A stretch of 64,000 bases of DNA from Caulobacteraceae bacterium (lineage in GTDB: Bacteria > Pseudomonadota > Alphaproteobacteria > Caulobacterales > Caulobacteraceae): the NCBI GenBank assembly GCA_003164925.1, contig PLRV01000078.1:742-64741 (forward strand). The letters run 5' to 3'. The notes beneath the pieces were generated by a model, which saw nothing but the letters and a program-made list of their open reading frames with translations, was not told the origin of the DNA and searched no databases. Below, piece by piece: positions 1 through 64,000 of the stretch. The translations under genes were made by a program, and so were the position numbers. How positions within the stretch are numbered: position 1 is the stretch's first letter; each line of letters opens with the position of its first letter.

Positions 1-284
1 CCCGTGATCATGTTCTTCACATAGTCAGCGTGCCCAGGGCAGTCCACGTGCGCATAGTGACGGTTCTTGGTCTCATATTCCACGTGCGCCGTGTTGATCG
101 TGATCCCCCGCGCCTTCTCTTCCGGAGCCGCGTCAATATCCGCATAGGACATCGCCTTGGCCCCGCCAGCCCGCGCCAGCGTGATCGTGATCGCCGCCGT
201 CAACGTCGTCTTGCCATGGTCAACGTGACCAATCGTGCCGATGTTGCAGTGCGGCTTGTTGCGTTGAAACTTTTCCTTGGCCAT
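1..284 (-). CDS. tuf: Elongation factor Tu, N-terminal part (cut by window edge)
   Basis: Translation elongation factor that carries aminoacyl-tRNA to the ribosome as a GTP complex. The visible 94 residues begin [20 protein letters not shown] and hold the P-loop GHVDHGKT, the switch I region with [12 protein letters not shown], and the switch II start DCPGHADY. The gene runs off the left edge, so only the start of the G domain is seen. It lies just downstream of tRNA-Gly and tRNA-Tyr on the same strand, the usual alphaproteobacterial arrangement, and is probably co-transcribed with them. The start ATG fixes the conserved N-terminus and is not in doubt. Confidence 0.97.
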
Positions 285-332
285 CGTGTAACCCTTCGCG
301 TCGTGGCGTTCGTTTTAACTCGAAAGAAGATT

Positions 333-406
333 TGGAGCGGGTAGCGGGAATCGAACCCGCATCCTCAGCTTGGAAGGCTGCTGCACTACCATTGTGCTAT
401 ACCCGC
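333..406 (-). tRNA. tRNA-Gly (anticodon TCC)
   Basis: On the minus strand the 74 nt fold as a cloverleaf. The 7-bp acceptor stem pairs GCGGGTA with TACCCGC, the anticodon loop is CTTCCAA giving TCC, and the T-arm is GCGGGTTCGATTCCCGC. The 3' CCA is encoded in the DNA. It sits between tRNA-Tyr and tuf, in the same direction. Confidence 0.96.
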
Positions 407-480
407 CGCCGCCGAAAGCCGGCCTGAGCGGGGTCGCCGCGATCTCCTCGTCTCAGAGAAGCCTTGCCTCGACCGGCGCG

Positions 481-565
481 TGGTGGGGGAAGTAGGACTC
501 GAACCTACGAAGGCTATGCCAGCGGATTTACAGTCCGCCCCCTTTGCCGCTCGGGACATTCCCCC
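481..565 (-). tRNA. tRNA-Tyr (anticodon GTA)
   Basis: On the minus strand this is an 85-nt class II tRNA with a long variable arm. The anticodon loop is CTGTAAA, giving GTA, and the T-arm is GTAGGTTCGAGTCCTAC. The acceptor stem pairs GGGGGAA with TTCCCCC, followed by A and an encoded CCA. It is the first gene of the tRNA-Tyr, tRNA-Gly, tuf unit. Confidence 0.96.
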
Positions 566-614
566 GCGCGCGCGCTCGAAGCTGTCGGAAAACCCTCCGC
601 ATACGACCGGGCCG

Positions 615-1565
615 ATGCTAGATCGACGCCTGTCAGATACCGAAGGCCGTCCAGGCCCCCAAATTGGAGCGCGTCTTATAGTGTCCCCTCCCCGCGAACG
701 CAACGACCGCTCAAGGCCTCGTGCGAAGCCTTTTTCCAAGCCGCGCGGACCGGACTTTTCAGAGGCCCGCGAGAACGGCCAAGGACATGATCCCTTGGCT
801 AGGGACAATCGTCACGGCCGATCCGGCCCTCGTCGGCGGGGCGGCGAGATCAGCCAGGACTGGGTGTGGGGCTGGCACGCGGTCAAAGCCGCCCTGGCCA
901 ATCCGCAACGCACGAACCTGCGGCGACTGCTGGTGAATCCAGCGCGCGTTCAGGACGTTGAAGCCGACGCCGTGCGCCTGGGCCTTAGGCCAGAGGCGCT
1001 GCCCCCCAGCGAGATCGGACAGTTGTTGCCGCCCAGCGCGGTGCACCAGGGTGTGGCCCTCCTCGCCGACCCCCCCGAACCCATGACCATTGAGGAACTG
1101 GCCGCGGCCGGCGGCGGCGTGCTCGTAATGCTGGATCAGGTGACCGACCCGCAAAACGTGGGCGCCATCTTCCGCTCAGCCGCGGCTTTCGGCGCGCGCG
1201 GCGTGATTCTGCAGGACCGACACGCGCCTGTGCTCGCCGGCGCCCTGGCCAAGGCGGCGGCTGGCGCGATAGATCACACACCCCACGCGCGAGTGGTTAA
1301 CTTGTCTCGGGCGTTGGAAGTCCTGACGGATGCGGGCTGGCGCGCGGTCGGCCTGGACGGCGGCGCGCCGGATTTCCTGGCGCAAGTGCTGGATGCGCGG
1401 CCCACCGTATTGGTGCTGGGCTCTGAAGGAGAAGGCCTGCGGCGTCTCGTCGGTGAACATTGCGACGCCCTAGCGCGCATCCCGATGCCGGGCGGAATGG
1501 AAAGTCTGAACGTATCGGCCGCCGCCGCCGTAGCGTTATACGCTGTAGTCCAAGCGCAAACCTAA
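615..1565 (+). CDS. rlmB: 23S rRNA 2'-O-methyltransferase, RlmB/TrmH (SpoU) family
   Basis: SAM-dependent 2'-O-ribose methyltransferase with the SPOUT trefoil-knot fold, probably acting on 23S rRNA. The substrate-binding domain begins at WVWGWHAVKAAL. The catalytic domain has motif 1 (LDQVTDPQNVGAIFRSAAAF), motif 2 (VLGSEGEGLRRL) and motif 3 (IPMPGGMESLNVSAAAAVALY), all intact. The open frame extends upstream through tRNA-Tyr, so the start is not fixed by the frame. ATG 615 is the first that clears the tRNA, while TTG 795 would remove a low-complexity basic leader. The Arg/Pro-rich leader is common in alphaproteobacterial RlmB. The family is certain; the exact rRNA target is inferred. Confidence 0.88.
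   Translation: MLDRRLSDTEGRPGPQIGARLIVSPPRERNDRSRPRAKPFSKPRGPDFSEARENGQGHDPLARDNRHGRSGPRRRGGEISQDWVWGWHAVKAALANPQRTNLRRLLVNPARVQDVEADAVRLGLRPEALPPSEIGQLLPPSAVHQGVALLADPPEPMTIEELAAAGGGVLVMLDQVTDPQNVGAIFRSAAAFGARGVILQDRHAPVLAGALAKAAAGAIDHTPHARVVNLSRALEVLTDAGWRAVGLDGGAPDFLAQVLDARPTVLVLGSEGEGLRRLVGEHCDALARIPMPGGMESLNVSAAAAVALYAVVQAQT
675..703 (-). promoter_or_regulatory. Probable sigma-70-type promoter for tRNA-Tyr/tRNA-Gly/tuf
   Basis: Reading the minus strand there is a -35 box TTGCGT (698-703), a 17-bp spacer and a -10 box TATAAG (675-680). A GC-rich discriminator follows, as is typical of stable-RNA promoters. The predicted start near 668 gives a leader of about 100 nt before tRNA-Tyr. It overlaps the 5' part of the oppositely oriented rlmB frame, which weakens the case for an upstream rlmB start. 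Confidence 0.5.
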
Positions 1566-1634
1566 CTCGCCTGCTGGGTGAATACTCTATCGGTGGACGT
1601 TGTAAGCGACTTGATTTCCAAGCCAAGCGTGCTT

Positions 1635-1663
1635 TTGTCACATCGGTATGATTTCTGTACGCT
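1635..1663 (+). promoter_or_regulatory. Possible promoter of the lipoprotein gene
   Basis: TTGTCA (1635-1640), a 17-bp spacer, then TACGCT (1658-1663), about 40 bp before the ATG at 1702. The -35 is good and the -10 is poor, so this is tentative. Confidence 0.3.
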
Positions 1664-1701
1664 AAGGATAACGTCTTGGACGTCGGGGATATGGGGGCTT
1701 C

Positions 1702-2874
1702 ATGCCTGTTCAAAAATCTTACTGGATCGCCGCCTTGGCCAGCGCGTGCGCCTGCGCCGTCCTGAGCGGATGCAGCCCTTCAGCGCCGGAAGCTTCGGCC
1801 CCGCCCGCGCCGCCGCCTGAAGCGCCGCCGCCGCCGCTGGCCGGCGGCCCCATAGCCTCCAACGACCTGCCGCCGACGGTCGTGACCATGAACCCGATTC
1901 CCAACCCGGGCGACCTATCGCCTCAGGATCGCCGGCGGATCTACGGCCCCGGCTATCGGCTGAGTGAAGGCGGCCACGTCTACCGGACGGCCGGCCATCG
2001 GATCGAGCGGGTCTCTCGCGTGTCCCCTGCGCCGGTTCGCGCACAAACGGTGAGCACGCCTCCCGTCGCCGCAGCCCGGCCGCCGATCGCCGCCGTTGCG
2101 CCGCCGCCTACGCCGCCAACCAAGCTTCAGCAGTTGCAAACCGCCGTCAGCCAATCGGCGACCCAGGGCGCTAGCCTCTCGGTGTCCCCCGATATCGTTC
2201 AGGGCAAGCCCGGCGGCGTGTCCCTGTCCCTGCCCGGCAACCTGTTCGATATGCTGCGAGACCAGGCCGCCAAGTTCGGCTTCCGCCGCGCCGCCCGTCA
2301 GGCCGAGGTCTCCGCCACCCTGGCCGGGAACGGCTACGCCATTAGCCCTGCAAATCCCCAGACCGTGCCTCTAAAACACGGCGAGGCGCCGAAGTTCTTC
2401 TGGCAGGTAACGCCCGGCCAGAACGCCAATGGCCCGCTCCAAGCCCAGGTCAATGCTACGCTCACCGGCCAAGGCGCGCCCAAGCTGTTGTCGCTGGGTT
2501 CGCTGCAGTCAGCGGCGGTCCAGGTTGCGGCCCAGGCTGAGCAAACCGCGAATGGTCTGCACCTGCCATCGCTGTCGCACTTCCTGGCCAAGCTGTTTGG
2601 TCATGCTGACCAAGCCGCGCCCGCCAGCGCCGCGCCCAGCCCCTCGGCCAGCCCGCTGCACGACGTTACCTTGCCGGTCATCGGCCGCATGTCGGTTCGC
2701 GCCCAGGTCGCCGCCTTCCTGGCGTTCTTGGCTGTGCTGATCCTGCTGCTGATCCAGCGCAACATGGCCGACCAACGCCGCTCCGCCGAACGCCGTCGCT
2801 ATCGCAGCATGAACTCGGGCTATCGTCCGATGGACATGGATGCGGAACCCTCGGAGCCGGCGCCCGCCAGCTAA
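1702..2874 (+). CDS. Unknown lipoprotein with a C-terminal membrane anchor
   Basis: This 390-residue protein is not recognised as a named family. It opens with a lipoprotein signal peptide ending in the lipobox LSGC near residue 24, then a Pro/Ala-rich linker. A short conserved-looking block (NDLPPTVVTMNPIPNPGDLS) and a segment with RRIYGPGYRLSEGGHVYRTA follow. A globular region lies at about residues 165-290, with alternating small and hydrophobic residues. Near residues 330-350 the strongly hydrophobic stretch VAAFLAFLAVLILLLIQ looks like a membrane helix, followed by a basic tail. An N-terminal lipid anchor and a C-terminal helix would tie both ends to membrane, possibly bridging the periplasm. 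It stands alone between rlmB and a terminator. Confidence 0.7.
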   Translation: MPVQKSYWIAALASACACAVLSGCSPSAPEASAPPAPPPEAPPPPLAGGPIASNDLPPTVVTMNPIPNPGDLSPQDRRRIYGPGYRLSEGGHVYRTAGHRIERVSRVSPAPVRAQTVSTPPVAAARPPIAAVAPPPTPPTKLQQLQTAVSQSATQGASLSVSPDIVQGKPGGVSLSLPGNLFDMLRDQAAKFGFRRAARQAEVSATLAGNGYAISPANPQTVPLKHGEAPKFFWQVTPGQNANGPLQAQVNATLTGQGAPKLLSLGSLQSAAVQVAAQAEQTANGLHLPSLSHFLAKLFGHADQAAPASAAPSPSASPLHDVTLPVIGRMSVRAQVAAFLAFLAVLILLLIQRNMADQRRSAERRRYRSMNSGYRPMDMDAEPSEPAPAS

Positions 2875-2901
2875 GCGCCCGCGTCACCCAACGTCACTGA
2901 G

Positions 2902-2935
2902 CGCCCTCCCGGCTCCCCGGGAGGGCGTTTTTGTT
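2902..2935 (+). terminator. Rho-independent terminator after the lipoprotein gene
   Basis: An 11-bp GC-rich stem, CGCCCTCCCGG (2902-2912) with CCGGGAGGGCG (2917-2927), has a 4-nt loop and is followed by TTTTTGTTT. It lies directly between two convergent genes and abuts the stop codon of metG. Confidence 0.9.
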
Positions 2936-4659
2936 TAGGCTTCGCCCCCACCGCCAAAGCGTGTCGCCCATTCGGCGACCTGGACATCCTCCACCTTGCG
3001 GAACAGGACCTCCGGGACGCTCACAGCACGGCCGGGCTCCAGACGCGACAATTCCGCCTCGCCGTCCGAGCTGGGCCATGCGCCCGGATAGGCCTCGCCC
3101 ACAGCATCGGCGATCTTGCCGGCCGTGAACGGCAGGATGGGTCCGCACAGGCGCGAGAACAGGGCCACCAGGTTCAGCCCCGTGCGCACGATCACGGCCG
3201 CGCGCGCCGGATCGGTCTTGATCGCGGTCCAGGGGGCGGCCTCCTGCAGGTACTGGTTGCCCAGGACCCACAGCTCGCGCAGGACCTGGGCGGACTTGCG
3301 CACCTCGATCGCCTCCATCTGCCCGGTCAGATCGGCCAGCTTCTGGGAGACGTCGTCATAGAGCTTGCGCTCCAGCTCTCCCGGCTCGCCGCCTGCGGGG
3401 ACCTGGCTCTCGAACCGGGTTTCGCAGAACTTCAGGATACGGTTGACGAAGTTGCCCAACACGTCGGCCAGATCGCGATTGGTCGCTGACTGGAACTGCT
3501 CCCAGGTAAAGGCGGTGTCGGAACTTTCCGGCGTATTGGCCGTCAGATACCAGCGCCAGTAGTCGGGCGGCAAAAGCTCCAGCGCCTGGTCCATGAACAC
3601 CCCGCGCCCTTGCGAGGTGGAGAACTTGCCGCCGTACCAGTTCAGCCAGTTGAAGGCCTTCAGGGTGTCCACCAGCTTCCACGGCTCGCCTGAACCGATG
3701 ATCGTCGCGGGGAAACTGACCGTGTGGAACGCCACATTGTCCTTGCCCATGAACTGGACGTAGCGGACCTGATCGGCGCCGGCGTCGGTGCGCCACCAGA
3801 CGCGCCAGTCGCGTAGCTTGCCATCTTCCAGGTTGTCGGCCCACTCCTGGGTCGCGGCGATGTATTCGATGGGGGCGTCGAACCAGACGTAGAACACCTT
3901 GTCCTCAAACCCCGGCCGGGGCAGGCCGTGGCGCGTGACCGGCACCCCCCAGGCCAGGTCGCGCGTGATGCCGCGGTCGATCAGGCCCTCGTCCAGGTGC
4001 TTGTAGGCGATGGAGCGGGGCAAGGCGGGCCAGTCGTCCTTGCTGTCGATGAAGGCGCGGATCTGCGCCTCCAGCTTGGTCTGCAGCAGATAGAGGTGGC
4101 GCGTCTCGCGCACCTCGATGTTGCGCGAACCGGAAATGGCCGAATAGGGCGCGATCAGGTCGGTGGGATCCAGCAGCCGCCCGCAGTTGTCGCACTGGTC
4201 GCCGCGCGCCGGGGTGAAGTTGCAGTGCGGGCAGGTTCCCTCCACATAGCGGTCCGGCAGGAAGCGTTTGTCGTCGACCGAATAGACCATGTGGTCGGTG
4301 CGCTCCTCGATCAGACCCCTATCTTCGAGGATCTCGGCGAAGTGCTGCGTCAGGCGGTGGTTCTGGGGCGAGGAAGACCGGCCGAACCAATCCCAGGACA
4401 GGCCATAGGCCCGGCCGATGTCGTGCTGCAGCTGGTGCTGCTCGTCGCAATAGTCCGAGACGTTCTGGCCGGCGGCGGCGGCGGCCAGTTCGGCCGGCGT
4501 GCCATGCTCGTCGGTGGCGCAGATGTAGAGCACCTCATGGCCTTGCGCCCTTTGAAAGCGGGCATAGACGTCCGCCGGCAGCATCGAGCCCGCCAGATTG
4601 CCCAGGTGTTTGATCCCGTTGATGTAAGGCAGGGCGGAGGTGATCAGGATGCGGGCCAT
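2935..4659 (-). CDS. metG: Methionine-tRNA ligase
   Basis: Class I aminoacyl-tRNA synthetase that charges tRNA-Met. The start chosen gives [20 protein letters not shown], with the HIGH-like element in [11 protein letters not shown]. The open frame continues 46 codons upstream, but that part is Arg/Ser-rich and unlike the family. A zinc-knuckle pair CPHC...CDNC lies near residues 140-160 and the KMSKS-like loop reads KFSTSQG. The 574-residue length fits the short alphaproteobacterial form without the C-terminal EMAP-like domain. There is no strong Shine-Dalgarno at the chosen start. It is transcribed divergently from the DMT transporter. Confidence 0.95.
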
Positions 4660-4813
4660 GGCGGCTTTCGGCGAAGGAGGCGCAGACGAGACTCTGGAGG
4701 GAAGCGCCATATAAGCCGCCGCGCTCGAAATCTGAAGAACCAAGCTGCGTCGACGCCTTCTGCGCGCAGATGTCGAAATAGACGCCGGCGCGGGCAAGGC
4801 TTAGCCTGCGATC

Positions 4814-5899
4814 ATGACGAACGCCCCGGCCCCATCGCCAGCCTCCATCCTCTGGCCCGGCGCCCCCATGGCCCTAGGGGCGGCGGCCCTGTTCGGCTTC
4901 AGCACCCCGGCGGCCAAGCTGCTGATCGCCCACGGCGCAGACCCTATTCTGTTGGCCGGCTTGCTCTATCTGGGTTCGGGAGTCGGTCTGGCCGTCGTCC
5001 ACGCCGCGCGCGGTCGTCTGATCGCGGCCAAGGAAGCCCCGCTGCAAGGATCCGACTGGTCATGGCTCGCCCTGGCGACCTTGGCCGGCGGCGTGGCGGG
5101 GCCAATTTTACTGATGATCGGCCTTCAGGGCACCCCCGCCGCGGCGGGCGCGCTGCTGCTCAATGTGGAGGGCCTGGCAACCATGGCCATCGCCTGGCTG
5201 GTGTTTCGCGAGCATGTCGATCGCCGCCTGCTTGTCGGGGCGGGCGCCATCCTGGCGGGCGGGGCGTTGCTGTCATGGCAGGGACAGGGCGGCGCCTTGG
5301 GCCTGCCGGCCCTAGCCATCGTGGGCGCCTGCCTGGCTTGGGCGGTGGACAATAATCTGACTCGCAAACTGTCCGCCGCCGACCCGGTGCAAATGGCGGC
5401 GATCAAGGGCCTGACGGCGGGCTCGGTCAATCTGGCCATCGCCTTCGCCCGGGGGGCGCATGCGCCCTCAGCCACGATCATCGCGGCGGGCATGGCCACC
5501 GGCCTGTTGGGCTATGGGATCAGCCTGACGATGTTTATTCTGGCGCTACGCCATCTGGGCGCGGCCCGCACCAGCGCCTATTTCTCCACCGCCCCGTTCC
5601 TGGGCGCCGCGCTGGCGCTGGTCCTGTTCCGCGAGCCGGTCACGGCCCAAATAACCGGCGCCGCCCTGCTGATGGGCCTGGGCGTGTGGCTGCACCTATC
5701 TGAGCGACACGAGCACGAACATGAGCACGAATCGCTAGAGCACGAGCATCGGCATGGGCATGACGCGCATCACCAGCACGCCCACGCCCCGGGCGACCCG
5801 CCCGGCGACACCCATACGCACCGTCATCGCCACGCGCCGCTACGCCACAGCCACCCCCACTATCCGGACCTGCACCACAGGCATGGCCACGCCCGGTAG
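4814..5899 (+). CDS. EamA/DMT-family transporter with a histidine-rich C-terminal tail
   Basis: A ten-helix drug/metabolite transporter built from two EamA repeats; the first helix pair carries LFGFSTPAAKLLIAHGADPI. The membrane part ends near residue 298 at LLMGLGVWLHLSERHE. The last 60 residues or so are extraordinarily rich in His, Glu and Asp (HEHEHEHESLEHEHRHGHD, then further HxH pairs), predicted to lie in the cytoplasm. Such a tail is expected to bind Zn, Ni, Co or Cu ions and suggests metal handling rather than a generic metabolite role. Substrate is not known. No metal regulator or operator is evident nearby. Confidence 0.85.
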   Translation: MTNAPAPSPASILWPGAPMALGAAALFGFSTPAAKLLIAHGADPILLAGLLYLGSGVGLAVVHAARGRLIAAKEAPLQGSDWSWLALATLAGGVAGPILLMIGLQGTPAAAGALLLNVEGLATMAIAWLVFREHVDRRLLVGAGAILAGGALLSWQGQGGALGLPALAIVGACLAWAVDNNLTRKLSAADPVQMAAIKGLTAGSVNLAIAFARGAHAPSATIIAAGMATGLLGYGISLTMFILALRHLGAARTSAYFSTAPFLGAALALVLFREPVTAQITGAALLMGLGVWLHLSERHEHEHEHESLEHEHRHGHDAHHQHAHAPGDPPGDTHTHRHRHAPLRHSHPHYPDLHHRHGHAR

Positions 5900-5961
5900 A
5901 CGTTGACCGTTAGACGTTGCCTGGGCTTGGCCGCACGTGCGCGGCGCCCTAGGCTTAGGCC

Positions 5962-6792
5962 TTGGTTCAGATCATCCCCATCGACGACCCTGAAGACCCA
6001 CGGGTCGCCGTCTATCGCCACGTGCGCGAGCGCGATCTTGTCGGGCGGAAAGGCGGATTCATCGCCGAGGGCGAAGTGGTGCTGCGCGTCCTGCTGACGG
6101 GCGGCGGACCGCACCAAGCGGCCTCGCTTCTGGTCGACGCCAAGCGGCTCGACAAGCTGGAGCCCTTGACCGCCCATCTGCCCAGCAACGTCCCGGTATA
6201 CGTCGCGGGCCAGGCGGTGCTGGACGACATCGCGGGCTTCCATATCCACCGGGGCATACTGGCCCATGGCCTGCGCGCGCCGGACGCGGACGCGGCGACG
6301 CTGCTGGCGACCCTGGGCGAGCGGGCGCTCGTGCTGGGCCTTTATGGCATAGCCAACCACGACAACATGGGCGGCCTGTTCCGTAACGCCGCGGCGTTCG
6401 GGGTGGACGCCGTGCTGCTGGACGCCGCCTCGTGCGATCCGCTTTATCGCAAATCCATCCGTGTCTCGGTCGGGGCGGCCCTGAAGGTTCCGTTCGCGCG
6501 CGTGGCCCCAGGCGAGGACGCCCTGGCTATCCTGGAGGCCGCAGGCATCGGCGCCCTTGCGCTCAGCCCCGGCGCCGCCAAACCGCTGACCGACCTTGAG
6601 CCGCCCGCGCGCGCCGCGTTGCTGCTGGGCGCCGAAGGCCCCGGCCTGTCGCCGGCCGTGCTGGCCCGCGCAAGGCCGTTCTGTATTCCCATGGCCCCGG
6701 GCTGGGATTCGCTAAACGTCGCCAGCGCCAGCGCCATCGCGCTGCATGAACTGACGCGCCGTACTGAAACGCGTGCGTGTCCCCCAGGCTGA
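5962..6792 (+). CDS. SpoU/TrmH-family RNA 2'-O-methyltransferase
   Basis: A 276-residue SPOUT methyltransferase, distinct from the RlmB-like enzyme at 0.6 kb. Motif 1 is LYGIANHDNMGGLFRNAAAF, motif 2 is LLGAEGPGLSPAVL, and motif 3 is IPMAPGWDSLNVASASAIAL. The N-terminal 100 residues are the substrate-recognition domain found in TsnR/RlmB-type proteins. The start is TTG at 5962; no in-frame ATG precedes the conserved region. The target RNA cannot be told from sequence. It is followed closely by pgm. Confidence 0.85.
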   Translation: MVQIIPIDDPEDPRVAVYRHVRERDLVGRKGGFIAEGEVVLRVLLTGGGPHQAASLLVDAKRLDKLEPLTAHLPSNVPVYVAGQAVLDDIAGFHIHRGILAHGLRAPDADAATLLATLGERALVLGLYGIANHDNMGGLFRNAAAFGVDAVLLDAASCDPLYRKSIRVSVGAALKVPFARVAPGEDALAILEAAGIGALALSPGAAKPLTDLEPPARAALLLGAEGPGLSPAVLARARPFCIPMAPGWDSLNVASASAIALHELTRRTETRACPPG

Positions 6793-6845
6793 GGCGAGGC
6801 AGATCGACATTGTGCCCTTCCGAGGCGAAGGCTACCAATTCCCAT

Positions 6846-8492
6846 ATGCATCCTCGAGCCGGCCAACGCGCCCTTCCTGAAGATCTGGTGGATCTGAACG
6901 CCCTGCTCAGGGCCTACTACGACCGGCGCCCCGACCCGTCCGATCCGGCCCAGCGGGTCAGTTTTGGCACATCGGGCCATCGGGGATCGAGCCTCGACGG
7001 CGCGTTCAACGAAGATCACATCGCGGCCATAACCCAGGCGATCGTGGAATATCGCGCCGCCCAGGGCGTGACCGGGCCCATGCTGGTGGGCCGCGACACC
7101 CACGGCCTGTCCGAGCCCGCATGGCGGACGGCGCTGGAGGTGTTGGCGGGCAACGATGTGGAGGCGCTGATCGACTCCCGGGACGGCTTCACGCCAACCC
7201 CGGCGGTGTCCCACGCCATCCTGGGTCTGAACCGGGCCGCGACGCGCGGTCAGGTGGACGGCATCCTGATCACGCCCTCGCACAACCCTCCACGCGACGG
7301 CGGATTTAAATACAATCCGCCCTCCGGCGGGCCGGCCGGATCGGACGCCACCAACGCCATCGCGGCGCGGGCCAATGCGCTGCTGGAAAGCGGCCTGAGG
7401 GACGTGCGCCGGACCTCGTTCGAACGGGCGCTGGCCAAGGCCGGGCGCTATGATTTTCTGGCCCGCTACGTCGACGATCTGCCCAATATCCTGGATCTGG
7501 AAGCGATCCGCCGCGCGGGCGTGCGGATCGGCGCCGATCCCCTGGGCGGCGCCAGCGTCGGCTATTGGGGCGAGATCGCCGACCGCCACCGGTTGGACCT
7601 GACGGTGGTCAACACCGCGGTCGACCCGCGCTGGGCATTCATGCCGTTGGACACCGACGGCAAGATCCGCATGGATTGTTCCTCGCCCTCGGCCATGGCC
7701 AACCTGATCCAGACCATGGGTGCGCCGGGTCTGTACGACATCGGCGTGGGCAACGACGCGGACGCCGACCGGCACGGCATCGTCACGCCCGACGGCGGCT
7801 TGATGAACCCGAACCACTACCTCGCCGTGGCCATCGCCTACCTGTTCAGCCATCGCGAGCATTGGCGATCCGACGTCGCGGTGGGCAAGACGCTGGTGTC
7901 GTCGTCCATGATCGACCGGGTAACGGCGGCCTTGGGCCGGCGGCTGTTCGAGACCCCGGTGGGATTCAAGTACTTCGCGCCCGGTCTGTTTGACGGAAGC
8001 CTCGGCTTCGGGGGCGAAGAATCGGCTGGCGCGGCCTTCCTGCGCTTGGATGGCGCAGTATGGACGACGGACAAGGATGGCCTGTTGCTGGCTTTGCTCG
8101 CCGCCGAGATTCTCGGCGTGACGGGCAGGAGTCCGAGCGAACTGTATGAGGCGCTCACCGTCACGCACGGAAATCCCGCCTACGCCCGCGTGGATAACCC
8201 GGCGTCGCGCGCGCAGAAGGCGCGGCTTGGCGCGCTGAGCCCGCAGGACGTCAGGGTCAGCGAACTGGCGGGCGAGCCGGTCACGCATGTGCTGACCCGG
8301 GCGCCGGGCAACGATGAGCCTATCGGCGGCCTGAAGGTCGTGACCGAAAACGCCTGGTTCGCCGCCCGACCCTCGGGCACCGAGGACGTCTATAAGATTT
8401 ACGCCGAGTCCTTCCTGGGCGAAGATCACCTGCGTCAGGTCCAGGATCAGGCGCGCGAGGTGGTCGCCCAGGCGCTGGGCTCCACGACCTGA
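6846..8492 (+). CDS. pgm: Alpha-D-glucose phosphoglucomutase
   Basis: Interconverts glucose-1-phosphate and glucose-6-phosphate, feeding ADP-glucose and glycogen synthesis or glycolysis. The four landmarks of the phosphohexomutase family are present: FGTSGHRGSSLDGAFNEDH at the N-terminus, the phosphoserine loop ILITPSHNPPRDGGFKYNPP, the metal loop VGNDADADRHG and the sugar loop GFGGEESAG. The C-terminal phosphate loop ARPSGTEDVYKIYAE completes the set. Length (548 residues) fits the Pgm subfamily. The start is the ATG that gives MHPRAGQRALPEDLVDLNAL; the open frame runs 23 codons further but would overlap the upstream methyltransferase. It lies far from the glg operon at 56-64 kb but serves the same pathway. 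Confidence 0.96.
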   Translation: MHPRAGQRALPEDLVDLNALLRAYYDRRPDPSDPAQRVSFGTSGHRGSSLDGAFNEDHIAAITQAIVEYRAAQGVTGPMLVGRDTHGLSEPAWRTALEVLAGNDVEALIDSRDGFTPTPAVSHAILGLNRAATRGQVDGILITPSHNPPRDGGFKYNPPSGGPAGSDATNAIAARANALLESGLRDVRRTSFERALAKAGRYDFLARYVDDLPNILDLEAIRRAGVRIGADPLGGASVGYWGEIADRHRLDLTVVNTAVDPRWAFMPLDTDGKIRMDCSSPSAMANLIQTMGAPGLYDIGVGNDADADRHGIVTPDGGLMNPNHYLAVAIAYLFSHREHWRSDVAVGKTLVSSSMIDRVTAALGRRLFETPVGFKYFAPGLFDGSLGFGGEESAGAAFLRLDGAVWTTDKDGLLLALLAAEILGVTGRSPSELYEALTVTHGNPAYARVDNPASRAQKARLGALSPQDVRVSELAGEPVTHVLTRAPGNDEPIGGLKVVTENAWFAARPSGTEDVYKIYAESFLGEDHLRQVQDQAREVVAQALGSTT

Positions 8493-8534
8493 ACCGGGCC
8501 TGTAGCGCCGGGTGTAAAGCCGCTGATCCGGTCT

Positions 8535-9839
8535 TCAAGGCGTTTCTGTAGCGATCATGGCAGGCCCTTCGGCGGCGGGGCGCAGGAAATCGAAAACCCT
8601 GACCTGCGACGGTTCGGTCGGAAGGGTCAGCACCTGCGGATGGGCGAGCGTCTTTTGAGAGTCGCGATAGCCGGCGCGCCAATGCTCCTCCATCGCCTGA
8701 CGGGAAAATTCGTAGTCCTTGGATTGGCCCTCGTAGGTAGGCGAACGGTAGACGAGTTGGACAAGGTTGTAGACGGCCGGATCTGACTGCCTGGCCAACA
8801 GCTTGGCCTCCGGCGTTTGCGCCAACTCGGGCGGCAGCTTGGCCAGCAGCCTGTTGAATGCCGCCCGCAGGGCCTGGGCATGACGGAATTGGTCCGTCGC
8901 GGCGCGGGTGCGGCTGGAAAACTGAATTTCCTTCATGCGCACGGCGACCTCGGCCAGGTCCCGTGGCAGGGCGCCGCGGGCGCTCCATAGATCGATCTGC
9001 AGCACGAGGGTGTCCAGACGGCGAGGAGACGACAAGACCCAATCCAGTGGGGTGTTCGACACCATTCCGCCGTCCCAATAGAACTCGCCGTCGATCTCCA
9101 CCGCCGGGAATCCCGGAGGCAGGGCGGCGCTGGCCATGACGTGCGCCGGCCCGATCTTGTCCTTGGCGTTATCGAAATAGGCAAAATTGCCGGTGCGGAT
9201 ATTGACCGCCCCTATGCTCAGCCGGGTCTGGGCGGCGTTGATGCGGTCGAAATCGACCAACCGTTCCAAAGTGGCGCGCAGCACGTGGGTGTCGTACCAG
9301 CTCGTCGCGGCGATCGCGCCTTTGGGCTGCAGCGGCGCGGGCGGATAACGCGGCGCGAAAAAGCCCGATACGCCGTTCACCAACACCACGCCGGCGGAAT
9401 ACTGATTGGCGAGGTTGCGCGCCACGTCTGCGCCGGGAAACGCGCTCCAATAGTCGTTCCAGCCGGTATTGTCGGCGCTGACCATTTCCCAGAAGGCGCG
9501 CAGCTTGGCGACCCGGTCGCCGGGCTTGTTCCCGGCAATGATGGCGCTGTTGATGGCCCCGATCGAAATGCCGGCGAGCCAGGTCGGCTCAACGCCGTGT
9601 TCGACCAGCGCCTCATAGGCTCCGGCCTGGTAAGCGCCCAGCGCCCCGCCGCCCTGGAGCACGAGCACGACGCTTTCGAACGGCGTACCGGAGGGTTTCG
9701 GCGCTTCGGGCGGCGCCTGATCGGCGAGGCGCGTGTCAGTCACGTTCGGGAACCGGGACGTCGAAGCCTTGGGCGTGGTCAGTGGTGCGATAACAGAGCA
9801 GACGCATGGGCGTTCCTCGCACAGATGGGACGCAGCCAA
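8535..9839 (-). CDS. Patatin-like phospholipase (DUF3734 type)
   Basis: A Ser-Asp dyad lipid acyl hydrolase. Visible motifs are the oxyanion loop LVLQGGGALGAYQAGAYEAL, the nucleophile elbow GISIGAIN (GxSxG) and the catalytic Asp in FYWDGGMVSNTPLDW. The C-terminal 130 residues match the DUF3734 extension found on related alphaproteobacterial proteins. The start is unclear: TTG 9839 opens the frame, while GTG 9743 gives 402 residues and still precedes the patatin core. No signal peptide is evident, so a cytoplasmic role in membrane-lipid or storage-polymer turnover is the likeliest reading. Confidence 0.88.
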   Translation of the reverse strand: MAASHLCEERPCVCSVIAPLTTPKASTSRFPNVTDTRLADQAPPEAPKPSGTPFESVVLVLQGGGALGAYQAGAYEALVEHGVEPTWLAGISIGAINSAIIAGNKPGDRVAKLRAFWEMVSADNTGWNDYWSAFPGADVARNLANQYSAGVVLVNGVSGFFAPRYPPAPLQPKGAIAATSWYDTHVLRATLERLVDFDRINAAQTRLSIGAVNIRTGNFAYFDNAKDKIGPAHVMASAALPPGFPAVEIDGEFYWDGGMVSNTPLDWVLSSPRRLDTLVLQIDLWSARGALPRDLAEVAVRMKEIQFSSRTRAATDQFRHAQALRAAFNRLLAKLPPELAQTPEAKLLARQSDPAVYNLVQLVYRSPTYEGQSKDYEFSRQAMEEHWRAGYRDSQKTLAHPQVLTLPTEPSQVRVFDFLRPAAEGPAMIATETP

Positions 9840-9907
9840 CAGAAGGTATCGCTGAAGCAGGGAGGCCTTTACAGCAACGCCCGCCAGACCGGCATTGCCA
9901 GCGCAGC

Positions 9908-10489
9908 CTATCCCTTTGTGTTCATAGCCAGGGCGTCGAGGGCCCGATTGACGGCCAGCACATTGACCCGCGGTTGGCCGATGAAGCCCAGCGTCGGCTG
10001 GCGGGTATATTCGCCGATGACGGTGAGCACTTGCGAAAGGGGAAGACGCCGGGCCGAGGCCATGCGCGGGGCCTGCAGGCGGGCGTTTTCAGGCGAAATA
10101 TCGGGGTCCAGCCCGCTAGCTGACACCGTCACGGCGTCGGCCGGGACAAGGCCGATGTCATGCTCCCGACGGTAGGCGGCCGCCGCGGTGCTTATCCGTT
10201 CGATCAGCCGAGGATTCAGAGGGCCAAAATTTGAACCGCTGGCGTGCTGCGGATCATAGCCTTCGCCCGCCGCGGACGGGCGCGGATGCAGGTATTGCGG
10301 CCGCACGAAGTCCTGCCCGATCAAGGCGGAGCCGATCACTCGGCCGGACGAATCATGAATCAGGCTGCCGCCGGCCCTATCGGGAAAGAGGAGGCCGACG
10401 ATACCGGTGATCGCCAAGGGATAACCCAGCCCCAGGACCACCACCATGAGCGCGGTGATGACCAGGGGCGCACGCAAGTGTTGCAGCAT
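9908..10489 (-). CDS. kdpC: KdpC subunit of the K+-transporting ATPase, without its KdpB partner
   Basis: KdpC is the single-span periplasmic subunit of the KdpFABC potassium pump, thought to help K+ binding and complex stability. The protein has the N-terminal helix (ITALMVVVLGLGYPLAITGI), the signature GSALIGQDF, a RPSAAGEGYDPQHASGSNFG region and SASGLDPDISPENA. At 193 residues it is full length. A good ribosome site (GGAAGGGAG) precedes the ATG. The usual order is kdpA-kdpB-kdpC with very short gaps, but the 1.6 kb upstream here has no kdpB. See the entries for the small secreted protein and regulator that occupy that space. Confidence 0.93.
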   Translation of the reverse strand: MLQHLRAPLVITALMVVVLGLGYPLAITGIVGLLFPDRAGGSLIHDSSGRVIGSALIGQDFVRPQYLHPRPSAAGEGYDPQHASGSNFGPLNPRLIERISTAAAAYRREHDIGLVPADAVTVSASGLDPDISPENARLQAPRMASARRLPLSQVLTVIGEYTRQPTLGFIGQPRVNVLAVNRALDALAMNTKG

Positions 10490-10676
10490 GGCTCCCTTCC
10501 CGGCTCTTCACACCGCCAGGCGAGCCAAAAGGCCTGGGCGATGGGACGGCGCGAGGACGCGATTTGCTCCGCGAGCGCGGCGCGCTACGCGGCTACGCCC
10601 GCAAAGCTCGAACGCTTCGGCGCCAGCGCCCGGAGCCAAACATCTTGGCTGGCGGAGCGCTGGCGGAAGCTTGGCG

Positions 10677-10949
10677 CTACTTAAGATCGGCGCACGACTG
10701 CGAGGGCTTGAGATTCACCTTGATGGGCTGAGTGAACATGTTGTGCGGATTCAAGGCCGGCGGAACGACCCGATAGGCGACGTGATCCACATCGCTGCAG
10801 GAAATCCAGGGCTTGGGCAGGGCGGTCGTGGCCTGTTCGGCCTGGGCATGGAACGCCGTCATCAACAACAAGGCGCTGCCGAGGATCGCCGAAGATCGGC
10901 GCAGCGTGACCCTTTGATCGGCGGCGGTCAGAACATCGATGTTTTTCAT
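10677..10949 (-). CDS. Small secreted Cys-containing protein, copy A
   Basis: This 90-residue protein belongs to no family I recognise. It starts with a basic stretch and a signal-like hydrophobic segment (SSAILGSALLLMTAFHAQA). The mature part has PWISCSDVDHVAYRVVPPAL, then NPHNMFTQPIKVNLKP and ends CADLK. A second copy with the same C-terminal half lies at 29397-29672. Two conserved cysteines could form one disulfide in the periplasm. The ATG at 10949 is chosen because AAGGAAG sits just before it; an ATG six codons earlier is also open. It lies in the gap where kdpB should be. A 17-bp inverted repeat is centred about 150 bp upstream. Confidence 0.72.
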   Translation of the reverse strand: MKNIDVLTAADQRVTLRRSSAILGSALLLMTAFHAQAEQATTALPKPWISCSDVDHVAYRVVPPALNPHNMFTQPIKVNLKPSQSCADLK

Positions 10950-11092
10950 CTTGGCTTCCTTCGTCATGACATAAGCGATGCCTTGTCCGGCTGTGCGGCC
11001 GACGCAAGCGCATCCCTAAGTTGGCCGAGGATCGGAAATTCACACCCCACTACAGCTCAAACTATGACTGATTATATGCATTTGCTTGTTTT

Positions 11093-11109
11093 AAGCCCAT
11101 TTTGGGTTC
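11093..11109. promoter_or_regulatory. 17-bp inverted-repeat operator, site 1
   Basis: AAGCCCA-TTT-TGGGTTC. It lies in the divergent space between small secreted protein A and the winged-helix regulator, about 145 bp from the former. It has the same two-arm, 3-nt-spacer form as the sites at 20.2, 22.6-22.7, 25.1 and 29.3 kb. Confidence 0.7.
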
Positions 11110-11435
11110 TTACTGTAGTTTTTGGTGGCTAGCCGCCTAATGGCTCCAGTGAGCCGTGAAAATAGGCGACACTCTAACCCGTTACAGCTCAGAATTGAGG
11201 TCGTGAGATCGGCGACGGCATGGTGGGCGACAGAAGGCGACTCGGACCATCGGGCGTTTGGTCCCGCCCACGCAACATGCGTTAAGGCCAAAAAAGTGCG
11301 TAAGATGCGATCATACTGGCGAAAAATATGGTTATAGCTGCGGCAGAATTGGCCGCTAACGGTGGGTTTCGCCCCCATGCCGCACGGTAGCCTTGCCCAA
11401 ATCGCTAGCGAAGGCGCTTGTTATCGCTTATGGAT

Positions 11436-11448
11436 GCTCAAAATGAGC
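11436..11448. promoter_or_regulatory. Possible variant operator upstream of the regulator
   Basis: GCTCA-AAA-TGAGC is a perfect palindrome with the same 5-3-5 form as GCCCA-AAA-TGGGC, differing at one symmetric position. It is 140-150 bp before the regulator start, so it could serve autoregulation. The match is weaker than at the other sites. Confidence 0.35.
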
Positions 11449-11583
11449 GCTCGGAACGTCATTGGGGGCGTCATTCGGCGTCACTCTCTGCGGCCAAGGC
11501 CTGACGGATGGTGACCATAGTGAGGAGTTGCCGCGCGTGACGAAGTCCAACAACAATCGTTTTAGCTGACCTGGGTCCGCAAC

Positions 11584-12099
11584 ATGTTGCATGCCGATAT
11601 GAGCTCTCAGAGCGTCGAAACGATCAGCGAATCCTCACAGGAACTCAGCGTTCTGCGGCGCCTGGAGCTTTATTTCTCCGTGCGCCACACCTTGCGCACC
11701 ATGCGTCAGTTCGCCGAACTGTTTGAGTACGACTACGACCTGCTGATGATTTTCATGACCGTGGCCGAGGTCGGTCTCCAAGCCGTCTTCCACCTCGCGG
11801 CCGTCAACGCCCAAGAGATCGACGTCGAGGCTACATTTCGGGAGTTGGGAGCGGCGGGCTTGTCGATTCTCAGCATTGGAGAAGCGACCGGCATTCCCAG
11901 GGAGACCGTTCGCAGGAAGGTCCACCGCTTGGTGGACATGGGCTACCTGAGCATCCGCCCCAAAGACAAGAATGCATTCATCCCGGCGTCCGCCATAAGG
12001 AACCCGGATTTGCTCAGGGTCTTCACCTTCCATGTCTCGGAAGTCACGACGCTGGTCCGCACGATCCGTTATTACGGCAAGGATCACAAGGAAGTCTGA
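11584..12099 (+). CDS. Winged-helix DNA-binding protein, candidate regulator of the 17-bp operator
   Basis: A 171-residue protein with a likely helix-turn-helix at about residues 95-140: LSILSIGEATGIPRETVRRK followed by VHRLVDMGYLSIRPKD, a recognition helix plus wing of MarR/IclR-like type. The N-terminal half (LRRLELYFSVRHTLRTMRQF, then a helical stretch) probably dimerises. No ligand or metal motif stands out. It is convergent with kdpA, with stops 10 bp apart, and sits in place of kdpB. Its closeness to operator site 1 makes it the best candidate to bind the repeat found before the porins and RND operon, but this is inference. An ATG at 11599 is also possible. Confidence 0.7.
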   Translation: MLHADMSSQSVETISESSQELSVLRRLELYFSVRHTLRTMRQFAELFEYDYDLLMIFMTVAEVGLQAVFHLAAVNAQEIDVEATFRELGAAGLSILSIGEATGIPRETVRRKVHRLVDMGYLSIRPKDKNAFIPASAIRNPDLLRVFTFHVSEVTTLVRTIRYYGKDHKEV

Positions 12100-12109
12100 G
12101 CCGCGCCGG

Positions 12110-13813
12110 TCAGCGCCTCAAAGCGGCGTTCATCTGCAACTGCTCGACGATCGGCCCCAGCGCCAGCGCCGGAAAATACTGAAGGCCGGCCGTAATCAGA
12201 ATAACGCCGCACAGCAAAGCCATGAACAACGGCCCATCCGTTGGGAATGTCCCCGAGGAGGGAGGCAGCTTCGGCTTGGCCGCAAAACGCCCGGCGATAG
12301 CCAGGACGGGAATAGCCAATCCGAACCGCCCGATCAGCATCGCCGCCGCCGTGGTCAAATTCCAGTAGACCGTGTTGTCTTTGATGCCCTCGAACGAGGA
12401 TCCGTTGTTGGCCGTGCTGGAGGCATAGGCATAGAGCATTTCCGAGAGCCCATGGGGACCAGCGACGGAAACGGCGCGTAGAGCTTGCGGCGTCACGGAC
12501 GCCAACGCCGTAAAGCCAAGGGTGGAGATGCTCAGCAGAAGCGTCGCCAAGACCGCAAGCTTAACTTCCCTCGTTTCGATCCTTTTCCCTAGGTATTCGG
12601 GGGTTCGGCCCACCATCTGGCCGGAAATGAAAACGGCGAGAAGGGTGAGGACAATGATTCCGAGGAGGCCCGATCCGGCGCCGCCGGGCAGGATTCCGCC
12701 GATCAGGATCAGGAACATCGCCACCCCGCCGCCTAAGGGCGTCAGGCTCTCATGGGTGGAGCTGGTCGCACCAGCCGTCGATCCGGTGGTCATGGCCACA
12801 AAGACCGACGATGAAGGCGCACCGAAGCGGACCTCCTTGCCCTCCATGTTCGGCCCGTTCGCGTGGACCATGGCCAAAGCCGGCGTCGGCCCCGTCTCAG
12901 CCACGTAAATTATGGAGGCCGCCGCAGCCAGCAACACGAACATCACGATGGCGAGGGCGCGCGCTTCGCTCGGCGCGCGTATCACGCGCCCGAAAGCCGA
13001 TACGCAACCGAAGGCAAGAACGCACAAGGCGGCCGCTTCAAGGAGATTGGAAACCGGACTGGGATTCTCGAACGGATGGGCCGAGTTGGTCCTGAAAAAG
13101 CCTACCCCCTCGGTTCCCAGCAGGGTGATGGCTTTTTGGCTGGCGACCGGGCCCAGCAGAATGGTTTGGCGCGCGCCTTCCACGGTGGAGGCGTCAACTT
13201 GGCGCAACAAGGTCTGAGGCACGCCGAGCCCCGCCAGGATCAGCGCGAAAATCACGGCGCCCGGTATCAGGATATACAGGTTGTTCCTGACCAGACTGAC
13301 CCAGAAGTTGCCGATGCCGCCGCTGCGATGGGCGGCAAAGCCCCGCGCGAGCGCCGCCGCAACGGCCATACCCGATCCGGCGGAAGCGAAACCCTGGACG
13401 GTAATGCCCGCCATTTGCACGAGATGGGTCAAGGACCGCTCGCCCGCGTAGGGTTGCCACCCGGTATTGGTGGCCATGCTGACAGCGGTGTTGAACGCCG
13501 CATCGAGCGTCAGGGGATGAAAGCCGGCGGGATGGAAGGGAAGCACATCTTGAGCGCACAATAGGACGAAGACGAATAGCGCGCCCGTCATGGAGAAGGT
13601 GACGAACGCCCAGGCAAATGCGGACCAACTCTGGTTCCCGGTCGCCTGCGCCCCGCACAGGCGATAGATGACCTGCTCCACAGGTTCGAGAACCGGGTCC
13701 AGCCACGTCGGTTGGCCAGTCCATACCCTGCCGATATAGCCACCCAGCGGCCAGCCAACCGCGAGGGACAACAGAAGGGTGACGGCAATTTCGAGCCAGC
13801 CCGCAGCGTTCAT
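12110..13813 (-). CDS. kdpA: KdpA potassium-translocating subunit with altered filter residues
   Basis: KdpA is the channel-like subunit of the KdpFABC K+ pump, with four pseudo-repeats each carrying a filter loop. The 567-residue protein is full length. The visible loops are ATNTGWQPYAGE (residues 114-125), LGTEGVGFFRTNSAHPFENP (about 232-251), TTGSTAGATSSTHESLTPLG (about 342-361) and the fourth with STANNGSSFEGIKDNTVYWN. In well-studied KdpA the second loop reads TNGGG and the first TNTNWQ; here they read TEGVG and TNTGWQ, so filter positions differ. No kdpF-like peptide was seen upstream, no clear Shine-Dalgarno precedes the ATG, and kdpB is absent. The gene may be decaying or doing something else. 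Confidence 0.94.
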   Translation of the reverse strand: MNAAGWLEIAVTLLLSLAVGWPLGGYIGRVWTGQPTWLDPVLEPVEQVIYRLCGAQATGNQSWSAFAWAFVTFSMTGALFVFVLLCAQDVLPFHPAGFHPLTLDAAFNTAVSMATNTGWQPYAGERSLTHLVQMAGITVQGFASAGSGMAVAAALARGFAAHRSGGIGNFWVSLVRNNLYILIPGAVIFALILAGLGVPQTLLRQVDASTVEGARQTILLGPVASQKAITLLGTEGVGFFRTNSAHPFENPSPVSNLLEAAALCVLAFGCVSAFGRVIRAPSEARALAIVMFVLLAAAASIIYVAETGPTPALAMVHANGPNMEGKEVRFGAPSSSVFVAMTTGSTAGATSSTHESLTPLGGGVAMFLILIGGILPGGAGSGLLGIIVLTLLAVFISGQMVGRTPEYLGKRIETREVKLAVLATLLLSISTLGFTALASVTPQALRAVSVAGPHGLSEMLYAYASSTANNGSSFEGIKDNTVYWNLTTAAAMLIGRFGLAIPVLAIAGRFAAKPKLPPSSGTFPTDGPLFMALLCGVILITAGLQYFPALALGPIVEQLQMNAALRR

Positions 13814-14068
13814 TTCATACCATGAAGATCAATGGTCGATCCGACCTTGGATACGCCATTAGGGTATCGACCAGTTCGATACTCACCCCGACCTAAGGAG
13901 TTGTATATCCAAATCAAATTTAAAGGGAAAAACTCGATCCCAAAAATGGCCCGAACACGTGTCCGCCGAAAATGGCGGCGTTAGCGTTACGCCAGAGGCG
14001 GGCCAAGGCCCGGATCGAGCGACCCGAACCGGCGTAGGCCGGCCCCCGCAAAATCCCTCCGCCGGCCA

Positions 14069-15532
14069 TCAGGCTTGACGGTTCCACCATCCGCCGCCCA
14101 GAGCCTCGAACAGGGCGACGGTGTCGGCGTAGCGAGCAGCGCGGGCCTGGGCCAAGGCCAGGACCGCTTGCTGGTAGGTCTGTTCGGCGTTCAGCACGGC
14201 GACGCCGCTGACCTGCCCCAGCTCCAATTGCCGCTTGGTGATCGTGAGGCTCTCGTCCGCGCTGGCCTGAGCAACGCTCGCCGCCGTCAGAGCGCGCGTG
14301 TCGGCCTGCAGCCCCTGCAAGGTGTCGGCCACGTTCTGAAAGGCCGCGAGGACGGCGCTCCGGTATTGTTCCTTGGCTTGGTCGAGCAGGGCTTGGGCTG
14401 CTTTTTGCCGATGCCACAGCGCGCCGCCCTGGAAGATGGGCTGCGCCACGTTTCCCGACAGGCTCCAGAAGGTATTGCCACTGTCGAACATTTTGGAGAA
14501 TTGGGTCGCCGCGCCGCCGGCGGTCGCCCCAAGGGTGATATTGGGCAAGCGATTGGCGATCGCAATGCCCACGCCCGCGCTGGCGGCATGCAGATTGGCC
14601 TCGGCCTGGCGAATATCGGGCCGCTGCTCCACCAGCTTGGACGGCAGGCTGAGCGGCAAGTTGGCCGGCAATGTGAGCGTGGCCAAATCCAGATGTTCGG
14701 TTGGGGCGTCGCTGGGGAAGCTCCCGGTCAGATCAGCCAATAGATCGCGCTGCTGGGCCAGCTGCTTCTCCAGGGGCGGCAAGGTCTCTTCCGCCTGCGC
14801 CACCGCGGCCTCCTGCGCCGCGACATCGGCTCGCGCGATCTGGCCCAGGGTCAATTGGCGACGCATGACGTCGAGAATCTGACGGTCCGAAGCGATCACG
14901 GCCTTGGCCGCCTCGACTTGATCGCGCAACGACGCTTCCTGAATGGCCGTGGCCACCACGTTCGCCGTCAGGGTCAGATAGGCGGCCTCCGTCTCGAACC
15001 GCTGCTGCTCAGTCTGCGCCTTGACCTGTTCGGTCTGACGCCGCAGTCCGCCGAAGACGTCGAGGGTATAGCCGACCGTCACCTGCGCCGTATGCAGGGT
15101 GAACAGATCATCGTTGGAATTCAACGGCGGCGCCAAGGTGCCGGACGCCTGCTGACGGGCTACATTGTAGCCGGCGTCGACCTGCGGCAGGAAGGCCCCC
15201 AGTTGCGCATAATAGGTCTGCTGCGCCGCCTTTAGGGCCGCCCGCGCGGCCGCCAGGTCGGGATTGGCCTTGAGCGCCTTATCGACCAGGGTGTTCAGCG
15301 CGGGCGAGTCAAACTGCGTCCACCATTGGGCCGAGACATCCTGACCCCAGGCGAACTGGGTGTCCGGACTCAGGGGCGTGGATGTGTATCCCGTCACCGT
15401 TGGAGCCGACGGACGGTGGAAATCCGGCCCCACGGCGCAGCCCGATACGGCCAACGCCAGGATGGCGAGGCTTGGCGTCAGGCGCCCGAGACCGGTCATC
15501 CTCGACGCATGGGTCAGCGATGGCTTTGTCAT
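14069..15532 (-). CDS. Outer-membrane efflux lipoprotein (NodT/CusC/OprM type)
   Basis: TolC-like outer-membrane channel for a tripartite pump. The start chosen gives MTKPSLTHASRMTGLGRLTP, a lipoprotein signal with lipobox AVSGC and then AVGPDFHRPSAP, a signature of RND outer-membrane factors. Two OEP repeats follow, with coiled-coil stretches such as LVDKALKANPDLAAARAALK and QRPDIRQAEANLHAASAGVG. At 487 residues the length is normal. The open frame continues upstream into the RND gene; the chosen ATG lies 5 bp before that gene's stop codon in transcription order, consistent with an operon. It is the last gene of the MFP-RND-OMF operon. Confidence 0.92.
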   Translation of the reverse strand: MTKPSLTHASRMTGLGRLTPSLAILALAVSGCAVGPDFHRPSAPTVTGYTSTPLSPDTQFAWGQDVSAQWWTQFDSPALNTLVDKALKANPDLAAARAALKAAQQTYYAQLGAFLPQVDAGYNVARQQASGTLAPPLNSNDDLFTLHTAQVTVGYTLDVFGGLRRQTEQVKAQTEQQRFETEAAYLTLTANVVATAIQEASLRDQVEAAKAVIASDRQILDVMRRQLTLGQIARADVAAQEAAVAQAEETLPPLEKQLAQQRDLLADLTGSFPSDAPTEHLDLATLTLPANLPLSLPSKLVEQRPDIRQAEANLHAASAGVGIAIANRLPNITLGATAGGAATQFSKMFDSGNTFWSLSGNVAQPIFQGGALWHRQKAAQALLDQAKEQYRSAVLAAFQNVADTLQGLQADTRALTAASVAQASADESLTITKRQLELGQVSGVAVLNAEQTYQQAVLALAQARAARYADTVALFEALGGGWWNRQA

Positions 15533-15536
15533 CGAC

Positions 15537-18500
15537 TTATTCTCCAACCCCAGGGAAGTGCCCGGAGGTCTCCGGGGGCCTGTAGGGCGCGACGCGTCGT
15601 GAGAACATGAAAAGCAAAACCGGCAGGACGACAAGGATCAGCACCGGCGCCAGCAGACTGCCGCCCACCACGACCAGCGCGAGCGGGCGCTGAACCTGAG
15701 ACCCGATGCCTGTGGACATCGCGGCCGGCAGCAGCCCGACGCAGGCGGCGATGCAGGTGATCAACACCGGCCGAAGTTGGGTCTCGCAGGCGCGCCGAAT
15801 GGCTTCGAGGCGCTCAAGCCCGGCCTCGATGTTCTGGTTGAACGCCGAGACCACGATGATGCCGTTCATCACTGAAATGCCGAACAGGGCGATGAAACCG
15901 ATCACGGCCGAGATGCTGAGCGGGGTGTGGGTGATGAACAACGTCAAGATCCCGCCGATCGCCGCCATGGGGATGACGCTGACCGCCAGAAGCGTGTCGC
16001 TGAGCAGGGAGAAGTTGATGAACAACAGCAACCCGATCAACAACAGGCTGATGGGGATCATCACCTCCAGCCGCGCCAGGGCGCTCTGAAGTTGGCCCAG
16101 CTCGCCCACCCACTCCAGCCGATAGCCGCCAGGCAGGACAACCTTCTTGGCCACCTGTTGCTGGGCGTCGAGCACCGCTCCGCCGAGATCGCGCCCACGC
16201 ACGGAGAACTTGATCGGAATGTAACGCTGCTGCGCTTCCCGGTAGATGAACGAGGCGCCGGAGGTGAATTTGACGTCAGCCACCTGACTCAAGGGGATCT
16301 GGATCACCCCGTTTCCGTTGGGATTGGGCGCGCCGATGGGAATATTGCGGATCGATTCCAGGCTTTGGCGATAGACCGGCGACATCCGCACCATGAGCGG
16401 GAAGTTGCGATCGCTGCCCTCTTCATAGACGGCCCCCGCCGCCTGGCCGCCAATGGCCGCCGCGACCGTGTTGTTGACGTCGCCGGGCGCCAGCCCATAA
16501 CGCCCCGCCTTGGCCCGATCGACGTTGATCTGCACGGTCGGCTGGCCCAGCGAATTGAACACCTGAAGATCGGTGATCCCAGGCACGGTGCTCATGACGT
16601 CCTTGATCTTGTTGGCTGTGTTTTGCAGCTGATCGAGGTCGCCGCCATAGATCTTGACCGAGTTCTCGCCCTTCACGCCTGATGCGGCCTCTTCGACGTT
16701 GTCCTCAATGTTCTGGGAAAAGTTGAAATCGACGCCTGGAAACTTGTTGGCCAAAGCGTCGCTGAGCTCCTTGGTCAGCTTGGGCTTATCCATGCCCGAG
16801 GGCCAAGTGTCGAACGGCTTGAGCGGCACGAAGAACTCGGCGTTGAAAAAGCCGGTGGAATCAGTGCCGTCGTCCGGCCGGCCGTGCTGGGAGACCACCG
16901 TCTTGACCTCTGGGTAGCGCAACATGACCTGACGGATCTGATTGACCGCCTCATCGCTGGCCTCAAGCGAGACAGATTGAGGGAAGCTGGCGCGAATCCA
17001 GAAATTGCCCTCCTCCAGGTGCGGCAGAAACTCCAGGCCCAGCCCGCGCGCCGCCAGGATGGTGATCGCGAACATCAGCGCCGCGCCGCCCAGGGTCAAC
17101 ACCCGGTTGGCCAGGGCAAAGTCCAGGACCGGCTGGAACAAGCGCCGCGTGTGACGCACCAAGAATGTCTCGACCTCGCTCACTTGGTTGGGGAGCAAAA
17201 GCGCGCTGAGGGCGGGTGCGATGGTGAAGGTGGCCAGCAAACCGCCGATGATGGCGTAGGCGTAGGTCTTGGCCATCGGCCCGAAGATATGGCCCTCGAC
17301 CCCGACGAGGGTGAACAGGGGAATGAAGCTGGTGATGATGATCGCCGCCGAGAAGAAGATCGACTTGTTCACCTCCAACGCCGCTTCCCGAATGGTCGCG
17401 ATCTTTCCCATCAGACCCTGGCGCCGGGTGATGGGGGATGGCTGATGAGACGCTTCAGCCAGGTGCCTGAAGATGTTCTCGACCATGATGACGGTAGCGT
17501 CGACCACGAGGCCGAAGTCGATGGCGCCGACGGACAGCAGATTCGCCGACTCTCCGCGCAGAGTCATGATGAGGATCGCGAAGAACAGGGCGAATGGGAT
17601 GGTGGTCGCCACGATCAATGCGCTGCGCAGATTACCCAGGAACAGCCATTGGATGATGAAGATCAGGATCATCCCCTCGACCATGTTGTGCAGCACGGTG
17701 TGGGTCGTCACCCCGATCAGATCGCTACGGTCGTAGATCTTCTCGACATGGACGCCGGGCGGAAGAATGCCCGAGCTGTTGATTTTCTCGACTTCGGCTT
17801 CGACGCCCTTGATGGTCGGCGTGCTTTTCTCTCCGCGGTGCATCAGCACGACGCCCTCGACAACATCATTGTCGAGGTCCTGGCCGGCGATACCCAGCCG
17901 CGGCAGGTTGCCGACCTTGATGGTGGCCACGTCCCTTAGCAGCACCGGCGTGCCATTGGCCGAGGTCAGCATGGTGTCGCGGATCTGATCGACGTTATGG
18001 ATCAGGCCTACTCCGCGCACGATCGCCGCCTGGGGTCCGAAATTGACCGTTTGGCCGCCGACATTGAGGTTGGAGTTGTTCAGCGCATTGATCACCTGCG
18101 GCAGGGTCAAGCCATAGGCGACCAGCTTGTGCTGATCGATATTGACGTCGAAGGTCTTGGTCTTGCCGCCCCAACCGCTGACGTCGATCACGCCCGGAAC
18201 GCCCTTGAAGCGCCGCTCCAGAACCCAGTCCTGCAGGGTCTTCAGATCGGTCACCGAATAGCCCGGCGGACCGACCACGCGATAACGGTAGATTTCCCCG
18301 ATCGGGCTCTCAGGCGATAACTGCGGCTGAGCGCCGTTGGGCAGATTGCCCAACTGTGTCAATCGGTTAATGACCCGCTGCTCGGCTTCGTCATAGGAAA
18401 AGTCGTAGCTGAATTGGACGTTGACTTCGGACAGGCCGAACAGGGAGGTGGTGCGTATGCTGGTGACGTGCGGAATCCCGGCCATCTGAATCTCGATCGG

Positions 18501-18698
18501 GATGGTGATATAGCGCTCCATCTCCTCGGCCGACTGGCCGGTGGATTGGGTGATCACCTGCACCAGAGGCGGGACCGGATCGGGATAGGCCTCGATGTTG
18601 AGCGCGACGAAGCCGACGACCCCGGCGACAAAGATCGCCACCAGGAACACCATCATGAGCGCCAGGTGACGCAGCGCGAAATTAATGACTCCGTTCAT
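15537..18698 (-). CDS. HME-RND efflux pump, CzcA/CusA family
   Basis: Inner-membrane proton-driven pump of 1053 residues with the twelve-helix RND layout: one helix at about residues 10-30 (LMMVFLVAIFVAGVVGFVAL) and two large periplasmic loops. The helix-4 motif AIDFGLVVDATVIMVEN is the form typical of the heavy-metal-efflux branch, with its conserved acidic residues. The periplasmic part contains VGGQAAGAVYEEGSDRNFPL, another CzcA-type block. The metal cannot be told from sequence; CusA-type methionine pairs were not confirmed. It lies 5 bp after its membrane-fusion partner. A GCCCA-TTT-TGGGC palindrome upstream of the operon suggests shared control with the porins next door. Confidence 0.92.
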   Translation of the reverse strand: MNGVINFALRHLALMMVFLVAIFVAGVVGFVALNIEAYPDPVPPLVQVITQSTGQSAEEMERYITIPIEIQMAGIPHVTSIRTTSLFGLSEVNVQFSYDFSYDEAEQRVINRLTQLGNLPNGAQPQLSPESPIGEIYRYRVVGPPGYSVTDLKTLQDWVLERRFKGVPGVIDVSGWGGKTKTFDVNIDQHKLVAYGLTLPQVINALNNSNLNVGGQTVNFGPQAAIVRGVGLIHNVDQIRDTMLTSANGTPVLLRDVATIKVGNLPRLGIAGQDLDNDVVEGVVLMHRGEKSTPTIKGVEAEVEKINSSGILPPGVHVEKIYDRSDLIGVTTHTVLHNMVEGMILIFIIQWLFLGNLRSALIVATTIPFALFFAILIMTLRGESANLLSVGAIDFGLVVDATVIMVENIFRHLAEASHQPSPITRRQGLMGKIATIREAALEVNKSIFFSAAIIITSFIPLFTLVGVEGHIFGPMAKTYAYAIIGGLLATFTIAPALSALLLPNQVSEVETFLVRHTRRLFQPVLDFALANRVLTLGGAALMFAITILAARGLGLEFLPHLEEGNFWIRASFPQSVSLEASDEAVNQIRQVMLRYPEVKTVVSQHGRPDDGTDSTGFFNAEFFVPLKPFDTWPSGMDKPKLTKELSDALANKFPGVDFNFSQNIEDNVEEAASGVKGENSVKIYGGDLDQLQNTANKIKDVMSTVPGITDLQVFNSLGQPTVQINVDRAKAGRYGLAPGDVNNTVAAAIGGQAAGAVYEEGSDRNFPLMVRMSPVYRQSLESIRNIPIGAPNPNGNGVIQIPLSQVADVKFTSGASFIYREAQQRYIPIKFSVRGRDLGGAVLDAQQQVAKKVVLPGGYRLEWVGELGQLQSALARLEVMIPISLLLIGLLLFINFSLLSDTLLAVSVIPMAAIGGILTLFITHTPLSISAVIGFIALFGISVMNGIIVVSAFNQNIEAGLERLEAIRRACETQLRPVLITCIAACVGLLPAAMSTGIGSQVQRPLALVVVGGSLLAPVLILVVLPVLLFMFSRRVAPYRPPETSGHFPGVGE

Positions 18699-18703
18699 GA
18701 TGG

Positions 18704-19921
18704 TCAGGCCCCTTGGGCCGCGCGGTCAATGAACAGCGAGCCGCTCGTCACGACGCGTTCTCCGGCTTGCAGCCCCGAGAGCACCTCGACTAAGCCATTT
18801 TCGGTGCGCCCAGCCTTGATCTGACGTAGCTCCAGCGCGCGTCCGTCATGAGCGACCCACACGCGGGCCGTGTCGCCTTCATAGATCACCGCCGCCTCCG
18901 GCACGCCGATCGCGCTGGTGGCGTCGGACGTCACCAGGGTAAAGCTGGCGAACATCTCCGGCTTCAATACGCCGCCCGGATTATCGATCTCGCCGCGCAC
19001 CGCCACCCTGTGCGTGACGGGATCGACCGTGGGCGAAACAAAATTGATTTTGGCGGTGAACACGCGATCAGGCAGCGCTTCGACGCGCACCTCGGCGGTC
19101 TGCCCTATCCTGGCGTTCGGCGCGTCGTCCTCCCGCAGATTCCCCAGCAGCCAGAGCATGGAGATATTGCTGACCACAAAGGCCGGATTGGCTCCGCCGT
19201 TGGTCACGCTGCCGATGTTCTGCCCGATGCCGATCGCCCTCTGGGTGATCACGCCGCCGATCGGCGCGCTGACGATCGTCTCGGCGCCCTTGGCCCCCGC
19301 GCCGTTTTCGAGCGCGGAAATCTGGGAGTCGCCCATGCCCAGCACATTCAGTCGTCCGCGCACCGCCGCCAGCGCCGCCTTGGCGTTGGCCAGGTCGGCG
19401 TCGGCCTGCTGCACGTCCTTCAGCGCGGCCCCGCTGGCCTTGATCAGTTCATGCTGGCGCTCATCGGCGGTGGTGGCGATTTTCAGCTGGGCCACGGCGG
19501 CGACCAGGTCCGACTGGGCCTGGACGAATTCAGTGGCCTGCACCGCGAAAAGAGGCTGGCCGGCTTTGACCGTGTCGCCGGCCTTGGCGAACACCTTGGT
19601 TACGCGGCCGGAAAATGGCGAGAAGACCTGTGTGGTGTGATCGTCGTCCGTCGCGATCTTGCCGTCCGTCACGGCCTGGGACCGAAAGCCCTGCGCCGAA
19701 ACGGTGTAGAATCTCAAGGTCGCCCACTGTTCGTCCGTGGCGACAAAGGTGCCGGCGGGCGGCGCCGCGGGCGCCGGGGGCGGCTTGGGCGCGAACAGCC
19801 CGACCAGCCAAGGGACGCCGAAGAACAGGGCCAGGACGACGAGCGCCGCCACGCCCAAGATCGCCCATTGGCGTTCCTTGGGCATGCCTTTTTGTGATCG
19901 GAAGCTGTGTGATTCAGACAT
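18704..19921 (-). CDS. RND membrane-fusion (periplasmic adaptor) protein, CzcB-like
   Basis: Adaptor linking the RND pump to the outer-membrane channel. After a short cytoplasmic N-terminus there is one membrane helix (ILGVAALVVLALFFGVPWLV) and a Pro/Ala linker. The barrel-sandwich/lipoyl half-motifs are VFSPFSGRVTKVFAKAGDTV and IVSAPIGGVITQRAIGIGQN, with a helical hairpin between them (QSDLVAAVAQLKIATTADER). No His-rich metal-binding N-terminus is seen, unlike some CzcB proteins. First gene of the operon; 405 residues is normal for the family. Confidence 0.9.
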   Translation of the reverse strand: MSESHSFRSQKGMPKERQWAILGVAALVVLALFFGVPWLVGLFAPKPPPAPAAPPAGTFVATDEQWATLRFYTVSAQGFRSQAVTDGKIATDDDHTTQVFSPFSGRVTKVFAKAGDTVKAGQPLFAVQATEFVQAQSDLVAAVAQLKIATTADERQHELIKASGAALKDVQQADADLANAKAALAAVRGRLNVLGMGDSQISALENGAGAKGAETIVSAPIGGVITQRAIGIGQNIGSVTNGGANPAFVVSNISMLWLLGNLREDDAPNARIGQTAEVRVEALPDRVFTAKINFVSPTVDPVTHRVAVRGEIDNPGGVLKPEMFASFTLVTSDATSAIGVPEAAVIYEGDTARVWVAHDGRALELRQIKAGRTENGLVEVLSGLQAGERVVTSGSLFIDRAAQGA

Positions 19922-20456
19922 GGGCTAAGATCCAGTACGGGCCAGTCAGGGACGTTGTTGGGCGAGCCGCCGGCCGCCGCAGCCGAGGCTGCGCATAAGG
20001 CCGCGCATATGTGCAGGATTTCGTCGCCCCGCCGATCGCCTACAGTTTACTCGACCCACGGTCATGGCCAGTGTCATTGATTGTCCCCGATTTTATGAGC
20101 CGAAGCCTGTCGAGTGCGTTGAACTCAAACGAGCGCCAGCTTCACCATCCAATTGACCTACAAGCCCATTTTGGGCCAGGCATTTTGTTTTTGCGGTGCG
20201 ATTGCGCCAAAACAGCCCACACCTTACTCATTCCGCATACTATTTAGGCAGATCGATCCTAGCCGGCGCCAGGCAAGCGCTCCAGATGCGATCACCGAGC
20301 GCGGCATAAAGGAATCATAAACACGGCTTTTTTGGGAGCGTCTGAAGATCGCTCATTCACGCTGGAAGCCTGCGCGAAAGCAGATGGCGTCACGCCGAAT
20401 AAACAGAAGTCGAACCGTCGAGCCCTAACCGTCCTGGGCGCGCGTCTGAAGCACAA
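19922..20456. other. Intergenic region between RND operon and porin 1
   Basis: About 535 bp with no supported gene. It holds operator site 2 and, at its porin end, runs into the porin 1 terminator. Short open frames here lack ribosome sites and family resemblance. Confidence 0.6.
20162..20178. promoter_or_regulatory. 17-bp inverted-repeat operator, site 2 (RND operon)
   Basis: AAGCCCA-TTT-TGGGCCA, with a perfect GCCCA/TGGGC core. It is centred about 250 bp upstream of the adaptor start at 19921. The nearest gene on the other side is only the 3' end of porin 1, so the site can only serve the RND operon or an unseen transcript. Confidence 0.65.
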
Positions 20457-20489
20457 GCGCCGTCCCTCCCGGATCGGGAAGGACGGCGC
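20457..20489 (-). terminator. Terminator-like hairpin after porin 1
   Basis: On the minus strand GCGCCGTCC pairs with GGACGGCGC, with an inner CCCG/CGGG, then TTGTGCTTC. It lies about 20 bp past the porin 1 stop. Confidence 0.7.
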
Positions 20490-20507
20490 CTTTAGCGTTG
20501 TACTAAA

Positions 20508-22400
20508 CTAGAAGTGCATGATGATGTCGCCCGACCAGATCAACTCGTGGGACGTGTTCGGAGCAATGCCGGCGTTGGCGTTGCCGTTGTAAGCGTCCTT
20601 GGAGGCCCAGTAGTAGACCACTTCGGGACGTATTTCGATCTGCGGGCCCACCCAGTGCTGCCAGCCGATACCGACGTCATAGTAGACGGCGTTGGTGCCG
20701 GTGCGCTGGCCTTCCTCGTCGTCATAGATTTCCGTCCGCAGCGAAATATTGTCCAGCGGATCGGGCTGGAAGCTGGTGTACTGGACGGCGCCGATGGACT
20801 GGGCCGTACAGGTGAGCACCGTGGAGCTCTTGCATTCCGCCGCGGCAGGCGCGTTGAACGGAAGGTACTGCGGCGAGAACGGCGTGCCGCCGGCGGCGAT
20901 GATGCCAGGCACCACGGGGTTGGTGAGGTTAGGCACCTTCAGCTGGTACTCGTCGTACATTTCGAACGAGGTGTGCCAGTTGTCCGCCCACTTGTGGTAG
21001 TAGGTAAACCCTTGCCACTGCAGGTTATTATAACCCCACACGCCGTTGTTGTGCGCATCCTCGCACGCCATGAAGGCGTTCTTGGCGTCGCTGGCTTCCC
21101 AACGCAGGCAGGACGTGATCGAGGGCTGGGCGCCGGGGTCCTTGAGGAAGGTCTTGCCGCCGTACAGGGGGTTGCCCGGATCTAGGTTGGGTTCCTTGAC
21201 GCCCAGGTTCCAAACCGTCGCCTCGGTGCCGACCGATATGCCGACCTGGAAGGTCCAGTTCTTGTTGATCAGCAGCGTAGTGGACAGGCCTTCGTTGGTG
21301 TAGTTGTCGAAGGTGTAGGTGATGGAGTGGGTGTACATATAGTTGTTGGGCGCAAGTTGGGCCTCAATGTCAGGCACCGATATATAGCGGCCTAGACGGA
21401 AGAACAGACCATCCAAAACCTTAGGAACGTAGAGTTCCAGGTACATCATGGGGAAGTCGTAACCCATGGGATGGTTGTCCTTGAGGAGCTGGTAGCTGGC
21501 CAGTCCATAGGACGTCGTGTAGCGATAGTTGGTGCCGTAGATCGCCGAGGCGCGGAAACCCCAGTCCACGTGATCGGTCTGAACCGTGTCGGGTGTCCGC
21601 TCGACGTACATCACCGCCTGGTCCAGGGTGATGGAGTTTGGGTTGTACAGATAGGCGGCCGGCGCGTTGCCGCCGCTCTTGACCTTGCTGGTGCTGAGGT
21701 TGCCGCCGTAATCGACCCAACCGTAGGCCTGGATGCCGGTGGCCGCCATGGCCTTGCCGATGAAGGTCGGCTCCAGCGCGACATCCAGCGGGCTGTCGTA
21801 GGAGGCGGTGCGGTTGGTGGCGATACCCGTGGCGCCCCCGTAGGGCCATTCGGTGAAGGGATAGGGCGGCGAGGTCACCGGCGCCGGCGGAAAGTCCTTG
21901 CGGCGCGAATCGGGGGCGCCCGGTGTCGGCGGCGGGCCGGCCTGATCCCATTCCAGCTTATAGTAGTTGACCAGGCGGGTGAAAAAGTTGGTGCCCAGCT
22001 TGGCGTCCCAGTTGGGATCCGGCGTCACATAGGGTGACGGCGAGGCCGCAGGGGCCGGGGTGTTGTCGGCCAGTTGCAGCATCGGCGCCTTGGCGATGGC
22101 GCTGACCGTATCATTGGCCGGAGCGCCGGCGTCCGTCGCCGTGGCCGCGCCCATCGCCGCCGGCACAGGCGCGGTCGGCGCGCTCAGGTCGGCAAGAAGG
22201 ATCACGCCCGAGGAAGACGACGCCGGGGCGGCGACCTGCTCGGCAAATGCATTGGACGTGGCCAGAACGCCGAAGCCCACCACGCTGGCCAGCAAAAACG
22301 TCTTGAACACTCTGGACCGCTCTTGTCCACGGCCATCGCCGCGAGCAACTCCGTTTGGATAAACGGATGCAAACGCCTGCGTATTATTTATTTCTGACAT
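20508..22400 (-). CDS. Outer-membrane beta-barrel porin (BBP2/OmpL-like), paralogue 1
   Basis: A 630-residue outer-membrane barrel. The signal peptide (FKTFLLASVVGFGVLATSNA, ending AFA) is followed by an Ala/Pro-rich periplasmic linker to about residue 120. Barrel landmarks shared with the two neighbouring paralogues include AYGWVDYGGNLS, YVERTPDTVQTDHVDWGFRA, GRYISVPDIEAQLAPNNYMY and FLKDPGAQPSI, and the protein ends in Phe. The family is the putative beta-barrel porin-2 group; its solute is not known. SD-like AGGGGAAT precedes the ATG by about 7 nt. Upstream at 22.6-22.75 kb lie three copies of the 17-bp inverted repeat. It is the first of three tandem, same-strand copies with separate promoters. 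Confidence 0.88.
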   Translation of the reverse strand: MSEINNTQAFASVYPNGVARGDGRGQERSRVFKTFLLASVVGFGVLATSNAFAEQVAAPASSSSGVILLADLSAPTAPVPAAMGAATATDAGAPANDTVSAIAKAPMLQLADNTPAPAASPSPYVTPDPNWDAKLGTNFFTRLVNYYKLEWDQAGPPPTPGAPDSRRKDFPPAPVTSPPYPFTEWPYGGATGIATNRTASYDSPLDVALEPTFIGKAMAATGIQAYGWVDYGGNLSTSKVKSGGNAPAAYLYNPNSITLDQAVMYVERTPDTVQTDHVDWGFRASAIYGTNYRYTTSYGLASYQLLKDNHPMGYDFPMMYLELYVPKVLDGLFFRLGRYISVPDIEAQLAPNNYMYTHSITYTFDNYTNEGLSTTLLINKNWTFQVGISVGTEATVWNLGVKEPNLDPGNPLYGGKTFLKDPGAQPSITSCLRWEASDAKNAFMACEDAHNNGVWGYNNLQWQGFTYYHKWADNWHTSFEMYDEYQLKVPNLTNPVVPGIIAAGGTPFSPQYLPFNAPAAAECKSSTVLTCTAQSIGAVQYTSFQPDPLDNISLRTEIYDDEEGQRTGTNAVYYDVGIGWQHWVGPQIEIRPEVVYYWASKDAYNGNANAGIAPNTSHELIWSGDIIMHF

Positions 22401-22608
22401 CCTCTATATTCCCCTTTGCTTTTCGCTTTTTTAGAAGCGACCCGCCCAAACTTATTACGACTGCCGTGAGGTTTAATCACAACACCGGCCCTGGGGTCGC
22501 AGATTGCTCCTGTATGTTCCAGGCGACCCCGCCAAAATGACCGATCATTTCCATATTCGCTTCTTTTGGCGTCATTTGCGGCATTATCTGCCGTTTTTTA
22601 TGTCTACA

Positions 22609-22625
22609 AACCCATATTGGTATTA
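22609..22625. promoter_or_regulatory. 17-bp inverted-repeat operator, site 3a (porin 1)
   Basis: AAACCCA-TAT-TGGTATT; the left arm is perfect and the right arm partly degenerate. It is centred 217 bp before the porin 1 start. Confidence 0.55.
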
Positions 22626-22708
22626 TTTTCCCCATATGCGGCGCCGAGATAGCGGCCTTGCCTAGGGGGAATCTATCAGTATTTTTGCGGTATCTTGGTC
22701 GCCGCAGT

Positions 22709-22725
22709 TCACCATATTGGTGTTT
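22709..22725. promoter_or_regulatory. 17-bp inverted-repeat operator, site 3b (porin 1)
   Basis: TTCACCA-TAT-TGGTGTT with a perfect CACCA/TGGTG core. Its centre is exactly 20 bp from the centre of site 3c, two helical turns. Confidence 0.6.
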
Positions 22726-22728
22726 AAA

Positions 22729-22745
22729 AACCCATTTTGGGTTTG
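22729..22745. promoter_or_regulatory. 17-bp inverted-repeat operator, site 3c (porin 1), perfect copy
   Basis: AAACCCA-TTT-TGGGTTT: both 7-bp arms pair perfectly around a 3-nt spacer. This is the cleanest copy in the window, about 337 bp upstream of porin 1. Confidence 0.75.
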
Positions 22746-22934
22746 TGTGGCGGCAATACTTGGGCTGGATGCAGCGCGTACGCTCCGGGCGTGGAGCCGC
22801 GATTTTGGCGCTAAAGCGCCATATTGCCTAAGTTATTAGCTTACCATCCTGGGGCTCAACGGCGGCGTGGGCGGGCCGCCCAATCGCGGCCTGGACACTG
22901 CAAACCGGGCCCTGCCATCCCAATTGACCGCCAT

Positions 22935-22964
22935 CCTCGGAAAATGCGGAGCATTTGTCCGAGG
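22935..22964. repeat. Extragenic palindrome with CCTCGG/CCGAGG ends, copy 1
   Basis: CCTCGG and CCGAGG pair, with inner AAATGC/GCATTT and a GGA loop, giving a near-perfect hairpin of about 13 bp. Similar palindromes are frequent between genes in many alphaproteobacteria (general knowledge). Confidence 0.6.
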
Positions 22965-23041
22965 CCCCAGCAGAAATGCGCTTGACGCTACGATGGACGC
23001 GCTGCGCGAAGGGCTTGTCATCAAAGGTCGAGCGGCTGGGT

Positions 23042-23072
23042 CCTCGGGCTCGACTTACAGTCGCCCCGAGGA
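23042..23072. repeat. Extragenic palindrome with CCTCGG/CCGAGG ends, copy 2
   Basis: CCTCGGG pairs with CCCGAGG across a 17-nt centre that holds a further CGAC/GTCG pair. It is flanked by GATGACGA, often seen beside this kind of repeat. It may act as the 3' end of the porin 2 transcript, but there is no T-run. Confidence 0.5.
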
Positions 23073-23126
23073 TGACGATCTCGTTGAACGATATAGAGTT
23101 TTTGACGGGCCGATTGAGCCCACACC

Positions 23127-24872
23127 CTAGAAGTGCCAGATGATGTCGCCAGCCCACACCGTTTGCTGCCTCTTGTCCGGGGAGATTCCCAGATAGGGAT
23201 TGCCGTCGAAAGCGGGCTTGGTCGACCAGTAGTATGAGACCTCCGGGCGCAGCTCCACCTGGGCGCCCAGCCAGTGCTGCCAGCCTATGCCGACGTCGTA
23301 ATAGATCGTCGCCGTGCCTGTGCGCTGCCCTTCCTCGTCGTCGTAGTACTCGGCGCGAAACGACAGGTTGTCCAAAGGACCCGGCTGATAGTTCAGATAG
23401 GTCAGAGCCGACTGGGACACGGCCGAGCAATCCAGCGCATTGGGATTTTTGCACTGGGCCGCGTTCGGCGCGTTGAATGGAATATATTGCGGAGAAAACG
23501 GCGTTCCACCGTTGGTGATATAACCCGAGACGGCGGGATTCAGGCTGTTTGGAACATTGTTCTGGTGCTCGTTGTAGATTTCAACGGCGATATGCCAATG
23601 ATCGTTCCATTTATGATAATAGGTAACGCCATACCACTGGAGGTTATTGTACCCGAAAGTACCTTTGTTGATCCCGTTGCCGCAGATGTACAGATTGTCC
23701 TTGGCTGAGTCGCTCTCATAGCGGGCGCAGGCCGTGACGGTCGGCTGGGCGCCGGGATCCTTCAGGAAGGTCTTGTTGGGGTAGAGCGGATTGGGATCGA
23801 GGTTGGGCAGGGTCGCGTTGACGTTCCAGATCGCCGCCTCCGTCCCGTCGCTGACCCCGAGCTGGAGGATAACGTTCTTGGTCGCCTGAAGCGTCGCCTG
23901 CACGCCTTCGTTGGTATAGTTGTCCAGCGTATAGGTAATGGAATGGGTATACATGTAGTTGTTCGGCGCGAGCTGCGCCTCGATATCCGGCAAGGAAATG
24001 TATCGGCCCACCCGCACGATCAGGCCCTGGGCGACATTGGGAATGAAAGCTTCCGCATAGACCATGGGAAAATCGTAACCCATGCCCGCGTTGTTCTTCA
24101 GTAGCTGGTAGCTGGCGATGCCATAGGCGGTCGTGTAGCGATAGTTGGTGCCGTAGATGGCCGAAAGCCTGAAACCCCAATCGATATGATCGGTTTGCAC
24201 GGTGTCAGGAGTCCGCTCGACATAGAGCACCGCCTGGTCAAGCGAGATCGCGTTGGGCTGGAAGTCGTAGGCAGCCGGTGAATTCCCGTATTTGTTCTTG
24301 CTCGAACTGAGGTTGCCGCCGTAGTCGACCCAGCCGTAGGCTTGCAGACCGGTCGCGCTCATGAATTTGCCGACGCCGGTGTTGGCGATCGCCACCATCA
24401 GGGGGCTGTCCACCGAAGCCGTGCGATTGGTGCCCAGATTGGTCGTCCCGCCATAAGGCCATTCGGTGAACGGCATGGGCGGGGAGTTTTCGGGCTGGGG
24501 CGGCACATTGGCCCGGCGCGAGGTCGGCGCATTGGGGTCGGCCGGCGGGCCGACTTGGCCCCACTCCAGTTTGTAGTAGTTGGCCAGACGCTCCAGCACG
24601 CCGGAGCCTAGCTTGTCGCTCCAGGTGACTGAAGCCGCCGCGGTCGGCGCCGGGGCGGCCGGCGTATTATCGGCCAGTTGCACGGCCGGGGCATTAGCGA
24701 CGGCCGCGCCCCCATCCTGGGGCTGTCCCGCATCGAGCGATCCGGCGAAAGCTTGCGCGCCCGACAGGCCGGCGACACCCACCACACTCGCCAACAGACA
24801 GGCCTTGAATCGGCGAGCCCCTCGCTCCCCGAATCGCTGAGCCCAAGCCGAGCAAGTTTCACCGTTGTTCAT
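23127..24872 (-). CDS. Outer-membrane beta-barrel porin (BBP2/OmpL-like), paralogue 2
   Basis: A 581-residue paralogue of porins 1 and 3. The start ATG at 24872 gives MNNGETCSAWAQRFGERGAR, then a signal peptide (FKACLLASVVGVAGLSGAQA, ending AFA). The open frame runs 28 codons further upstream with Arg-rich sequence unlike a leader. Barrel landmarks are GLQAYGWVDYGGNLSSSK, YVERTPDTVQTDHIDWGFRL, GRYISLPDIEAQLAPNNYMY and the C-terminal WAGDIIWHF. Its extracellular-loop-like segments differ most from its neighbours. One operator copy lies about 208 bp upstream. Solute not known. Confidence 0.88.
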   Translation of the reverse strand: MNNGETCSAWAQRFGERGARRFKACLLASVVGVAGLSGAQAFAGSLDAGQPQDGGAAVANAPAVQLADNTPAAPAPTAAASVTWSDKLGSGVLERLANYYKLEWGQVGPPADPNAPTSRRANVPPQPENSPPMPFTEWPYGGTTNLGTNRTASVDSPLMVAIANTGVGKFMSATGLQAYGWVDYGGNLSSSKNKYGNSPAAYDFQPNAISLDQAVLYVERTPDTVQTDHIDWGFRLSAIYGTNYRYTTAYGIASYQLLKNNAGMGYDFPMVYAEAFIPNVAQGLIVRVGRYISLPDIEAQLAPNNYMYTHSITYTLDNYTNEGVQATLQATKNVILQLGVSDGTEAAIWNVNATLPNLDPNPLYPNKTFLKDPGAQPTVTACARYESDSAKDNLYICGNGINKGTFGYNNLQWYGVTYYHKWNDHWHIAVEIYNEHQNNVPNSLNPAVSGYITNGGTPFSPQYIPFNAPNAAQCKNPNALDCSAVSQSALTYLNYQPGPLDNLSFRAEYYDDEEGQRTGTATIYYDVGIGWQHWLGAQVELRPEVSYYWSTKPAFDGNPYLGISPDKRQQTVWAGDIIWHF

Positions 24873-25071
24873 TCCCAATATCCCCTCTGTTTCGCGAAAC
24901 GCGACGAGCCGCCGTGCGCGCGATCCGAGTCTGAGCGCGCTTCGACGGGGGGCCACGGGGTGCAGGGGGATGCGGTTCAGTCACTCATGGCGACGAACCG
25001 GACGGTCAGTTTTGAGATTTTAGCTGCATACGGGGGCAGCTTCAGACAGCTTAGCCAATTTATGTGGCGAT

Positions 25072-25088
25072 TTGCCCATTTTGGGCGT
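25072..25088. promoter_or_regulatory. 17-bp inverted-repeat operator, site 4 (porin 2)
   Basis: TTGCCCA-TTT-TGGGCGT with a perfect GCCCA/TGGGC core, centred 208 bp before the porin 2 start. That is close to the 217 bp of site 3a from porin 1. Confidence 0.65.
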
Positions 25089-25201
25089 GTTTTCTCGTTT
25101 TCGCATTTTTGATGCGATTTTTGGGGATCGGCAAATCGAGGACCGAACCGTTCGACGAGGCGAGAATAAAGGGGTGAATCAAGCCTCGCCGAACGGCCGG
25201 C

Positions 25202-25236
25202 AAAAGAACATCGCCGGGGCGCAAGCCCCAGCGATG
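25202..25236 (-). terminator. Rho-independent terminator after porin 3
   Basis: On the minus strand CATCGC(T)GGGGC pairs with GCCCC(G)GCGATG around TTGC, followed by TTCTTTT. It sits just past the porin 3 stop and insulates it from porin 2. Confidence 0.85.
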
Positions 25237-25253
25237 CTTAAGCTAACTCCAGA

Positions 25254-27071
25254 CTAGAAGTGCCAGATGAGGTCGCCGGAGAAGACGCGCTCGGTCTTCG
25301 CGGTGCCCAGGTTGAACGAGGGCCTGTCGCTCCAGTAGGAGGTGAACTCGGGCCGCATTTCGATTTGCGGCGAGAGCCAGTGCTGCAGGCCGATACCCAG
25401 CTCGTAGTAGCTGGTGGCGGTGCCTGTGCGCTGACCTTCCGGATCGTCATAGTACTCGGTGCGCAAGGAGAAGTTGTTCATCGGGTTGGGCGAGAAGTTC
25501 CAGTAGGCCACGGTGCCGTAGGAGTCCGTCCGGCAGCGAAGCACTGTCACGCTCTTGCACTGCGCCTCGTAAGGCGAGTTGAAGGGGATGTACTGCGGCG
25601 AGAAGGGCGTGCCGCCATTGAGGTAGATGTTCTGAGCCGTTGGGTTCAGCTCGTTGACCACCCCGTCTTGGTGCTCGTTGTAGAACTCCCAGGAGACGTG
25701 GAAGTACTGGTTGAACTTGTGATAGGCGGTCAGGCCGTACCATTGCAGGTTGTTGTAGCCCCAGTTGCCCTTATTGACGGCGTCGGCGCAGACGTTGACG
25801 TCGTTGTTGCCGTCCAGGCTCTGCCAGCGACCGCACACGGTGAGTGACGGCTGTTCGCCCGGATCCTTGAGGAAGGACTTGCCCGGATAAAGCGGGTCCG
25901 AACCCGCTCCGTTAGCCAGCACATACTGGTTGGGCAGCTTGACGTTATAGTCCCACACGCCCTCTTCCGTACCCATGGCGAGGCCCACTTGCAGCATGAA
26001 CTGCTTGGTGACAGCCAGGGTCGTCTGAATGCCTTCGTTGGTATAGTTGTCCAACGTATAGGTTATGGAGTGGGTGTACATATAGTTGTTCGGGGCCAGC
26101 TGGGCCTCGATGTCCGGCAGGGAGATGTAACGACCCACGCGGATCATCAGACCTTCCATGATCTTGGGAACCCAGAGTTCGCCGTAAACCATGGGGAAGT
26201 CGTAGCCGACGAAGTTGTTATGCTTCAGCAGCTGATAGCTGGCGACGCCGTAGGACGTCGTGTAGCGATAGTTTTCACCGTAGATCGCCGAGGCGCGGAA
26301 GCCCCAATCGACGTGATCGGTCTGCACGGTGTCGGGCGTGCGCTCGACATACAGCACCGCCTGATCCAGCTGAACGTTGTTGGGGTTGTAGTCGTAGGCC
26401 GCCGGCGCGTTGCCGCCTTTCAGGTGGCTGGAGCTGATGTTGCCGCCGTAATCGATCCAGCCGTAGGCCTGGATGCCCAGGGAGGCCATCGCCTGGCCGA
26501 CACCGGTGTGCTCAACGGCCACCATCAGAGGGCTGTCGATCGAAGCGGTGTGGTTGTCGCCGATCAGGGTGGTGCCGCCGTAGGGCCAGTCGGTGAAGGG
26601 CATGGGCGGGGTGGTTTGCGGCACGACCGGCCAGCCGGCGCGGGTGGCCGGCGGGGCGTTGGGATCGGTCGGCGCGGACGATTGGCCCCATTCGGCGAAG
26701 TAGTAGTTCACGAAGCGCGAGAGCGGATTCGCGCCGATGGCCTTGTCCACCGCCGAAACGGTGTAGGGACTGGCGACGGACGAGGCCGGCGCGGCGGACG
26801 GCGTGGCCTGGGCGATCTGCACCGCGGGCGCGTTGGCGATGGCCGCCACGGCGCCCTGAACCGGAGCCCCGTTATCGGTGGCGACCGTGGAGGCCAGCGC
26901 CGGGACGCTGGCGTCCGCCAGGAGCAGAACGTTCGAGGCGCCGTTTGAGGCCAGCGCCTGTTGCGCGAAGGCGCTGGAGCCGGACAGAACAGCGATGCCA
27001 ACCACGCTCCCCAACAGGAGAGCCTTGTAGCCCCCCAGGCGAGCAGCCGACATAGATGCACAGGATTTCAT
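25254..27071 (-). CDS. Outer-membrane beta-barrel porin (BBP2/OmpL-like), paralogue 3
   Basis: A 605-residue member of the same tandem family. The signal peptide is YKALLLGSVVGIAVLSGSSA ending AFA, followed by an Ala-rich linker to about residue 110. Shared barrel blocks are AYGWIDYGGNIS, YVERTPDTVQTDHVDWGFRA, GRYISLPDIEAQLAPNNYMY and NEGIQTTLAVTKQFMLQVGL, and the protein ends DLIWHF. A Shine-Dalgarno AGGGGAA lies 5-6 nt before the ATG. Two copies of the operator, degenerate in one arm, lie 86 and 106 bp upstream, and a half-site lies 188 bp upstream. Passive uptake or export is inferred from the family; substrate not known. Confidence 0.88.
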   Translation of the reverse strand: MKSCASMSAARLGGYKALLLGSVVGIAVLSGSSAFAQQALASNGASNVLLLADASVPALASTVATDNGAPVQGAVAAIANAPAVQIAQATPSAAPASSVASPYTVSAVDKAIGANPLSRFVNYYFAEWGQSSAPTDPNAPPATRAGWPVVPQTTPPMPFTDWPYGGTTLIGDNHTASIDSPLMVAVEHTGVGQAMASLGIQAYGWIDYGGNISSSHLKGGNAPAAYDYNPNNVQLDQAVLYVERTPDTVQTDHVDWGFRASAIYGENYRYTTSYGVASYQLLKHNNFVGYDFPMVYGELWVPKIMEGLMIRVGRYISLPDIEAQLAPNNYMYTHSITYTLDNYTNEGIQTTLAVTKQFMLQVGLAMGTEEGVWDYNVKLPNQYVLANGAGSDPLYPGKSFLKDPGEQPSLTVCGRWQSLDGNNDVNVCADAVNKGNWGYNNLQWYGLTAYHKFNQYFHVSWEFYNEHQDGVVNELNPTAQNIYLNGGTPFSPQYIPFNSPYEAQCKSVTVLRCRTDSYGTVAYWNFSPNPMNNFSLRTEYYDDPEGQRTGTATSYYELGIGLQHWLSPQIEMRPEFTSYWSDRPSFNLGTAKTERVFSGDLIWHF

Positions 27072-27148
27072 TTGGTTCCCCTAGTTGAACTCACGCCCTG
27101 ATGAGCGATTTGCTATCGACGTTGGTCGTACCCGACCCCCTGCCGAAT

Positions 27149-27185
27149 AGGCCCATATCAGGCATTCTCTGCCCATAATGTGCCT
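27149..27185. promoter_or_regulatory. Operator pair 5a/5b (porin 3), degenerate
   Basis: GCCCA-TAT-CAGGC is centred at 27157 and GCCCA-TAA-TGTGC at 27177, exactly 20 bp apart as for sites 3b and 3c. The left arms are perfect; the right arms match 3 of 5 and 4 of 5 bases. A further left half-site AAGCCCATAA is centred at 27259. Confidence 0.45.
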
Positions 27186-27364
27186 GAAAACGTCAATTAG
27201 GTGTGGCTAATTCCAAATGCCGCCGATATTTTGCACTTTGTGATGCCTATAAGCCCATAATTGTAGCAAAATGGCGTCGTAAAGCGCTTTTGTGGGGTGT
27301 GATCGCGGCGGCCTGGTAGCCGCGCCCTACAATGGGGTCAGGCGAGATCAGCGGTGCGACGGTT

Positions 27365-28426
27365 ATGATTCAGGATGCCTTATCCCGATATGTGAAGCAG
27401 CAGGGAAACGGCTCGGCCGGCGGCGCCACCGTCTTTTTCTCCGAAGCGCTGGAGGCTTTTCGCCATTCGGGGCGGGAACATTGTGTCGAGATCGGCGGGA
27501 CCACGGTGGTGTTCTGGTCCGACAACGGCGACGCGGACGATCTGCTGATGGCGGCCATGAGCGCGCTCAGCGACCACTGGCAGGACCGCAGCACGCCCGA
27601 AGCCCGGCGGCTTTGCGAACGGGTGTCCAGCGCCGGTCGGTGGCCCCCGGCAAATATGTACGCCGGTCTTGAAGGGCGCTTTTATGCCGTGGGCCTGGCG
27701 AAGACCTCCGGGCAGACCACGGTCAAGTTCTTCATCGTCGACAAACTCAGCCGTCTGGCCGGAAATATCCGTGATTTCTGGGAAGACCTGCGCATCGAAC
27801 CCTCTGACGGCGGCCCGGCGCCATCGGTCATTGGCCTCCTGCGGGAGACCGTTCCCGGGGGGCGCCTGGATTTGGCGCCTGCCAACCTGATCAGCGAAAT
27901 TCTCTATGCGCTCCTGTCCGGCGGCGGATTTCCGCCTAGCCTGCTCAGCGCGGTGCTGGGGCGTTTGCGGTCGGACGGCGATCTGACGGAGAATCGCGTG
28001 GCGGCGCTCAAGGGCGTCATAGCACGGCGTGAACGATTGGGCGGCGCCTGGCTCAGATCGCCGGTCATGCTCAAGCCGAACTTTCCCGACCAAGCCTATC
28101 AACTGGGCCGGCTGGCCTGCAGGATCGACGCCGTCGATCCGAAGTTGAAAACGGACGCCTTTCAAACCGGCTCGGTCTTCCGATCTTGGTTGGCCAACGG
28201 CCCCCGCCTCAGCCTTAGAACGTCGTATCTCATGCTATTGAGCCTGCCTGTCCTGCAAAAAACCGAGAAGGACATCCCCCAAGGGGTGCGCATTCGAGAA
28301 GCCATCAAGACCCTCTGGCTGGAATGCTTCAAGCGGCGGCCCTCCCTGAGCAACCCCGAGGACCAGGCGCGCTTCGCGCTCGGATACTATCACCAGAGCG
28401 CCGCGCGCGATCCCGCCGGCGCCTAA
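27365..28426 (+). CDS. Rearranged Cas8c/Csd1: start plus C-terminal half
   Basis: Cas8c/Csd1 is the large subunit of the type I-C CRISPR Cascade complex, usually about 570-600 residues. This 353-residue protein opens with MIQDALSRYVKQQ, which resembles the normal Csd1 start. It then jumps to the middle of the family at HCVEIGGTTVVFWSD. Next come RFYAVGLAKTSGQTTVKFFI, the IRDFWEDLRIEP block, SVIGLLRETVPGG, PPSLLSAVLGRLRSDGD and AYQLGRLACRID. It ends with DQARFALGYYHQ, the family's C-terminal signature. The missing N-terminal lobe lies 140 bp downstream on the opposite strand. No other cas gene or repeat array is present in the window. The frame also opens at 27332. Assignment rests on motif order recalled from the family and is moderately strong. 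Confidence 0.75.
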   Translation: MIQDALSRYVKQQGNGSAGGATVFFSEALEAFRHSGREHCVEIGGTTVVFWSDNGDADDLLMAAMSALSDHWQDRSTPEARRLCERVSSAGRWPPANMYAGLEGRFYAVGLAKTSGQTTVKFFIVDKLSRLAGNIRDFWEDLRIEPSDGGPAPSVIGLLRETVPGGRLDLAPANLISEILYALLSGGGFPPSLLSAVLGRLRSDGDLTENRVAALKGVIARRERLGGAWLRSPVMLKPNFPDQAYQLGRLACRIDAVDPKLKTDAFQTGSVFRSWLANGPRLSLRTSYLMLLSLPVLQKTEKDIPQGVRIREAIKTLWLECFKRRPSLSNPEDQARFALGYYHQSAARDPAGA

Positions 28427-28473
28427 AGCACGATGGGTTTAGGCGGAATCGCCTAAACGCTGAATCGTGCTCT
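28427..28473. repeat. Bimodular repeat copy 1, hairpin 1
   Basis: AGCACGAT pairs with ATCGTGCT, and inside it GTTTAGGCG pairs with CGCCTAAAC around GAAT. It begins one base after the stop codon of the Csd1 C-terminal gene. The outer arms and the following CTAGATTC are shared with the copy at 60516. Confidence 0.75.
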
Positions 28474-28488
28474 AGATTCAAATATGGT

Positions 28489-28525
28489 GAGCCGGATTCA
28501 GACGTCGAGAGACGTCATCCGGCTC
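28489..28525. repeat. Bimodular repeat copy 1, hairpin 2
   Basis: GAGCCGGAT (then bulge TCA) GACGTC, loop GAGA, GACGTC ATCCGGCTC: a 15-bp stem with one 3-nt bulge. The matching module in the second copy is at 60580-60625. Confidence 0.7.
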
Positions 28526-28563
28526 TAAAGCGCCGCACGTACTCTCGGTTCTAACTTTATGAT

Positions 28564-29157
28564 TTATGGCAAGATTTGGCGATCAGCTCGATATAAGCTG
28601 ATCGCATCTTGCTGTGAGCCTTGGTCCAGCACGCGCGACCATGCCTGACGGGCGGCCTGACGTTCGTGCAGGAACGCGTCGTCGTATTGGAAACGAAAGA
28701 CCAGGTTCAGGTCGAGGCACCCGACGAACTCGGGAAACTCCTGAGACTGCACGGGCGACCAAGTCTCAAGGAACTTGAGGAAAGCCTCCACCCCGATGTC
28801 GTCGATTCCGGCAAGGGCGGTGCGGTGGAAGGCTTTGAACCTTTCGAACGCCAATTCGTCCAGCCGGCAGGTTCCCACGCCCTTGCGTCGACGAATGCCC
28901 AAGGCCGGACCGGTCTTGCCCCAAAGGAAATTCAGCGGGGTCGGATGGCCCAAGCCCTCGAGTTGGGGGACGGCCATCAGCCGCTCGGAGCGGCGGGTGA
29001 AGCCCGTTTGCAGGCTTTCCACGCCGACCAGTTGGCCGCGCGAACCGATCACCACGGCAAGATGGATCTTTTCTCGGCCATAGCCCTCGTTCGCCGCGGG
29101 CCGAACGGGGAGCGCCGGACTCGGCGCAAAGGCCTCTGATCGCTGGGAAACGATCAT
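28564..29157 (-). CDS. Rearranged Cas8c/Csd1: displaced N-terminal lobe
   Basis: A 197-residue protein matching the N-terminal lobe of Csd1, on the strand opposite the C-terminal half. Family landmarks appear in order: GYGREKIHLAVVIGSRGQLV, a VPQ element, LNFLWGKTGPALGI (compare the usual NFLWDKTAYVLGI), FERFKAFH, FLKFLETW, LDLNLVFRF and AFLHERQAARQAWSRVL. The first 20 or so residues do not match the normal Csd1 start, which instead heads the plus-strand gene. The last 20 codons lie in a large hairpin and look non-homologous. It is divergent from small secreted protein B and shares its operator region. Whether it is a functional subunit or a relic is open. Confidence 0.72.
   Translation of the reverse strand: MIVSQRSEAFAPSPALPVRPAANEGYGREKIHLAVVIGSRGQLVGVESLQTGFTRRSERLMAVPQLEGLGHPTPLNFLWGKTGPALGIRRRKGVGTCRLDELAFERFKAFHRTALAGIDDIGVEAFLKFLETWSPVQSQEFPEFVGCLDLNLVFRFQYDDAFLHERQAARQAWSRVLDQGSQQDAISLYRADRQILP
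28569..28612. repeat. Strong bulged hairpin at the 3' end of the Csd1 N-lobe gene
   Basis: GCAAGAT (bulge TTG) GCGATCAGCT, loop CGATATA, AGCTGATCGC ATCTTGC: 17 paired bases with one 3-nt bulge. It covers the stop-codon end of the N-lobe gene and could stop transcription from that side. Confidence 0.7.
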
Positions 29158-29220
29158 GCCCAGCCCCTCAGCGACATATGCAGGCCGTCGTCCTTCACTG
29201 TTTTGGTGGCGCCCAACAGA

Positions 29221-29237
29221 TTACCCATAGTGACATT
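29221..29237. promoter_or_regulatory. Operator half-site 6a
   Basis: TTACCCA-TAG with a degenerate right arm, centred 82 bp from site 6b. The same 82-bp distance separates site 5b from its half-site. Confidence 0.3.
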
Positions 29238-29302
29238 AGGATTGGGATATTTTTGGACTATGGCCCGCTGCGGCCAACAGTAAACGACAAATTGGATTTT
29301 AC

Positions 29303-29319
29303 TACACCAATTTGGGTTT
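29303..29319. promoter_or_regulatory. 17-bp inverted-repeat operator, site 6b (small secreted protein B)
   Basis: TACACCA-ATT-TGGGTTT, centred 86 bp before the GTG start of the small secreted protein. It also lies upstream of the divergent Csd1 N-lobe gene. Confidence 0.6.
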
Positions 29320-29396
29320 TCAATTCCATGAAGTGGTGCGATTAGGCACGGGGTGATGATCTGGCGATCACTTCGGACAACCAAGGGAGTTTGGAC

Positions 29397-29672
29397 GTGC
29401 AACTTACGGAGACGCTTGCTCGCGGGAGACGCGAATCACCTCCGTGGGGCCGTCGCATCGCGGCGATGACGCTTCTGGTTGCCGGCTTCGGCGGCGGCGG
29501 GGTGCTAGCCGCCCAGCCCGACGCCCGTTTGCCCAGCCCCTGGATATCCTGCAGCGATGTTGAGCACGTCGCCTATCGCGCGGTTCCCCCCGCGCTCAAT
29601 CCGCACAACGCGTTCACCCATCCGATCAAGGTGCGCTTGAAGCCAGGCGAAACCTGCGCGGATCTCAAGTAG
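29397..29672 (+). CDS. Small secreted Cys-containing protein, copy B
   Basis: A 91-residue paralogue of copy A. A basic N-terminus with twin arginines (GRR) leads into a hydrophobic stretch (IAAMTLLVAGFGGGGVLA, then AQ), probably a signal peptide. The conserved part reads PSPWISCSDVEHVAYRAVPP, then ALNPHNAFTHPIKVRLKPGE, ending TCADLK. GTG 29397 is chosen because AAGGGAG lies 7 nt before it; TTG 29391 is too close to that site. The operator 86 bp upstream and the paralogue in the kdp gap tie it to the porin group. Function unknown; no metal or enzyme motif is seen. Confidence 0.75.
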   Translation: MQLTETLARGRRESPPWGRRIAAMTLLVAGFGGGGVLAAQPDARLPSPWISCSDVEHVAYRAVPPALNPHNAFTHPIKVRLKPGETCADLK

Positions 29673-29707
29673 GGTTTTGTAGCGCCAGTAGGGAGAACCT
29701 CCGGGCT

Positions 29708-31171
29708 CTACCCCCCCTCACGGTTGGGGTCGCGCCACGCCCGTTCAAACGGCAGTCGCCAAGCATGCGGCGCCACCAATTGATGGATCGATTTCGGCCC
29801 CCAGGCGCCGGGCGGATACAGGCGCACCGGCGGAGGGTTTTCCAGGAGCGGGATCGACACCTCCCACAACCGCTCTATGCCCTCGGCGGTGGTGAACAGG
29901 GTGTGGTCGCCGCGCATGGCGTCGAGGATCAGTCGCTCGTAAGCCTCCAGCACGTCTCCCGCCAGGCCGGTGTCGTGCATGGCGAATTGCAGGCTGAGCT
30001 TGTCGAGCCGCATGCCCGGCCCAGGCCGCTTGCCATAGAAGGACAGCGACATCTTCGACGCGTCGGCCAGATCGAACGTCAGATGGTCGGGGCCCTGGGC
30101 GCCGATGCCCGAGCCCACCGGGAACATGCTCTTGGGCGGCTCTCTGAAGGCGATCGAGATGATCCTCTGGCCCTCGGCCATCTTCTTGCCGGTGCGCAGG
30201 AAGAACGGCACCCCCGCCCAGCGCCAATTATCGATCAGGCATTTGAGAGCGATGAAGGTCTCGGTGTCGGATTCCGGGTCGACCCCCTCCTCCTGGCGAT
30301 AGCCGTTGTATTGGCCGCGCACCACGTCCTTGGGATCGACGGGCAGCATGGAGCGGAACACCTTGTTCTTCTCCTCGCTGATCGGCTTGGGTTCCAGGGC
30401 CGTGGGCGGCTCCATGGCCATGAAGGCCAGGATCTGGAACAGGTGGGTCACCACCATGTCGCGGTAGGCGCCGGTCTGCTCGTAAAAGCCCGCGCGCGCG
30501 CCCAGCCCCAGGGTCTCGGGCACGTCGATCTGCACGTGGTCGATGAAGGTGCGGTTCCAGATCGGCTCGAACAGGCCGTTGGCGAAGCGGAAGGCCAGGA
30601 TGTTCTGGGCCGGCTCCTTGCCCAGGAAGTGGTCGATACGGAAGATCTGCTCCTCGGCGAACACCTCGTGCAGCTTGGCGTTGAGAACCACCGCGCTTTC
30701 CAGGTCGGTGCCGAACGGCTTCTCCATGACGATGCGCGAGCGCTCGACCAGCTGAGCTTCGCCCAGCAGGCGCACGGCCGGCAGAGCCGCGGCAGGCGGC
30801 ACGCTCAGATAATGCAGGCGTCTGACCTCGCCGCCCAGGGCCTGTTCGGCCTTGAGCACGGCGGCGTTCAACGCCTGCGGCCCGGCGGCCAGGGATACAT
30901 AGTCCAATAGCTGGGCGAAGGCGGACCAGTCCGCCGCCTTGACCTTGCGCGGGAAGAACTCCTCGATGGCCGCCTTGGCCAGGGCGCGAAAGGCGTCAGC
31001 GTCGATCTCATCCAGCGAGACCCCGACGATGCGGCAGTCGGGGATGAAGCCCGCGCTGCACAGATGGAACAGGCCGGGCAGGAGCTTGCGCCGCGCCAGG
31101 TCGCCGCTCGCCCCCACCAGCACCACCACCTGGGGATGTCTGGGTCCTACGCCTGGAGGTATCTTGGCCAA
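29708..31171 (-). CDS. zwf: Glucose-6-phosphate 1-dehydrogenase
   Basis: Oxidises glucose-6-phosphate with NADP+ to 6-phosphogluconolactone, the entry to the pentose-phosphate and Entner-Doudoroff routes. The nucleotide-binding motif GASGDLARRKL lies at about residues 20-30, the conserved MEKPFG near 149, and the substrate site RIDHFLGKE at 178-186. The 487 residues match the family. No pgl, edd or other pathway gene is adjacent. It is the first gene on the minus strand after the DUF1501 gene, with a hairpin between the two. Confidence 0.96.
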   Translation of the reverse strand: MAKIPPGVGPRHPQVVVLVGASGDLARRKLLPGLFHLCSAGFIPDCRIVGVSLDEIDADAFRALAKAAIEEFFPRKVKAADWSAFAQLLDYVSLAAGPQALNAAVLKAEQALGGEVRRLHYLSVPPAAALPAVRLLGEAQLVERSRIVMEKPFGTDLESAVVLNAKLHEVFAEEQIFRIDHFLGKEPAQNILAFRFANGLFEPIWNRTFIDHVQIDVPETLGLGARAGFYEQTGAYRDMVVTHLFQILAFMAMEPPTALEPKPISEEKNKVFRSMLPVDPKDVVRGQYNGYRQEEGVDPESDTETFIALKCLIDNWRWAGVPFFLRTGKKMAEGQRIISIAFREPPKSMFPVGSGIGAQGPDHLTFDLADASKMSLSFYGKRPGPGMRLDKLSLQFAMHDTGLAGDVLEAYERLILDAMRGDHTLFTTAEGIERLWEVSIPLLENPPPVRLYPPGAWGPKSIHQLVAPHAWRLPFERAWRDPNREGG

Positions 31172-31287
31172 TCGGCCCTCCCCACTTCGCTCGTCCGCCC
31201 CAACTTGCGGGTCCGTAACGAGTCTGACCAGCGCAAATGCGCCAGCGCGCGCGGCGGCTTAAAAGCGCTGGATTTTCGGGCGTAAAG

Positions 31288-31312
31288 CCGGGCCTCAAAC
31301 CCACAGGCCCGG
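31288..31312. terminator. Hairpin between DUF1501 gene and zwf
   Basis: CCGGGCCT (31288-31295) pairs with AGGCCCGG (31305-31312) around a 9-nt loop. There is no T-run in the direction of transcription, so it may be a weak terminator or an mRNA end. Confidence 0.4.
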
Positions 31313-31350
31313 CGCCGCCGGTCAACTCACCCCAAAAACCCTCGCGGGGT

Positions 31351-32541
31351 TCACGCCAGTTGCAGATTTTTGGGTTGAACGCCGGGGAAAACCTGGCCAA
31401 GCCGCGCCGCGCCAAGCCCCTGGGTGCGTTGGAGCAGTCCGCCGATCAAGGCGCGGTAATCGGTCAACACGGGATAGTCGCGGTTCTGGTTGAGATTGGC
31501 CTGGGCGACGGCGACCTGATCGCCGGCGATGCGGCCCCCCTTCACCGAGCCGCCCATGACCCAATAGACGCTGCCATGGCCGTGGTCCGTGCCCCTGTCG
31601 CCATTCTCGCGGAAGGTGCGTCCGAATTCGGACACAACGACCACGGTGGTCCTGTCCCAAACATCGGGGCCGATCTCGTCGGCGAAACCCGCCAGTCCGC
31701 GTCCAAGCTCGCCCAGGCGCTGGGCCAGATAGCCGCTCGCCGCACCCTGGTTCACATGGGTGTCCCAACCGCCCACGTCCACAAAGCCCAGGGTGTAGTC
31801 GGTCTGCATCAGTCGGCCGATGCGGCGGGCGGACAACTCAAAGCCCTTCGCCGTCACCGCGCCGCGACTGGCTGCGGCCATTTCGGCCGATATGGCGCGA
31901 TAGACGTCATCGCGCACGGCGAACCCTTCGGAAACCGAGGCGCCGAGGAGCTGGCCCCGGTACATGTCCTGGATCAGCTTGGCCTGACGATCGTCGACGC
32001 CCGGCTTGCCCAGACCGCCAAGACCGAAGTTCGGGATGGGCTTTCCGCCACGGAAGGTCAGGGGGAGCTGATCGGTGAAGGCGATGGGGCGGGCGTCGGT
32101 CAACTGATCGTAGAGGCGGCTCATGAATCCCGAGCCGTAGTTGCGCGAACCCTGCAAAGGCTGGCCAAGTTCGATCGTGTCTTGCGTCTCGAAATGGCTG
32201 CGCGAGAGATCATCGGTCCCGGCGAACGGCACAAAGGCGATCTGCCGCTTTTGCCACAGGGGGTAGATGGAATCCTTGAGGGCGGGGTGCAGGCTCCAGT
32301 CCGCGTCCAGGGGAAGCGCCGCGTTGAGGTCGTTGGGATCGGGCCGGGCGATGTGGAGCGAGGGACGGGCCTGGTAATAGAAATCACTGCTGGTGGGTAT
32401 CACCACATTGGCCGCGTCGTAGGCGCCGCGCAGGAAGACCACCAGCAGTCGGCTGTCGGCCTGGGGCGCCGCCCATACCCGGCCGGCGATCACGACCGGC
32501 GCCGCGGCCAGAGAAGCGGCCAATAGCTGACGGCGGTTCAT
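31351..32541 (-). CDS. DUF1501 secreted protein with Tat-type signal
   Basis: A 396-residue member of the DUF1501 family, related to alkaline phosphatase/sulfatase-fold proteins. The N-terminus MNRRQLLAASLAAAPVVIAG has the RR and hydrophobic stretch of a Tat signal ending AWA/AP. Conserved family points are LLVVFLRGAYDAANVVIP, DVGGWDTHVNQG and VVVVSEFGRTFRENG...GTDHGHG. It lies 10 bp after a DUF1800 gene. The two families are very often paired and probably act together in the periplasm or cell surface, but the function is not known. Confidence 0.9.
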   Translation of the reverse strand: MNRRQLLAASLAAAPVVIAGRVWAAPQADSRLLVVFLRGAYDAANVVIPTSSDFYYQARPSLHIARPDPNDLNAALPLDADWSLHPALKDSIYPLWQKRQIAFVPFAGTDDLSRSHFETQDTIELGQPLQGSRNYGSGFMSRLYDQLTDARPIAFTDQLPLTFRGGKPIPNFGLGGLGKPGVDDRQAKLIQDMYRGQLLGASVSEGFAVRDDVYRAISAEMAAASRGAVTAKGFELSARRIGRLMQTDYTLGFVDVGGWDTHVNQGAASGYLAQRLGELGRGLAGFADEIGPDVWDRTTVVVVSEFGRTFRENGDRGTDHGHGSVYWVMGGSVKGGRIAGDQVAVAQANLNQNRDYPVLTDYRALIGGLLQRTQGLGAARLGQVFPGVQPKNLQLA

Positions 32542-32551
32542 AGTCGCGTCC

Positions 32552-34069
32552 TCATCTGAACATGAATTCCGGCGACGACAGGAACAGGGTGTTCCAATCC
32601 TGGGCGGAGGTGGATTGATCGAGCACCGCCTTGGTGGACGCGCCCAGGGCGTCAGATAGGCCCTGGTAGTAAAGCGCGTTCTGAATCAGGGGGAACCCAG
32701 GACGGTCCAGCGCGCCCTGCCCGTCAGGTCTGAACAGGCCAGCGGAGCCCGAACCAATCTGGCGGGCGATCTCGAATCGCACCGCGAGTTGGCCCGGCCC
32801 ATTCCAGGCCGCGGCGATCATGGGATAACCGTCAGGCGTCTCGTGGTTATACAGGCCTTGCGCCATGCGGTTCAGCCAACCCTGGATCGGACCGGTGTTG
32901 AGAATCACCCGGTCGTCATAGGCCAGCCGCACGGCGGAGACGGCGAAGTGCGCCGGATCCTTGAACTTGTGTCCCAAGGAGGCGTCGAACTCGCGCGAGC
33001 GGAACAGGGTTTGCAAAACCTGGGCGATATCGCCGTCGCTGCGCCGGAAGGTTTGCGCCATGCGGTCCACCACCGGGTCGGGCGGCGTATCGCCCAGGAA
33101 GAAAGTGGCGATCTGCAGGGAGATATGGCGCGCCGTGGCCGGTTCGCGCGCGAGAATATCGAGGGCCTGCTCAACCTCGCCGAAACCGGACCCATGGATC
33201 TTGTGGCCGAGAAACACCTTGTCGCCAAAGTCGTGCCGGTTCGGATTGAACTCGAACAGGCCCGCACGAACATAGAGCGGGCGATACTCCGGCTTCATGT
33301 TGGGGGCGTTGGGCGAAAGGTCGACGCCCACGCCCGTCAGGATGCGCGCTAGCTCCTGGACGTCCTGTTGGGTGTAGCCCGAGCCCACGCCCATGGTGTG
33401 AAGCTCCATGATCTCCCGTGCGTAGTTCTCGTTGATGCGCCCCACGGCGTTCTGATCGTTGTCCAGGTAGCGGAGCATCGCCGGATGGCGCAGCGTCGCT
33501 TCCAGAAGGTCGCGGAACCGGCCCAGCGCGCGCGGCCGCAGCGCACGTTCCTCGTAGTCCCCCACCATCGCCCGTATGTCGCGTTTGTAGAGATGCACGT
33601 TGAAGTGATTGAACCAGAACCACGTCATCTGCGCCTGCAGTTGATTGGGCGAATAAAGGTCGCGCAACAGCGACCGGGCCGCCGCTTGGCGTCCAAGGTC
33701 GTTCAAGGCCTGTTGATGGGCCTGTTGCGCCGCCTTCTTCTGATCGGGGTCCGCGATCTGATTGGCGGCCTTGTTCTGGGCGTCCAGGTTCACCACGAGC
33801 GTCGCCATGGGCGTCGTGGAGACGGGCACGGCGTCGATTTCGGCCTGGGCGACGTTCGGCAGACGATCCTCAGAGGCAGGATGCAGCTGCCCGTCCAGCC
33901 AGCGGTCAGGTCCCAGACGGGCGAAATCGGCCATGGCCGATGCGCTCTGGCCCCAAGTAATTCGATTGACCAGCGCGAGGTCGTGAGCGCTGAAGGCGGC
34001 GGCTTGGGCGGGCGCGCCGCCGAGGAGCGCCAGTAGACCGGCGCACGCAAAACTTAGTCTGAGCAGCAT
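32552..34069 (-). CDS. DUF1800 secreted protein
   Basis: A 505-residue DUF1800 protein. The ATG at 34069 gives MLLRLSFACAGLLALLGGAP and a signal peptide ending QAAA; ten more codons are open upstream. Family landmarks are NRITWGQSASAMADFARLGP, the long helical region with MTWFWFNHFNVH, ARILTGVGV, FNPNRHDFGDKVFLG and WNTLFLSSPEFMFR at the end. It heads the DUF1800-DUF1501 operon. Function unknown. Confidence 0.9.
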   Translation of the reverse strand: MLLRLSFACAGLLALLGGAPAQAAAFSAHDLALVNRITWGQSASAMADFARLGPDRWLDGQLHPASEDRLPNVAQAEIDAVPVSTTPMATLVVNLDAQNKAANQIADPDQKKAAQQAHQQALNDLGRQAAARSLLRDLYSPNQLQAQMTWFWFNHFNVHLYKRDIRAMVGDYEERALRPRALGRFRDLLEATLRHPAMLRYLDNDQNAVGRINENYAREIMELHTMGVGSGYTQQDVQELARILTGVGVDLSPNAPNMKPEYRPLYVRAGLFEFNPNRHDFGDKVFLGHKIHGSGFGEVEQALDILAREPATARHISLQIATFFLGDTPPDPVVDRMAQTFRRSDGDIAQVLQTLFRSREFDASLGHKFKDPAHFAVSAVRLAYDDRVILNTGPIQGWLNRMAQGLYNHETPDGYPMIAAAWNGPGQLAVRFEIARQIGSGSAGLFRPDGQGALDRPGFPLIQNALYYQGLSDALGASTKAVLDQSTSAQDWNTLFLSSPEFMFR

Positions 34070-34238
34070 CTGGACCTCATGAGCATCTGACGCACTCACC
34101 CGGGCTATAACGGACGCCAGGGCCGGATGATCCGGTCAGGCGCTGATCGCCGCTGAATGGAGCCTGCCAGACTGCGTGAACGATACTGAACGGAAATCGC
34201 TCTTTCCGTTCATCCACAATTCATCCGATGGGCGCGCC

Positions 34239-35429
34239 TCAGGCGGCGGCGCGGTCCTGCAAGGGCTGTACGATCGCTTCGAACAGTCCGCGCGTGCGCG
34301 GGCATCCTGTCTCCAGCCGGCCGCGAACCCCCCTACACTTGAGGGCCGTCATCGCCTCCAGCGCCGCCCTTTCCACGCCTTTGAGCCGGCCAAGATCGGC
34401 CACGCCGAACGCCGACTGAAGTTGGCGCAGCGCGGACAACAGGCCCCAGGTCGCCTTCAGCTGGCGAGCCAGGGCCGGCGCCAGCCGTCCGCCTTGCGCC
34501 AGCCGGTCCAAAGCCTCGCCGGTGTTGGCCGCCAGGATCGGGGCGCCGTCCCGCGCGCTTGCCAGCTGGAGGGCCTGGGCGATGAACTCAATGTCAACGA
34601 GGCCGCCGGGCCTGTTCTTCAGATCCCATTCGTGCCGCGGCGGTCGCTCCAGGTCGAGCAATGCGCGCATGGCGGCGACCTCCGCGTCAGTATCAATCGT
34701 CCGGCATCGCTCGACGATGGTCTGCCGAGCCAGATGCTCAACAGCCTTGGCCAGTTGCTCGCATCCGGCGACCGCCCGCAGACGGGTGAGCGCCTGAAGC
34801 TCCCACACCCAGGCTTCCTTGCGCAGATAGTGGCTGAGCGCCGAAAGCGGCGTGGCCAGCGGGCCGTCGACGCCGTGCGGCCTCAGGCGAAAATCGACTT
34901 CGCAGGCCGCGCGCCAGTCCGGAGCGCTCACCAGCAGATGGGTCAGGCGCATGGCCAGGCGCCCGAAATAGTCTTGGGCGCGCACTTCCGCCTCGGCGTC
35001 GGTTGGCTCAAACACGAACAGCAGGTCCAGATCCGACCCCAGGGTCATTTCGGCTCCGCCGAACTTGCCCAGCCCAAAAATGGCGTAGCGTCCAGGTGCG
35101 GGCCCATGATCCTGCGCCAATTGGTCCGCCGCGATCGACAGCATGGCCTGTAGGTTGAGGTCGGCTTCAGCGGTCAACAGACGCGCCGCCTCGGCGAAGT
35201 CCAGCTCGCCCGCGCAGATCCGAGCCTTAAAATTCTCGGTGATCTGGCGGTGTCGATCGCGCGCCTCCAGCGCGCGCGCCGTCAGCGCCTCCGCGCAAGG
35301 ATCCGCGTCGGATTCAAAGATGCATTCAAGCCGCCGGCGCCACCGCCGCACCATGGGCGTCGGCGTCGATCCCAGGCCAATGGATTGGCGCGCATGGGTC
35401 CGCGGTGTGAAACGAGCGACGGCGAGCAT
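34239..35429 (-). CDS. GlnE fragment: C-terminal half of glutamine synthetase adenylyltransferase
   Basis: GlnE normally has about 950 residues with two nucleotidyltransferase halves that remove and add AMP on glutamine synthetase. This 396-residue protein carries only one half: the G-G and D-x-D catalytic element FGLGKFGGAEMTLGSDLDLL, then FRLRPHGVDGPLATPLSALS, YLRKEAWVWELQALTRLRAV and RPGGLVDIEFIAQALQLA, all typical of the C-terminal (adenylylating) half. The frame starts at an ATG about 110 residues before the catalytic motif, and nothing resembling the first half lies upstream. It may be a deletion relic or a stand-alone adenylyltransferase. Metal-binding Asp residues look intact. Confidence 0.82.
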   Translation of the reverse strand: MLAVARFTPRTHARQSIGLGSTPTPMVRRWRRRLECIFESDADPCAEALTARALEARDRHRQITENFKARICAGELDFAEAARLLTAEADLNLQAMLSIAADQLAQDHGPAPGRYAIFGLGKFGGAEMTLGSDLDLLFVFEPTDAEAEVRAQDYFGRLAMRLTHLLVSAPDWRAACEVDFRLRPHGVDGPLATPLSALSHYLRKEAWVWELQALTRLRAVAGCEQLAKAVEHLARQTIVERCRTIDTDAEVAAMRALLDLERPPRHEWDLKNRPGGLVDIEFIAQALQLASARDGAPILAANTGEALDRLAQGGRLAPALARQLKATWGLLSALRQLQSAFGVADLGRLKGVERAALEAMTALKCRGVRGRLETGCPRTRGLFEAIVQPLQDRAAA

Positions 35430-35580
35430 GGATAGACCATAAACGCCACCTGTTAAATCTACACATATCTACGTGGTTACTTCATGATGAACTGAAGCGA
35501 CGCCGATATATGTTCGTTAACCGTACCTGCTAAAGCATAGGTAGGATTTTCCGATGGCCGAGCGCGTCTGCGGCCGTCCC

Positions 35581-36630
35581 TTAGGCCACAGCCTTTTGCG
35601 GGGCCATGGAGGCGGCCAGCCGGCTTTCGATAACGCCGTACCAGCCCAGACCCTGATAGGTCTCATAGCCTGGCGTCAGGGCATAGGCGACCAGTCGATC
35701 GCCATCGACCATGTAGCCCCGCTTGGCGCCGTCGGTCTGCAGCAGAAACTGGTCACGCAGCACCCCCGTGTCGTCCGAGGCCGCGATCACTCGATGTTTG
35801 GCGTCGATCAGCAACACCCGGCAGGCTTGCCATTCCTCCTCGGACAGGCCGACGCCCTTGACGACCGCCTGAGCCTGCGGGGCCCAGTCAAAGAAAATCC
35901 CCAGGGCGCCGATGGCCTTCCCGTCCGACTGGCCGCCGCTGCGGATGGCGGTGGCGTAGGTCGCCACGGCGGCTTGATCGAGGGCGGCGTTGGTCTCGAT
36001 ATCGGTCACGGCGAAATCGTCGCCCGACCGCGTGGCCATGGCCTGGCGGAACCATTCGGTCTTCGACACGTCCAACCCGCGGGCGCGGGGATAACGGTTC
36101 GGCCGGCCCGTGGCCACGACACGCCCGGAGGCGTCGGCGATCCAAAGGTCGATATAGACGGTGTAGGATCTGAGAATGGTGTCGAGCCGGCTGCTGGCAT
36201 AGGCGCAGCTGTCCTCGCCGCCGTTCTCGACGGCGTCGACCACGGCGCTGTCGGTGGCCCACCAACGAACGTCGCAGGACCGCTCGTACAGATTGCGATC
36301 AATGATTTCGATGGCGTTCAGCGCCAGATCGCCATAACGCGCGCCCCGGAACTGCTGAACCATGCCGGAACCGGCCTTCTCGAGGCGTTCGATATTGTCC
36401 CCGATGGCGCTCCGCAACTCACGCGAAATACGGCTGATGTCGGACGCCACGATCCCCATTTCCTGGGCCACCACGGAGAAGGCCGCGCCGCTGGATCCCG
36501 CACGGGCCGCTTCGATGCGGGCGTTTATCGCCAGCAGATTGGTCTGGCGCATAACGCTATCGATCAGATCGATCTTCTCCTCGGTGACCCGAGAAACCTC
36601 ATAGGCCAAGTTTAAAATATCGTCCTGCAT
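35581..36630 (-). CDS. Soluble MCP-like protein: short signalling hairpin followed by a cache-type sensor
   Basis: The 349-residue protein begins with part of a methyl-accepting chemotaxis signalling tip: RQTNLLAINARIEAARAG, GAAFSVVAQEMGIVA, DISRISREL. A sensor region follows at about residues 110-340, with cache/PAS-like features: DLWIADASGRVVATGRPNRY, then DVSKTEWFRQAMATRSGDDF and IGALGIFFDWAPQAQAVVKG. There is no membrane helix and the order is reversed relative to normal chemoreceptors, which place the sensor first. The signalling tip is also short. It may be a cytoplasmic chemoreceptor or an adaptor of another signalling complex. No che genes lie nearby. Confidence 0.78.
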   Translation of the reverse strand: MQDDILNLAYEVSRVTEEKIDLIDSVMRQTNLLAINARIEAARAGSSGAAFSVVAQEMGIVASDISRISRELRSAIGDNIERLEKAGSGMVQQFRGARYGDLALNAIEIIDRNLYERSCDVRWWATDSAVVDAVENGGEDSCAYASSRLDTILRSYTVYIDLWIADASGRVVATGRPNRYPRARGLDVSKTEWFRQAMATRSGDDFAVTDIETNAALDQAAVATYATAIRSGGQSDGKAIGALGIFFDWAPQAQAVVKGVGLSEEEWQACRVLLIDAKHRVIAASDDTGVLRDQFLLQTDGAKRGYMVDGDRLVAYALTPGYETYQGLGWYGVIESRLAASMAPQKAVA

Positions 36631-37033
36631 GGCCCAGACTGGGGTCCCCGTGGGTAAGCGGCCCTCACAAGGGCCAAAGGCGTTCGTTTGGATTTAGCCT
36701 TATCGCGTAAGGCGAGCAATGGTTGTCCACCACCGTTCGGCGAAGGCTGTCTACCGCCATTGGGCGCGAGGGCGCGCCCTCGCTCGCGTAAGACTCGGCG
36801 GCGACCATGTCGCGATGTGTTTCGCACAAGGATTGGGCAACCCAGCAACGAGTCGCCGAGCCAAGCCGGACGTTCGATACGCCGGCCCCAATCCTGTAGG
36901 GCTAAGGGATTCAAGGTCTCTTATTACCGAAAAACCCGCTTCGCGCCGAGGCGTAGCGGGTTATCGCATGACGCTCAAAAGCGCCCGATAGAAGCATCGG
37001 CCGAGGCCTGCGCCTCGGCCTTCGCAAAGGACC
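36631..37033. other. Intergenic region with hairpins
   Basis: About 400 bp with no supported gene. Hairpins seen are GGCCGAGGC/GCCTCGGCC (36999-37020), AACCCGCT/AGCGGGTT (36933-36962) and the palindrome GCGAGGGCGCGCCCTCGC near 36770. The first lies just past the MFS gene stop and may end its transcript. Confidence 0.5.
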
Positions 37034-37768
37034 TTAGCGCTTGAGACCGACCGGCGCGTCCAAGGAGGACACCAGACGCAGGCCGCGTCGTTCCCCGGCA
37101 GGCAGGGGCAGTCGCAGGTCGACGAACAGCGCCACCATGTTGACCGGAATGGCGAGAACGAAGGGATAGCGCCATCCCCACGCCAGGAAGTCCGGTCCCT
37201 GAAGCACCGCAGCCAGTGCGCCCAAGATACCGGCCGCCGCCGTCAGTCCCAGCAGCACGCCGAGCGTCAGCCCCAGGGCGCGACCGCCACCATTGACTGA
37301 AACCAGTCCCCGGCGCGCCAGGGCGCCCATCGCCAGACCCTGGCCAAGGCGGCACGCGATCAGCAGGCACGGCGCCAGGACGGCATGACCTTCGCCCGGC
37401 ATGAAGGCGACGGCCGCCGTCGAAATGCCCAGCAGAACGCGCGCACCGGCAAGCTGCACCGCCGAACCGGCGCCGCCCTCGCGGACAAAGCAGCGGGCGG
37501 CCACGGCCATGACGGGATAGGCCAAGAGCCAGATGGCGAGGCTCGCGGCCAGCGCGGTGGCCGGCGCCCAACTTTGGAAAATCGTCTGCGGGAAAACCGC
37601 GATCGCCAATATGGCCCAGACAAAGCCGTCAAGCGTTTGCGGCAGATTGCTGAGCCCTAAGGCGACGCCGTTGTCCATCGCAACAGCCGACATGGGCCGT
37701 CGCCCGATCCGTTGCTTCGCCTGCCTATCGCTACGCAAAGCAGACGGCCAAGCATACACGTGGCTCAT
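37034..37768 (-). CDS. Half-size MFS-type membrane protein
   Basis: A 244-residue membrane protein with about six hydrophobic helices (for example GFVWAILAIAVFPQTIFQSW, VLLGISTAAVAFMPG, LTLGVLLGLTAAAGILGALA), matching the first half of a major facilitator superfamily carrier. RLGQGLAMGALARRG and AWGWRYPFVLAIPVNM resemble MHS-type loops, and WRYPF is a hallmark of that group. The usual second six helices are absent; the frame stops soon after helix six. The start could be the ATG giving MSAVAMDNGVALGLSNLPQT. It is divergent from the cyo operon, where related MFS genes are often found. It may be degenerate or may dimerise. Confidence 0.65.
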   Translation of the reverse strand: MSHVYAWPSALRSDRQAKQRIGRRPMSAVAMDNGVALGLSNLPQTLDGFVWAILAIAVFPQTIFQSWAPATALAASLAIWLLAYPVMAVAARCFVREGGAGSAVQLAGARVLLGISTAAVAFMPGEGHAVLAPCLLIACRLGQGLAMGALARRGLVSVNGGGRALGLTLGVLLGLTAAAGILGALAAVLQGPDFLAWGWRYPFVLAIPVNMVALFVDLRLPLPAGERRGLRLVSSLDAPVGLKR

Positions 37769-38040
37769 CCCGTTCCTCCGTTTCCTTACCCTGTCGCCGC
37801 TAAAGCGGTCTTGCCCGTGAGCATGCCTCAGCTAGCGGAACGCGCAACTGTTATCTTGAGGGGCGCATGCTTTGTTATTCAGCGCCCGACCCTGGTTCAG
37901 CGTACTTCCCAGGCATTGGTTGCAGTGAGTTGCGCCTTGGACAAACGGTCCAATGGCGCCGCAGCCGCACACATCTTATTGCAGCGCAAAAATACGTGTC
38001 TCTCGAAAAATGGTTTGGGATCGTGCGGCTTATCAGAGCG

Positions 38041-38991
38041 ATGTTAGGCGCCTGCCTTCTTAGTGGATTGGCAGGATGTAAGATGGTTGTGATGAACCCA
38101 TCGGGGGATATCGCATTGCAGCAACGCGACCTTGTGTTGCTATCTACGGGCCTGATGCTGTTAATTATTGTTCCAGTTATCGGCCTAACCTTGTTTATTG
38201 CCTGGAAATACAGGGAATCCAATACGGCCGCGCCGTATGATCCTGAATGGCATCATTCGACTCGCCTTGAATTCGCGGTGTGGGGGGCTCCCCTGGCGAT
38301 CATCATGGTGCTGGGCGCGGTGACGTGGGTCACCTGCCACACGCTGGATCCCTATCGCTCGTTGTCGCGCCTGGGACCCAATCGCCCGATCCCCGCCGGG
38401 GTCAAACCCCTCGAAGTGGACGTCGTCGCGCTCGATTGGAAATGGCTTTTCATCTATCCGGAGCTCGGCGTGGCCTCGGTGAACGAGCTGGCCGCGCCGG
38501 TCGACCGCCCGCTCGCCTTCAAGATCACCGCCTCCACGGTGATGAACTCCCTGGCCATGCCGGCCATCGCCGGCCAGATCTACGCCATGCCCGGCATGCA
38601 GACGCAGCTACACGCCGTGATCAACCAGCCCGGCGTTTATGACGGCTTCTCGGGCAACTACAGCGGCGCGGGCTTCTCGGGCATGCGCTTCAAGGTCAGG
38701 GGCCTGTCCGACGCCGACTTCGCCACTTGGGCGGCCAACGCCCGCGCCGGCGACGCCCGGCTCACGCGGGAGGCCTATGTCGGCCTAACCCAGCCTAGCC
38801 AAAATCAGCCGGTCAGCTACTTCGCCAGCGTGGACCCAGGCCTGTTCCTGGACATCGTCGACCAGTGCGCTGCGTCCGGAGACGGATGCAAGCGCGGCGA
38901 CGCGATGCACGCCGCCATGAAACTGGCTGTCGCCGAGAAGGTCCTTTGCGGGCCGGACGGCAAGCCCCTGCCGCCGCGCCAGACGCGTTAA
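38041..38991 (+). CDS. cyoA: Cytochrome bo3-type quinol oxidase subunit II
   Basis: Subunit II of a heme-copper quinol oxidase. The ATG at 38041 gives a lipoprotein signal with lipobox LSGLAGC, followed by two membrane helices (LLSTGLMLLIIVPVIGLTLF and FAVWGAPLAIIMVLGAVTWV). The periplasmic cupredoxin domain has VVALDWKWLFIYPELGVASV, NSLAMPAIAGQIYAMPGMQT and SGNYSGAGFSGMRFKV. The Cu-A ligand set of cytochrome c oxidases is missing, which marks a quinol oxidase. The frame is open for 58 more codons upstream without a leader-like sequence. It is the first gene of the cyoABCD-surf1-regB-regA operon. Confidence 0.94.
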   Translation: MLGACLLSGLAGCKMVVMNPSGDIALQQRDLVLLSTGLMLLIIVPVIGLTLFIAWKYRESNTAAPYDPEWHHSTRLEFAVWGAPLAIIMVLGAVTWVTCHTLDPYRSLSRLGPNRPIPAGVKPLEVDVVALDWKWLFIYPELGVASVNELAAPVDRPLAFKITASTVMNSLAMPAIAGQIYAMPGMQTQLHAVINQPGVYDGFSGNYSGAGFSGMRFKVRGLSDADFATWAANARAGDARLTREAYVGLTQPSQNQPVSYFASVDPGLFLDIVDQCAASGDGCKRGDAMHAAMKLAVAEKVLCGPDGKPLPPRQTR

Positions 38992-39027
38992 GCGACGCCC
39001 CAACAGACATCATTGCCGAGTTGACCG

Positions 39028-41031
39028 ATGCCAACCACTGCCGAACTCATCAAGTTCATATTCGGGCGCCTAACAATAGACGCCCTGCCGCTCGATGAGC
39101 CCATCATCATGGGCACCTTCGTCATGGTGGCGCTGGGGGGACTCACGGTCGCGGGCCTGATCACCCGCTTCAAGCTGTGGGGCTATCTCTGGAAAGAGTG
39201 GTTCACCAGCATCGATCACAAGAAGATCGGCGTGATGTACATCGTTCTGGGCGTCGTCATGCTGCTGCGCGGCTTCGCCGACGCCTTGATGATGCGTGCG
39301 CAGCAGGCCATGTCGTTCGGCTCTTCGCACGGCTATCTGCCCCCGTCGCACTACGACCAGGTATTCTCCGCCCACGGCGTGATCATGATCTTCTTCGTGG
39401 CCATGCCCCTGGTGGTCGGCCTGATGAACCTGGTCGTGCCGCTGCAGATCGGCGCGCGCGATGTGTCCTTCCCGTTCCTGAACAATTTCAGCTTCTGGAT
39501 GACCGTGGGGGGCGCAGTCATCGTCATGATGTCGCTGTTCATCGGCAACTTCGCCCGCACCGGCTGGCTGGCCTATCCGCCCCTGTCGGGCATAGGCGCC
39601 AGCCCTGACGTGGGAGTGGACTACTACATATGGGGGCTGCAGGTGGCCGGGATTGGCACCCTGCTGTCCGGAGTCAATCTGGTCATCACCATCATCAAGA
39701 TGCGCGCGCCGGGCATGACCCTGATGAGGATGCCGATCTTCACCTGGACCGCGCTGTGCACCAACATCCTGATCGTGGCCAGCTTCCCGGTGCTGACCGT
39801 GGTTCTGGCCCTACTGTCGCTCGACCGCTACGTGGGCGCGCATTTCTTCACGAACACCCTTGGGGGCGACCCGATGATGTACGTGAACCTGATCTGGATC
39901 TGGGGCCACCCGGAGGTCTACATCCTGATCCTGCCCGCCTTCGGCGTGTTCTCCGAGGTGGTCTCCACCTTCAGCGGCAAGCGCCTGTTCGGCTACACCT
40001 CGATGGTCTACGCCACGGTGGCGATCACCGTACTGGCCTATGTGGTGTGGCTGCACCACTTCTTCACCATGGGCGCGGGCGCCGACGTGAACGCCTTCTT
40101 TGGCATCACCACCATGATCATCTCCATCCCCACGGGGGCGAAGATCTTCAACTGGCTTTTCACCATGTACCGCGGGCGCGTGCGGTTCGAGCTGCCGATG
40201 CTGTGGACCCTGGGCTTCATGGTCACCTTCGTGATCGGCGGCATGACCGGCGTGCTGCTGGCGGTGCCTTCGGCCGACTTCGTGCTGCACAACAGCCTGT
40301 TCCTGATAGCCCACTTCCATAATGTGATCATCGGCGGCGTTGTCTTCGGCATGTTCGCCGGCATCAACTACTGGTTCCCCAAGGCCTTCGGCTTCAAGCT
40401 CGAACCCTTCTGGGGCAAGGTGTCGTTCTGGTGCTGGCTCGTTGGCTTCTACCTAGCCTTCATGCCGCTCTACGTGCTCGGCCTGATGGGCGTGACCCGC
40501 CGCCTCAGCCATTTCGACGATATGTCCCTGCGGCCCTGGTTCCTCATCGCGGCCCTGGGCGCGGGCGTGATCCTGGTGGGCATCCTGGCCTTCCTGGCGC
40601 AGATCGCAGTCAGCATCATGAAGCGCGAAGAGCTGCGCGACCTGACGGGCGATCCATGGAACGGCCGCACTCTGGAGTGGTCGACCTCCTCGCCTCCCCC
40701 GGCCTATAACTTCGCCTTCACCCCCGTCGTGCACCAGCAGGACGCCTGGTGGGACATGAAAACCCACGGCTATCAACGGCCGGTGGCGGGTTTCATCCCC
40801 ATCCACATGCCGCGCAATACCGGCGCGGGCTTGGTTCTGGCCGGCTTCGCCACCGCGTGCGGCATCGGCATGGTCTGGCACATGTGGTGGCTGGCGGCGC
40901 TGGGCCTGTTCGTCGTGATCGGCGGCGCCATCGTCCACAGCTTCAACGAAGACCGTGACTTCCATATCCCCGCGTCCGACGTGATCGCGGTGGAAGGCGA
41001 GCGCACGGAAGCCCTGAGGAACGTCGCATGA
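39028..41031 (+). CDS. cyoB: Cytochrome bo3-type quinol oxidase subunit I
   Basis: The catalytic, proton-pumping subunit with fifteen membrane helices (667 residues). Ligands and channel residues are visible: the low-spin heme His in [14 protein letters not shown], the Cu-B/Tyr element [15 protein letters not shown] with the proton-channel Glu, the His pair in [11 protein letters not shown], and [13 protein letters not shown] with the heme ligands. The D-channel region [11 protein letters not shown] is also present. Its stop overlaps the start of cyoC by 4 nt (ATGA). Confidence 0.97.
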
Positions 41032-41657
41032 GCAAAGCCCATAGCTCGGCGGTCCACACCCCATCGGATCGCCTCACCTTCCACCTGGCCGAGGAGCACC
41101 ATCCGGAGAGCAGCACCCTTTTGGGGTTCTGGATCTACCTGATGAGCGACTGCCTGCTGTTCGCGGGCTTGTTCGCCACCTATGGCGTGCTCGGCCGCGC
41201 CTACGCCGGCGGCCCGACCGGCGCGGAGCTGTTCGACCTGCCCACCGTGGCGTTGAACACCGCATTCCTGCTGTGTTCGTCGATCACCTACGGCATGGCG
41301 ATGATCGCCGTGCAGGAAGAACGCAAGCAGCAGACGCTCATGTGGCTGGGGATCACCGGCCTGTTCGGCCTCGGCTTCATCGGCCTCGAGCTGAAGGAGT
41401 TCACCCACCTGATCCTGGAAGGCAACGGCCCGCAGCGCAGCGCCTTCCTGTCCAGCTTCTTCACCCTGGTCGGCACCCACGGGCTGCACGTGACCTGCGG
41501 CATCATCTGGCTGGTCACCCTGATGACCCAGGTGTCCCGCCGCGGCCTCAACGCCGTCACCAAGCGCCGCCTGATGTGCCTCAGTCTGTTCTGGCACTTC
41601 CTCGACGTGATCTGGATCGGGGTGTTTTCCTTTGTCTATCTGATCGGAGCCATGTGA
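41028..41657 (+). CDS. cyoC: Cytochrome bo3-type quinol oxidase subunit III
   Basis: A 209-residue membrane subunit with five helices. The N-terminal [20 protein letters not shown] is typical of bo3 subunit III, and the end [20 protein letters not shown] is the standard heme-copper subunit III ending. It overlaps cyoB by 4 nt and cyoD by 1 nt, so translation is likely coupled. Confidence 0.96.
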
Positions 41658-42031
41658 TGGGCGAACATGCGACGGCGCACGCGGACCACGGTGGCGGCGG
41701 ATTTCATGTCACCCGCAAGGATTATGTGACGGGCTTCCTGCTGGCGGGCGCCCTCACGGCTATCCCGTTCTGGCTGGTCATGACCCATGCGGTGACCAAT
41801 CCGACGGTTCTGGGCTTCGTGGTCATGATCCTGGCGGCGGTGCAGGTGGTGGTCCACATGATCTACTTCCTGCATATGAACAGCAAATCCGAGCAAGGCT
41901 GGACCCTGTTGGCCCTTCTGTTCACGGGCCTGCTTCTGGGGATCGTCCTGAGCGGCTCTATGTGGGTGATGCACCACCTGCAAACCAACATGATGCCTGT
42001 ATCCGCGGAGCAAATGCGGCAGGCGCCATGA
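41657..42031 (+). CDS. cyoD: Cytochrome bo3-type quinol oxidase subunit IV
   Basis: A 124-residue protein with a His-rich N-terminus and three helices. YVTGFLLAGALTAIPFWLVM and VQVVVHMIYFLHMNSKSEQG match subunit IV of bo3 oxidases, thought to aid assembly of the Cu-B centre. It overlaps cyoC by 1 nt and surf1 by 4 nt. Confidence 0.94.
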   Translation: MGEHATAHADHGGGGFHVTRKDYVTGFLLAGALTAIPFWLVMTHAVTNPTVLGFVVMILAAVQVVVHMIYFLHMNSKSEQGWTLLALLFTGLLLGIVLSGSMWVMHHLQTNMMPVSAEQMRQAP

Positions 42032-42816
42032 CCACGCGGGATTCCCGCGCGGATTCCGCTTTTCACGGTCGTCTAGCCGTTCTCGCCGCCAGCGCCCTGC
42101 TGGCGGCGATGCTCTTTGCGCTGGGCGTGTGGCAACTGGAGCGGCTGGCTTGGAAGCTTGACCTGATCGCCCGGGTGGGCGCCCGCGTCGCCGCCGCCCC
42201 GGTCAGCCCGCCTGGCCCGGCCGACTGGGCGCAGGTTTCTGCGGCCCGGGACGAGTACCGCCATGTCGTCCTGGGCGGGACCTATCTCAACAACCGCGAG
42301 ACCCTGGTCCAGGCCGTGACCGAGGAGGGGCCTGGCTATTGGGTGCTCACGCCCTTGCACGCGGACGGGGGCTACTTCGTCCTCATCAATCGGGGCTTCG
42401 TGACAGCTGACGCCGCGGCGCAGAGCGCCCGCCAGGCCGGCCTGATCGACGGGCATGCCACGGTGAAGGGCCTGCTGCGCATCAGCGAGCCGCGCGGCGG
42501 TTTCCTGCGCGCCAACGCGCCTGCGACCGACCATTGGTACTCACGCGATGTGGCCGCGATCGCCAGAGCGCGGGGCGTTTCTCCCACCGCGCCCTACTTC
42601 ATCGACGCGGACGCCGCGCCCAATCCAGGCGGCTGGCCGCGCGGGGGCTTGACGGTGATCAAATTTCCCAACAGCCACCTCGCCTATGCTTTGACCTGGT
42701 TCGCCCTGGCTGTAATGGCGGTACTATGGGGTCTTTGGCCCACCCTGGAGGCGGCGCGCGCTCGCCGTCGCCTTTCACACGGAGGCGCCGCACCGCCCGA
42801 TGGCGCAAGTCCCTGA
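42028..42816 (+). CDS. SURF1-family oxidase assembly protein
   Basis: A 262-residue SURF1 protein needed for heme insertion into subunit I of heme-copper oxidases. It has one helix near each end (LAVLAASALLAAMLFALGVW and LAYALTWFALAVMAVLWGLW) and a periplasmic domain between them. Family signatures are GVWQLERLAWK, GPGYWVLTPL, VLINRGFV and the C-terminal NSHLAYALTWFALA. It starts inside the cyoD stop (ATGA) and overlaps regB by 17 nt. Confidence 0.93.
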   Translation: MTTRDSRADSAFHGRLAVLAASALLAAMLFALGVWQLERLAWKLDLIARVGARVAAAPVSPPGPADWAQVSAARDEYRHVVLGGTYLNNRETLVQAVTEEGPGYWVLTPLHADGGYFVLINRGFVTADAAAQSARQAGLIDGHATVKGLLRISEPRGGFLRANAPATDHWYSRDVAAIARARGVSPTAPYFIDADAAPNPGGWPRGGLTVIKFPNSHLAYALTWFALAVMAVLWGLWPTLEAARARRRLSHGGAAPPDGASP

Positions 42817-44107
42817 CCACCCCGCCGCCGCGCCGCAGCCCCCGCAGGCCGTAGCGACGACCCGCGACAATCTGCTGCTGCTGGTCCAGCTTCGTTGGAT
42901 CGCGGTAGCCGGGCAGCTCGCGACCATGGCCGTGGTCGAACTGGGCATGCAGGTGCGTTTGCCCATGGTGGACATGGGGTCCGTGTTGGCCATCTTCATC
43001 ACGGGCAACCTGCTCAGCCTGCTGCGGCTGCGCTGGCCTTCGCCCATCACCAACACCGAGCTGTTGCTCAACCTCACCTTCGACACCCTGGTGCTCACCG
43101 CCCTGCTCTATCTGAGCGGCGGCCCCACCAACCCGTTCACCGCCCTCTACCTGTTGCAGGTGATCTTGGGCGCGGTCCTGCTCGAGGCCTGGGCCACCTG
43201 GGCCATGGTCGCGGTGTCCCTCTTCTGCTTCGTCAGCCTCACCTTCGCCTATCAGCCCTTGCAGCTTCCCCCCAACGGGCCCGGCCTGTTCGAACTCTAT
43301 GTCCGCGGGGCCCTCGTGGGCTTCGCCCTGGACGCCGTGCTCCTGGTGTTCTTCATCAGCCGCATCAACAACAACCTGCGCCTGCGCGATCAGCGGCTGG
43401 CGAGGCTTCGCCAACGGGCCATCGAGGAAGAGCACATCGTGCGCATGGGCCTGCTCGCCTCCGGAGCGGCGCACGAATTGGGCACGCCTCTATCCACCCT
43501 CGACGTGATCCTCGGCGACTGGCGGCAAATGCCCAAGCTGTCGGAGGATCCCGAACTGGCCGCGGAAATCGAGGAGATGCGGTCCGAGGTCGCGCGGTGC
43601 AAGGCGATCGTCACCGGCGTGCTGCTGTCGGCCGGAGAGGCCCGCGCCGAAGCCGCCAGCGCGGCCAGCCTGAAGGGCTATCTCAGCACCATCTTCGAAG
43701 AGTGGAAAGGGCGGCGCGGACCGTCCGTCGCGAACTATGACGACAGCCTCCTGCCCGACCGAAAGATCGTGGCGGACTCGGCCCTCAAGCAGGCGATCAC
43801 CAATCTGCTCGACAACGCCTATGAGGCGTCCCCCGACGCCGTATTCATGCGCGTGGGGATCGAAAGCGATCAATTGACCATCGCGGTGCTCGATCTGGGG
43901 CCCGGATTCACCCCGGCGATGCTGGCCGACTTCGGCAAGCCTTACCAATCCACCAAGGGGCGGCAAGGCGGCGGCCTGGGCCTGTTTCTGGTGGTCAATG
44001 TGGTGCGCAAGCTGGGCGGACGCGTGGAGGCGCGCAACCGCGACATCGGCGCCGAGGTTAAGATCGCCGTACCCCTGAGCGCGTTGGAAATAGCGGTGGC
44101 GCGATGA
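42800..44107 (+). CDS. regB: RegB/PrrB/ActS redox-sensing histidine kinase
   Basis: Membrane sensor of the RegBA global redox system. Six N-terminal helices carry the ubiquinone-binding heptapeptide GGPTNPF (residues 107-113). The H-box is GAAHELGTPLSTLDVIL with phospho-acceptor His225. A Cys at 267 in MRSEVARCKAI is at about the place of the redox-active cysteine known in RegB, though the surrounding residues differ. ATP-binding boxes are NLLDNAYEAS, LDLGPGF and GGGLGLFLVVNV. The gene overlaps both surf1 and regA, so the sensor is made together with the oxidase whose electron flow it monitors. Confidence 0.93.
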   Translation: MAQVPDHPAAAPQPPQAVATTRDNLLLLVQLRWIAVAGQLATMAVVELGMQVRLPMVDMGSVLAIFITGNLLSLLRLRWPSPITNTELLLNLTFDTLVLTALLYLSGGPTNPFTALYLLQVILGAVLLEAWATWAMVAVSLFCFVSLTFAYQPLQLPPNGPGLFELYVRGALVGFALDAVLLVFFISRINNNLRLRDQRLARLRQRAIEEEHIVRMGLLASGAAHELGTPLSTLDVILGDWRQMPKLSEDPELAAEIEEMRSEVARCKAIVTGVLLSAGEARAEAASAASLKGYLSTIFEEWKGRRGPSVANYDDSLLPDRKIVADSALKQAITNLLDNAYEASPDAVFMRVGIESDQLTIAVLDLGPGFTPAMLADFGKPYQSTKGRQGGGLGLFLVVNVVRKLGGRVEARNRDIGAEVKIAVPLSALEIAVAR

Positions 44108-44637
44108 CAACGACAAGACGGCTGATGATCGTGGAGGACGACGCCAAGTTCGCGGCGGCCCTGCAGCGCTCGTTCGAGCGCAAGGGCTATGTGGTGGACC
44201 ACGCCGCGGGCCAGGCTGAAGTGGTTGAGCGGCTCAAGGCCGCCAGCCCGGGCTATGCCGTGGTGGACCTCAAGCTGGCGGGCGAGTCCGGCCTGGCCTG
44301 CGTGGAAACCCTGCACCAGCACAACCCGGACATGCTGATCGTGGTGCTGACCGGCTTCGCCAGCATCGCGACGGCCGTGGAGGCGATCAAGCTCGGCGCC
44401 TGCCAGTACCTGGCCAAGCCCTCCAACAGCGACGACATTGAGGCGGCGTTCGCCAAGGGCTCCGGCGACGTGAGCACGCCGATCAGCCAGCGGCCCACCT
44501 CGATCAAGACCCTGGAATGGGAGCGCATCCACCAGACGCTAGTGGAAACCGACTTCAACATCTCCGAGACGGCGCGCCGGCTGGGCATGCACCGGCGGAC
44601 CCTGGCCCGCAAACTCGAGAAGCGTCCGCTCGGCTAG
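44104..44637 (+). CDS. regA: RegA/PrrA/ActR response regulator
   Basis: Partner of RegB. The receiver domain has the acidic pair at 12-13, the phospho-acceptor Asp55 in AVVDLKLAGESG, the conserved Thr in VVLTGFAS and the Lys in YLAKPSN. A linker and a Fis-type helix-turn-helix (ISETARRLGMHRRTLARKL) follow. 177 residues is normal. It overlaps regB by 4 nt and is last in the operon. Confidence 0.95.
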   Translation: MTTTRRLMIVEDDAKFAAALQRSFERKGYVVDHAAGQAEVVERLKAASPGYAVVDLKLAGESGLACVETLHQHNPDMLIVVLTGFASIATAVEAIKLGACQYLAKPSNSDDIEAAFAKGSGDVSTPISQRPTSIKTLEWERIHQTLVETDFNISETARRLGMHRRTLARKLEKRPLG

Positions 44638-44738
44638 TGTGCGGCCCGAAATACACAGGAAACTGAGCATCATCGCTGGCGGCCCCGGAACGACTCGATT
44701 ACCGCTAAATCGGCAGGGGCGATTCCAGAGGCTTTGAC

Positions 44739-45512
44739 ATGACCGGCGCAAAGAGTCTCTCGGGGTTAGCGATCATGATCGCCACGCCCTGCTTCGGCGG
44801 ACTCCTGACGCAGGGCTACGTCGAGTCGGTCATCGACCTGATGCAGTACGCGGGACAGCACGACTTCCGCATCCAGCTCGCGCTGCTCGGCAACGACGCC
44901 ATGATCACGCGCAGCCGCAACACCCTGGTGGCCGCGTTCCTGGATTCGCCCGACCTGACCCACCTGATGTTCATCGATGCCGACATCCGGTTTCAGCCGG
45001 ACGCGCTGGGACGCCTGCTGCGGTTCGGCGAGGACGTGGTCGCCGGTCTTTATCCGCTCAAGATAACCGAGTGGAAAGAAAGCCCTCAGCGGCAGGCGCT
45101 CTACGGCGAAACGCCCGAGCTTTCGGCCCTGAGCTACGTCGGCGCCTTCTGCGAAGGGAGCGAACTCGAAAGACGCGATGACTTCGCCACGGGGGTCTAT
45201 GCAGGCACGGGCTTCATGCTCATCCAGCGCAGCGTCCTGCTCAAGCTGATCGACGCCCACCCCGAGCTGAAGTACGGCACGATCCATGCCTATCCGCGGC
45301 GCGAGCAAAAGAGTCAGCACCAATACGCTTTGTTCGACTCGCTCATCGACCCACAGACCGGCGTCTACCTGAGCGAGGACTTCGCCTTCTGCCACCGCTG
45401 GCGGGCTATTGGCGGCAAGATCTGGCTGGACACCCAATCCAAGCTCACTCACATCGGCTCCCACGCCTTCGTTGGCGACACCACCCTGCGCCTGGCGGCT
45501 CTAGGCGCCTGA
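44739..45512 (+). CDS. Glycosyltransferase-like protein (GT-A fold)
   Basis: A 257-residue cytoplasmic protein with a nucleotide-sugar-binding look: IMIATPCFGGLLTQGYVESV at the start, then RSRNTLVAAFLDSPDLTHLM and the DxD element FIDADIRFQPDAL. Later blocks are EDVVAGLYPLK, TGFMLIQRSVL, and YLSEDFAFCHRWRAIGGKIW, which fits the acceptor end of family-2-like or Anp1-like enzymes. Donor and acceptor are not known. It precedes the autotransporter by about 300 bp, which suggests a role in surface modification. Confidence 0.75.
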   Translation: MTGAKSLSGLAIMIATPCFGGLLTQGYVESVIDLMQYAGQHDFRIQLALLGNDAMITRSRNTLVAAFLDSPDLTHLMFIDADIRFQPDALGRLLRFGEDVVAGLYPLKITEWKESPQRQALYGETPELSALSYVGAFCEGSELERRDDFATGVYAGTGFMLIQRSVLLKLIDAHPELKYGTIHAYPRREQKSQHQYALFDSLIDPQTGVYLSEDFAFCHRWRAIGGKIWLDTQSKLTHIGSHAFVGDTTLRLAALGA

Positions 45513-45826
45513 CGCGCCGGTAATCGAAGAAACGTCCGGTTTGTGGCCTGCTCCTTCCCGCAGAGGCCGGCCCTAAGTGGTCGAGAGGCGGGCCGCACAG
45601 TGTAGGCAAGCATTGATGAGCGGAATGCCCGTGGACCGACGGCGTTTCAGTTCGCCCCGTGCGCGAAACGGGCCCGGCGGCAAGCGGCAATATCCAACAA
45701 AGCTAAGATTGTGCTGTCCCAACGCGAATGGCGACACGCGCACTCTAGACATAACTCGCGCCGTCGGGCATGACGCAATCAGGGGACAATTAAGGGTTTA
45801 TTGACAGACGTCGATAACCCGTTGGG
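45513..45826. other. Intergenic region before the autotransporter
   Basis: About 314 bp with no supported gene. It contains inverted segments (for example GGCCGGCC near 45570) but no clear terminator, and presumably holds the autotransporter promoter. A TTGACA at 45801 lies too close to the start to serve as its -35. Confidence 0.5.
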
Positions 45827-48800
45827 GTGGGGGCGACTGTGGGTCAGATACATCTGCGCGCGCTTTCGATCGGGCTCAAAGCGCCCGCGTCCGAACCGAT
45901 CAAGCGCCAGGCCCTGCTAGTCACCACCTGCCTCGCCGCAGCCGGCGCGGCCGCCGCGTTCATCCAGGCCTATCCGTCCAAGGCCCATGCGGACACCATC
46001 GTCAGCACGGCCACCAACGCCCCTCAGACCTGGAACAGCGGCGGCTTCACCGTAACCAATACAGGCACGATTGCGACCACCGCCGCGGCGATCACCGCCA
46101 CGGGTTCGGGCCAGACCACCCTGTCGAACAGCGGCCGCATAAATGGCAGCAACGGCGTCGAACTCGTCACGAGCGTGGTCGCTGCCTCGATCGTCAACAA
46201 CACGGGCGGCTTGATCGTCGGTCAGGTTAACGCGATCGCGGTGGACGGTACGCTGAGCGCCCTAAGCAATTCGGGCTCCCTCCTGGGCTCCGCGGCTGGG
46301 CTCGGCGGCGCCGGGGTCTATGTGCCCGGCACGCTGGGTACGCTGACCAATTCCGGCTCCATCGGCGCCGACATTCCGACCTCAAGCTTTGCAGGGATCA
46401 AAGTCGGCCGCGGCGGAACGATCACCTCGATCGTCAACAACTCTGGCGGGACGATCTCCGGTACTTCGGCGGCCATTTCGATCAGATCCGGCGGCTCAAT
46501 TGGCGCGATTACCAACTCCGGTGTGATCGCCGGCGTGATCAACAACCAAAGCGCCCGCGACCTGACCCTTTCGAGCGATTCGCAGACCGGGACCCTCACC
46601 GCCTCCAACGGCTCAGGCGGCGTGATCAACACCCTGTCCAACCTGTCGATCGTCGGCAGCGTCTATACGGATCAATCGATCAACGTCAGCGGGCACACGC
46701 TGTTCAACGACCGCTTCCTGGCCCTGGGCGCGGTCGTCAGCGTGACCGGCGCCTATGTTCAGACCAACGCGGACCTGATGATTCGGTCGGGCGCGGAATT
46801 GCTGGTCTCGGGGACGGCCTCCTTCAACAACGCCGGCGTCAGCCTTTCAGGCCTGTCTCCCACCGCCAACTACCTGACAACCGACCCAGCCGTCACGGTG
46901 GCGAGCGCGGCGGCCGGCCTTACCGTGTCGGGTTCGTTCTACGGCTACGACAACCTGGGCGTCACCTACACGGAGTCGACCGTTGGCCATGACCTGCGGC
47001 TGACCCGGGTTTCGGACTACGTCGGGGGCAGCCTCGTCAGTCTGTCGAACAGCGGGGACCTCGGCGGCGCCTATGGCCTCCGCGTCGCCGACACGGGCAG
47101 CTTGGGTGCGTTCATCAACCAGGCCTCAGGCGCCATGTCCGGCTCGACGGGCCTGGTGGTCCAGGGAACCATTGGCGCCGTCACCAACAACGGGCTGATC
47201 CAGGGATACAGCCAGGGTGTCTACAACTCAGGCGTAATCGGTACGCTGACCAACGCGGGCGTGATCCAGGGCGTTGGCGGCATGAGCGGTGGGCTGGGCT
47301 TGGTGAACCAAGGCTCGATCCATGTTCTGAGCAATAGCGGCAGCATCATCGGCGCGAGCCACCAAGTGGGCGTCTACAACTGGGGCGTGATCGATACCCT
47401 AAGCAATAGCGGGACAATCGTCGGACCAAGCTGGGCCGCGGTCTTCAACAGGGGCGTGATCGGAACCCTGATCAACTCCGGAATGATGGGGGGCAGCCTC
47501 TCGCGCGGCGGTTTGGTGAATGAATCGGGCCCGCAGAAGAGAATAGTGCAAGCCTACACCAAGGCGCCCCTGGGGGAGTCGATGGCGTCCATCGGCGCCT
47601 TGACCAACCAGTCGGGCGGCGTGATCTCAGGCTACTCCACGGGCGTCTACAACGCCGGCATGATCGGAACCTTGACCAACCAGGGCTCGATCCAGGGAGA
47701 TATTGGCGTTTACAATGACGTCGCGCGCAAAACCGGTTCGATCGGCGTTCTGAACAACAGCGGCGTGATCTCGGGCGGCGCAACCGGCATTTACAACGCC
47801 GGCTTGATCGGCCAGCTGATCAATACGGGGACCATCTCCGGTTCGGTCGCCCTGTGGAGCGGCGGCTTCACGTCCTCGGGCAGCACCTCGGGCCAAACCG
47901 TCGTCGGCTCGATCAGCGTTCTGAACAACAGCGGCGTGATCTTGGGCGGCGCAACCGGCATTTACAACGCCGGTGCGATCGGCCAGCTGATCAATGCAGG
48001 GACCATCTCCGGTTCGGTCGCCTTGTGGAACGGCGCCTTCACCACCTCCTCGGGCCAAACCGTCGTCGGCTCGATCGGCCAGATTACCAACTCCGGCGTA
48101 ATCGAAGGCAATACCGGCATTTACAATGCCGGCTCGATCGGAACGATCATCAACACGGGCACGATCCTAGCCACCGTCGCGTCTACGGCGGCTGGAGTCA
48201 TCACGACGGCTGGAGTCACCAAGTCGCTATCGGCACGCGCCAGCCGCAACGCGGCGATCTGGAACGATGTCGGCGCCTCCATCGGCCTGATCTCCAACAG
48301 CGGCATGATCAGCGGCCACACGGGCATTCTCAACGCCGGTTCGATTGGCGCGATCAACAACTCGGGCGTCATCACCGGCGCCACGGCGCTCTACCTGTCC
48401 GGCACGATCGGCCAGATCACCAACAGCGGCGTGATCGCCGGCAATATCGTCAACGCCAGCGGCGCCGACCTGACCATCGCCGGCGGGTCAGGCACGGTCT
48501 ACGGTCTGCTGACCGGTCTGAACGGCTCCATCGGGACCATCTCGGATTCCATCCAGCCCACCTCCAGCGGCTCGATCAACACGGTTCCCGAAAACGAGGT
48601 CTCGGGCGGCAACGTCACCCTGTCGGGCAATGTGCTGCTCAACGATATTCTGGTGCTGGGCAACCACAACCTGGTCAACACCGGGGTGCTGCAGATCAAC
48701 AACGCCATCAGCATCACCGGCGGCTTCTCGCAGACCGGCGGCGCCCTGATGTCGGGCGTGACCTCGCCCACCCGGTACGGCGAGCTGTTCGTCTCGGGCT

Positions 48801-50191
48801 CGGCCAATGTCGCAGGCGGCGGCGTGGGCCTGCAGCAGCTGTCGCCGGCCCTCCTAGCCACGGGCCAGAGCTATACGATCATCCAGGCCTCGACCCTGAC
48901 GCTCAGCAGCAGCGTGACCGGCGTGGTGAGCGGCTTCAACGTGTCGATCAGCACAGTGACGGCCGGCTCGTTCCAGGACCTGGTGCTGACCCTGGGCGCG
49001 CCAATCTCAACGTCGACGCCTACCCCGCCGCCGGCGTCCAAATGGACCTATGTCGGCAACCAGGAGGGCGGCCCGGCCAGTCCCATCGGGGTGCTGCTGG
49101 ACAAGATCGCGGGCGGGAGCTCCAGCCAAGCCCAGCAGTTCCAGGCGACCATCCTGACCTATCTGAGCGGCCTGACCCTGGCCCAGCAGGAACACGCCCT
49201 CAACCAGATGTCGCCCACCCAGCTGAGCGCCCTGACCAATGTGGCGGCGACCTCGCCTGCGCTGAACGCCATCCTGCAGCACCTGGACGTGTTCGCCGCC
49301 GCGCGCGGCGAGGTGCAGGTGGCCTCCCTGTCGGACGACTACTACGGCGACGTCTACGGCGAGCAGGGCCGCGGGATGTGGGGCAAGATCGTGGGCGGCG
49401 GCGCGGTGCGCACCGACAGCGCCTCGGCCTATGGCGCGACGGACTACGGCCTGGTGTTCGGCGCGGACCTCTACCGCACCCCCCAGGCCCTGTGGGGCGT
49501 GACGGTGTCATGGCTGCACGCCAACGCCACGGGCCATCAGGACCTGACGGGCGAGACCACGGGGGTGGACAGCTATCAGTTCACCGCCTACGGCGCGCTG
49601 AAGCCCCAGGCCTGGGGCGGCCACTGGCTGGTATCGGGCGAGGCGGCGGTCGCCTTGGACAACTACAAGCAATCCCGGCGGATCGACGCCTTCAACGTGA
49701 CAGCCGGCTCCCAATACGAGGGCCAGCAGTATCTGCTGAACGGCACGGTCGGCTATGTGATCAACCGGCAGGGCTACAACCTGACGCCCTACACCGGCTT
49801 CAGGGAGGTCCATGTGACCAACCCCGCCTACGCCGAGGCCGGGGCCGGGCAGTTGGACATGCAGATCAACGCGGTCACGCTGGACAGCTTCACCCAGGAA
49901 ACCGGCGTCAAGTACGACGGGGTAGCCAGCTGGGCCTACGGCAAGCTCTTCCCCACCCTCACCCTGGCCTGGACCCACGACTACACCTCAGGCCCGATCC
50001 CGATCACCGGCTCTCTGGCCGGGGTGACCTTCGAGGAGCCGGCCAAGCGCGCCGCCGCGGACGGCCTGGCGATAGGCGCGGGCGTCAATGCTCAGCTGAA
50101 AGGCTGGTCCATCGGCCTGGAATACCAGGGCGACATCCGCTCGGACTTCCAGAGCCATACCGCGGCCATCAAGGCCAACTGGAAGTTTTAA
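45827..50191 (+). CDS. Large repeat-containing autotransporter (type Va)
   Basis: A 1454-residue outer-membrane autotransporter. After a long signal region (LLVTTCLAAAGAAAAFIQAY, cleaved near HADTIVS) the passenger runs to about residue 1050. It is made of short imperfect repeats of the form IGxLxNSGxIxGxxxGIYNAG, expected to form a beta-helix. It is rich in Asn, Ser, Thr and Gly and almost free of Lys and Cys. A Pro/Thr linker (STPTPPPAS) leads to the C-terminal barrel, starting near GQGRGMWGKIVGGG and ending KANWKF. The GTG at 45827 is the frame start used. Likely an adhesin or biofilm factor. Two modifying-enzyme genes follow directly. Confidence 0.9.
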   Translation: MGATVGQIHLRALSIGLKAPASEPIKRQALLVTTCLAAAGAAAAFIQAYPSKAHADTIVSTATNAPQTWNSGGFTVTNTGTIATTAAAITATGSGQTTLSNSGRINGSNGVELVTSVVAASIVNNTGGLIVGQVNAIAVDGTLSALSNSGSLLGSAAGLGGAGVYVPGTLGTLTNSGSIGADIPTSSFAGIKVGRGGTITSIVNNSGGTISGTSAAISIRSGGSIGAITNSGVIAGVINNQSARDLTLSSDSQTGTLTASNGSGGVINTLSNLSIVGSVYTDQSINVSGHTLFNDRFLALGAVVSVTGAYVQTNADLMIRSGAELLVSGTASFNNAGVSLSGLSPTANYLTTDPAVTVASAAAGLTVSGSFYGYDNLGVTYTESTVGHDLRLTRVSDYVGGSLVSLSNSGDLGGAYGLRVADTGSLGAFINQASGAMSGSTGLVVQGTIGAVTNNGLIQGYSQGVYNSGVIGTLTNAGVIQGVGGMSGGLGLVNQGSIHVLSNSGSIIGASHQVGVYNWGVIDTLSNSGTIVGPSWAAVFNRGVIGTLINSGMMGGSLSRGGLVNESGPQKRIVQAYTKAPLGESMASIGALTNQSGGVISGYSTGVYNAGMIGTLTNQGSIQGDIGVYNDVARKTGSIGVLNNSGVISGGATGIYNAGLIGQLINTGTISGSVALWSGGFTSSGSTSGQTVVGSISVLNNSGVILGGATGIYNAGAIGQLINAGTISGSVALWNGAFTTSSGQTVVGSIGQITNSGVIEGNTGIYNAGSIGTIINTGTILATVASTAAGVITTAGVTKSLSARASRNAAIWNDVGASIGLISNSGMISGHTGILNAGSIGAINNSGVITGATALYLSGTIGQITNSGVIAGNIVNASGADLTIAGGSGTVYGLLTGLNGSIGTISDSIQPTSSGSINTVPENEVSGGNVTLSGNVLLNDILVLGNHNLVNTGVLQINNAISITGGFSQTGGALMSGVTSPTRYGELFVSGSANVAGGGVGLQQLSPALLATGQSYTIIQASTLTLSSSVTGVVSGFNVSISTVTAGSFQDLVLTLGAPISTSTPTPPPASKWTYVGNQEGGPASPIGVLLDKIAGGSSSQAQQFQATILTYLSGLTLAQQEHALNQMSPTQLSALTNVAATSPALNAILQHLDVFAAARGEVQVASLSDDYYGDVYGEQGRGMWGKIVGGGAVRTDSASAYGATDYGLVFGADLYRTPQALWGVTVSWLHANATGHQDLTGETTGVDSYQFTAYGALKPQAWGGHWLVSGEAAVALDNYKQSRRIDAFNVTAGSQYEGQQYLLNGTVGYVINRQGYNLTPYTGFREVHVTNPAYAEAGAGQLDMQINAVTLDSFTQETGVKYDGVASWAYGKLFPTLTLAWTHDYTSGPIPITGSLAGVTFEEPAKRAAADGLAIGAGVNAQLKGWSIGLEYQGDIRSDFQSHTAAIKANWKF
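47738..48080 (+). repeat. 171-bp direct repeat inside the autotransporter gene
   Basis: Two nearly identical units, offset by 171 bp (57 codons), each encoding VLNNSGVI.GGATGIYNAG, then IGQLIN.GTISGSVALW and SGQTVVGSI. Most of each unit matches at the DNA level, so it is a recent in-frame duplication. Confidence 0.85.
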
Positions 50192-50243
50192 GGTCTAATC
50201 AAAGGCTGGCGGCGGGGCTTTGTCCGGTGCAAAATACCAGGTG

Positions 50244-52334
50244 ATGAACACAACGCCGCAGTCCGCGCCCGGCCTTTCGATCGACCAGGCTCTGGCCCAG
50301 GCGCACGCTCACTGGGACGCGGGCCAGAATATCCCAGCCGAAATGCTGTGCCAGCAGGTCCTGGCCGTCTGGCCGGGGCAAAGCGACGCCCTACATCTGC
50401 TCGGTCTAATGGCCTACGCTTTCGGCAATGTCGATCTGGCGATCGACAATCTACGGCGCGCCTGCCAAGCGCCGCGGGTGGCGCCCGTTTATCTCAGCAA
50501 CCTGGCCGAGATGTGCCGCCAGCGCGGCCTGCTGGCCGAGGGCGAGGAAGCCGCCCGCCGCGCGGTGGGGCTTGAGCCGACCCTGGTGGGCGCTTGGAAC
50601 AATCTGGGCATCATCCAGCAGGAGGCCGGCAAGCTGGAAGAGAGCCTGGCGAGTCTGACCCGCGTGGTCGGGCTTAAGCCGGACGACGCCTTGGCGCGCA
50701 ACAACCTGGGCAATACGCTCAAGCGCCTGGGCCGACTGGACGAGGCGCGCCAGCAGTATGAGGCGGCCCTGGCCCTCATGCCCAACTATGCCGAGGCGCA
50801 CAGCAACCTGGGCTCCCTGCTCAATGATCTCGGCCGCTCGGACGAGGCCCTGGCGTCGATCCGGCGGGCCATGGACATCAATCCGCGACTGGCCGACGCC
50901 TATATCAACGCCTCGGGCGTGGAGACCGCCCGCCGCCGCTATGACGACGCCCTGCGCTGGATCGACGGCCTGTTGTCCTTCGCCCCGCTGCATCCTGGCG
51001 GTCTGGCGGCCAAGGCGTCGGTGCTGGTGAGCATGGAGCGCCCCGACCAGGCGGTGGACGTGGCGCTCCAGGCGGTCTCGGCCGCGCCGCAAAGCGGCGA
51101 CGCCCTGCTGGCCTTGGGCGAGGCTCTGCACGCCCAAGGCCAACTGGACCAGGCCCTTCTGGCGTTTGATAAGGCCATCGCCCTGGGCGGCCTGACGGTC
51201 GAAAAGGCCATGATCAACCGGGCCTCGGTCAAGACGGAGCAAGGCGACAAGGAAGCGGCGCTGGCGGACCTAAAAGCCGTGATCGAGCGGTTCCCGAACT
51301 CGGCGTCGGCCTGGCTGCCGCTGAGCGACATGAAGAAGTTCAAGGCCGCCGATCCCGATATCGCCCGCATGGAGCGCCTGGCCGGGCCGGGCGTCTTGCT
51401 GGCGCGCAGCGAGGCGACGGCCGTGCGCTTCGCCCTGGGCAAGGCCTGGATGGACGCCGGCGACGCGGAGCGGGCCTTCGAGCACCTGAACGAAGGCAAC
51501 CGCATGATGCGCGAGACCTTCGCCTATGACGCCGATGAGACCAGCCGGTGGATCGCTTCGATCGGCCAGGCCCTGGACGCCAAGACCTTCAAGCGGCTGA
51601 GCGGCGGCGGCGCGCCGTCGGACGCGCCGGTGTTCGTGATCGGCGTGCCCCGGTCGGGCACGACCTTGCTGGAGCAGATCCTGGCCTCGCACGCGGCGGT
51701 GCACGGGGCCGGCGAACTGAGCGCCATGCGGACCCTGACCGACGCCTACGGCGGCCCGGCGGCCCTCGTATCGGCGCTGACGCCGGACGTGGCCACGCAG
51801 ATCGGGCGGGACTATCTGGCTGAAATCGCCAAGCTAGGCGGCGGCAAGGCCCGGGTGGTGGACAAGATGCCGTCCAACTTCCTGCTCGCCGGCCTCATCC
51901 CTTTGGTTCTGCCCGGCGCGCACATCATCCACGTGAAGCGCGATCCGGTGGACACCTGCCTGTCCTGCTACTCCAAGCTGTTCGCGCGCGAACAGCTGTT
52001 CACTTACGACTTGACCGAACTGGGCCGCTTCTACCGCGACTACGAGGCGATCATGGCGCATTGGCGCAAGGTGCTGCCGGCGGATCGCTTCTTGGAGGTG
52101 CAATACGAGGCGGTGGTGGATGACCTGGAGGGTCAGGCCCGGCGCATGATCGAATTCATCGGCCTGCCTTGGGATGACGCGGTGCTCGACTTCCACAAGA
52201 CCAAGCGTCGGGTGCGCACCGCCAGCGTCAACCAGGTGCGCCAGCCCCTTTTCAACACGAGCGTCGGCCGCTGGAAGCCCTTCGCCAAGCAGCTTAGGCC
52301 TCTCACCGACGCCCTCGGCCTTCTGGAACCCTGA
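50244..52334 (+). CDS. TPR-sulfotransferase fusion
   Basis: A 696-residue protein. Residues from about 10 to 390 are tetratricopeptide repeats (for example AWNNLGIIQQEAGKLEESLA and ARNNLGNTLKRLGRLDEARQ). The C-terminal part is a PAPS-dependent sulfotransferase with the 5'-phosphosulfate loop VIGVPRSGTTLLEQIL and the 3'-phosphate element IIHVKRDPVDTCLSCYSKLF. Proteins of this build resemble tyrosylprotein sulfotransferases. The start is ATG 50244; TTG 50220 is open upstream. It begins about 50 bp after the autotransporter and 5 bp before a TPR-glycosyltransferase, suggesting that the group modifies the passenger or another surface polymer. Confidence 0.87.
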   Translation: MNTTPQSAPGLSIDQALAQAHAHWDAGQNIPAEMLCQQVLAVWPGQSDALHLLGLMAYAFGNVDLAIDNLRRACQAPRVAPVYLSNLAEMCRQRGLLAEGEEAARRAVGLEPTLVGAWNNLGIIQQEAGKLEESLASLTRVVGLKPDDALARNNLGNTLKRLGRLDEARQQYEAALALMPNYAEAHSNLGSLLNDLGRSDEALASIRRAMDINPRLADAYINASGVETARRRYDDALRWIDGLLSFAPLHPGGLAAKASVLVSMERPDQAVDVALQAVSAAPQSGDALLALGEALHAQGQLDQALLAFDKAIALGGLTVEKAMINRASVKTEQGDKEAALADLKAVIERFPNSASAWLPLSDMKKFKAADPDIARMERLAGPGVLLARSEATAVRFALGKAWMDAGDAERAFEHLNEGNRMMRETFAYDADETSRWIASIGQALDAKTFKRLSGGGAPSDAPVFVIGVPRSGTTLLEQILASHAAVHGAGELSAMRTLTDAYGGPAALVSALTPDVATQIGRDYLAEIAKLGGGKARVVDKMPSNFLLAGLIPLVLPGAHIIHVKRDPVDTCLSCYSKLFAREQLFTYDLTELGRFYRDYEAIMAHWRKVLPADRFLEVQYEAVVDDLEGQARRMIEFIGLPWDDAVLDFHKTKRRVRTASVNQVRQPLFNTSVGRWKPFAKQLRPLTDALGLLEP

Positions 52335-52339
52335 CGGCG

Positions 52340-53527
52340 GTGAGTCAGGTCGAACTGGAAGCACGCAATCTGATCGCCCAGGACCGCCTGGCCGAGGCCG
52401 AAGCCCTTCTTCGCCAGGCCCTGGCGTCCGGATCCGGCGCGGCCAGCCTGTGGCGCATGCTTGGCGCGGCGATCCGCGGCCAGGGGCGCGTCGCCGAGGC
52501 CAGGCCGATCCAGGAATTGCTGGTCGACGCCATGCCGGGCGACCTGTCCATGCGCTTCGACCTGGCCGAGACGCTGTTGGTGTTGGGCGAGTTCGAGCGC
52601 GGCTGGCGCGAGTATCACTACCGCTACCAGATGCCTCACACCACGCGCATCGAGCGCAAGGTGCAAAAGCCCCGCTGGGACGGCCGGCCCATTCCCGGCA
52701 AGACCCTGCTGATCCACGACGAGCAGGGCTACGGCGACACCTTCCAGTTCATGCGCATGGTCCCTTGGGCCAAAGCGCGCTCGGGCGCCCGCGTGGTGTT
52801 GGAGATCAATCACGAAATGCACAGCCTGGCGGCGCGCATGGGCGGGTTCGACGCCATCACCCTGCGCGGCCAGCTGCCGCCGACGTTCGACGAACACTGC
52901 GAAATGATGAGCCTGCCTATGGCCATGGGCTTGAAGCTTGAGGATCTGCCAGGCTCGCCCATGCCCTATCTGACGGCCGATCCGGAGCGCTTGGCCTTGT
53001 GGCGAGACCGGCTGAAGGACCTCCCACGGCCGCTGGTCTGCCTGGTGTGGGCCGGACGGCCGACGCACCTGAACGATGCGCGCAGGTCCATGAGTCTGCC
53101 CATGCTGGCCCCCCTGGCCTCGTCGGGGGCCACCTTCCTGTCGATCCAGAAAGGTCCGACCGAGGGTTTGGCCACAGAGCCGCCAGAGGGCATGACCTTG
53201 GTCAATCTCAGCCCCGAGATCCGCGATTTCGAGGATACGGCCGCCATCCTGACCGTCGCCGACCTTTTGATCTCGGTGGACTCCTCGCCCGTCCACCTGG
53301 CCGGGGCGCTCGGCCGGCCGGTCTGGGTCATGCTGCCGTTCATTCCCGACTGGCGCTGGCTCATGCACCGCGAGGATACGCCCTGGTATCCAGCTCACCG
53401 CCTGTTCCGCCAGGCGAGCCCCGGCGACTGGGACGGTGTGGTGCGTAAGATGGTCCAGGCCCTAGCTGAGCGGTCACCGCCAGGCAAGACGGGCCAGAGA
53501 CGCGGCTCCGTCAAGCCGCCGCGCTGA
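52340..53527 (+). CDS. TPR-glycosyltransferase (GT9/GT41-like)
   Basis: A 395-residue protein with an N-terminal TPR-like helical region (EAEALLRQALASGSGAASLW) and a GT-B-type C-terminal domain. Diagnostic stretches are LLIHDEQGYGDTFQFMRMVP, VCLVWAGRPTHLNDARRSMS, FLSIQKGP and ISVDSSPVHLAGALGRPVWV followed by LPFIPDWRWL, as in heptosyltransferase and O-GlcNAc-transferase-like proteins encoded beside bacterial surface proteins. GTG start at 52340, 5 bp after the sulfotransferase stop. The sugar donor is unknown. Confidence 0.85.
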   Translation: MSQVELEARNLIAQDRLAEAEALLRQALASGSGAASLWRMLGAAIRGQGRVAEARPIQELLVDAMPGDLSMRFDLAETLLVLGEFERGWREYHYRYQMPHTTRIERKVQKPRWDGRPIPGKTLLIHDEQGYGDTFQFMRMVPWAKARSGARVVLEINHEMHSLAARMGGFDAITLRGQLPPTFDEHCEMMSLPMAMGLKLEDLPGSPMPYLTADPERLALWRDRLKDLPRPLVCLVWAGRPTHLNDARRSMSLPMLAPLASSGATFLSIQKGPTEGLATEPPEGMTLVNLSPEIRDFEDTAAILTVADLLISVDSSPVHLAGALGRPVWVMLPFIPDWRWLMHREDTPWYPAHRLFRQASPGDWDGVVRKMVQALAERSPPGKTGQRRGSVKPPR

Positions 53528-53546
53528 TCGCACCGCCATCGGGGCC

Positions 53547-55085
53547 CTACGCTCCGCGCGCGAACAGGTCCGCGAAAGCCTCGCGCAGCCGGTTCTTCTG
53601 CACCTTGCCCATGGCGTTGCGCGGCAGATCGTCCAGGAACAGGACCCTCTTGGGTTGCTTGTACCGGGCCAGTCGCTCGGCCAGGGCGTCGAGAACCGCG
53701 CGCTCGCCCAGGACTGCTCCCGGCTTCAGCACTACCGCGGCGGCCACGCCTTCTCCGAAGTCCGGATGGGGAACGCCGAACACGGCCGCCTCGGCCACGC
53801 CGTCCAGACGATCGATCTCGGCCTCGACCTCCTTGGGATAGACATTGTAGCCGCCCGAGATCACCAGGTCCTTGGCCCGGCCGACGATGCGCAGATAGCC
53901 CTGGGCGTCGAACTGGCCGAGGTCGCCGGTGATGAAGAAGCCGTCGGCGCGAAAGTCCGCCGCGGTTTTCTCCGGCATGCCCCAATAGCCGCCAAACACG
54001 TTGGGGCCGCGCACCTCGATCATGCCCACGGCGCCGGTGGGCAACGCCAGCCCCGTATCGGGATCGGCCACTCTTATGTCCACGCCCGGCAGCGGCAGAC
54101 CGACCGTGCCGGCGATCCGCTCGCCGTCGTAGGGATTGGAGCTGTTCATATTGGTCTCGGTCATGCCGTACCGCTCCAGGATCCGGTGGCCGGTGCGCTC
54201 GAACCAGTCCCGATGCGTCTCCTCGAGCAAGGGCGCCGAGCCGGACACGAACAAGCGCATGCCCGCGCACGCCTCGCGCGTGAGACCGGCCTGCTGCACC
54301 AACCGCACATAGAAGGTGGGCACGCCCATCATGACCGTGGCCTGTCCCATCCGGGCCAGGATCTCGCCCGGATCGAAGCGCGGCAGGAAGATCATGGAGG
54401 CGCCCGCCATCAAGGTGACGTTGGTCGCCACGAACAGACCGTGGGTGTGGAAGATCGGCAAGGCGTGCAGCAACACGTCGCCCGGGCCGTAGCGCCAAAG
54501 CTCGGCCAGGGTGCGGGCGTTGCTGGCCAGATTGCCGTGGCTGAGCACCGCGCCCTTGGGGCGTCCGGTGGTGCCGGAGGTGTAGAGGATCGCCGCCGCA
54601 TCATCTGGCGCGCGCGCGACATCTTCGAACGCCGGCCCATACGCTGCCGCCAGCGCGCTCCAGGAGCCGGCGCCGTCGCCGTCCAGGGTTTCGATCCTCG
54701 CCACGTCCAGGCGACGGGCCAGCGGTTCTATCTCGGCGACGCGGGCGGGGTCGCACACCACCACCTTGGGCCGGGCGTCCGCCAGGAAATACTCAAGTTC
54801 GGCCAGGGTGTAGGCCGTGTTGAGCGGCAACCAGACCGCGCCCGCCCGCACGCAGGCGAGATACAGGACGATGGCCTCGGCGCTCTTCTCCACCTGGGCT
54901 GCGACCCGGTCGCCGGGCTGAACGCCGCAACCGACCAAGGCGGCCGCCATGCGCCCTGAGAGCGCCAGCATGTCCGCATAGGTCAGGCGCCGGTCAGCGG
55001 CGTCCTTGTGCGCGGGCAAAACGATGAACGGCCGATCAACACCGGCGATCCGCGCCCGAAACTGATCGAAAAGAAGGTTGCCCAT
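53547..55085 (-). CDS. matB: Malonyl-CoA synthetase (AMP-forming ligase)
   Basis: An acyl-adenylate-forming ligase of 512 residues. The P-loop-like motif is ILYTSGTTGRPKGAVLSHG, the A5 region is RYGMTETNMNSSNPYDGERI (the form typical of MatB-type malonyl-CoA synthetases), A7 is FFITGDLGQFD, A8 is RAKDLVISGGYNVYPKEVEA, and the A10 Lys lies in LPRNAMGKVQKN. It would make malonyl-CoA from malonate, ATP and CoA. No matA or malonate transporter is adjacent. It is convergent with the TPR-glycosyltransferase, with 19 bp between stops. Confidence 0.88.
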   Translation of the reverse strand: MGNLLFDQFRARIAGVDRPFIVLPAHKDAADRRLTYADMLALSGRMAAALVGCGVQPGDRVAAQVEKSAEAIVLYLACVRAGAVWLPLNTAYTLAELEYFLADARPKVVVCDPARVAEIEPLARRLDVARIETLDGDGAGSWSALAAAYGPAFEDVARAPDDAAAILYTSGTTGRPKGAVLSHGNLASNARTLAELWRYGPGDVLLHALPIFHTHGLFVATNVTLMAGASMIFLPRFDPGEILARMGQATVMMGVPTFYVRLVQQAGLTREACAGMRLFVSGSAPLLEETHRDWFERTGHRILERYGMTETNMNSSNPYDGERIAGTVGLPLPGVDIRVADPDTGLALPTGAVGMIEVRGPNVFGGYWGMPEKTAADFRADGFFITGDLGQFDAQGYLRIVGRAKDLVISGGYNVYPKEVEAEIDRLDGVAEAAVFGVPHPDFGEGVAAAVVLKPGAVLGERAVLDALAERLARYKQPKRVLFLDDLPRNAMGKVQKNRLREAFADLFARGA

Positions 55086-55154
55086 GAGGCGCCGCGCCGT
55101 CCGTTGGTTGCTTGCGGCTTGGCGTTGAACGATCTGCGCCGTCGCGTAAAGCCC

Positions 55155-55352
55155 CTAAGAGCGCGCGCGCAGGTAGCCGGGGCCGTGATCGGGGACGATC
55201 TGAACCGGCAAGCCCATGAGCCGCCTGGGCGAGAAGTCGTTGTCGGGAGAGCGCAGGAACGACTCGTCCTTGAGCAGGGAGCGCCACTCCGCCGGCGTAA
55301 ACCTCAGCGTGAAATTGGTCGTCGGGCGCATCGGTGCGTTACACGATCTCAT
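55155..55352 (-). CDS. Small hypothetical protein
   Basis: A 65-residue basic protein with no family I recognise. An AGGA lies about 9 nt before the ATG at 55352; ATG 55331 would give 58 residues (MRPTTNFTLRFTPAEWRSLL). The phrase TLRFTPAEWRSLLKDE looks like a real folded segment, and codon use is GC-rich like the neighbours. It lies between matB and an AT-rich stretch, on the matB strand. Confidence 0.5.
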   Translation of the reverse strand: MRSCNAPMRPTTNFTLRFTPAEWRSLLKDESFLRSPDNDFSPRRLMGLPVQIVPDHGPGYLRARS

Positions 55353-55388
55353 TGCAGAATCCTGATCAAACGCCTCCACCCACGGCAA

Positions 55389-55835
55389 ATCTCAGAAATC
55401 GAATGGGCCAAAGTAAGGCCTAACCTCAGGTGATCGGCCGTACTTAGGATTATTATGTATCTATCTCATTTCTTTGTATCCGCTTCATTGCGGTTATATT
55501 CTGAAAAATTATATATTATGACTTATCCATGACGGACACAAATGCGGCTTAATTCGAGTTGTTGCATCTTATACGTCGCTCTTGCCCGCTGACGCTGCCC
55601 GGCCCGCCAGGACGGCGCCGCCATCACGCGCTGCAACCGCAGTTCAAACGAAAGCAAAGCGGCCGCCCGGTGCGACGGGAGAGCAGGCAGGCGTCTTCGC
55701 TCTTTAGGCGCCGCCTGCCGAACTTTCGAATTTGCTCGATCTAGCCTTGTGCCCGCGCCGGGGCCGATGTCTGCTGGCTTTGCATTTAGGCCGGGCCGCG
55801 GCGCAATGGGCGGCTGTGGAGGATGACTAGACCCA
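55389..55835. other. AT-rich intergenic region before the glycogen operon
   Basis: About 450 bp without a supported gene. The stretch 55440-55560 is sharply AT-rich against the GC-rich surroundings, with runs such as AAAAATTATATATTATGA. It may hold the glg promoter or an upstream element; no clear box pair was chosen. Confidence 0.5.
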
Positions 55836-58316
55836 ATGACCGCTGCATCGGAGATCGCCGCCAGGATTGCGCTGCCTAGCGAGGATGAACAGGTAGTCGC
55901 CTTGCGGCGCGCCCTGGTCGCCAAGCTCACCTACGCGGTGGGCAAGGACCCGATCGTCGCCAGCCAGCATGACTGGTTCATCGCCACCGCCCTGGCCATT
56001 CGCGACCGCATCGTGGACCGATGGTTCCCCTCGACGCGGGCGATCTATGCGGAAAAGCGCAAGCGGGTCTATTACCTGTCGCTGGAGTTCCTCATCGGAC
56101 GGCTGCTCAACGACACCCTGAATAACCTGCAGCTCACCGAAACCATGCGCGCGGCCTTGGCCGAGCTTGGCGTGGATCTGGAAGCGCTGAGAGAGATTGA
56201 GCCGGACGCGGCCCTTGGCAACGGGGGCCTGGGCCGGCTAGCCGCCTGCTTCATGGAAAGCATGGCTACCCTCGGCGTGGCGGCCTACGGCTATGGCATC
56301 CGCTACGACCATGGCCTGTTCCGGCAGAAGATCAAGAACGGCTGGCAATCAGAGGTGCCCGAGAACTGGCTCGCCTCGGGCAATCCGTGGGAGTTTGAGC
56401 GGCCGGAAGTGATCTACCACATCAACTTCGGCGGCCAGGTGGAGGCCATCGAAGGGAGCGACGGCGAGACGGTCTACGATTGGCTGCCGGCTGAGACGGT
56501 CGAGGCGATCGCCTATGACACGCCGATGGTGGGCTGGCGCGGGCGCCATGTGAACACCCTGCGCCTGTGGTCGGCGCGCGCGCCCGACCCCCTGCGGCTG
56601 GACGCCTTCAATCGGGGCGACCACGTCGGCGCCCTGTCGTCCCAGGCCCGCGCGACAGCGATCTCCCAGGTGCTTTATCCGTCCGACGAAAGCCCAGCGG
56701 GCGAGGAATTGCGGCTGCGCCAGGAGTATTTCTTCTCCTCCGCCGCCCTGCAGGACATCCTGCGCCGCCACATCCGCCAGCACGGCGACCTGCACTCCCT
56801 GCACGAGCACGTCGCCATCCAGCTCAACGACACCCACCCGGCCATCGCCATCCCCGAACTGATGCGTCTTCTGGTGGACATTCACGGCATCGCGTGGGCC
56901 GAGGCGTGGGACATCACCGTCGCCACCTTCAGCTACACCAACCACACCCTGCTCCCCGAGGCCCTGGAGCACTGGGGCGTGCCGCTGATGGAGCGCCTGC
57001 TGCCCCGGCACATGCAGATCATCTACCTGATTAACGCCCTGCATCTGGACACGCTGAGGGCCGAAAAGCGGATTGCCGAGAACGAGCTGGGCGAAGTGTC
57101 CCTGATCGACGAGGGCGGCGCGCGCAAGGTGCGCATGGGCTGGCTTAGCTTCATCGGCTCGCACAAGGTCAACGGGGTTTCGGCCCTGCACACCGAGTTA
57201 ATGAAGACCACCGTGTTCTCCACTTTCAACCGCCTCTACCCGGACCGTATCGTCAATAAAACCAACGGCATTACCTTCCGCCGCTGGATGATGGAGGCCA
57301 ACCCGGGGCTGACCCGCTTGCTGGTCGACACGGTGGGGCCCGCGGTGCTGGACGATCCGATGGCTCTTGAAGGTTTCGCCGCTTATGCCGACGACGACTC
57401 CGTTCAGAGCCGCTTCAAGGACATCCGACGCGAGCAAAAGATCAAGCTGGCCGCGCTGATCCAGAACCGGCTTGGGATCAAGGTGGATCCGGACGCCATG
57501 TTCGACACCCACATCAAGCGTCAGCATGAGTACAAGCGCCAGCTTCTCAACATCCTGGAGACGGTGGCCCTGTACGACGCCATGCGCGCGCAGCCCACCC
57601 GCGCCTGGACGCCGCGGGTCAAGATATTCGCCGGCAAGGCGGCCGCCAGCTACTATAACGCCAAGCTGATCATCAAGCTGATCAACGATGTGGCCCAAGT
57701 GGTGAACCGCGACCCAACCCTTCACGGTCTGCTCAAGGTCGTGTTCCTGCCGAACTACAATGTGTCCCTGGCCGAAGCGATCATCCCGGCCTCGGACCTG
57801 TCCGAGCAGATTTCCACTGCCGGCATGGAGGCGTCCGGCACCGGCAACATGAAGCTTGGCCTGAACGGCGCCTTGACAATCGGCACCCTCGACGGCGCCA
57901 ATGTGGAAATGCGCGACAAGGTGGGAGACGACAACATCTTCATCTTCGGCCTGACCGCCCAGGAGGTGGAGAAGCGGCGCAGCGAGGGTCTGGGGACGGC
58001 GGACATCATCGCCAACTCGCCGACGATCCAACAGGTGCTCGATCAGATCGGCGGGGGCGGATTCTCGCCCGACGCGCCAGACCTGTATCGCGGCCTGATC
58101 GATGGCCTGGTCAACCACGACCACTTCCTGGTGCTGGGCGATTTCGAATCCTACACGGCCACGCAGCGCGCCGTGGCGGCCAAATGGCGCGATGAAAAAG
58201 CCTGGTGGCGTTCGTCCATACTCAATACGGCCCACATGGGCTTCTTTTCCTCGGACCGCACCATCCGCGAGTACGCCGAGGAAATATGGAACGTTCCGGT
58301 GGTGGCCGGTCGTTGA
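55836..58316 (+). CDS. glgP: Glycogen phosphorylase
   Basis: Releases glucose-1-phosphate from glycogen using pyridoxal phosphate (826 residues). Visible family points are RVYYLSLEFLIGRLL, EPDAALGNGGLGRLAACFME, YGIRYDHGLFRQ, IQLNDTHPAIAIPELMR, KTNGITFRRWM and the cofactor-Lys region MEASGTGNMKLGLNGALTIG. First gene of the operon. glgB begins 31 nt before its stop. Confidence 0.97.
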   Translation: MTAASEIAARIALPSEDEQVVALRRALVAKLTYAVGKDPIVASQHDWFIATALAIRDRIVDRWFPSTRAIYAEKRKRVYYLSLEFLIGRLLNDTLNNLQLTETMRAALAELGVDLEALREIEPDAALGNGGLGRLAACFMESMATLGVAAYGYGIRYDHGLFRQKIKNGWQSEVPENWLASGNPWEFERPEVIYHINFGGQVEAIEGSDGETVYDWLPAETVEAIAYDTPMVGWRGRHVNTLRLWSARAPDPLRLDAFNRGDHVGALSSQARATAISQVLYPSDESPAGEELRLRQEYFFSSAALQDILRRHIRQHGDLHSLHEHVAIQLNDTHPAIAIPELMRLLVDIHGIAWAEAWDITVATFSYTNHTLLPEALEHWGVPLMERLLPRHMQIIYLINALHLDTLRAEKRIAENELGEVSLIDEGGARKVRMGWLSFIGSHKVNGVSALHTELMKTTVFSTFNRLYPDRIVNKTNGITFRRWMMEANPGLTRLLVDTVGPAVLDDPMALEGFAAYADDDSVQSRFKDIRREQKIKLAALIQNRLGIKVDPDAMFDTHIKRQHEYKRQLLNILETVALYDAMRAQPTRAWTPRVKIFAGKAAASYYNAKLIIKLINDVAQVVNRDPTLHGLLKVVFLPNYNVSLAEAIIPASDLSEQISTAGMEASGTGNMKLGLNGALTIGTLDGANVEMRDKVGDDNIFIFGLTAQEVEKRRSEGLGTADIIANSPTIQQVLDQIGGGGFSPDAPDLYRGLIDGLVNHDHFLVLGDFESYTATQRAVAAKWRDEKAWWRSSILNTAHMGFFSSDRTIREYAEEIWNVPVVAGR

Positions 58317-60517
58317 GCGGCGACTCTCGGGAAACGTGGCGGCTCCACCAAGCCGACATCGACGCCCTGGTGGAAGCCAAGCATGGCGATCCCTTCTCCG
58401 TTCTGGGCCCGCACACGGTCCGCGGCGGATCGGTGATCCGCGCCTTCGTTCCGGGCGCCCAGACCCTCAGCGCGACAAGGCCCGATGGCGGCCTTCTTGC
58501 CCGGCTGGATCAGCGTCATCCGGCCGGGGTGTTCGAAGGGGTGGTCAAGGGCGCGCCCGCCGCGGACTACCGGCTGCAGGCGGGCAACGAGGCCGGGACG
58601 TGGGTGCTGGACGATCCCTATCGCTTCGCGCCCTTGCTGGGCCAAGTGGACGACTACCTGTTCGTGGAGGGCGCGCATCGCGACCTCTGGCGCAAGCTGG
58701 GCGCCCATCCCACCGTCCATCAGGGCGCCGAAGGGGTCCAGTTCGCGGTCTGGGCGCCGCACGCCCGGCGCGTCTCGGTGGTGGGCGACTTCAACGCCTG
58801 GGACGGTCGGCGCGCCCAGATGCGCAAGCGCGTGGACAGCGGGATATGGGAGATCTTCGTTCCTGGCGTGGCCACCGGATCGAACTACAAGTTCGAGATC
58901 ACCGGCCCGGACGGCGCCCTGCTGCCGTTGAAGTCCGACCCCTTCGGCTTCGCTGCGGAACGGCGGCCCTCCACCGCCTCGGTGGTCGCCCGCATCGACG
59001 ACTTCGTGTGGACCGACCAGGCCTATATGGCCGAGCGCGGCCAGGACGAGGCGCGGCGGCGTCCCATATCCATCTATGAGGCGCATCTGGGCTCCTGGAG
59101 CCGCCGGCCCGACGGCGGGTTCAACACCTATGACGAGATCGCCCGGACCCTCGTGCCCTACGCCGTCGACATGGGTTTCACCCACCTGGAATTCATGCCG
59201 GTCAGCGAACATCCGCTGGACGACTCCTGGGGCTATCAGCCGATCGGCCTGTTCGCGCCCACGAGCCGGTTCGGCGACCCGGCCGCCTTCGCCCGTCTGG
59301 TCGATGCGGCCCATGCCGCCGGACTAGGCGTGATCCTGGACTGGGCCGGCGCGCATTTTCCCACCGACGCCCACGGCCTTTATCGTTTCGACGGAACCCC
59401 GCTCTACGAGCACGCCGACCCCCAGCAAGGCTTCCATCCAGACTGGAACACCGCGATCTTCGACTTCGGCAAGCGCGAGGTTGCCAATATCCTGCTGGCC
59501 AACGCCCTCTACTGGCTGGAGGTGTTCCACATCGACGGTCTGCGGGTGGATGCCGTGGCCTCCATGCTCTACCTCGACTATTCCCGCCGCGCGGGCGAGT
59601 GGACGCCCAATGCCCAGGGCGGGCGGGAAAACCGCCAGGCCGAAGCCTTCCTCAAGCGGCTGAACACCCTGACCTACGGCGAGCATCCGTCCAGCCTGAC
59701 CATGGCCGAGGAATCCACCACCTGGCCGGGGGTGAGCCGGCCCGTCGACCAGGGCGGCCTGGGCTTCGGCTTCAAATGGAACATGGGGTGGATGAACGAC
59801 ACCCTCGAGTATGTGGGCAAGGACCCGGTCCATCGCCGGCACCACCACGACAAGCTGACCTTCGGCCTGCTCTACGCCTTTTCCGAGAATTTCGTGCTGC
59901 CGCTGTCCCACGACGAGGTCGTGCATGGAAAGGGCTCGATCCTGGGGCGCATGCCCGGAGACCATTGGCAAAAGTTCGCCAACGCCCGCGCCTACTACGG
60001 CTTCATGTGGGGCTATCCGGGCAAGAAGCTGCTGTTCATGGGCCAGGAGTTCGGCCAGTGGACCGAGTGGGATTTTCGCGGCCAGCTTGACTGGCCCCTG
60101 TTGGATTTTCCCATGCACGCTGGCCTTCGTCTGGCGGTGGGCGACCTCAACCGCCTTTACCGGCAAACTCCGGCCCTGCACGCCCGCGACTGCGAGTCCG
60201 AAGGATTCAGCTGGCTGGTGGTGGACGATGCGGACCAGTCCGTGGCCGGCTGGGCGCGCTTCGGCGGGTCAGGCGACAGCCCCGTGGCGGTGCTGTGCAA
60301 CTTCACGCCCGTGGCGCGGACCGCTTTCCGCATAGGCCTGCCCTGCGCCGGCCAGTGGCGGGAGATCTTCAATTCGGACGCCCTCGCCTACGGCGGATCG
60401 GGCCTGGGCAATCTGGGCGGCGTGACAGCCTGGGACTCCCCGTCGCATGGCTGGCCAGCCTCGGCCGAGATCGTTCTGCCGCCTCTGTCCACCGTATTTC
60501 TTAAGCGCGACGCCTAG
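58286..60517 (+). CDS. glgB: 1,4-alpha-glucan branching enzyme
   Basis: A GH13 enzyme that makes alpha-1,6 branches (743 residues). An N-terminal carbohydrate-binding half carries FSVLGPHTVRGGSVIRAFVP; a second CBM48 follows with GVQFAVWAPHARRVSVVGDF. The catalytic barrel has IYEAHLGSWSRR, the nucleophile Asp in DGLRVDAVASMLYLDY, the acid Glu in TMAEESTTWPGVS and LPLSHDEVVHGKGSI. The start chosen, giving MERSGGGRSLSGDSRETWRL, overlaps glgP by 31 nt; the frame opens further upstream inside glgP. A repeat hairpin begins at its stop codon. Confidence 0.96.
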   Translation: MERSGGGRSLSGDSRETWRLHQADIDALVEAKHGDPFSVLGPHTVRGGSVIRAFVPGAQTLSATRPDGGLLARLDQRHPAGVFEGVVKGAPAADYRLQAGNEAGTWVLDDPYRFAPLLGQVDDYLFVEGAHRDLWRKLGAHPTVHQGAEGVQFAVWAPHARRVSVVGDFNAWDGRRAQMRKRVDSGIWEIFVPGVATGSNYKFEITGPDGALLPLKSDPFGFAAERRPSTASVVARIDDFVWTDQAYMAERGQDEARRRPISIYEAHLGSWSRRPDGGFNTYDEIARTLVPYAVDMGFTHLEFMPVSEHPLDDSWGYQPIGLFAPTSRFGDPAAFARLVDAAHAAGLGVILDWAGAHFPTDAHGLYRFDGTPLYEHADPQQGFHPDWNTAIFDFGKREVANILLANALYWLEVFHIDGLRVDAVASMLYLDYSRRAGEWTPNAQGGRENRQAEAFLKRLNTLTYGEHPSSLTMAEESTTWPGVSRPVDQGGLGFGFKWNMGWMNDTLEYVGKDPVHRRHHHDKLTFGLLYAFSENFVLPLSHDEVVHGKGSILGRMPGDHWQKFANARAYYGFMWGYPGKKLLFMGQEFGQWTEWDFRGQLDWPLLDFPMHAGLRLAVGDLNRLYRQTPALHARDCESEGFSWLVVDDADQSVAGWARFGGSGDSPVAVLCNFTPVARTAFRIGLPCAGQWREIFNSDALAYGGSGLGNLGGVTAWDSPSHGWPASAEIVLPPLSTVFLKRDA

Positions 60518-60564
60518 AGCACAATGGGGTTGGTTGGACTCAGCCAACCGCTGAATCGTGCTCT
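60516..60564. repeat. Bimodular repeat copy 2, hairpin 1
   Basis: AGAGCAC pairs with GTGCTCT and inside GGTTGG(CT)-type arms pair (GTTGGTTGG with CAGCCAACC around ACT). Outer arms, GCTGAATCGTGCTCTAGATT and position at a stop codon match the copy at 28427. Confidence 0.75.
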
Positions 60565-60579
60565 AGATTCTTAGAATGA

Positions 60580-60625
60580 GAGCCTGTTCGAGCGGCGAAA
60601 CCACACACTTTCGCCTAACAGGCTC
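60580..60625. repeat. Bimodular repeat copy 2, hairpin 2
   Basis: GAGCCTGTT pairs with AACAGGCTC and GGCGAAA with TTTCGCC, leaving a small bulge. It has the same GAGCC/GGCTC ends and spacing as hairpin 2 of copy 1. It lies between glgB and glgC and may weaken read-through. Confidence 0.7.
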
Positions 60626-60673
60626 CAGACGTTGTAACTATAGGCCGATGACTCAGCGGGAGGCTTTCGCATC

Positions 60674-61948
60674 ATGAACCCAGGCGCAGGAAGCAGCGGA
60701 CCGCTTTCCCGCCACGCCATGGCCTATGTTCTCGCCGGCGGCCGCGGAAGCCGCCTTTTGGAACTGACCGATGTGCGGGCCAAACCGGCGGTCTATTTTG
60801 GCGGCAAGTTCCGCATCATCGACTTCGCCCTGTCGAACGCGCTCAATTCCGGCATCCGCCGCATCGCGGTGGCGACCCAGTACAAGGCCCACAGCCTGAT
60901 CCGGCACCTGCAGCGCGGCTGGAACTTCTTCCGTCCGGAACGCAACGAGACCTTCGACATCCTGCCCGCCAGCCAGCGGGTGTCCGAGGAGAAATGGTAC
61001 CTCGGCACGGCGGACGCCGTGTACCAGAACATGGACATCGTGCTGGACTACGACACGCGGTTCATCGTCGTCCTGGCGGGCGACCACGTCTACAAGATGG
61101 ACTACGAGCCCATGCTGCAGCAGCACGTGGACCAGGGCGCGGACGTGACCGTCGGTTGTTTGGAGGTTGCCCGGCTGGAGGCCAGCGGTTTTGGCGTCAT
61201 GGCGGTGGACGCGACAGATCGCATCGTGGACTTCGTGGAAAAGCCGACAGATCCGCCCCCCATGCCGGGCAGGCCCGAGATGGCCCTGGCCAGCATGGGC
61301 ATCTATGTCTTCAATACCCGCTTCCTGGCCGAGGTGTTGCGCCGCGACGCGGCCGACCCGGACTCCTCGCACGATTTCGGCAAGGATATCATTCCGCGCC
61401 TGGTCAAGGAGGGCAAGGCGGTGGCGCACCCGTTCAGCCGCTCGGCCATCCGCCCGTCCTCGGGCGCGGCGCCCTATTGGCGCGATGTAGGCACCATCGA
61501 CAGCTATTTCGCCTCTAACATCGACCTGACCGAGGTGGTGCCGGACCTGGACCTGTACGACCGCTCCTGGCCGATCTGGACCTACAGCGAGATGAACGCC
61601 CCGGCCAAGTTCGTGCATGACCATCCGGGGCGGCGCGGCTCTGCGATCTCGTCGCTGGTGGCGGGTGACTGCGTGGTATCCGGCTCCACGGTCTGGCGCT
61701 CGCTGCTGTTCAACGGGGTGCGCATCAACTCCTACGCCAGCGTCGAGCTCGGGGTAATCCTGCCCAACGTCAATATCGGACGCTCGGCGCGGCTGCGCAA
61801 CGTCATCGTCGACCGCGGCGTGACCATTCCCGAAGGCCTGGTGGTGGGGGACGATCCCGTGCTGGACGCCAAGCGCTTCCGCCGCACCGACGGAGGGGTC
61901 TGTCTGATCAACAAGGGCATGATCGAGCGGCTCGAGTCACGGCTCTGA
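60674..61948 (+). CDS. glgC: Glucose-1-phosphate adenylyltransferase
   Basis: Makes ADP-glucose, the committed step of glycogen synthesis (424 residues). The nucleotide loop [20 protein letters not shown] and then [20 protein letters not shown] are typical. Substrate-site elements include [30 protein letters not shown] and [15 protein letters not shown] left-handed beta-helix C-terminus follows ([20 protein letters not shown]). GGGAGG lies about 9 nt before the ATG. It overlaps glgA by 1 nt. Allosteric control by sugar phosphates is expected from the family, not shown here. Confidence 0.97.
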
Positions 61949-63396
61949 TGGATCGGCTCGACGTCCTTTCCGTCGTCTCGGAGATATTCCCCCTGGTCAA
62001 GACGGGCGGCCTGGCAGACGTAGCCGGCGCCCTGCCCTTCGCCCTGGCTCCCCTGGGCGTGCGTGTCCGCACCCTGATTCCGGGCTACCCGCCGGTTTTG
62101 GCCGCGATCGAAAAGGCCAGCGTAGCCCGCGCCCTGCCCGACTGGTACGGCGGGCCAGCGCGCCTTTTGCGGACCACAATCGCCGGGCTCGAACTTTATG
62201 TCCTCGACGCTCCGCACCTCTACAATCGCGCGGGCGGCCCCTACGTCGGACCGGACGGCCGGGACTTTCCCGACAACGCCAAGCGCTTCGCCGCCCTTTG
62301 CCGCATGGGCGCCTCCATCGGCCAGGGCCTGGCTCCCCGCTATCGGCCGCAAGTGATCCACACCCACGACTGGCAGGCCGGCCTGACCGCGGCCTTCCTG
62401 CACTTTGACGGGGGCCCGCGGCCACCGGTGGTGGCGACCATCCACAACCTGGCCTTCCAGGGACAGTTCGGGCGCGAACTGCTTGCCTCCCTGGGTCTGC
62501 CGCCCAAGGCCTTCAGCCCGGACGGGGTGGAGTACTACGGCGACATCGGCTTCCTCAAAGCGGCTGTGCGTCTGGCCGATCGGGTCACCACCGTCTCGCC
62601 CACCTATGCTGCGGAAATCTGCACCGCGGAGGGCGGCATGGGCCTGCAAGGCCTGCTGCGAGGACGCTCGGACAAGCTGGTCGGCATATTGAACGGCATC
62701 GACACCGCCGTATGGGACCCCGCCGCCGATCCGCTGATCGCCCAGCCCTTTGGCCCGGACAGCCTGGCGGCCCGCCCGGCCAACAAGACATTTTTGCAGG
62801 CGCGCTTCGATCTCACGCCCGATCCGGACGCGCCCCTGTTCGGGGTGGTTAGCCGCCTGAGCTGGCAGAAGGGGTTGGACCTGCTGCTGGAGGCCCTGCC
62901 CACCCTGCTGCAGGAGGGCGGACAACTGGCCCTGCTCGGTTCGGGCGATGCGGCCATGGAGGCGGGCTTCGCCTGGGCGGCTGAGGCTCATCCTGGCCGG
63001 GTCGGCTGTGTGTTCAGCTACGACGAGGCCCTGGCCCACGAGATTCAGGCCGGCTCGGATTGCATCGTCGTGCCCTCGCGCTTCGAGCCCTGCGGCCTGA
63101 CCCAACTGTGCGCCCTGCGCTATGGCGCGGTTCCCCTGGTGGCGCGCGTGGGCGGGCTGGCCGACACGGTGATCGACGCCACGCCCATGGCCTTGGCCTC
63201 CGGCGCCGCCACGGGCGTGCAGTTCGCGCCGGTGGCCCTGCCGATGCTGGAGCGGGCCATCCGCCGGACCGCCGCGCTCTATCGCGACAAACCGGCTTGG
63301 CGGCGCATGCAGGCCAACGGCATGGCCGCCGACGTTTCCTGGAACGATCCCGCCCGGCTCTACGCGGCTTTGTTCGCCGAGTTGGCGGGACGCTAG
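61948..63396 (+). CDS. glgA: Glycogen synthase (ADP-glucose)
   Basis: A GT5 enzyme that extends glycogen from ADP-glucose (482 residues). The N-terminal donor motif is [14 protein letters not shown] (Lys18). Further points are [61 protein letters not shown] and [20 protein letters not shown]. Its ATG overlaps the glgC stop by 1 nt; glgX follows after 3 nt. Confidence 0.97.
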
Positions 63397-63399
63397 GCG

Positions 63400-64000
63400 A
63401 TGCGCACCGGGGCCGTCACCGCGGGCGTCCCATCGCCCCTGGGGGTCTGGCCCGCCAAGGACGGCGTGAACGTCGCCGTATGGTCCACGGCGGCCGCCAT
63501 CGATCTTTGCCTGTTCGACAACGACGGCGGCGAACGCCGTATTCGCCTGCCCCAGCGCACTGGACAGGTATTCCACGGGCACATCGCCGGTGTCGGCGAG
63601 GGCGCGCGCTATGGCCTGCGGGCGCACGGTGCGTTCGACCCCGGCTCGGGGGCGCGGTTCGATCCGTCCAAGCTGCTGATCGACCCCTACGCCGTCCAGC
63701 TTGATAGACCCTTCGATCTGCACCCCGCCATGTTCAGCGCGGCCGAGGGCGTCGATAGCGCCCCCTTCATGCCCAAGGCCGTGGTCAGCGCCCATGCCCG
63801 CCCGGCCGACGCGCCCCTGGTCGTTCCCTGGCGCGAGACGGTGATCTACGAAGCCCATGTGAAGGGGTTCACCCGGCTGCATCCGGACGTGCCCGAGGCC
63901 CAGAGGGGAACCTTCGCCGGGCTCGCCCATCCGGCGGTGGTCAGCCACCTGAAGGATCTCGGCGTCACCACCCTGGAGCTGCTGCCGACGGCGGCCTGGA
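63400..64000 (+). CDS. glgX: Glycogen debranching enzyme, N-terminal part (cut by window edge)
   Basis: The visible 200 residues match GlgX-type isoamylases: an N-terminal CBM48 domain with SPLGVWPAKDGVNVAVWSTA and GARYGLRAHGAFDPGSGARF, then KLLIDPYAVQLDRPF and the start of the GH13 barrel, VIYEAHVKGFTRLHPDVPEA. It would cut alpha-1,6 branches left by glycogen phosphorylase. It begins 3 nt after glgA and runs off the right edge. Confidence 0.93.
   Translation, partial: MRTGAVTAGVPSPLGVWPAKDGVNVAVWSTAAAIDLCLFDNDGGERRIRLPQRTGQVFHGHIAGVGEGARYGLRAHGAFDPGSGARFDPSKLLIDPYAVQLDRPFDLHPAMFSAAEGVDSAPFMPKAVVSAHARPADAPLVVPWRETVIYEAHVKGFTRLHPDVPEAQRGTFAGLAHPAVVSHLKDLGVTTLELLPTAAW

Follow-up and report, generated by a model that had tools for sequence, protein, structure and literature searches.

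The window, that is, the whole analysed stretch of 64,000 nucleotides from a Caulobacteraceae genome (contig PLRV01000078.1), carries a Cas8c/Csd1 gene in two pieces. The plus-strand ORF holds the core and the C-terminal region, which in type I-C systems also makes Cas11c, and the minus-strand ORF holds the N-terminal lobe (Table 1). In the Cas8c/Csd1 family, N lobe and core form a single continuous chain; here they are encoded by two ORFs on opposite strands, which are convergent and have 137 bp between their stop codons. The sequence-only reading of this DNA had described a cas8c gene in two with one half inverted, the missing lobe lying about 140 bp past the plus-strand stop on the other strand, and both statements agree with the profile matches and geometry found here. 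Elsewhere in the window, two tRNA genes are located near its start (336-565, minus strand), and three porin-like genes, similar as judged by eye, follow one another on the minus strand (20508-27071), the third of which matches PF07642 (BBP2). The gene at 29708-31171, which we take to be glucose-6-phosphate dehydrogenase-like, has two paralogues in its own genome, and the relatives present in two of the three genus mates are only 42-44% identical to it.

Table 1. Features of the split cas8c locus, in window coordinates
Feature	Position	Strand	Evidence
C-terminal part of Cas8c/Csd1, 364 aa	27332..28426	+	PF09709 243-557; PDB Cas8 chains by sequence
N-terminal lobe of Cas8c/Csd1, 197 aa	28564..29157	-	PF09709 15-177; predicted model; four PDB chains
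Segment proposed to be inverted in place (inference)	27332..28563		Order and strands of the halves; end repeats not significant
Dispersed palindromic element, 49 bp, over the stop codon of the plus ORF	28425..28473		29 copies in own genome
Second palindrome between the halves	28489..28525		Single copy in the window

Both ORFs exceed the 27-bit Pfam cut-off of Cas_Csd1 (PF09709). Residues 37-358 of the plus ORF and 21-183 of the minus ORF match the parts of this 559-position profile listed in Table 1, with 141.1 bits (E 6.4e-41) and 68.6 bits (E 5.8e-19), respectively. TIGR01863 also matches both ORFs. The scores (122 and 48.1 bits) fall short of the equivalog cut-off, 218.65 bits, which half a protein alone could hardly reach. 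Thus, the profile check suggested with the sequence-only reading is positive for both ORFs by Pfam and stays under the cut-off by TIGR01863. PADLOC labels both ORFs Cas8c. The N terminus of the minus ORF begins with MI, common to four aligned relatives, but is then followed by ~20 residues that do not resemble the family.

Predicted structures point in the same direction. At E <= 0.001, the N-lobe model (mean pLDDT 75.3, pTM 0.73) has four matching PDB chains, each a type I-C Cas8, in agreement with the Cas8c-like fold that had been anticipated. As for the C-terminal half, the model is poor (pLDDT 47.7, pTM 0.49), so the ten Foldseek matches that it gives at E <= 0.001, each to an entry of type I-C Cascade, are taken as supporting evidence only. 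In a comparison with PDB chains by sequence, residues 250-356 of the plus ORF, which lie within a longer significant Cas8 match, align to the Cas11 chain 8g9s_H with an E value of 0.044. Since the alignments behind both models contain Csd1 relatives, their Cas8 matches are not independent proof.

Apart from the break itself, neither frame contains an internal stop or a frameshift, and 561 codons are open. Third-position GC is 0.77 for the plus ORF and 0.73 for the minus ORF, with second-position values of 0.50 and 0.45, which is coding-like and bears out the long open frames and GC-rich codons reported earlier for both pieces. For 11 larger neighbouring ORFs third-position GC ranges from 0.76 to 0.90, and for the two small ORFs at 29391-29672 and 29154-29402 it equals 0.76 and 0.54, respectively. 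This metric decides little between a relic and a maintained gene, because it moves slowly in neutral simulation.

The position of the break was determined from an alignment of the halves with 25 other Csd1 proteins, from which the broken L014 was excluded. In this alignment, at most two columns separate the last residue of the minus ORF from the beginning of the plus frame, and the break falls inside a strongly conserved linker, between CLVTGExxPIARLHP and xIKGVxGAQSSGAxLVSFN. According to the family profile, the halves cover positions 55-221 and 256-607 of 624. Opposite the 34 positions between them stand the last 11 residues of the minus ORF and the 13 residues that follow the first ATG in the plus ORF, all of which match weakly at best. 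Only about 10-35 residues are therefore unaccounted for between the halves, and not the roughly 100 estimated from the sequence-only reading. That reading had also taken MIQDALSRYVKQQ for a Csd1-like start, and comparison with one-piece relatives identifies it as the internal DAFTSYGKEQG segment.

The cut lies near a natural hinge, where the flexible N-terminal lobe ends and the core begins. According to a passage in PMC7684278, the N terminus of Cas8c, which is flexible, could not be modelled in the I-C cryo-EM structure. In the chains 8dex_I, 8dfa_I, and 8dfo_I, 415-417 residues of a 612-residue sequence are visible, as against 535 in the dsDNA-bound 8dej_I and 555 in 8dfs_I. The N-lobe model matches 8dej and 8dfs, and none of the first three chains at E <= 0.001.

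Starting from a minus-strand gene, a single in-place inversion of ~1.2 kb that flips the C-terminal half would suffice to produce the observed order, with the C-terminal half on the plus strand followed by the N-terminal half on the minus strand. The N-terminal lobe had originally been proposed to be both moved and inverted. The inversion is retained here as an inference, and the C-terminal half is the more economical candidate for the moved part, since one flip suffices for it and moving the N lobe would take two steps, a transposition and an inversion. Between the segment ends, the longest inverted match is 7 nt, a length reached by 213 of 500 shuffles. An invertible switch with flanking inverted repeats was rejected on this chance-level match, and the pairs in the surrounding region that are longer, though imperfect, do not enclose the segment.

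The 49-bp palindrome occurs in 29 genome copies with at most three mismatches (15 forward and 14 reverse) and in none of the three genus mates; it is a young dispersed repeat. The window holds no second copy, which leaves an inversion between two such palindromes unsupported. Regarding control sites, the operator-like AAAGCGCTTT noted upstream in the earlier reading is indeed present at 27281-27290. Its two matches with at most one mismatch, however, compare with 1.3 expected and are reached by 36 of 100 shuffles, which indicates no excess. Promoter-like and terminator-like sites are likewise not above chance in comparison with shuffled sequence. The suggested tie of the N lobe to the control of the porin group consequently draws on position, all three kinds of site occurring at shuffled frequency.

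The own genome (3,435,177 bases in 100 contigs, 99.42% complete) was searched for partners of the split gene. Profile searches give zero matches for the Cas7 (PF05107), Cas1, and Cas5 (PF09704) families. For the Cas3 core, three weak matches are reported, the best with 33.4 bits against a cut-off of 102.45; since the same search matches in all 14 control genomes (above the cut-off in 6), they are probably ordinary helicases. The type I-C repeat pattern has no genome match with at most two mismatches, and no CRISPR array is found in the window's contig by a script that detects one in L038. The remark that no CRISPR was in sight can thus be extended, for Cas5, Cas7, Cas1, and the type I-C repeat, from the window to the genome.

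Other cas remnants were sought at 26900-30500 with 128 open frames from three csd1 loci as queries, and none was found: five matches fall below E 1e-3, all of them csd1. An 82-aa ORF upstream of the N half overlaps its start by ATGA, reminiscent of a Geminicoccaceae plasmid in which cas5c and cas8c overlap by 4 bp. Considered as a Cas5c remnant, it was rejected, with ordinary scores against two Cas5c proteins that 313 and 97 of 500 shuffles reach.

The PF09709 search covered overlapping sets of 391 family, 398 order, and 385 class genomes and gave matches in 4 (own genome included), 12, and 13 genomes, respectively, leaving 25 other csd1-bearing genomes in the three sets together. Opposite-strand csd1 halves are present in none of these 25, so that the convergent pair, which was to be looked for in related genomes, was not recovered there. 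More than one PF09709 match is found in three of them: in G610 the matches are on the same strand, with one internal TGA followed by a fragment, and in G740 and G818 they are on separate contigs, where the relative strand cannot be judged. The three other genomes of the genus, one of them only 79% complete, show no csd1. No close relative was found among genome contigs or viral contigs, in scans that may omit records very near the window's genome. None of the titles and abstract openings in the literature searched describes a split or inverted cas8c, which is no proof of absence in print.

The plasmid matches are 23.5-36.1% identical, and 9 of 10 for the plus half and 9 of 13 for the minus half are annotated as cas8c, the rest being unannotated. 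A phage search with the plus half only gave two records (23.0% and 25.1% identity). On contigs from a viral collection, one-piece Csd1 genes are located at 2251-4101 in L043, 2041-3903 in L044 (L044/L045), and 2989-4947 in L046, and the Csd1 of a further viral contig, L047, is cut at the record end. A phage or plasmid origin of the split gene was rejected on these identities and on the one-piece state of the viral genes L043, L044/L045, and L046. The terminal branches equal 2.12 substitutions per site for the N half and 2.31 for the C half, which represents a large divergence; the trees, having weak support and differing placements, were used for branch lengths only.

How far this divergence reflects lost constraint was judged by several metrics. 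In neutral simulations, which comprised substitutions only and no indels, the share of runs left with zero stops was 28-55% at 5% residue change, 8-22% at 10%, 5-7% at 15%, and <1% at 30%. Among changed hydrophobic positions, 16 of 23 in the N half and 46 of 63 in the C half are still hydrophobic, similar to seven one-piece control rows (0.62-0.83). Neutral drift, in contrast, keeps hydrophobicity at a fraction of 0.41-0.45, a figure obtained at 15-30% residue change, below the real divergence, so that the match is not exact. Since hydrophobicity is kept above the neutral level, most of the divergence arose under fold-keeping selection, either before or after the break.

Invariant residues were counted in 66 columns fixed by 20 core relatives, which are not fully independent (L026, L027, and L028 are near-identical). 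The split gene keeps 34 of them. The diverged one-piece relatives L005, L032, and L034 keep 42, 43, and 44, a difference that is not significant (p 0.11-0.22), and L029, L030, L031, and L043v keep 51-58 (p < 0.004). With these p values against L005, L032, and L034, the total invariant count was rejected as proof of lost constraint. A first count (19 of 39 for the split versus 36 of 45 for L005 and 40 of 56 for L032) was flawed, as L005 and the L032/L034 pair could help define the columns judging one another. As for residues lost in a single protein, 13 of the 66 are lost only in the split gene, compared with 4 in L005, 3 in L032, 0 in L029, 1 in L030, 2 in L031, and 0 in L043v. Among these private losses are C and two G in the linker, two R in NAARLSVR (one replaced by K), and A and P in ASATP.

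The losses are concentrated at the break. The conserved linker CLVTGE..LHP.IKGV.GAQSSGA..VSFN is not kept: of residues with at least 90% conservation, the split gene retains 7 of 29 near the break versus 56 of 107 elsewhere (p 0.011), a count in which the alignment of fragment ends is unreliable, three gapped columns were scored as lost, and the range called near was chosen once. The controls retain 18-28 of these 29, with L005 showing 19 of 29 near the break and 57 of 107 elsewhere and L032 showing 18 of 29 and 57 of 107, and in all seven control rows conservation near the break is at least as high as elsewhere. A gene eroded at the break and otherwise conserved like a diverged one-piece Cas8c is consistent with a break of sufficient age for its new ends to have drifted while the remainder was kept. 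The erosion may, however, reflect misaligned fragment ends or read-through into rearranged sequence, and all the divergence may be older than the break.

Taken together, the two explanations offered by the sequence-only reading, a relic of an inversion and a reused two-piece protein, are still the right pair, and the evidence leans modestly to the second. We favour, with about an even chance and without regarding the matter as settled, a solitary Cas8c-derived protein of which both halves are still maintained. A type I-C cas8c would have been left alone, the remaining CRISPR-Cas locus having been lost or never having arrived with it, and one in-place inversion of the C-terminal part would have cut it near the hinge between N lobe and core. 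Both halves would have stayed genes for folded proteins, presumably under continued selection. They would no longer serve a type I-C Cascade, since Cas5c, Cas7c, a convincing Cas3, and a crRNA source were not found in the searches described above. The likeliest present state would be a two-piece, guide-free Cas8c-derived protein, whose dsDNA-facing N lobe and core would be expressed from separate convergent transcripts and might reassociate on DNA. That such a separate N lobe and core indeed reassemble on dsDNA outside any CRISPR system is a more specific proposition that we regard as rather unlikely; if so, the protein may, for example, be a regulator that binds DNA or a decoy countering mobile elements with type I-C systems.

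The main competitor, to which we assign a considerable probability short of even, is a young relic, that is, a divergent intact Cas8c-like gene inverted recently, with neither half working and the frames open for lack of time. Orphan cas relics are expected a priori, and the prior for a relic is high. Such a relic agrees with the other cas genes being undetected in the genome, with an arrangement seen in one genome only, with the frequency of stop-free runs at 5% residue change, and with conservation away from the break that equals that of diverged one-piece relatives, as for a recently working gene. It accords less well with a linker eroded at the break and kept in all controls, with the 13 private losses, and with 561 codons free of stops and frameshifts, given that neutral drift at 10% seldom leaves none. 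The maintained halves are favoured for the same reasons, as well as by hydrophobicity kept as in the controls and above neutral, and by new ends that drifted while the rest held. They are weakened by a total of kept invariants statistically matching L005, L032, and L034, by promoter-like and terminator-like sites at chance level, and by the lack of a partner gene or of a conserved arrangement in other genomes.

Two further explanations are much less probable. Separate genes need not share a fate, and one half only, e.g., the plus ORF in the role of a Cas11-like protein or of a core protein, might still be working, with the other as a decaying remainder; the shortness of the N half and its unfamiliar first ~20 residues would suit this. 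The fold-keeping pattern is the same in both halves, however, third-position GC is coding-like in both, and their branch lengths are similar, which makes this improbable. Least probable of all is an assembly error in the draft genome, for which the number of contigs and a 29-copy palindrome between the halves could be cited. A wrong join at the palindrome, however, links two 3' ends and leaves the cut between N and C parts unexplained, so that two false joins would be needed; moreover, the locus is well inside a 94-kb contig, and erosion of the linker is not something that an assembler would produce.

In its known role, Cas8c serves as one subunit of an RNA-guided complex. If the split gene is a maintained orphan, the large subunit can live without crRNA, Cas5, and Cas7, and nature provides a two-chain version for studies of dsDNA sensing. 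If it is a relic, the locus clearly captures how a cas gene dies through an inversion.

In comparison with Cas8c/Csd1 of type I-C Cascade (PF09709, TIGR01863; 8dej, 8g9u), the halves jointly span most of the profile with the lobes in the right order, and the predicted N-lobe fold of the minus ORF matches. The differences are that two opposite-strand genes are present here, that the linker motif and several invariants are lost, and that no Cas5c, Cas7c, Cas3, or array was found in the searches of genome and contig. The csd1 of N. gonorrhoeae (L060, entered as a plasmid although the record is 2.17 Mb long; its csd1 is broken and unannotated) is likewise in pieces and opened by later events. Its two pieces, however, lie on the same strand and are strongly family-like, scoring 361 and 131 bits versus 159 and 95 for the halves in the window, a gap that also favours maintained halves here.

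Within the same family, genome G304 carries a divergent cas5c-cas8c-cas7c cassette (L037, 6294-14856) that adjoins two serine recombinases. Among the ten ORFs scanned there is no Cas3 or Cas1, and no array is present in the 19.5 kb, and this cassette is possibly a mobile minimal type I-C set. Its Csd1 is similarly divergent (268 bits over 558 positions) but is a one-piece protein with Cas5c and Cas7c as partners. Finally, a passage in PMC7684278 describes Cas11c as a small subunit translated from inside cas8c, which provides a known precedent for one portion of Cas8c occurring as a chain of its own. Cas11c, however, is an in-frame internal product of the C-terminal region, whereas the split described here lies on the N-lobe side and involves two genes.
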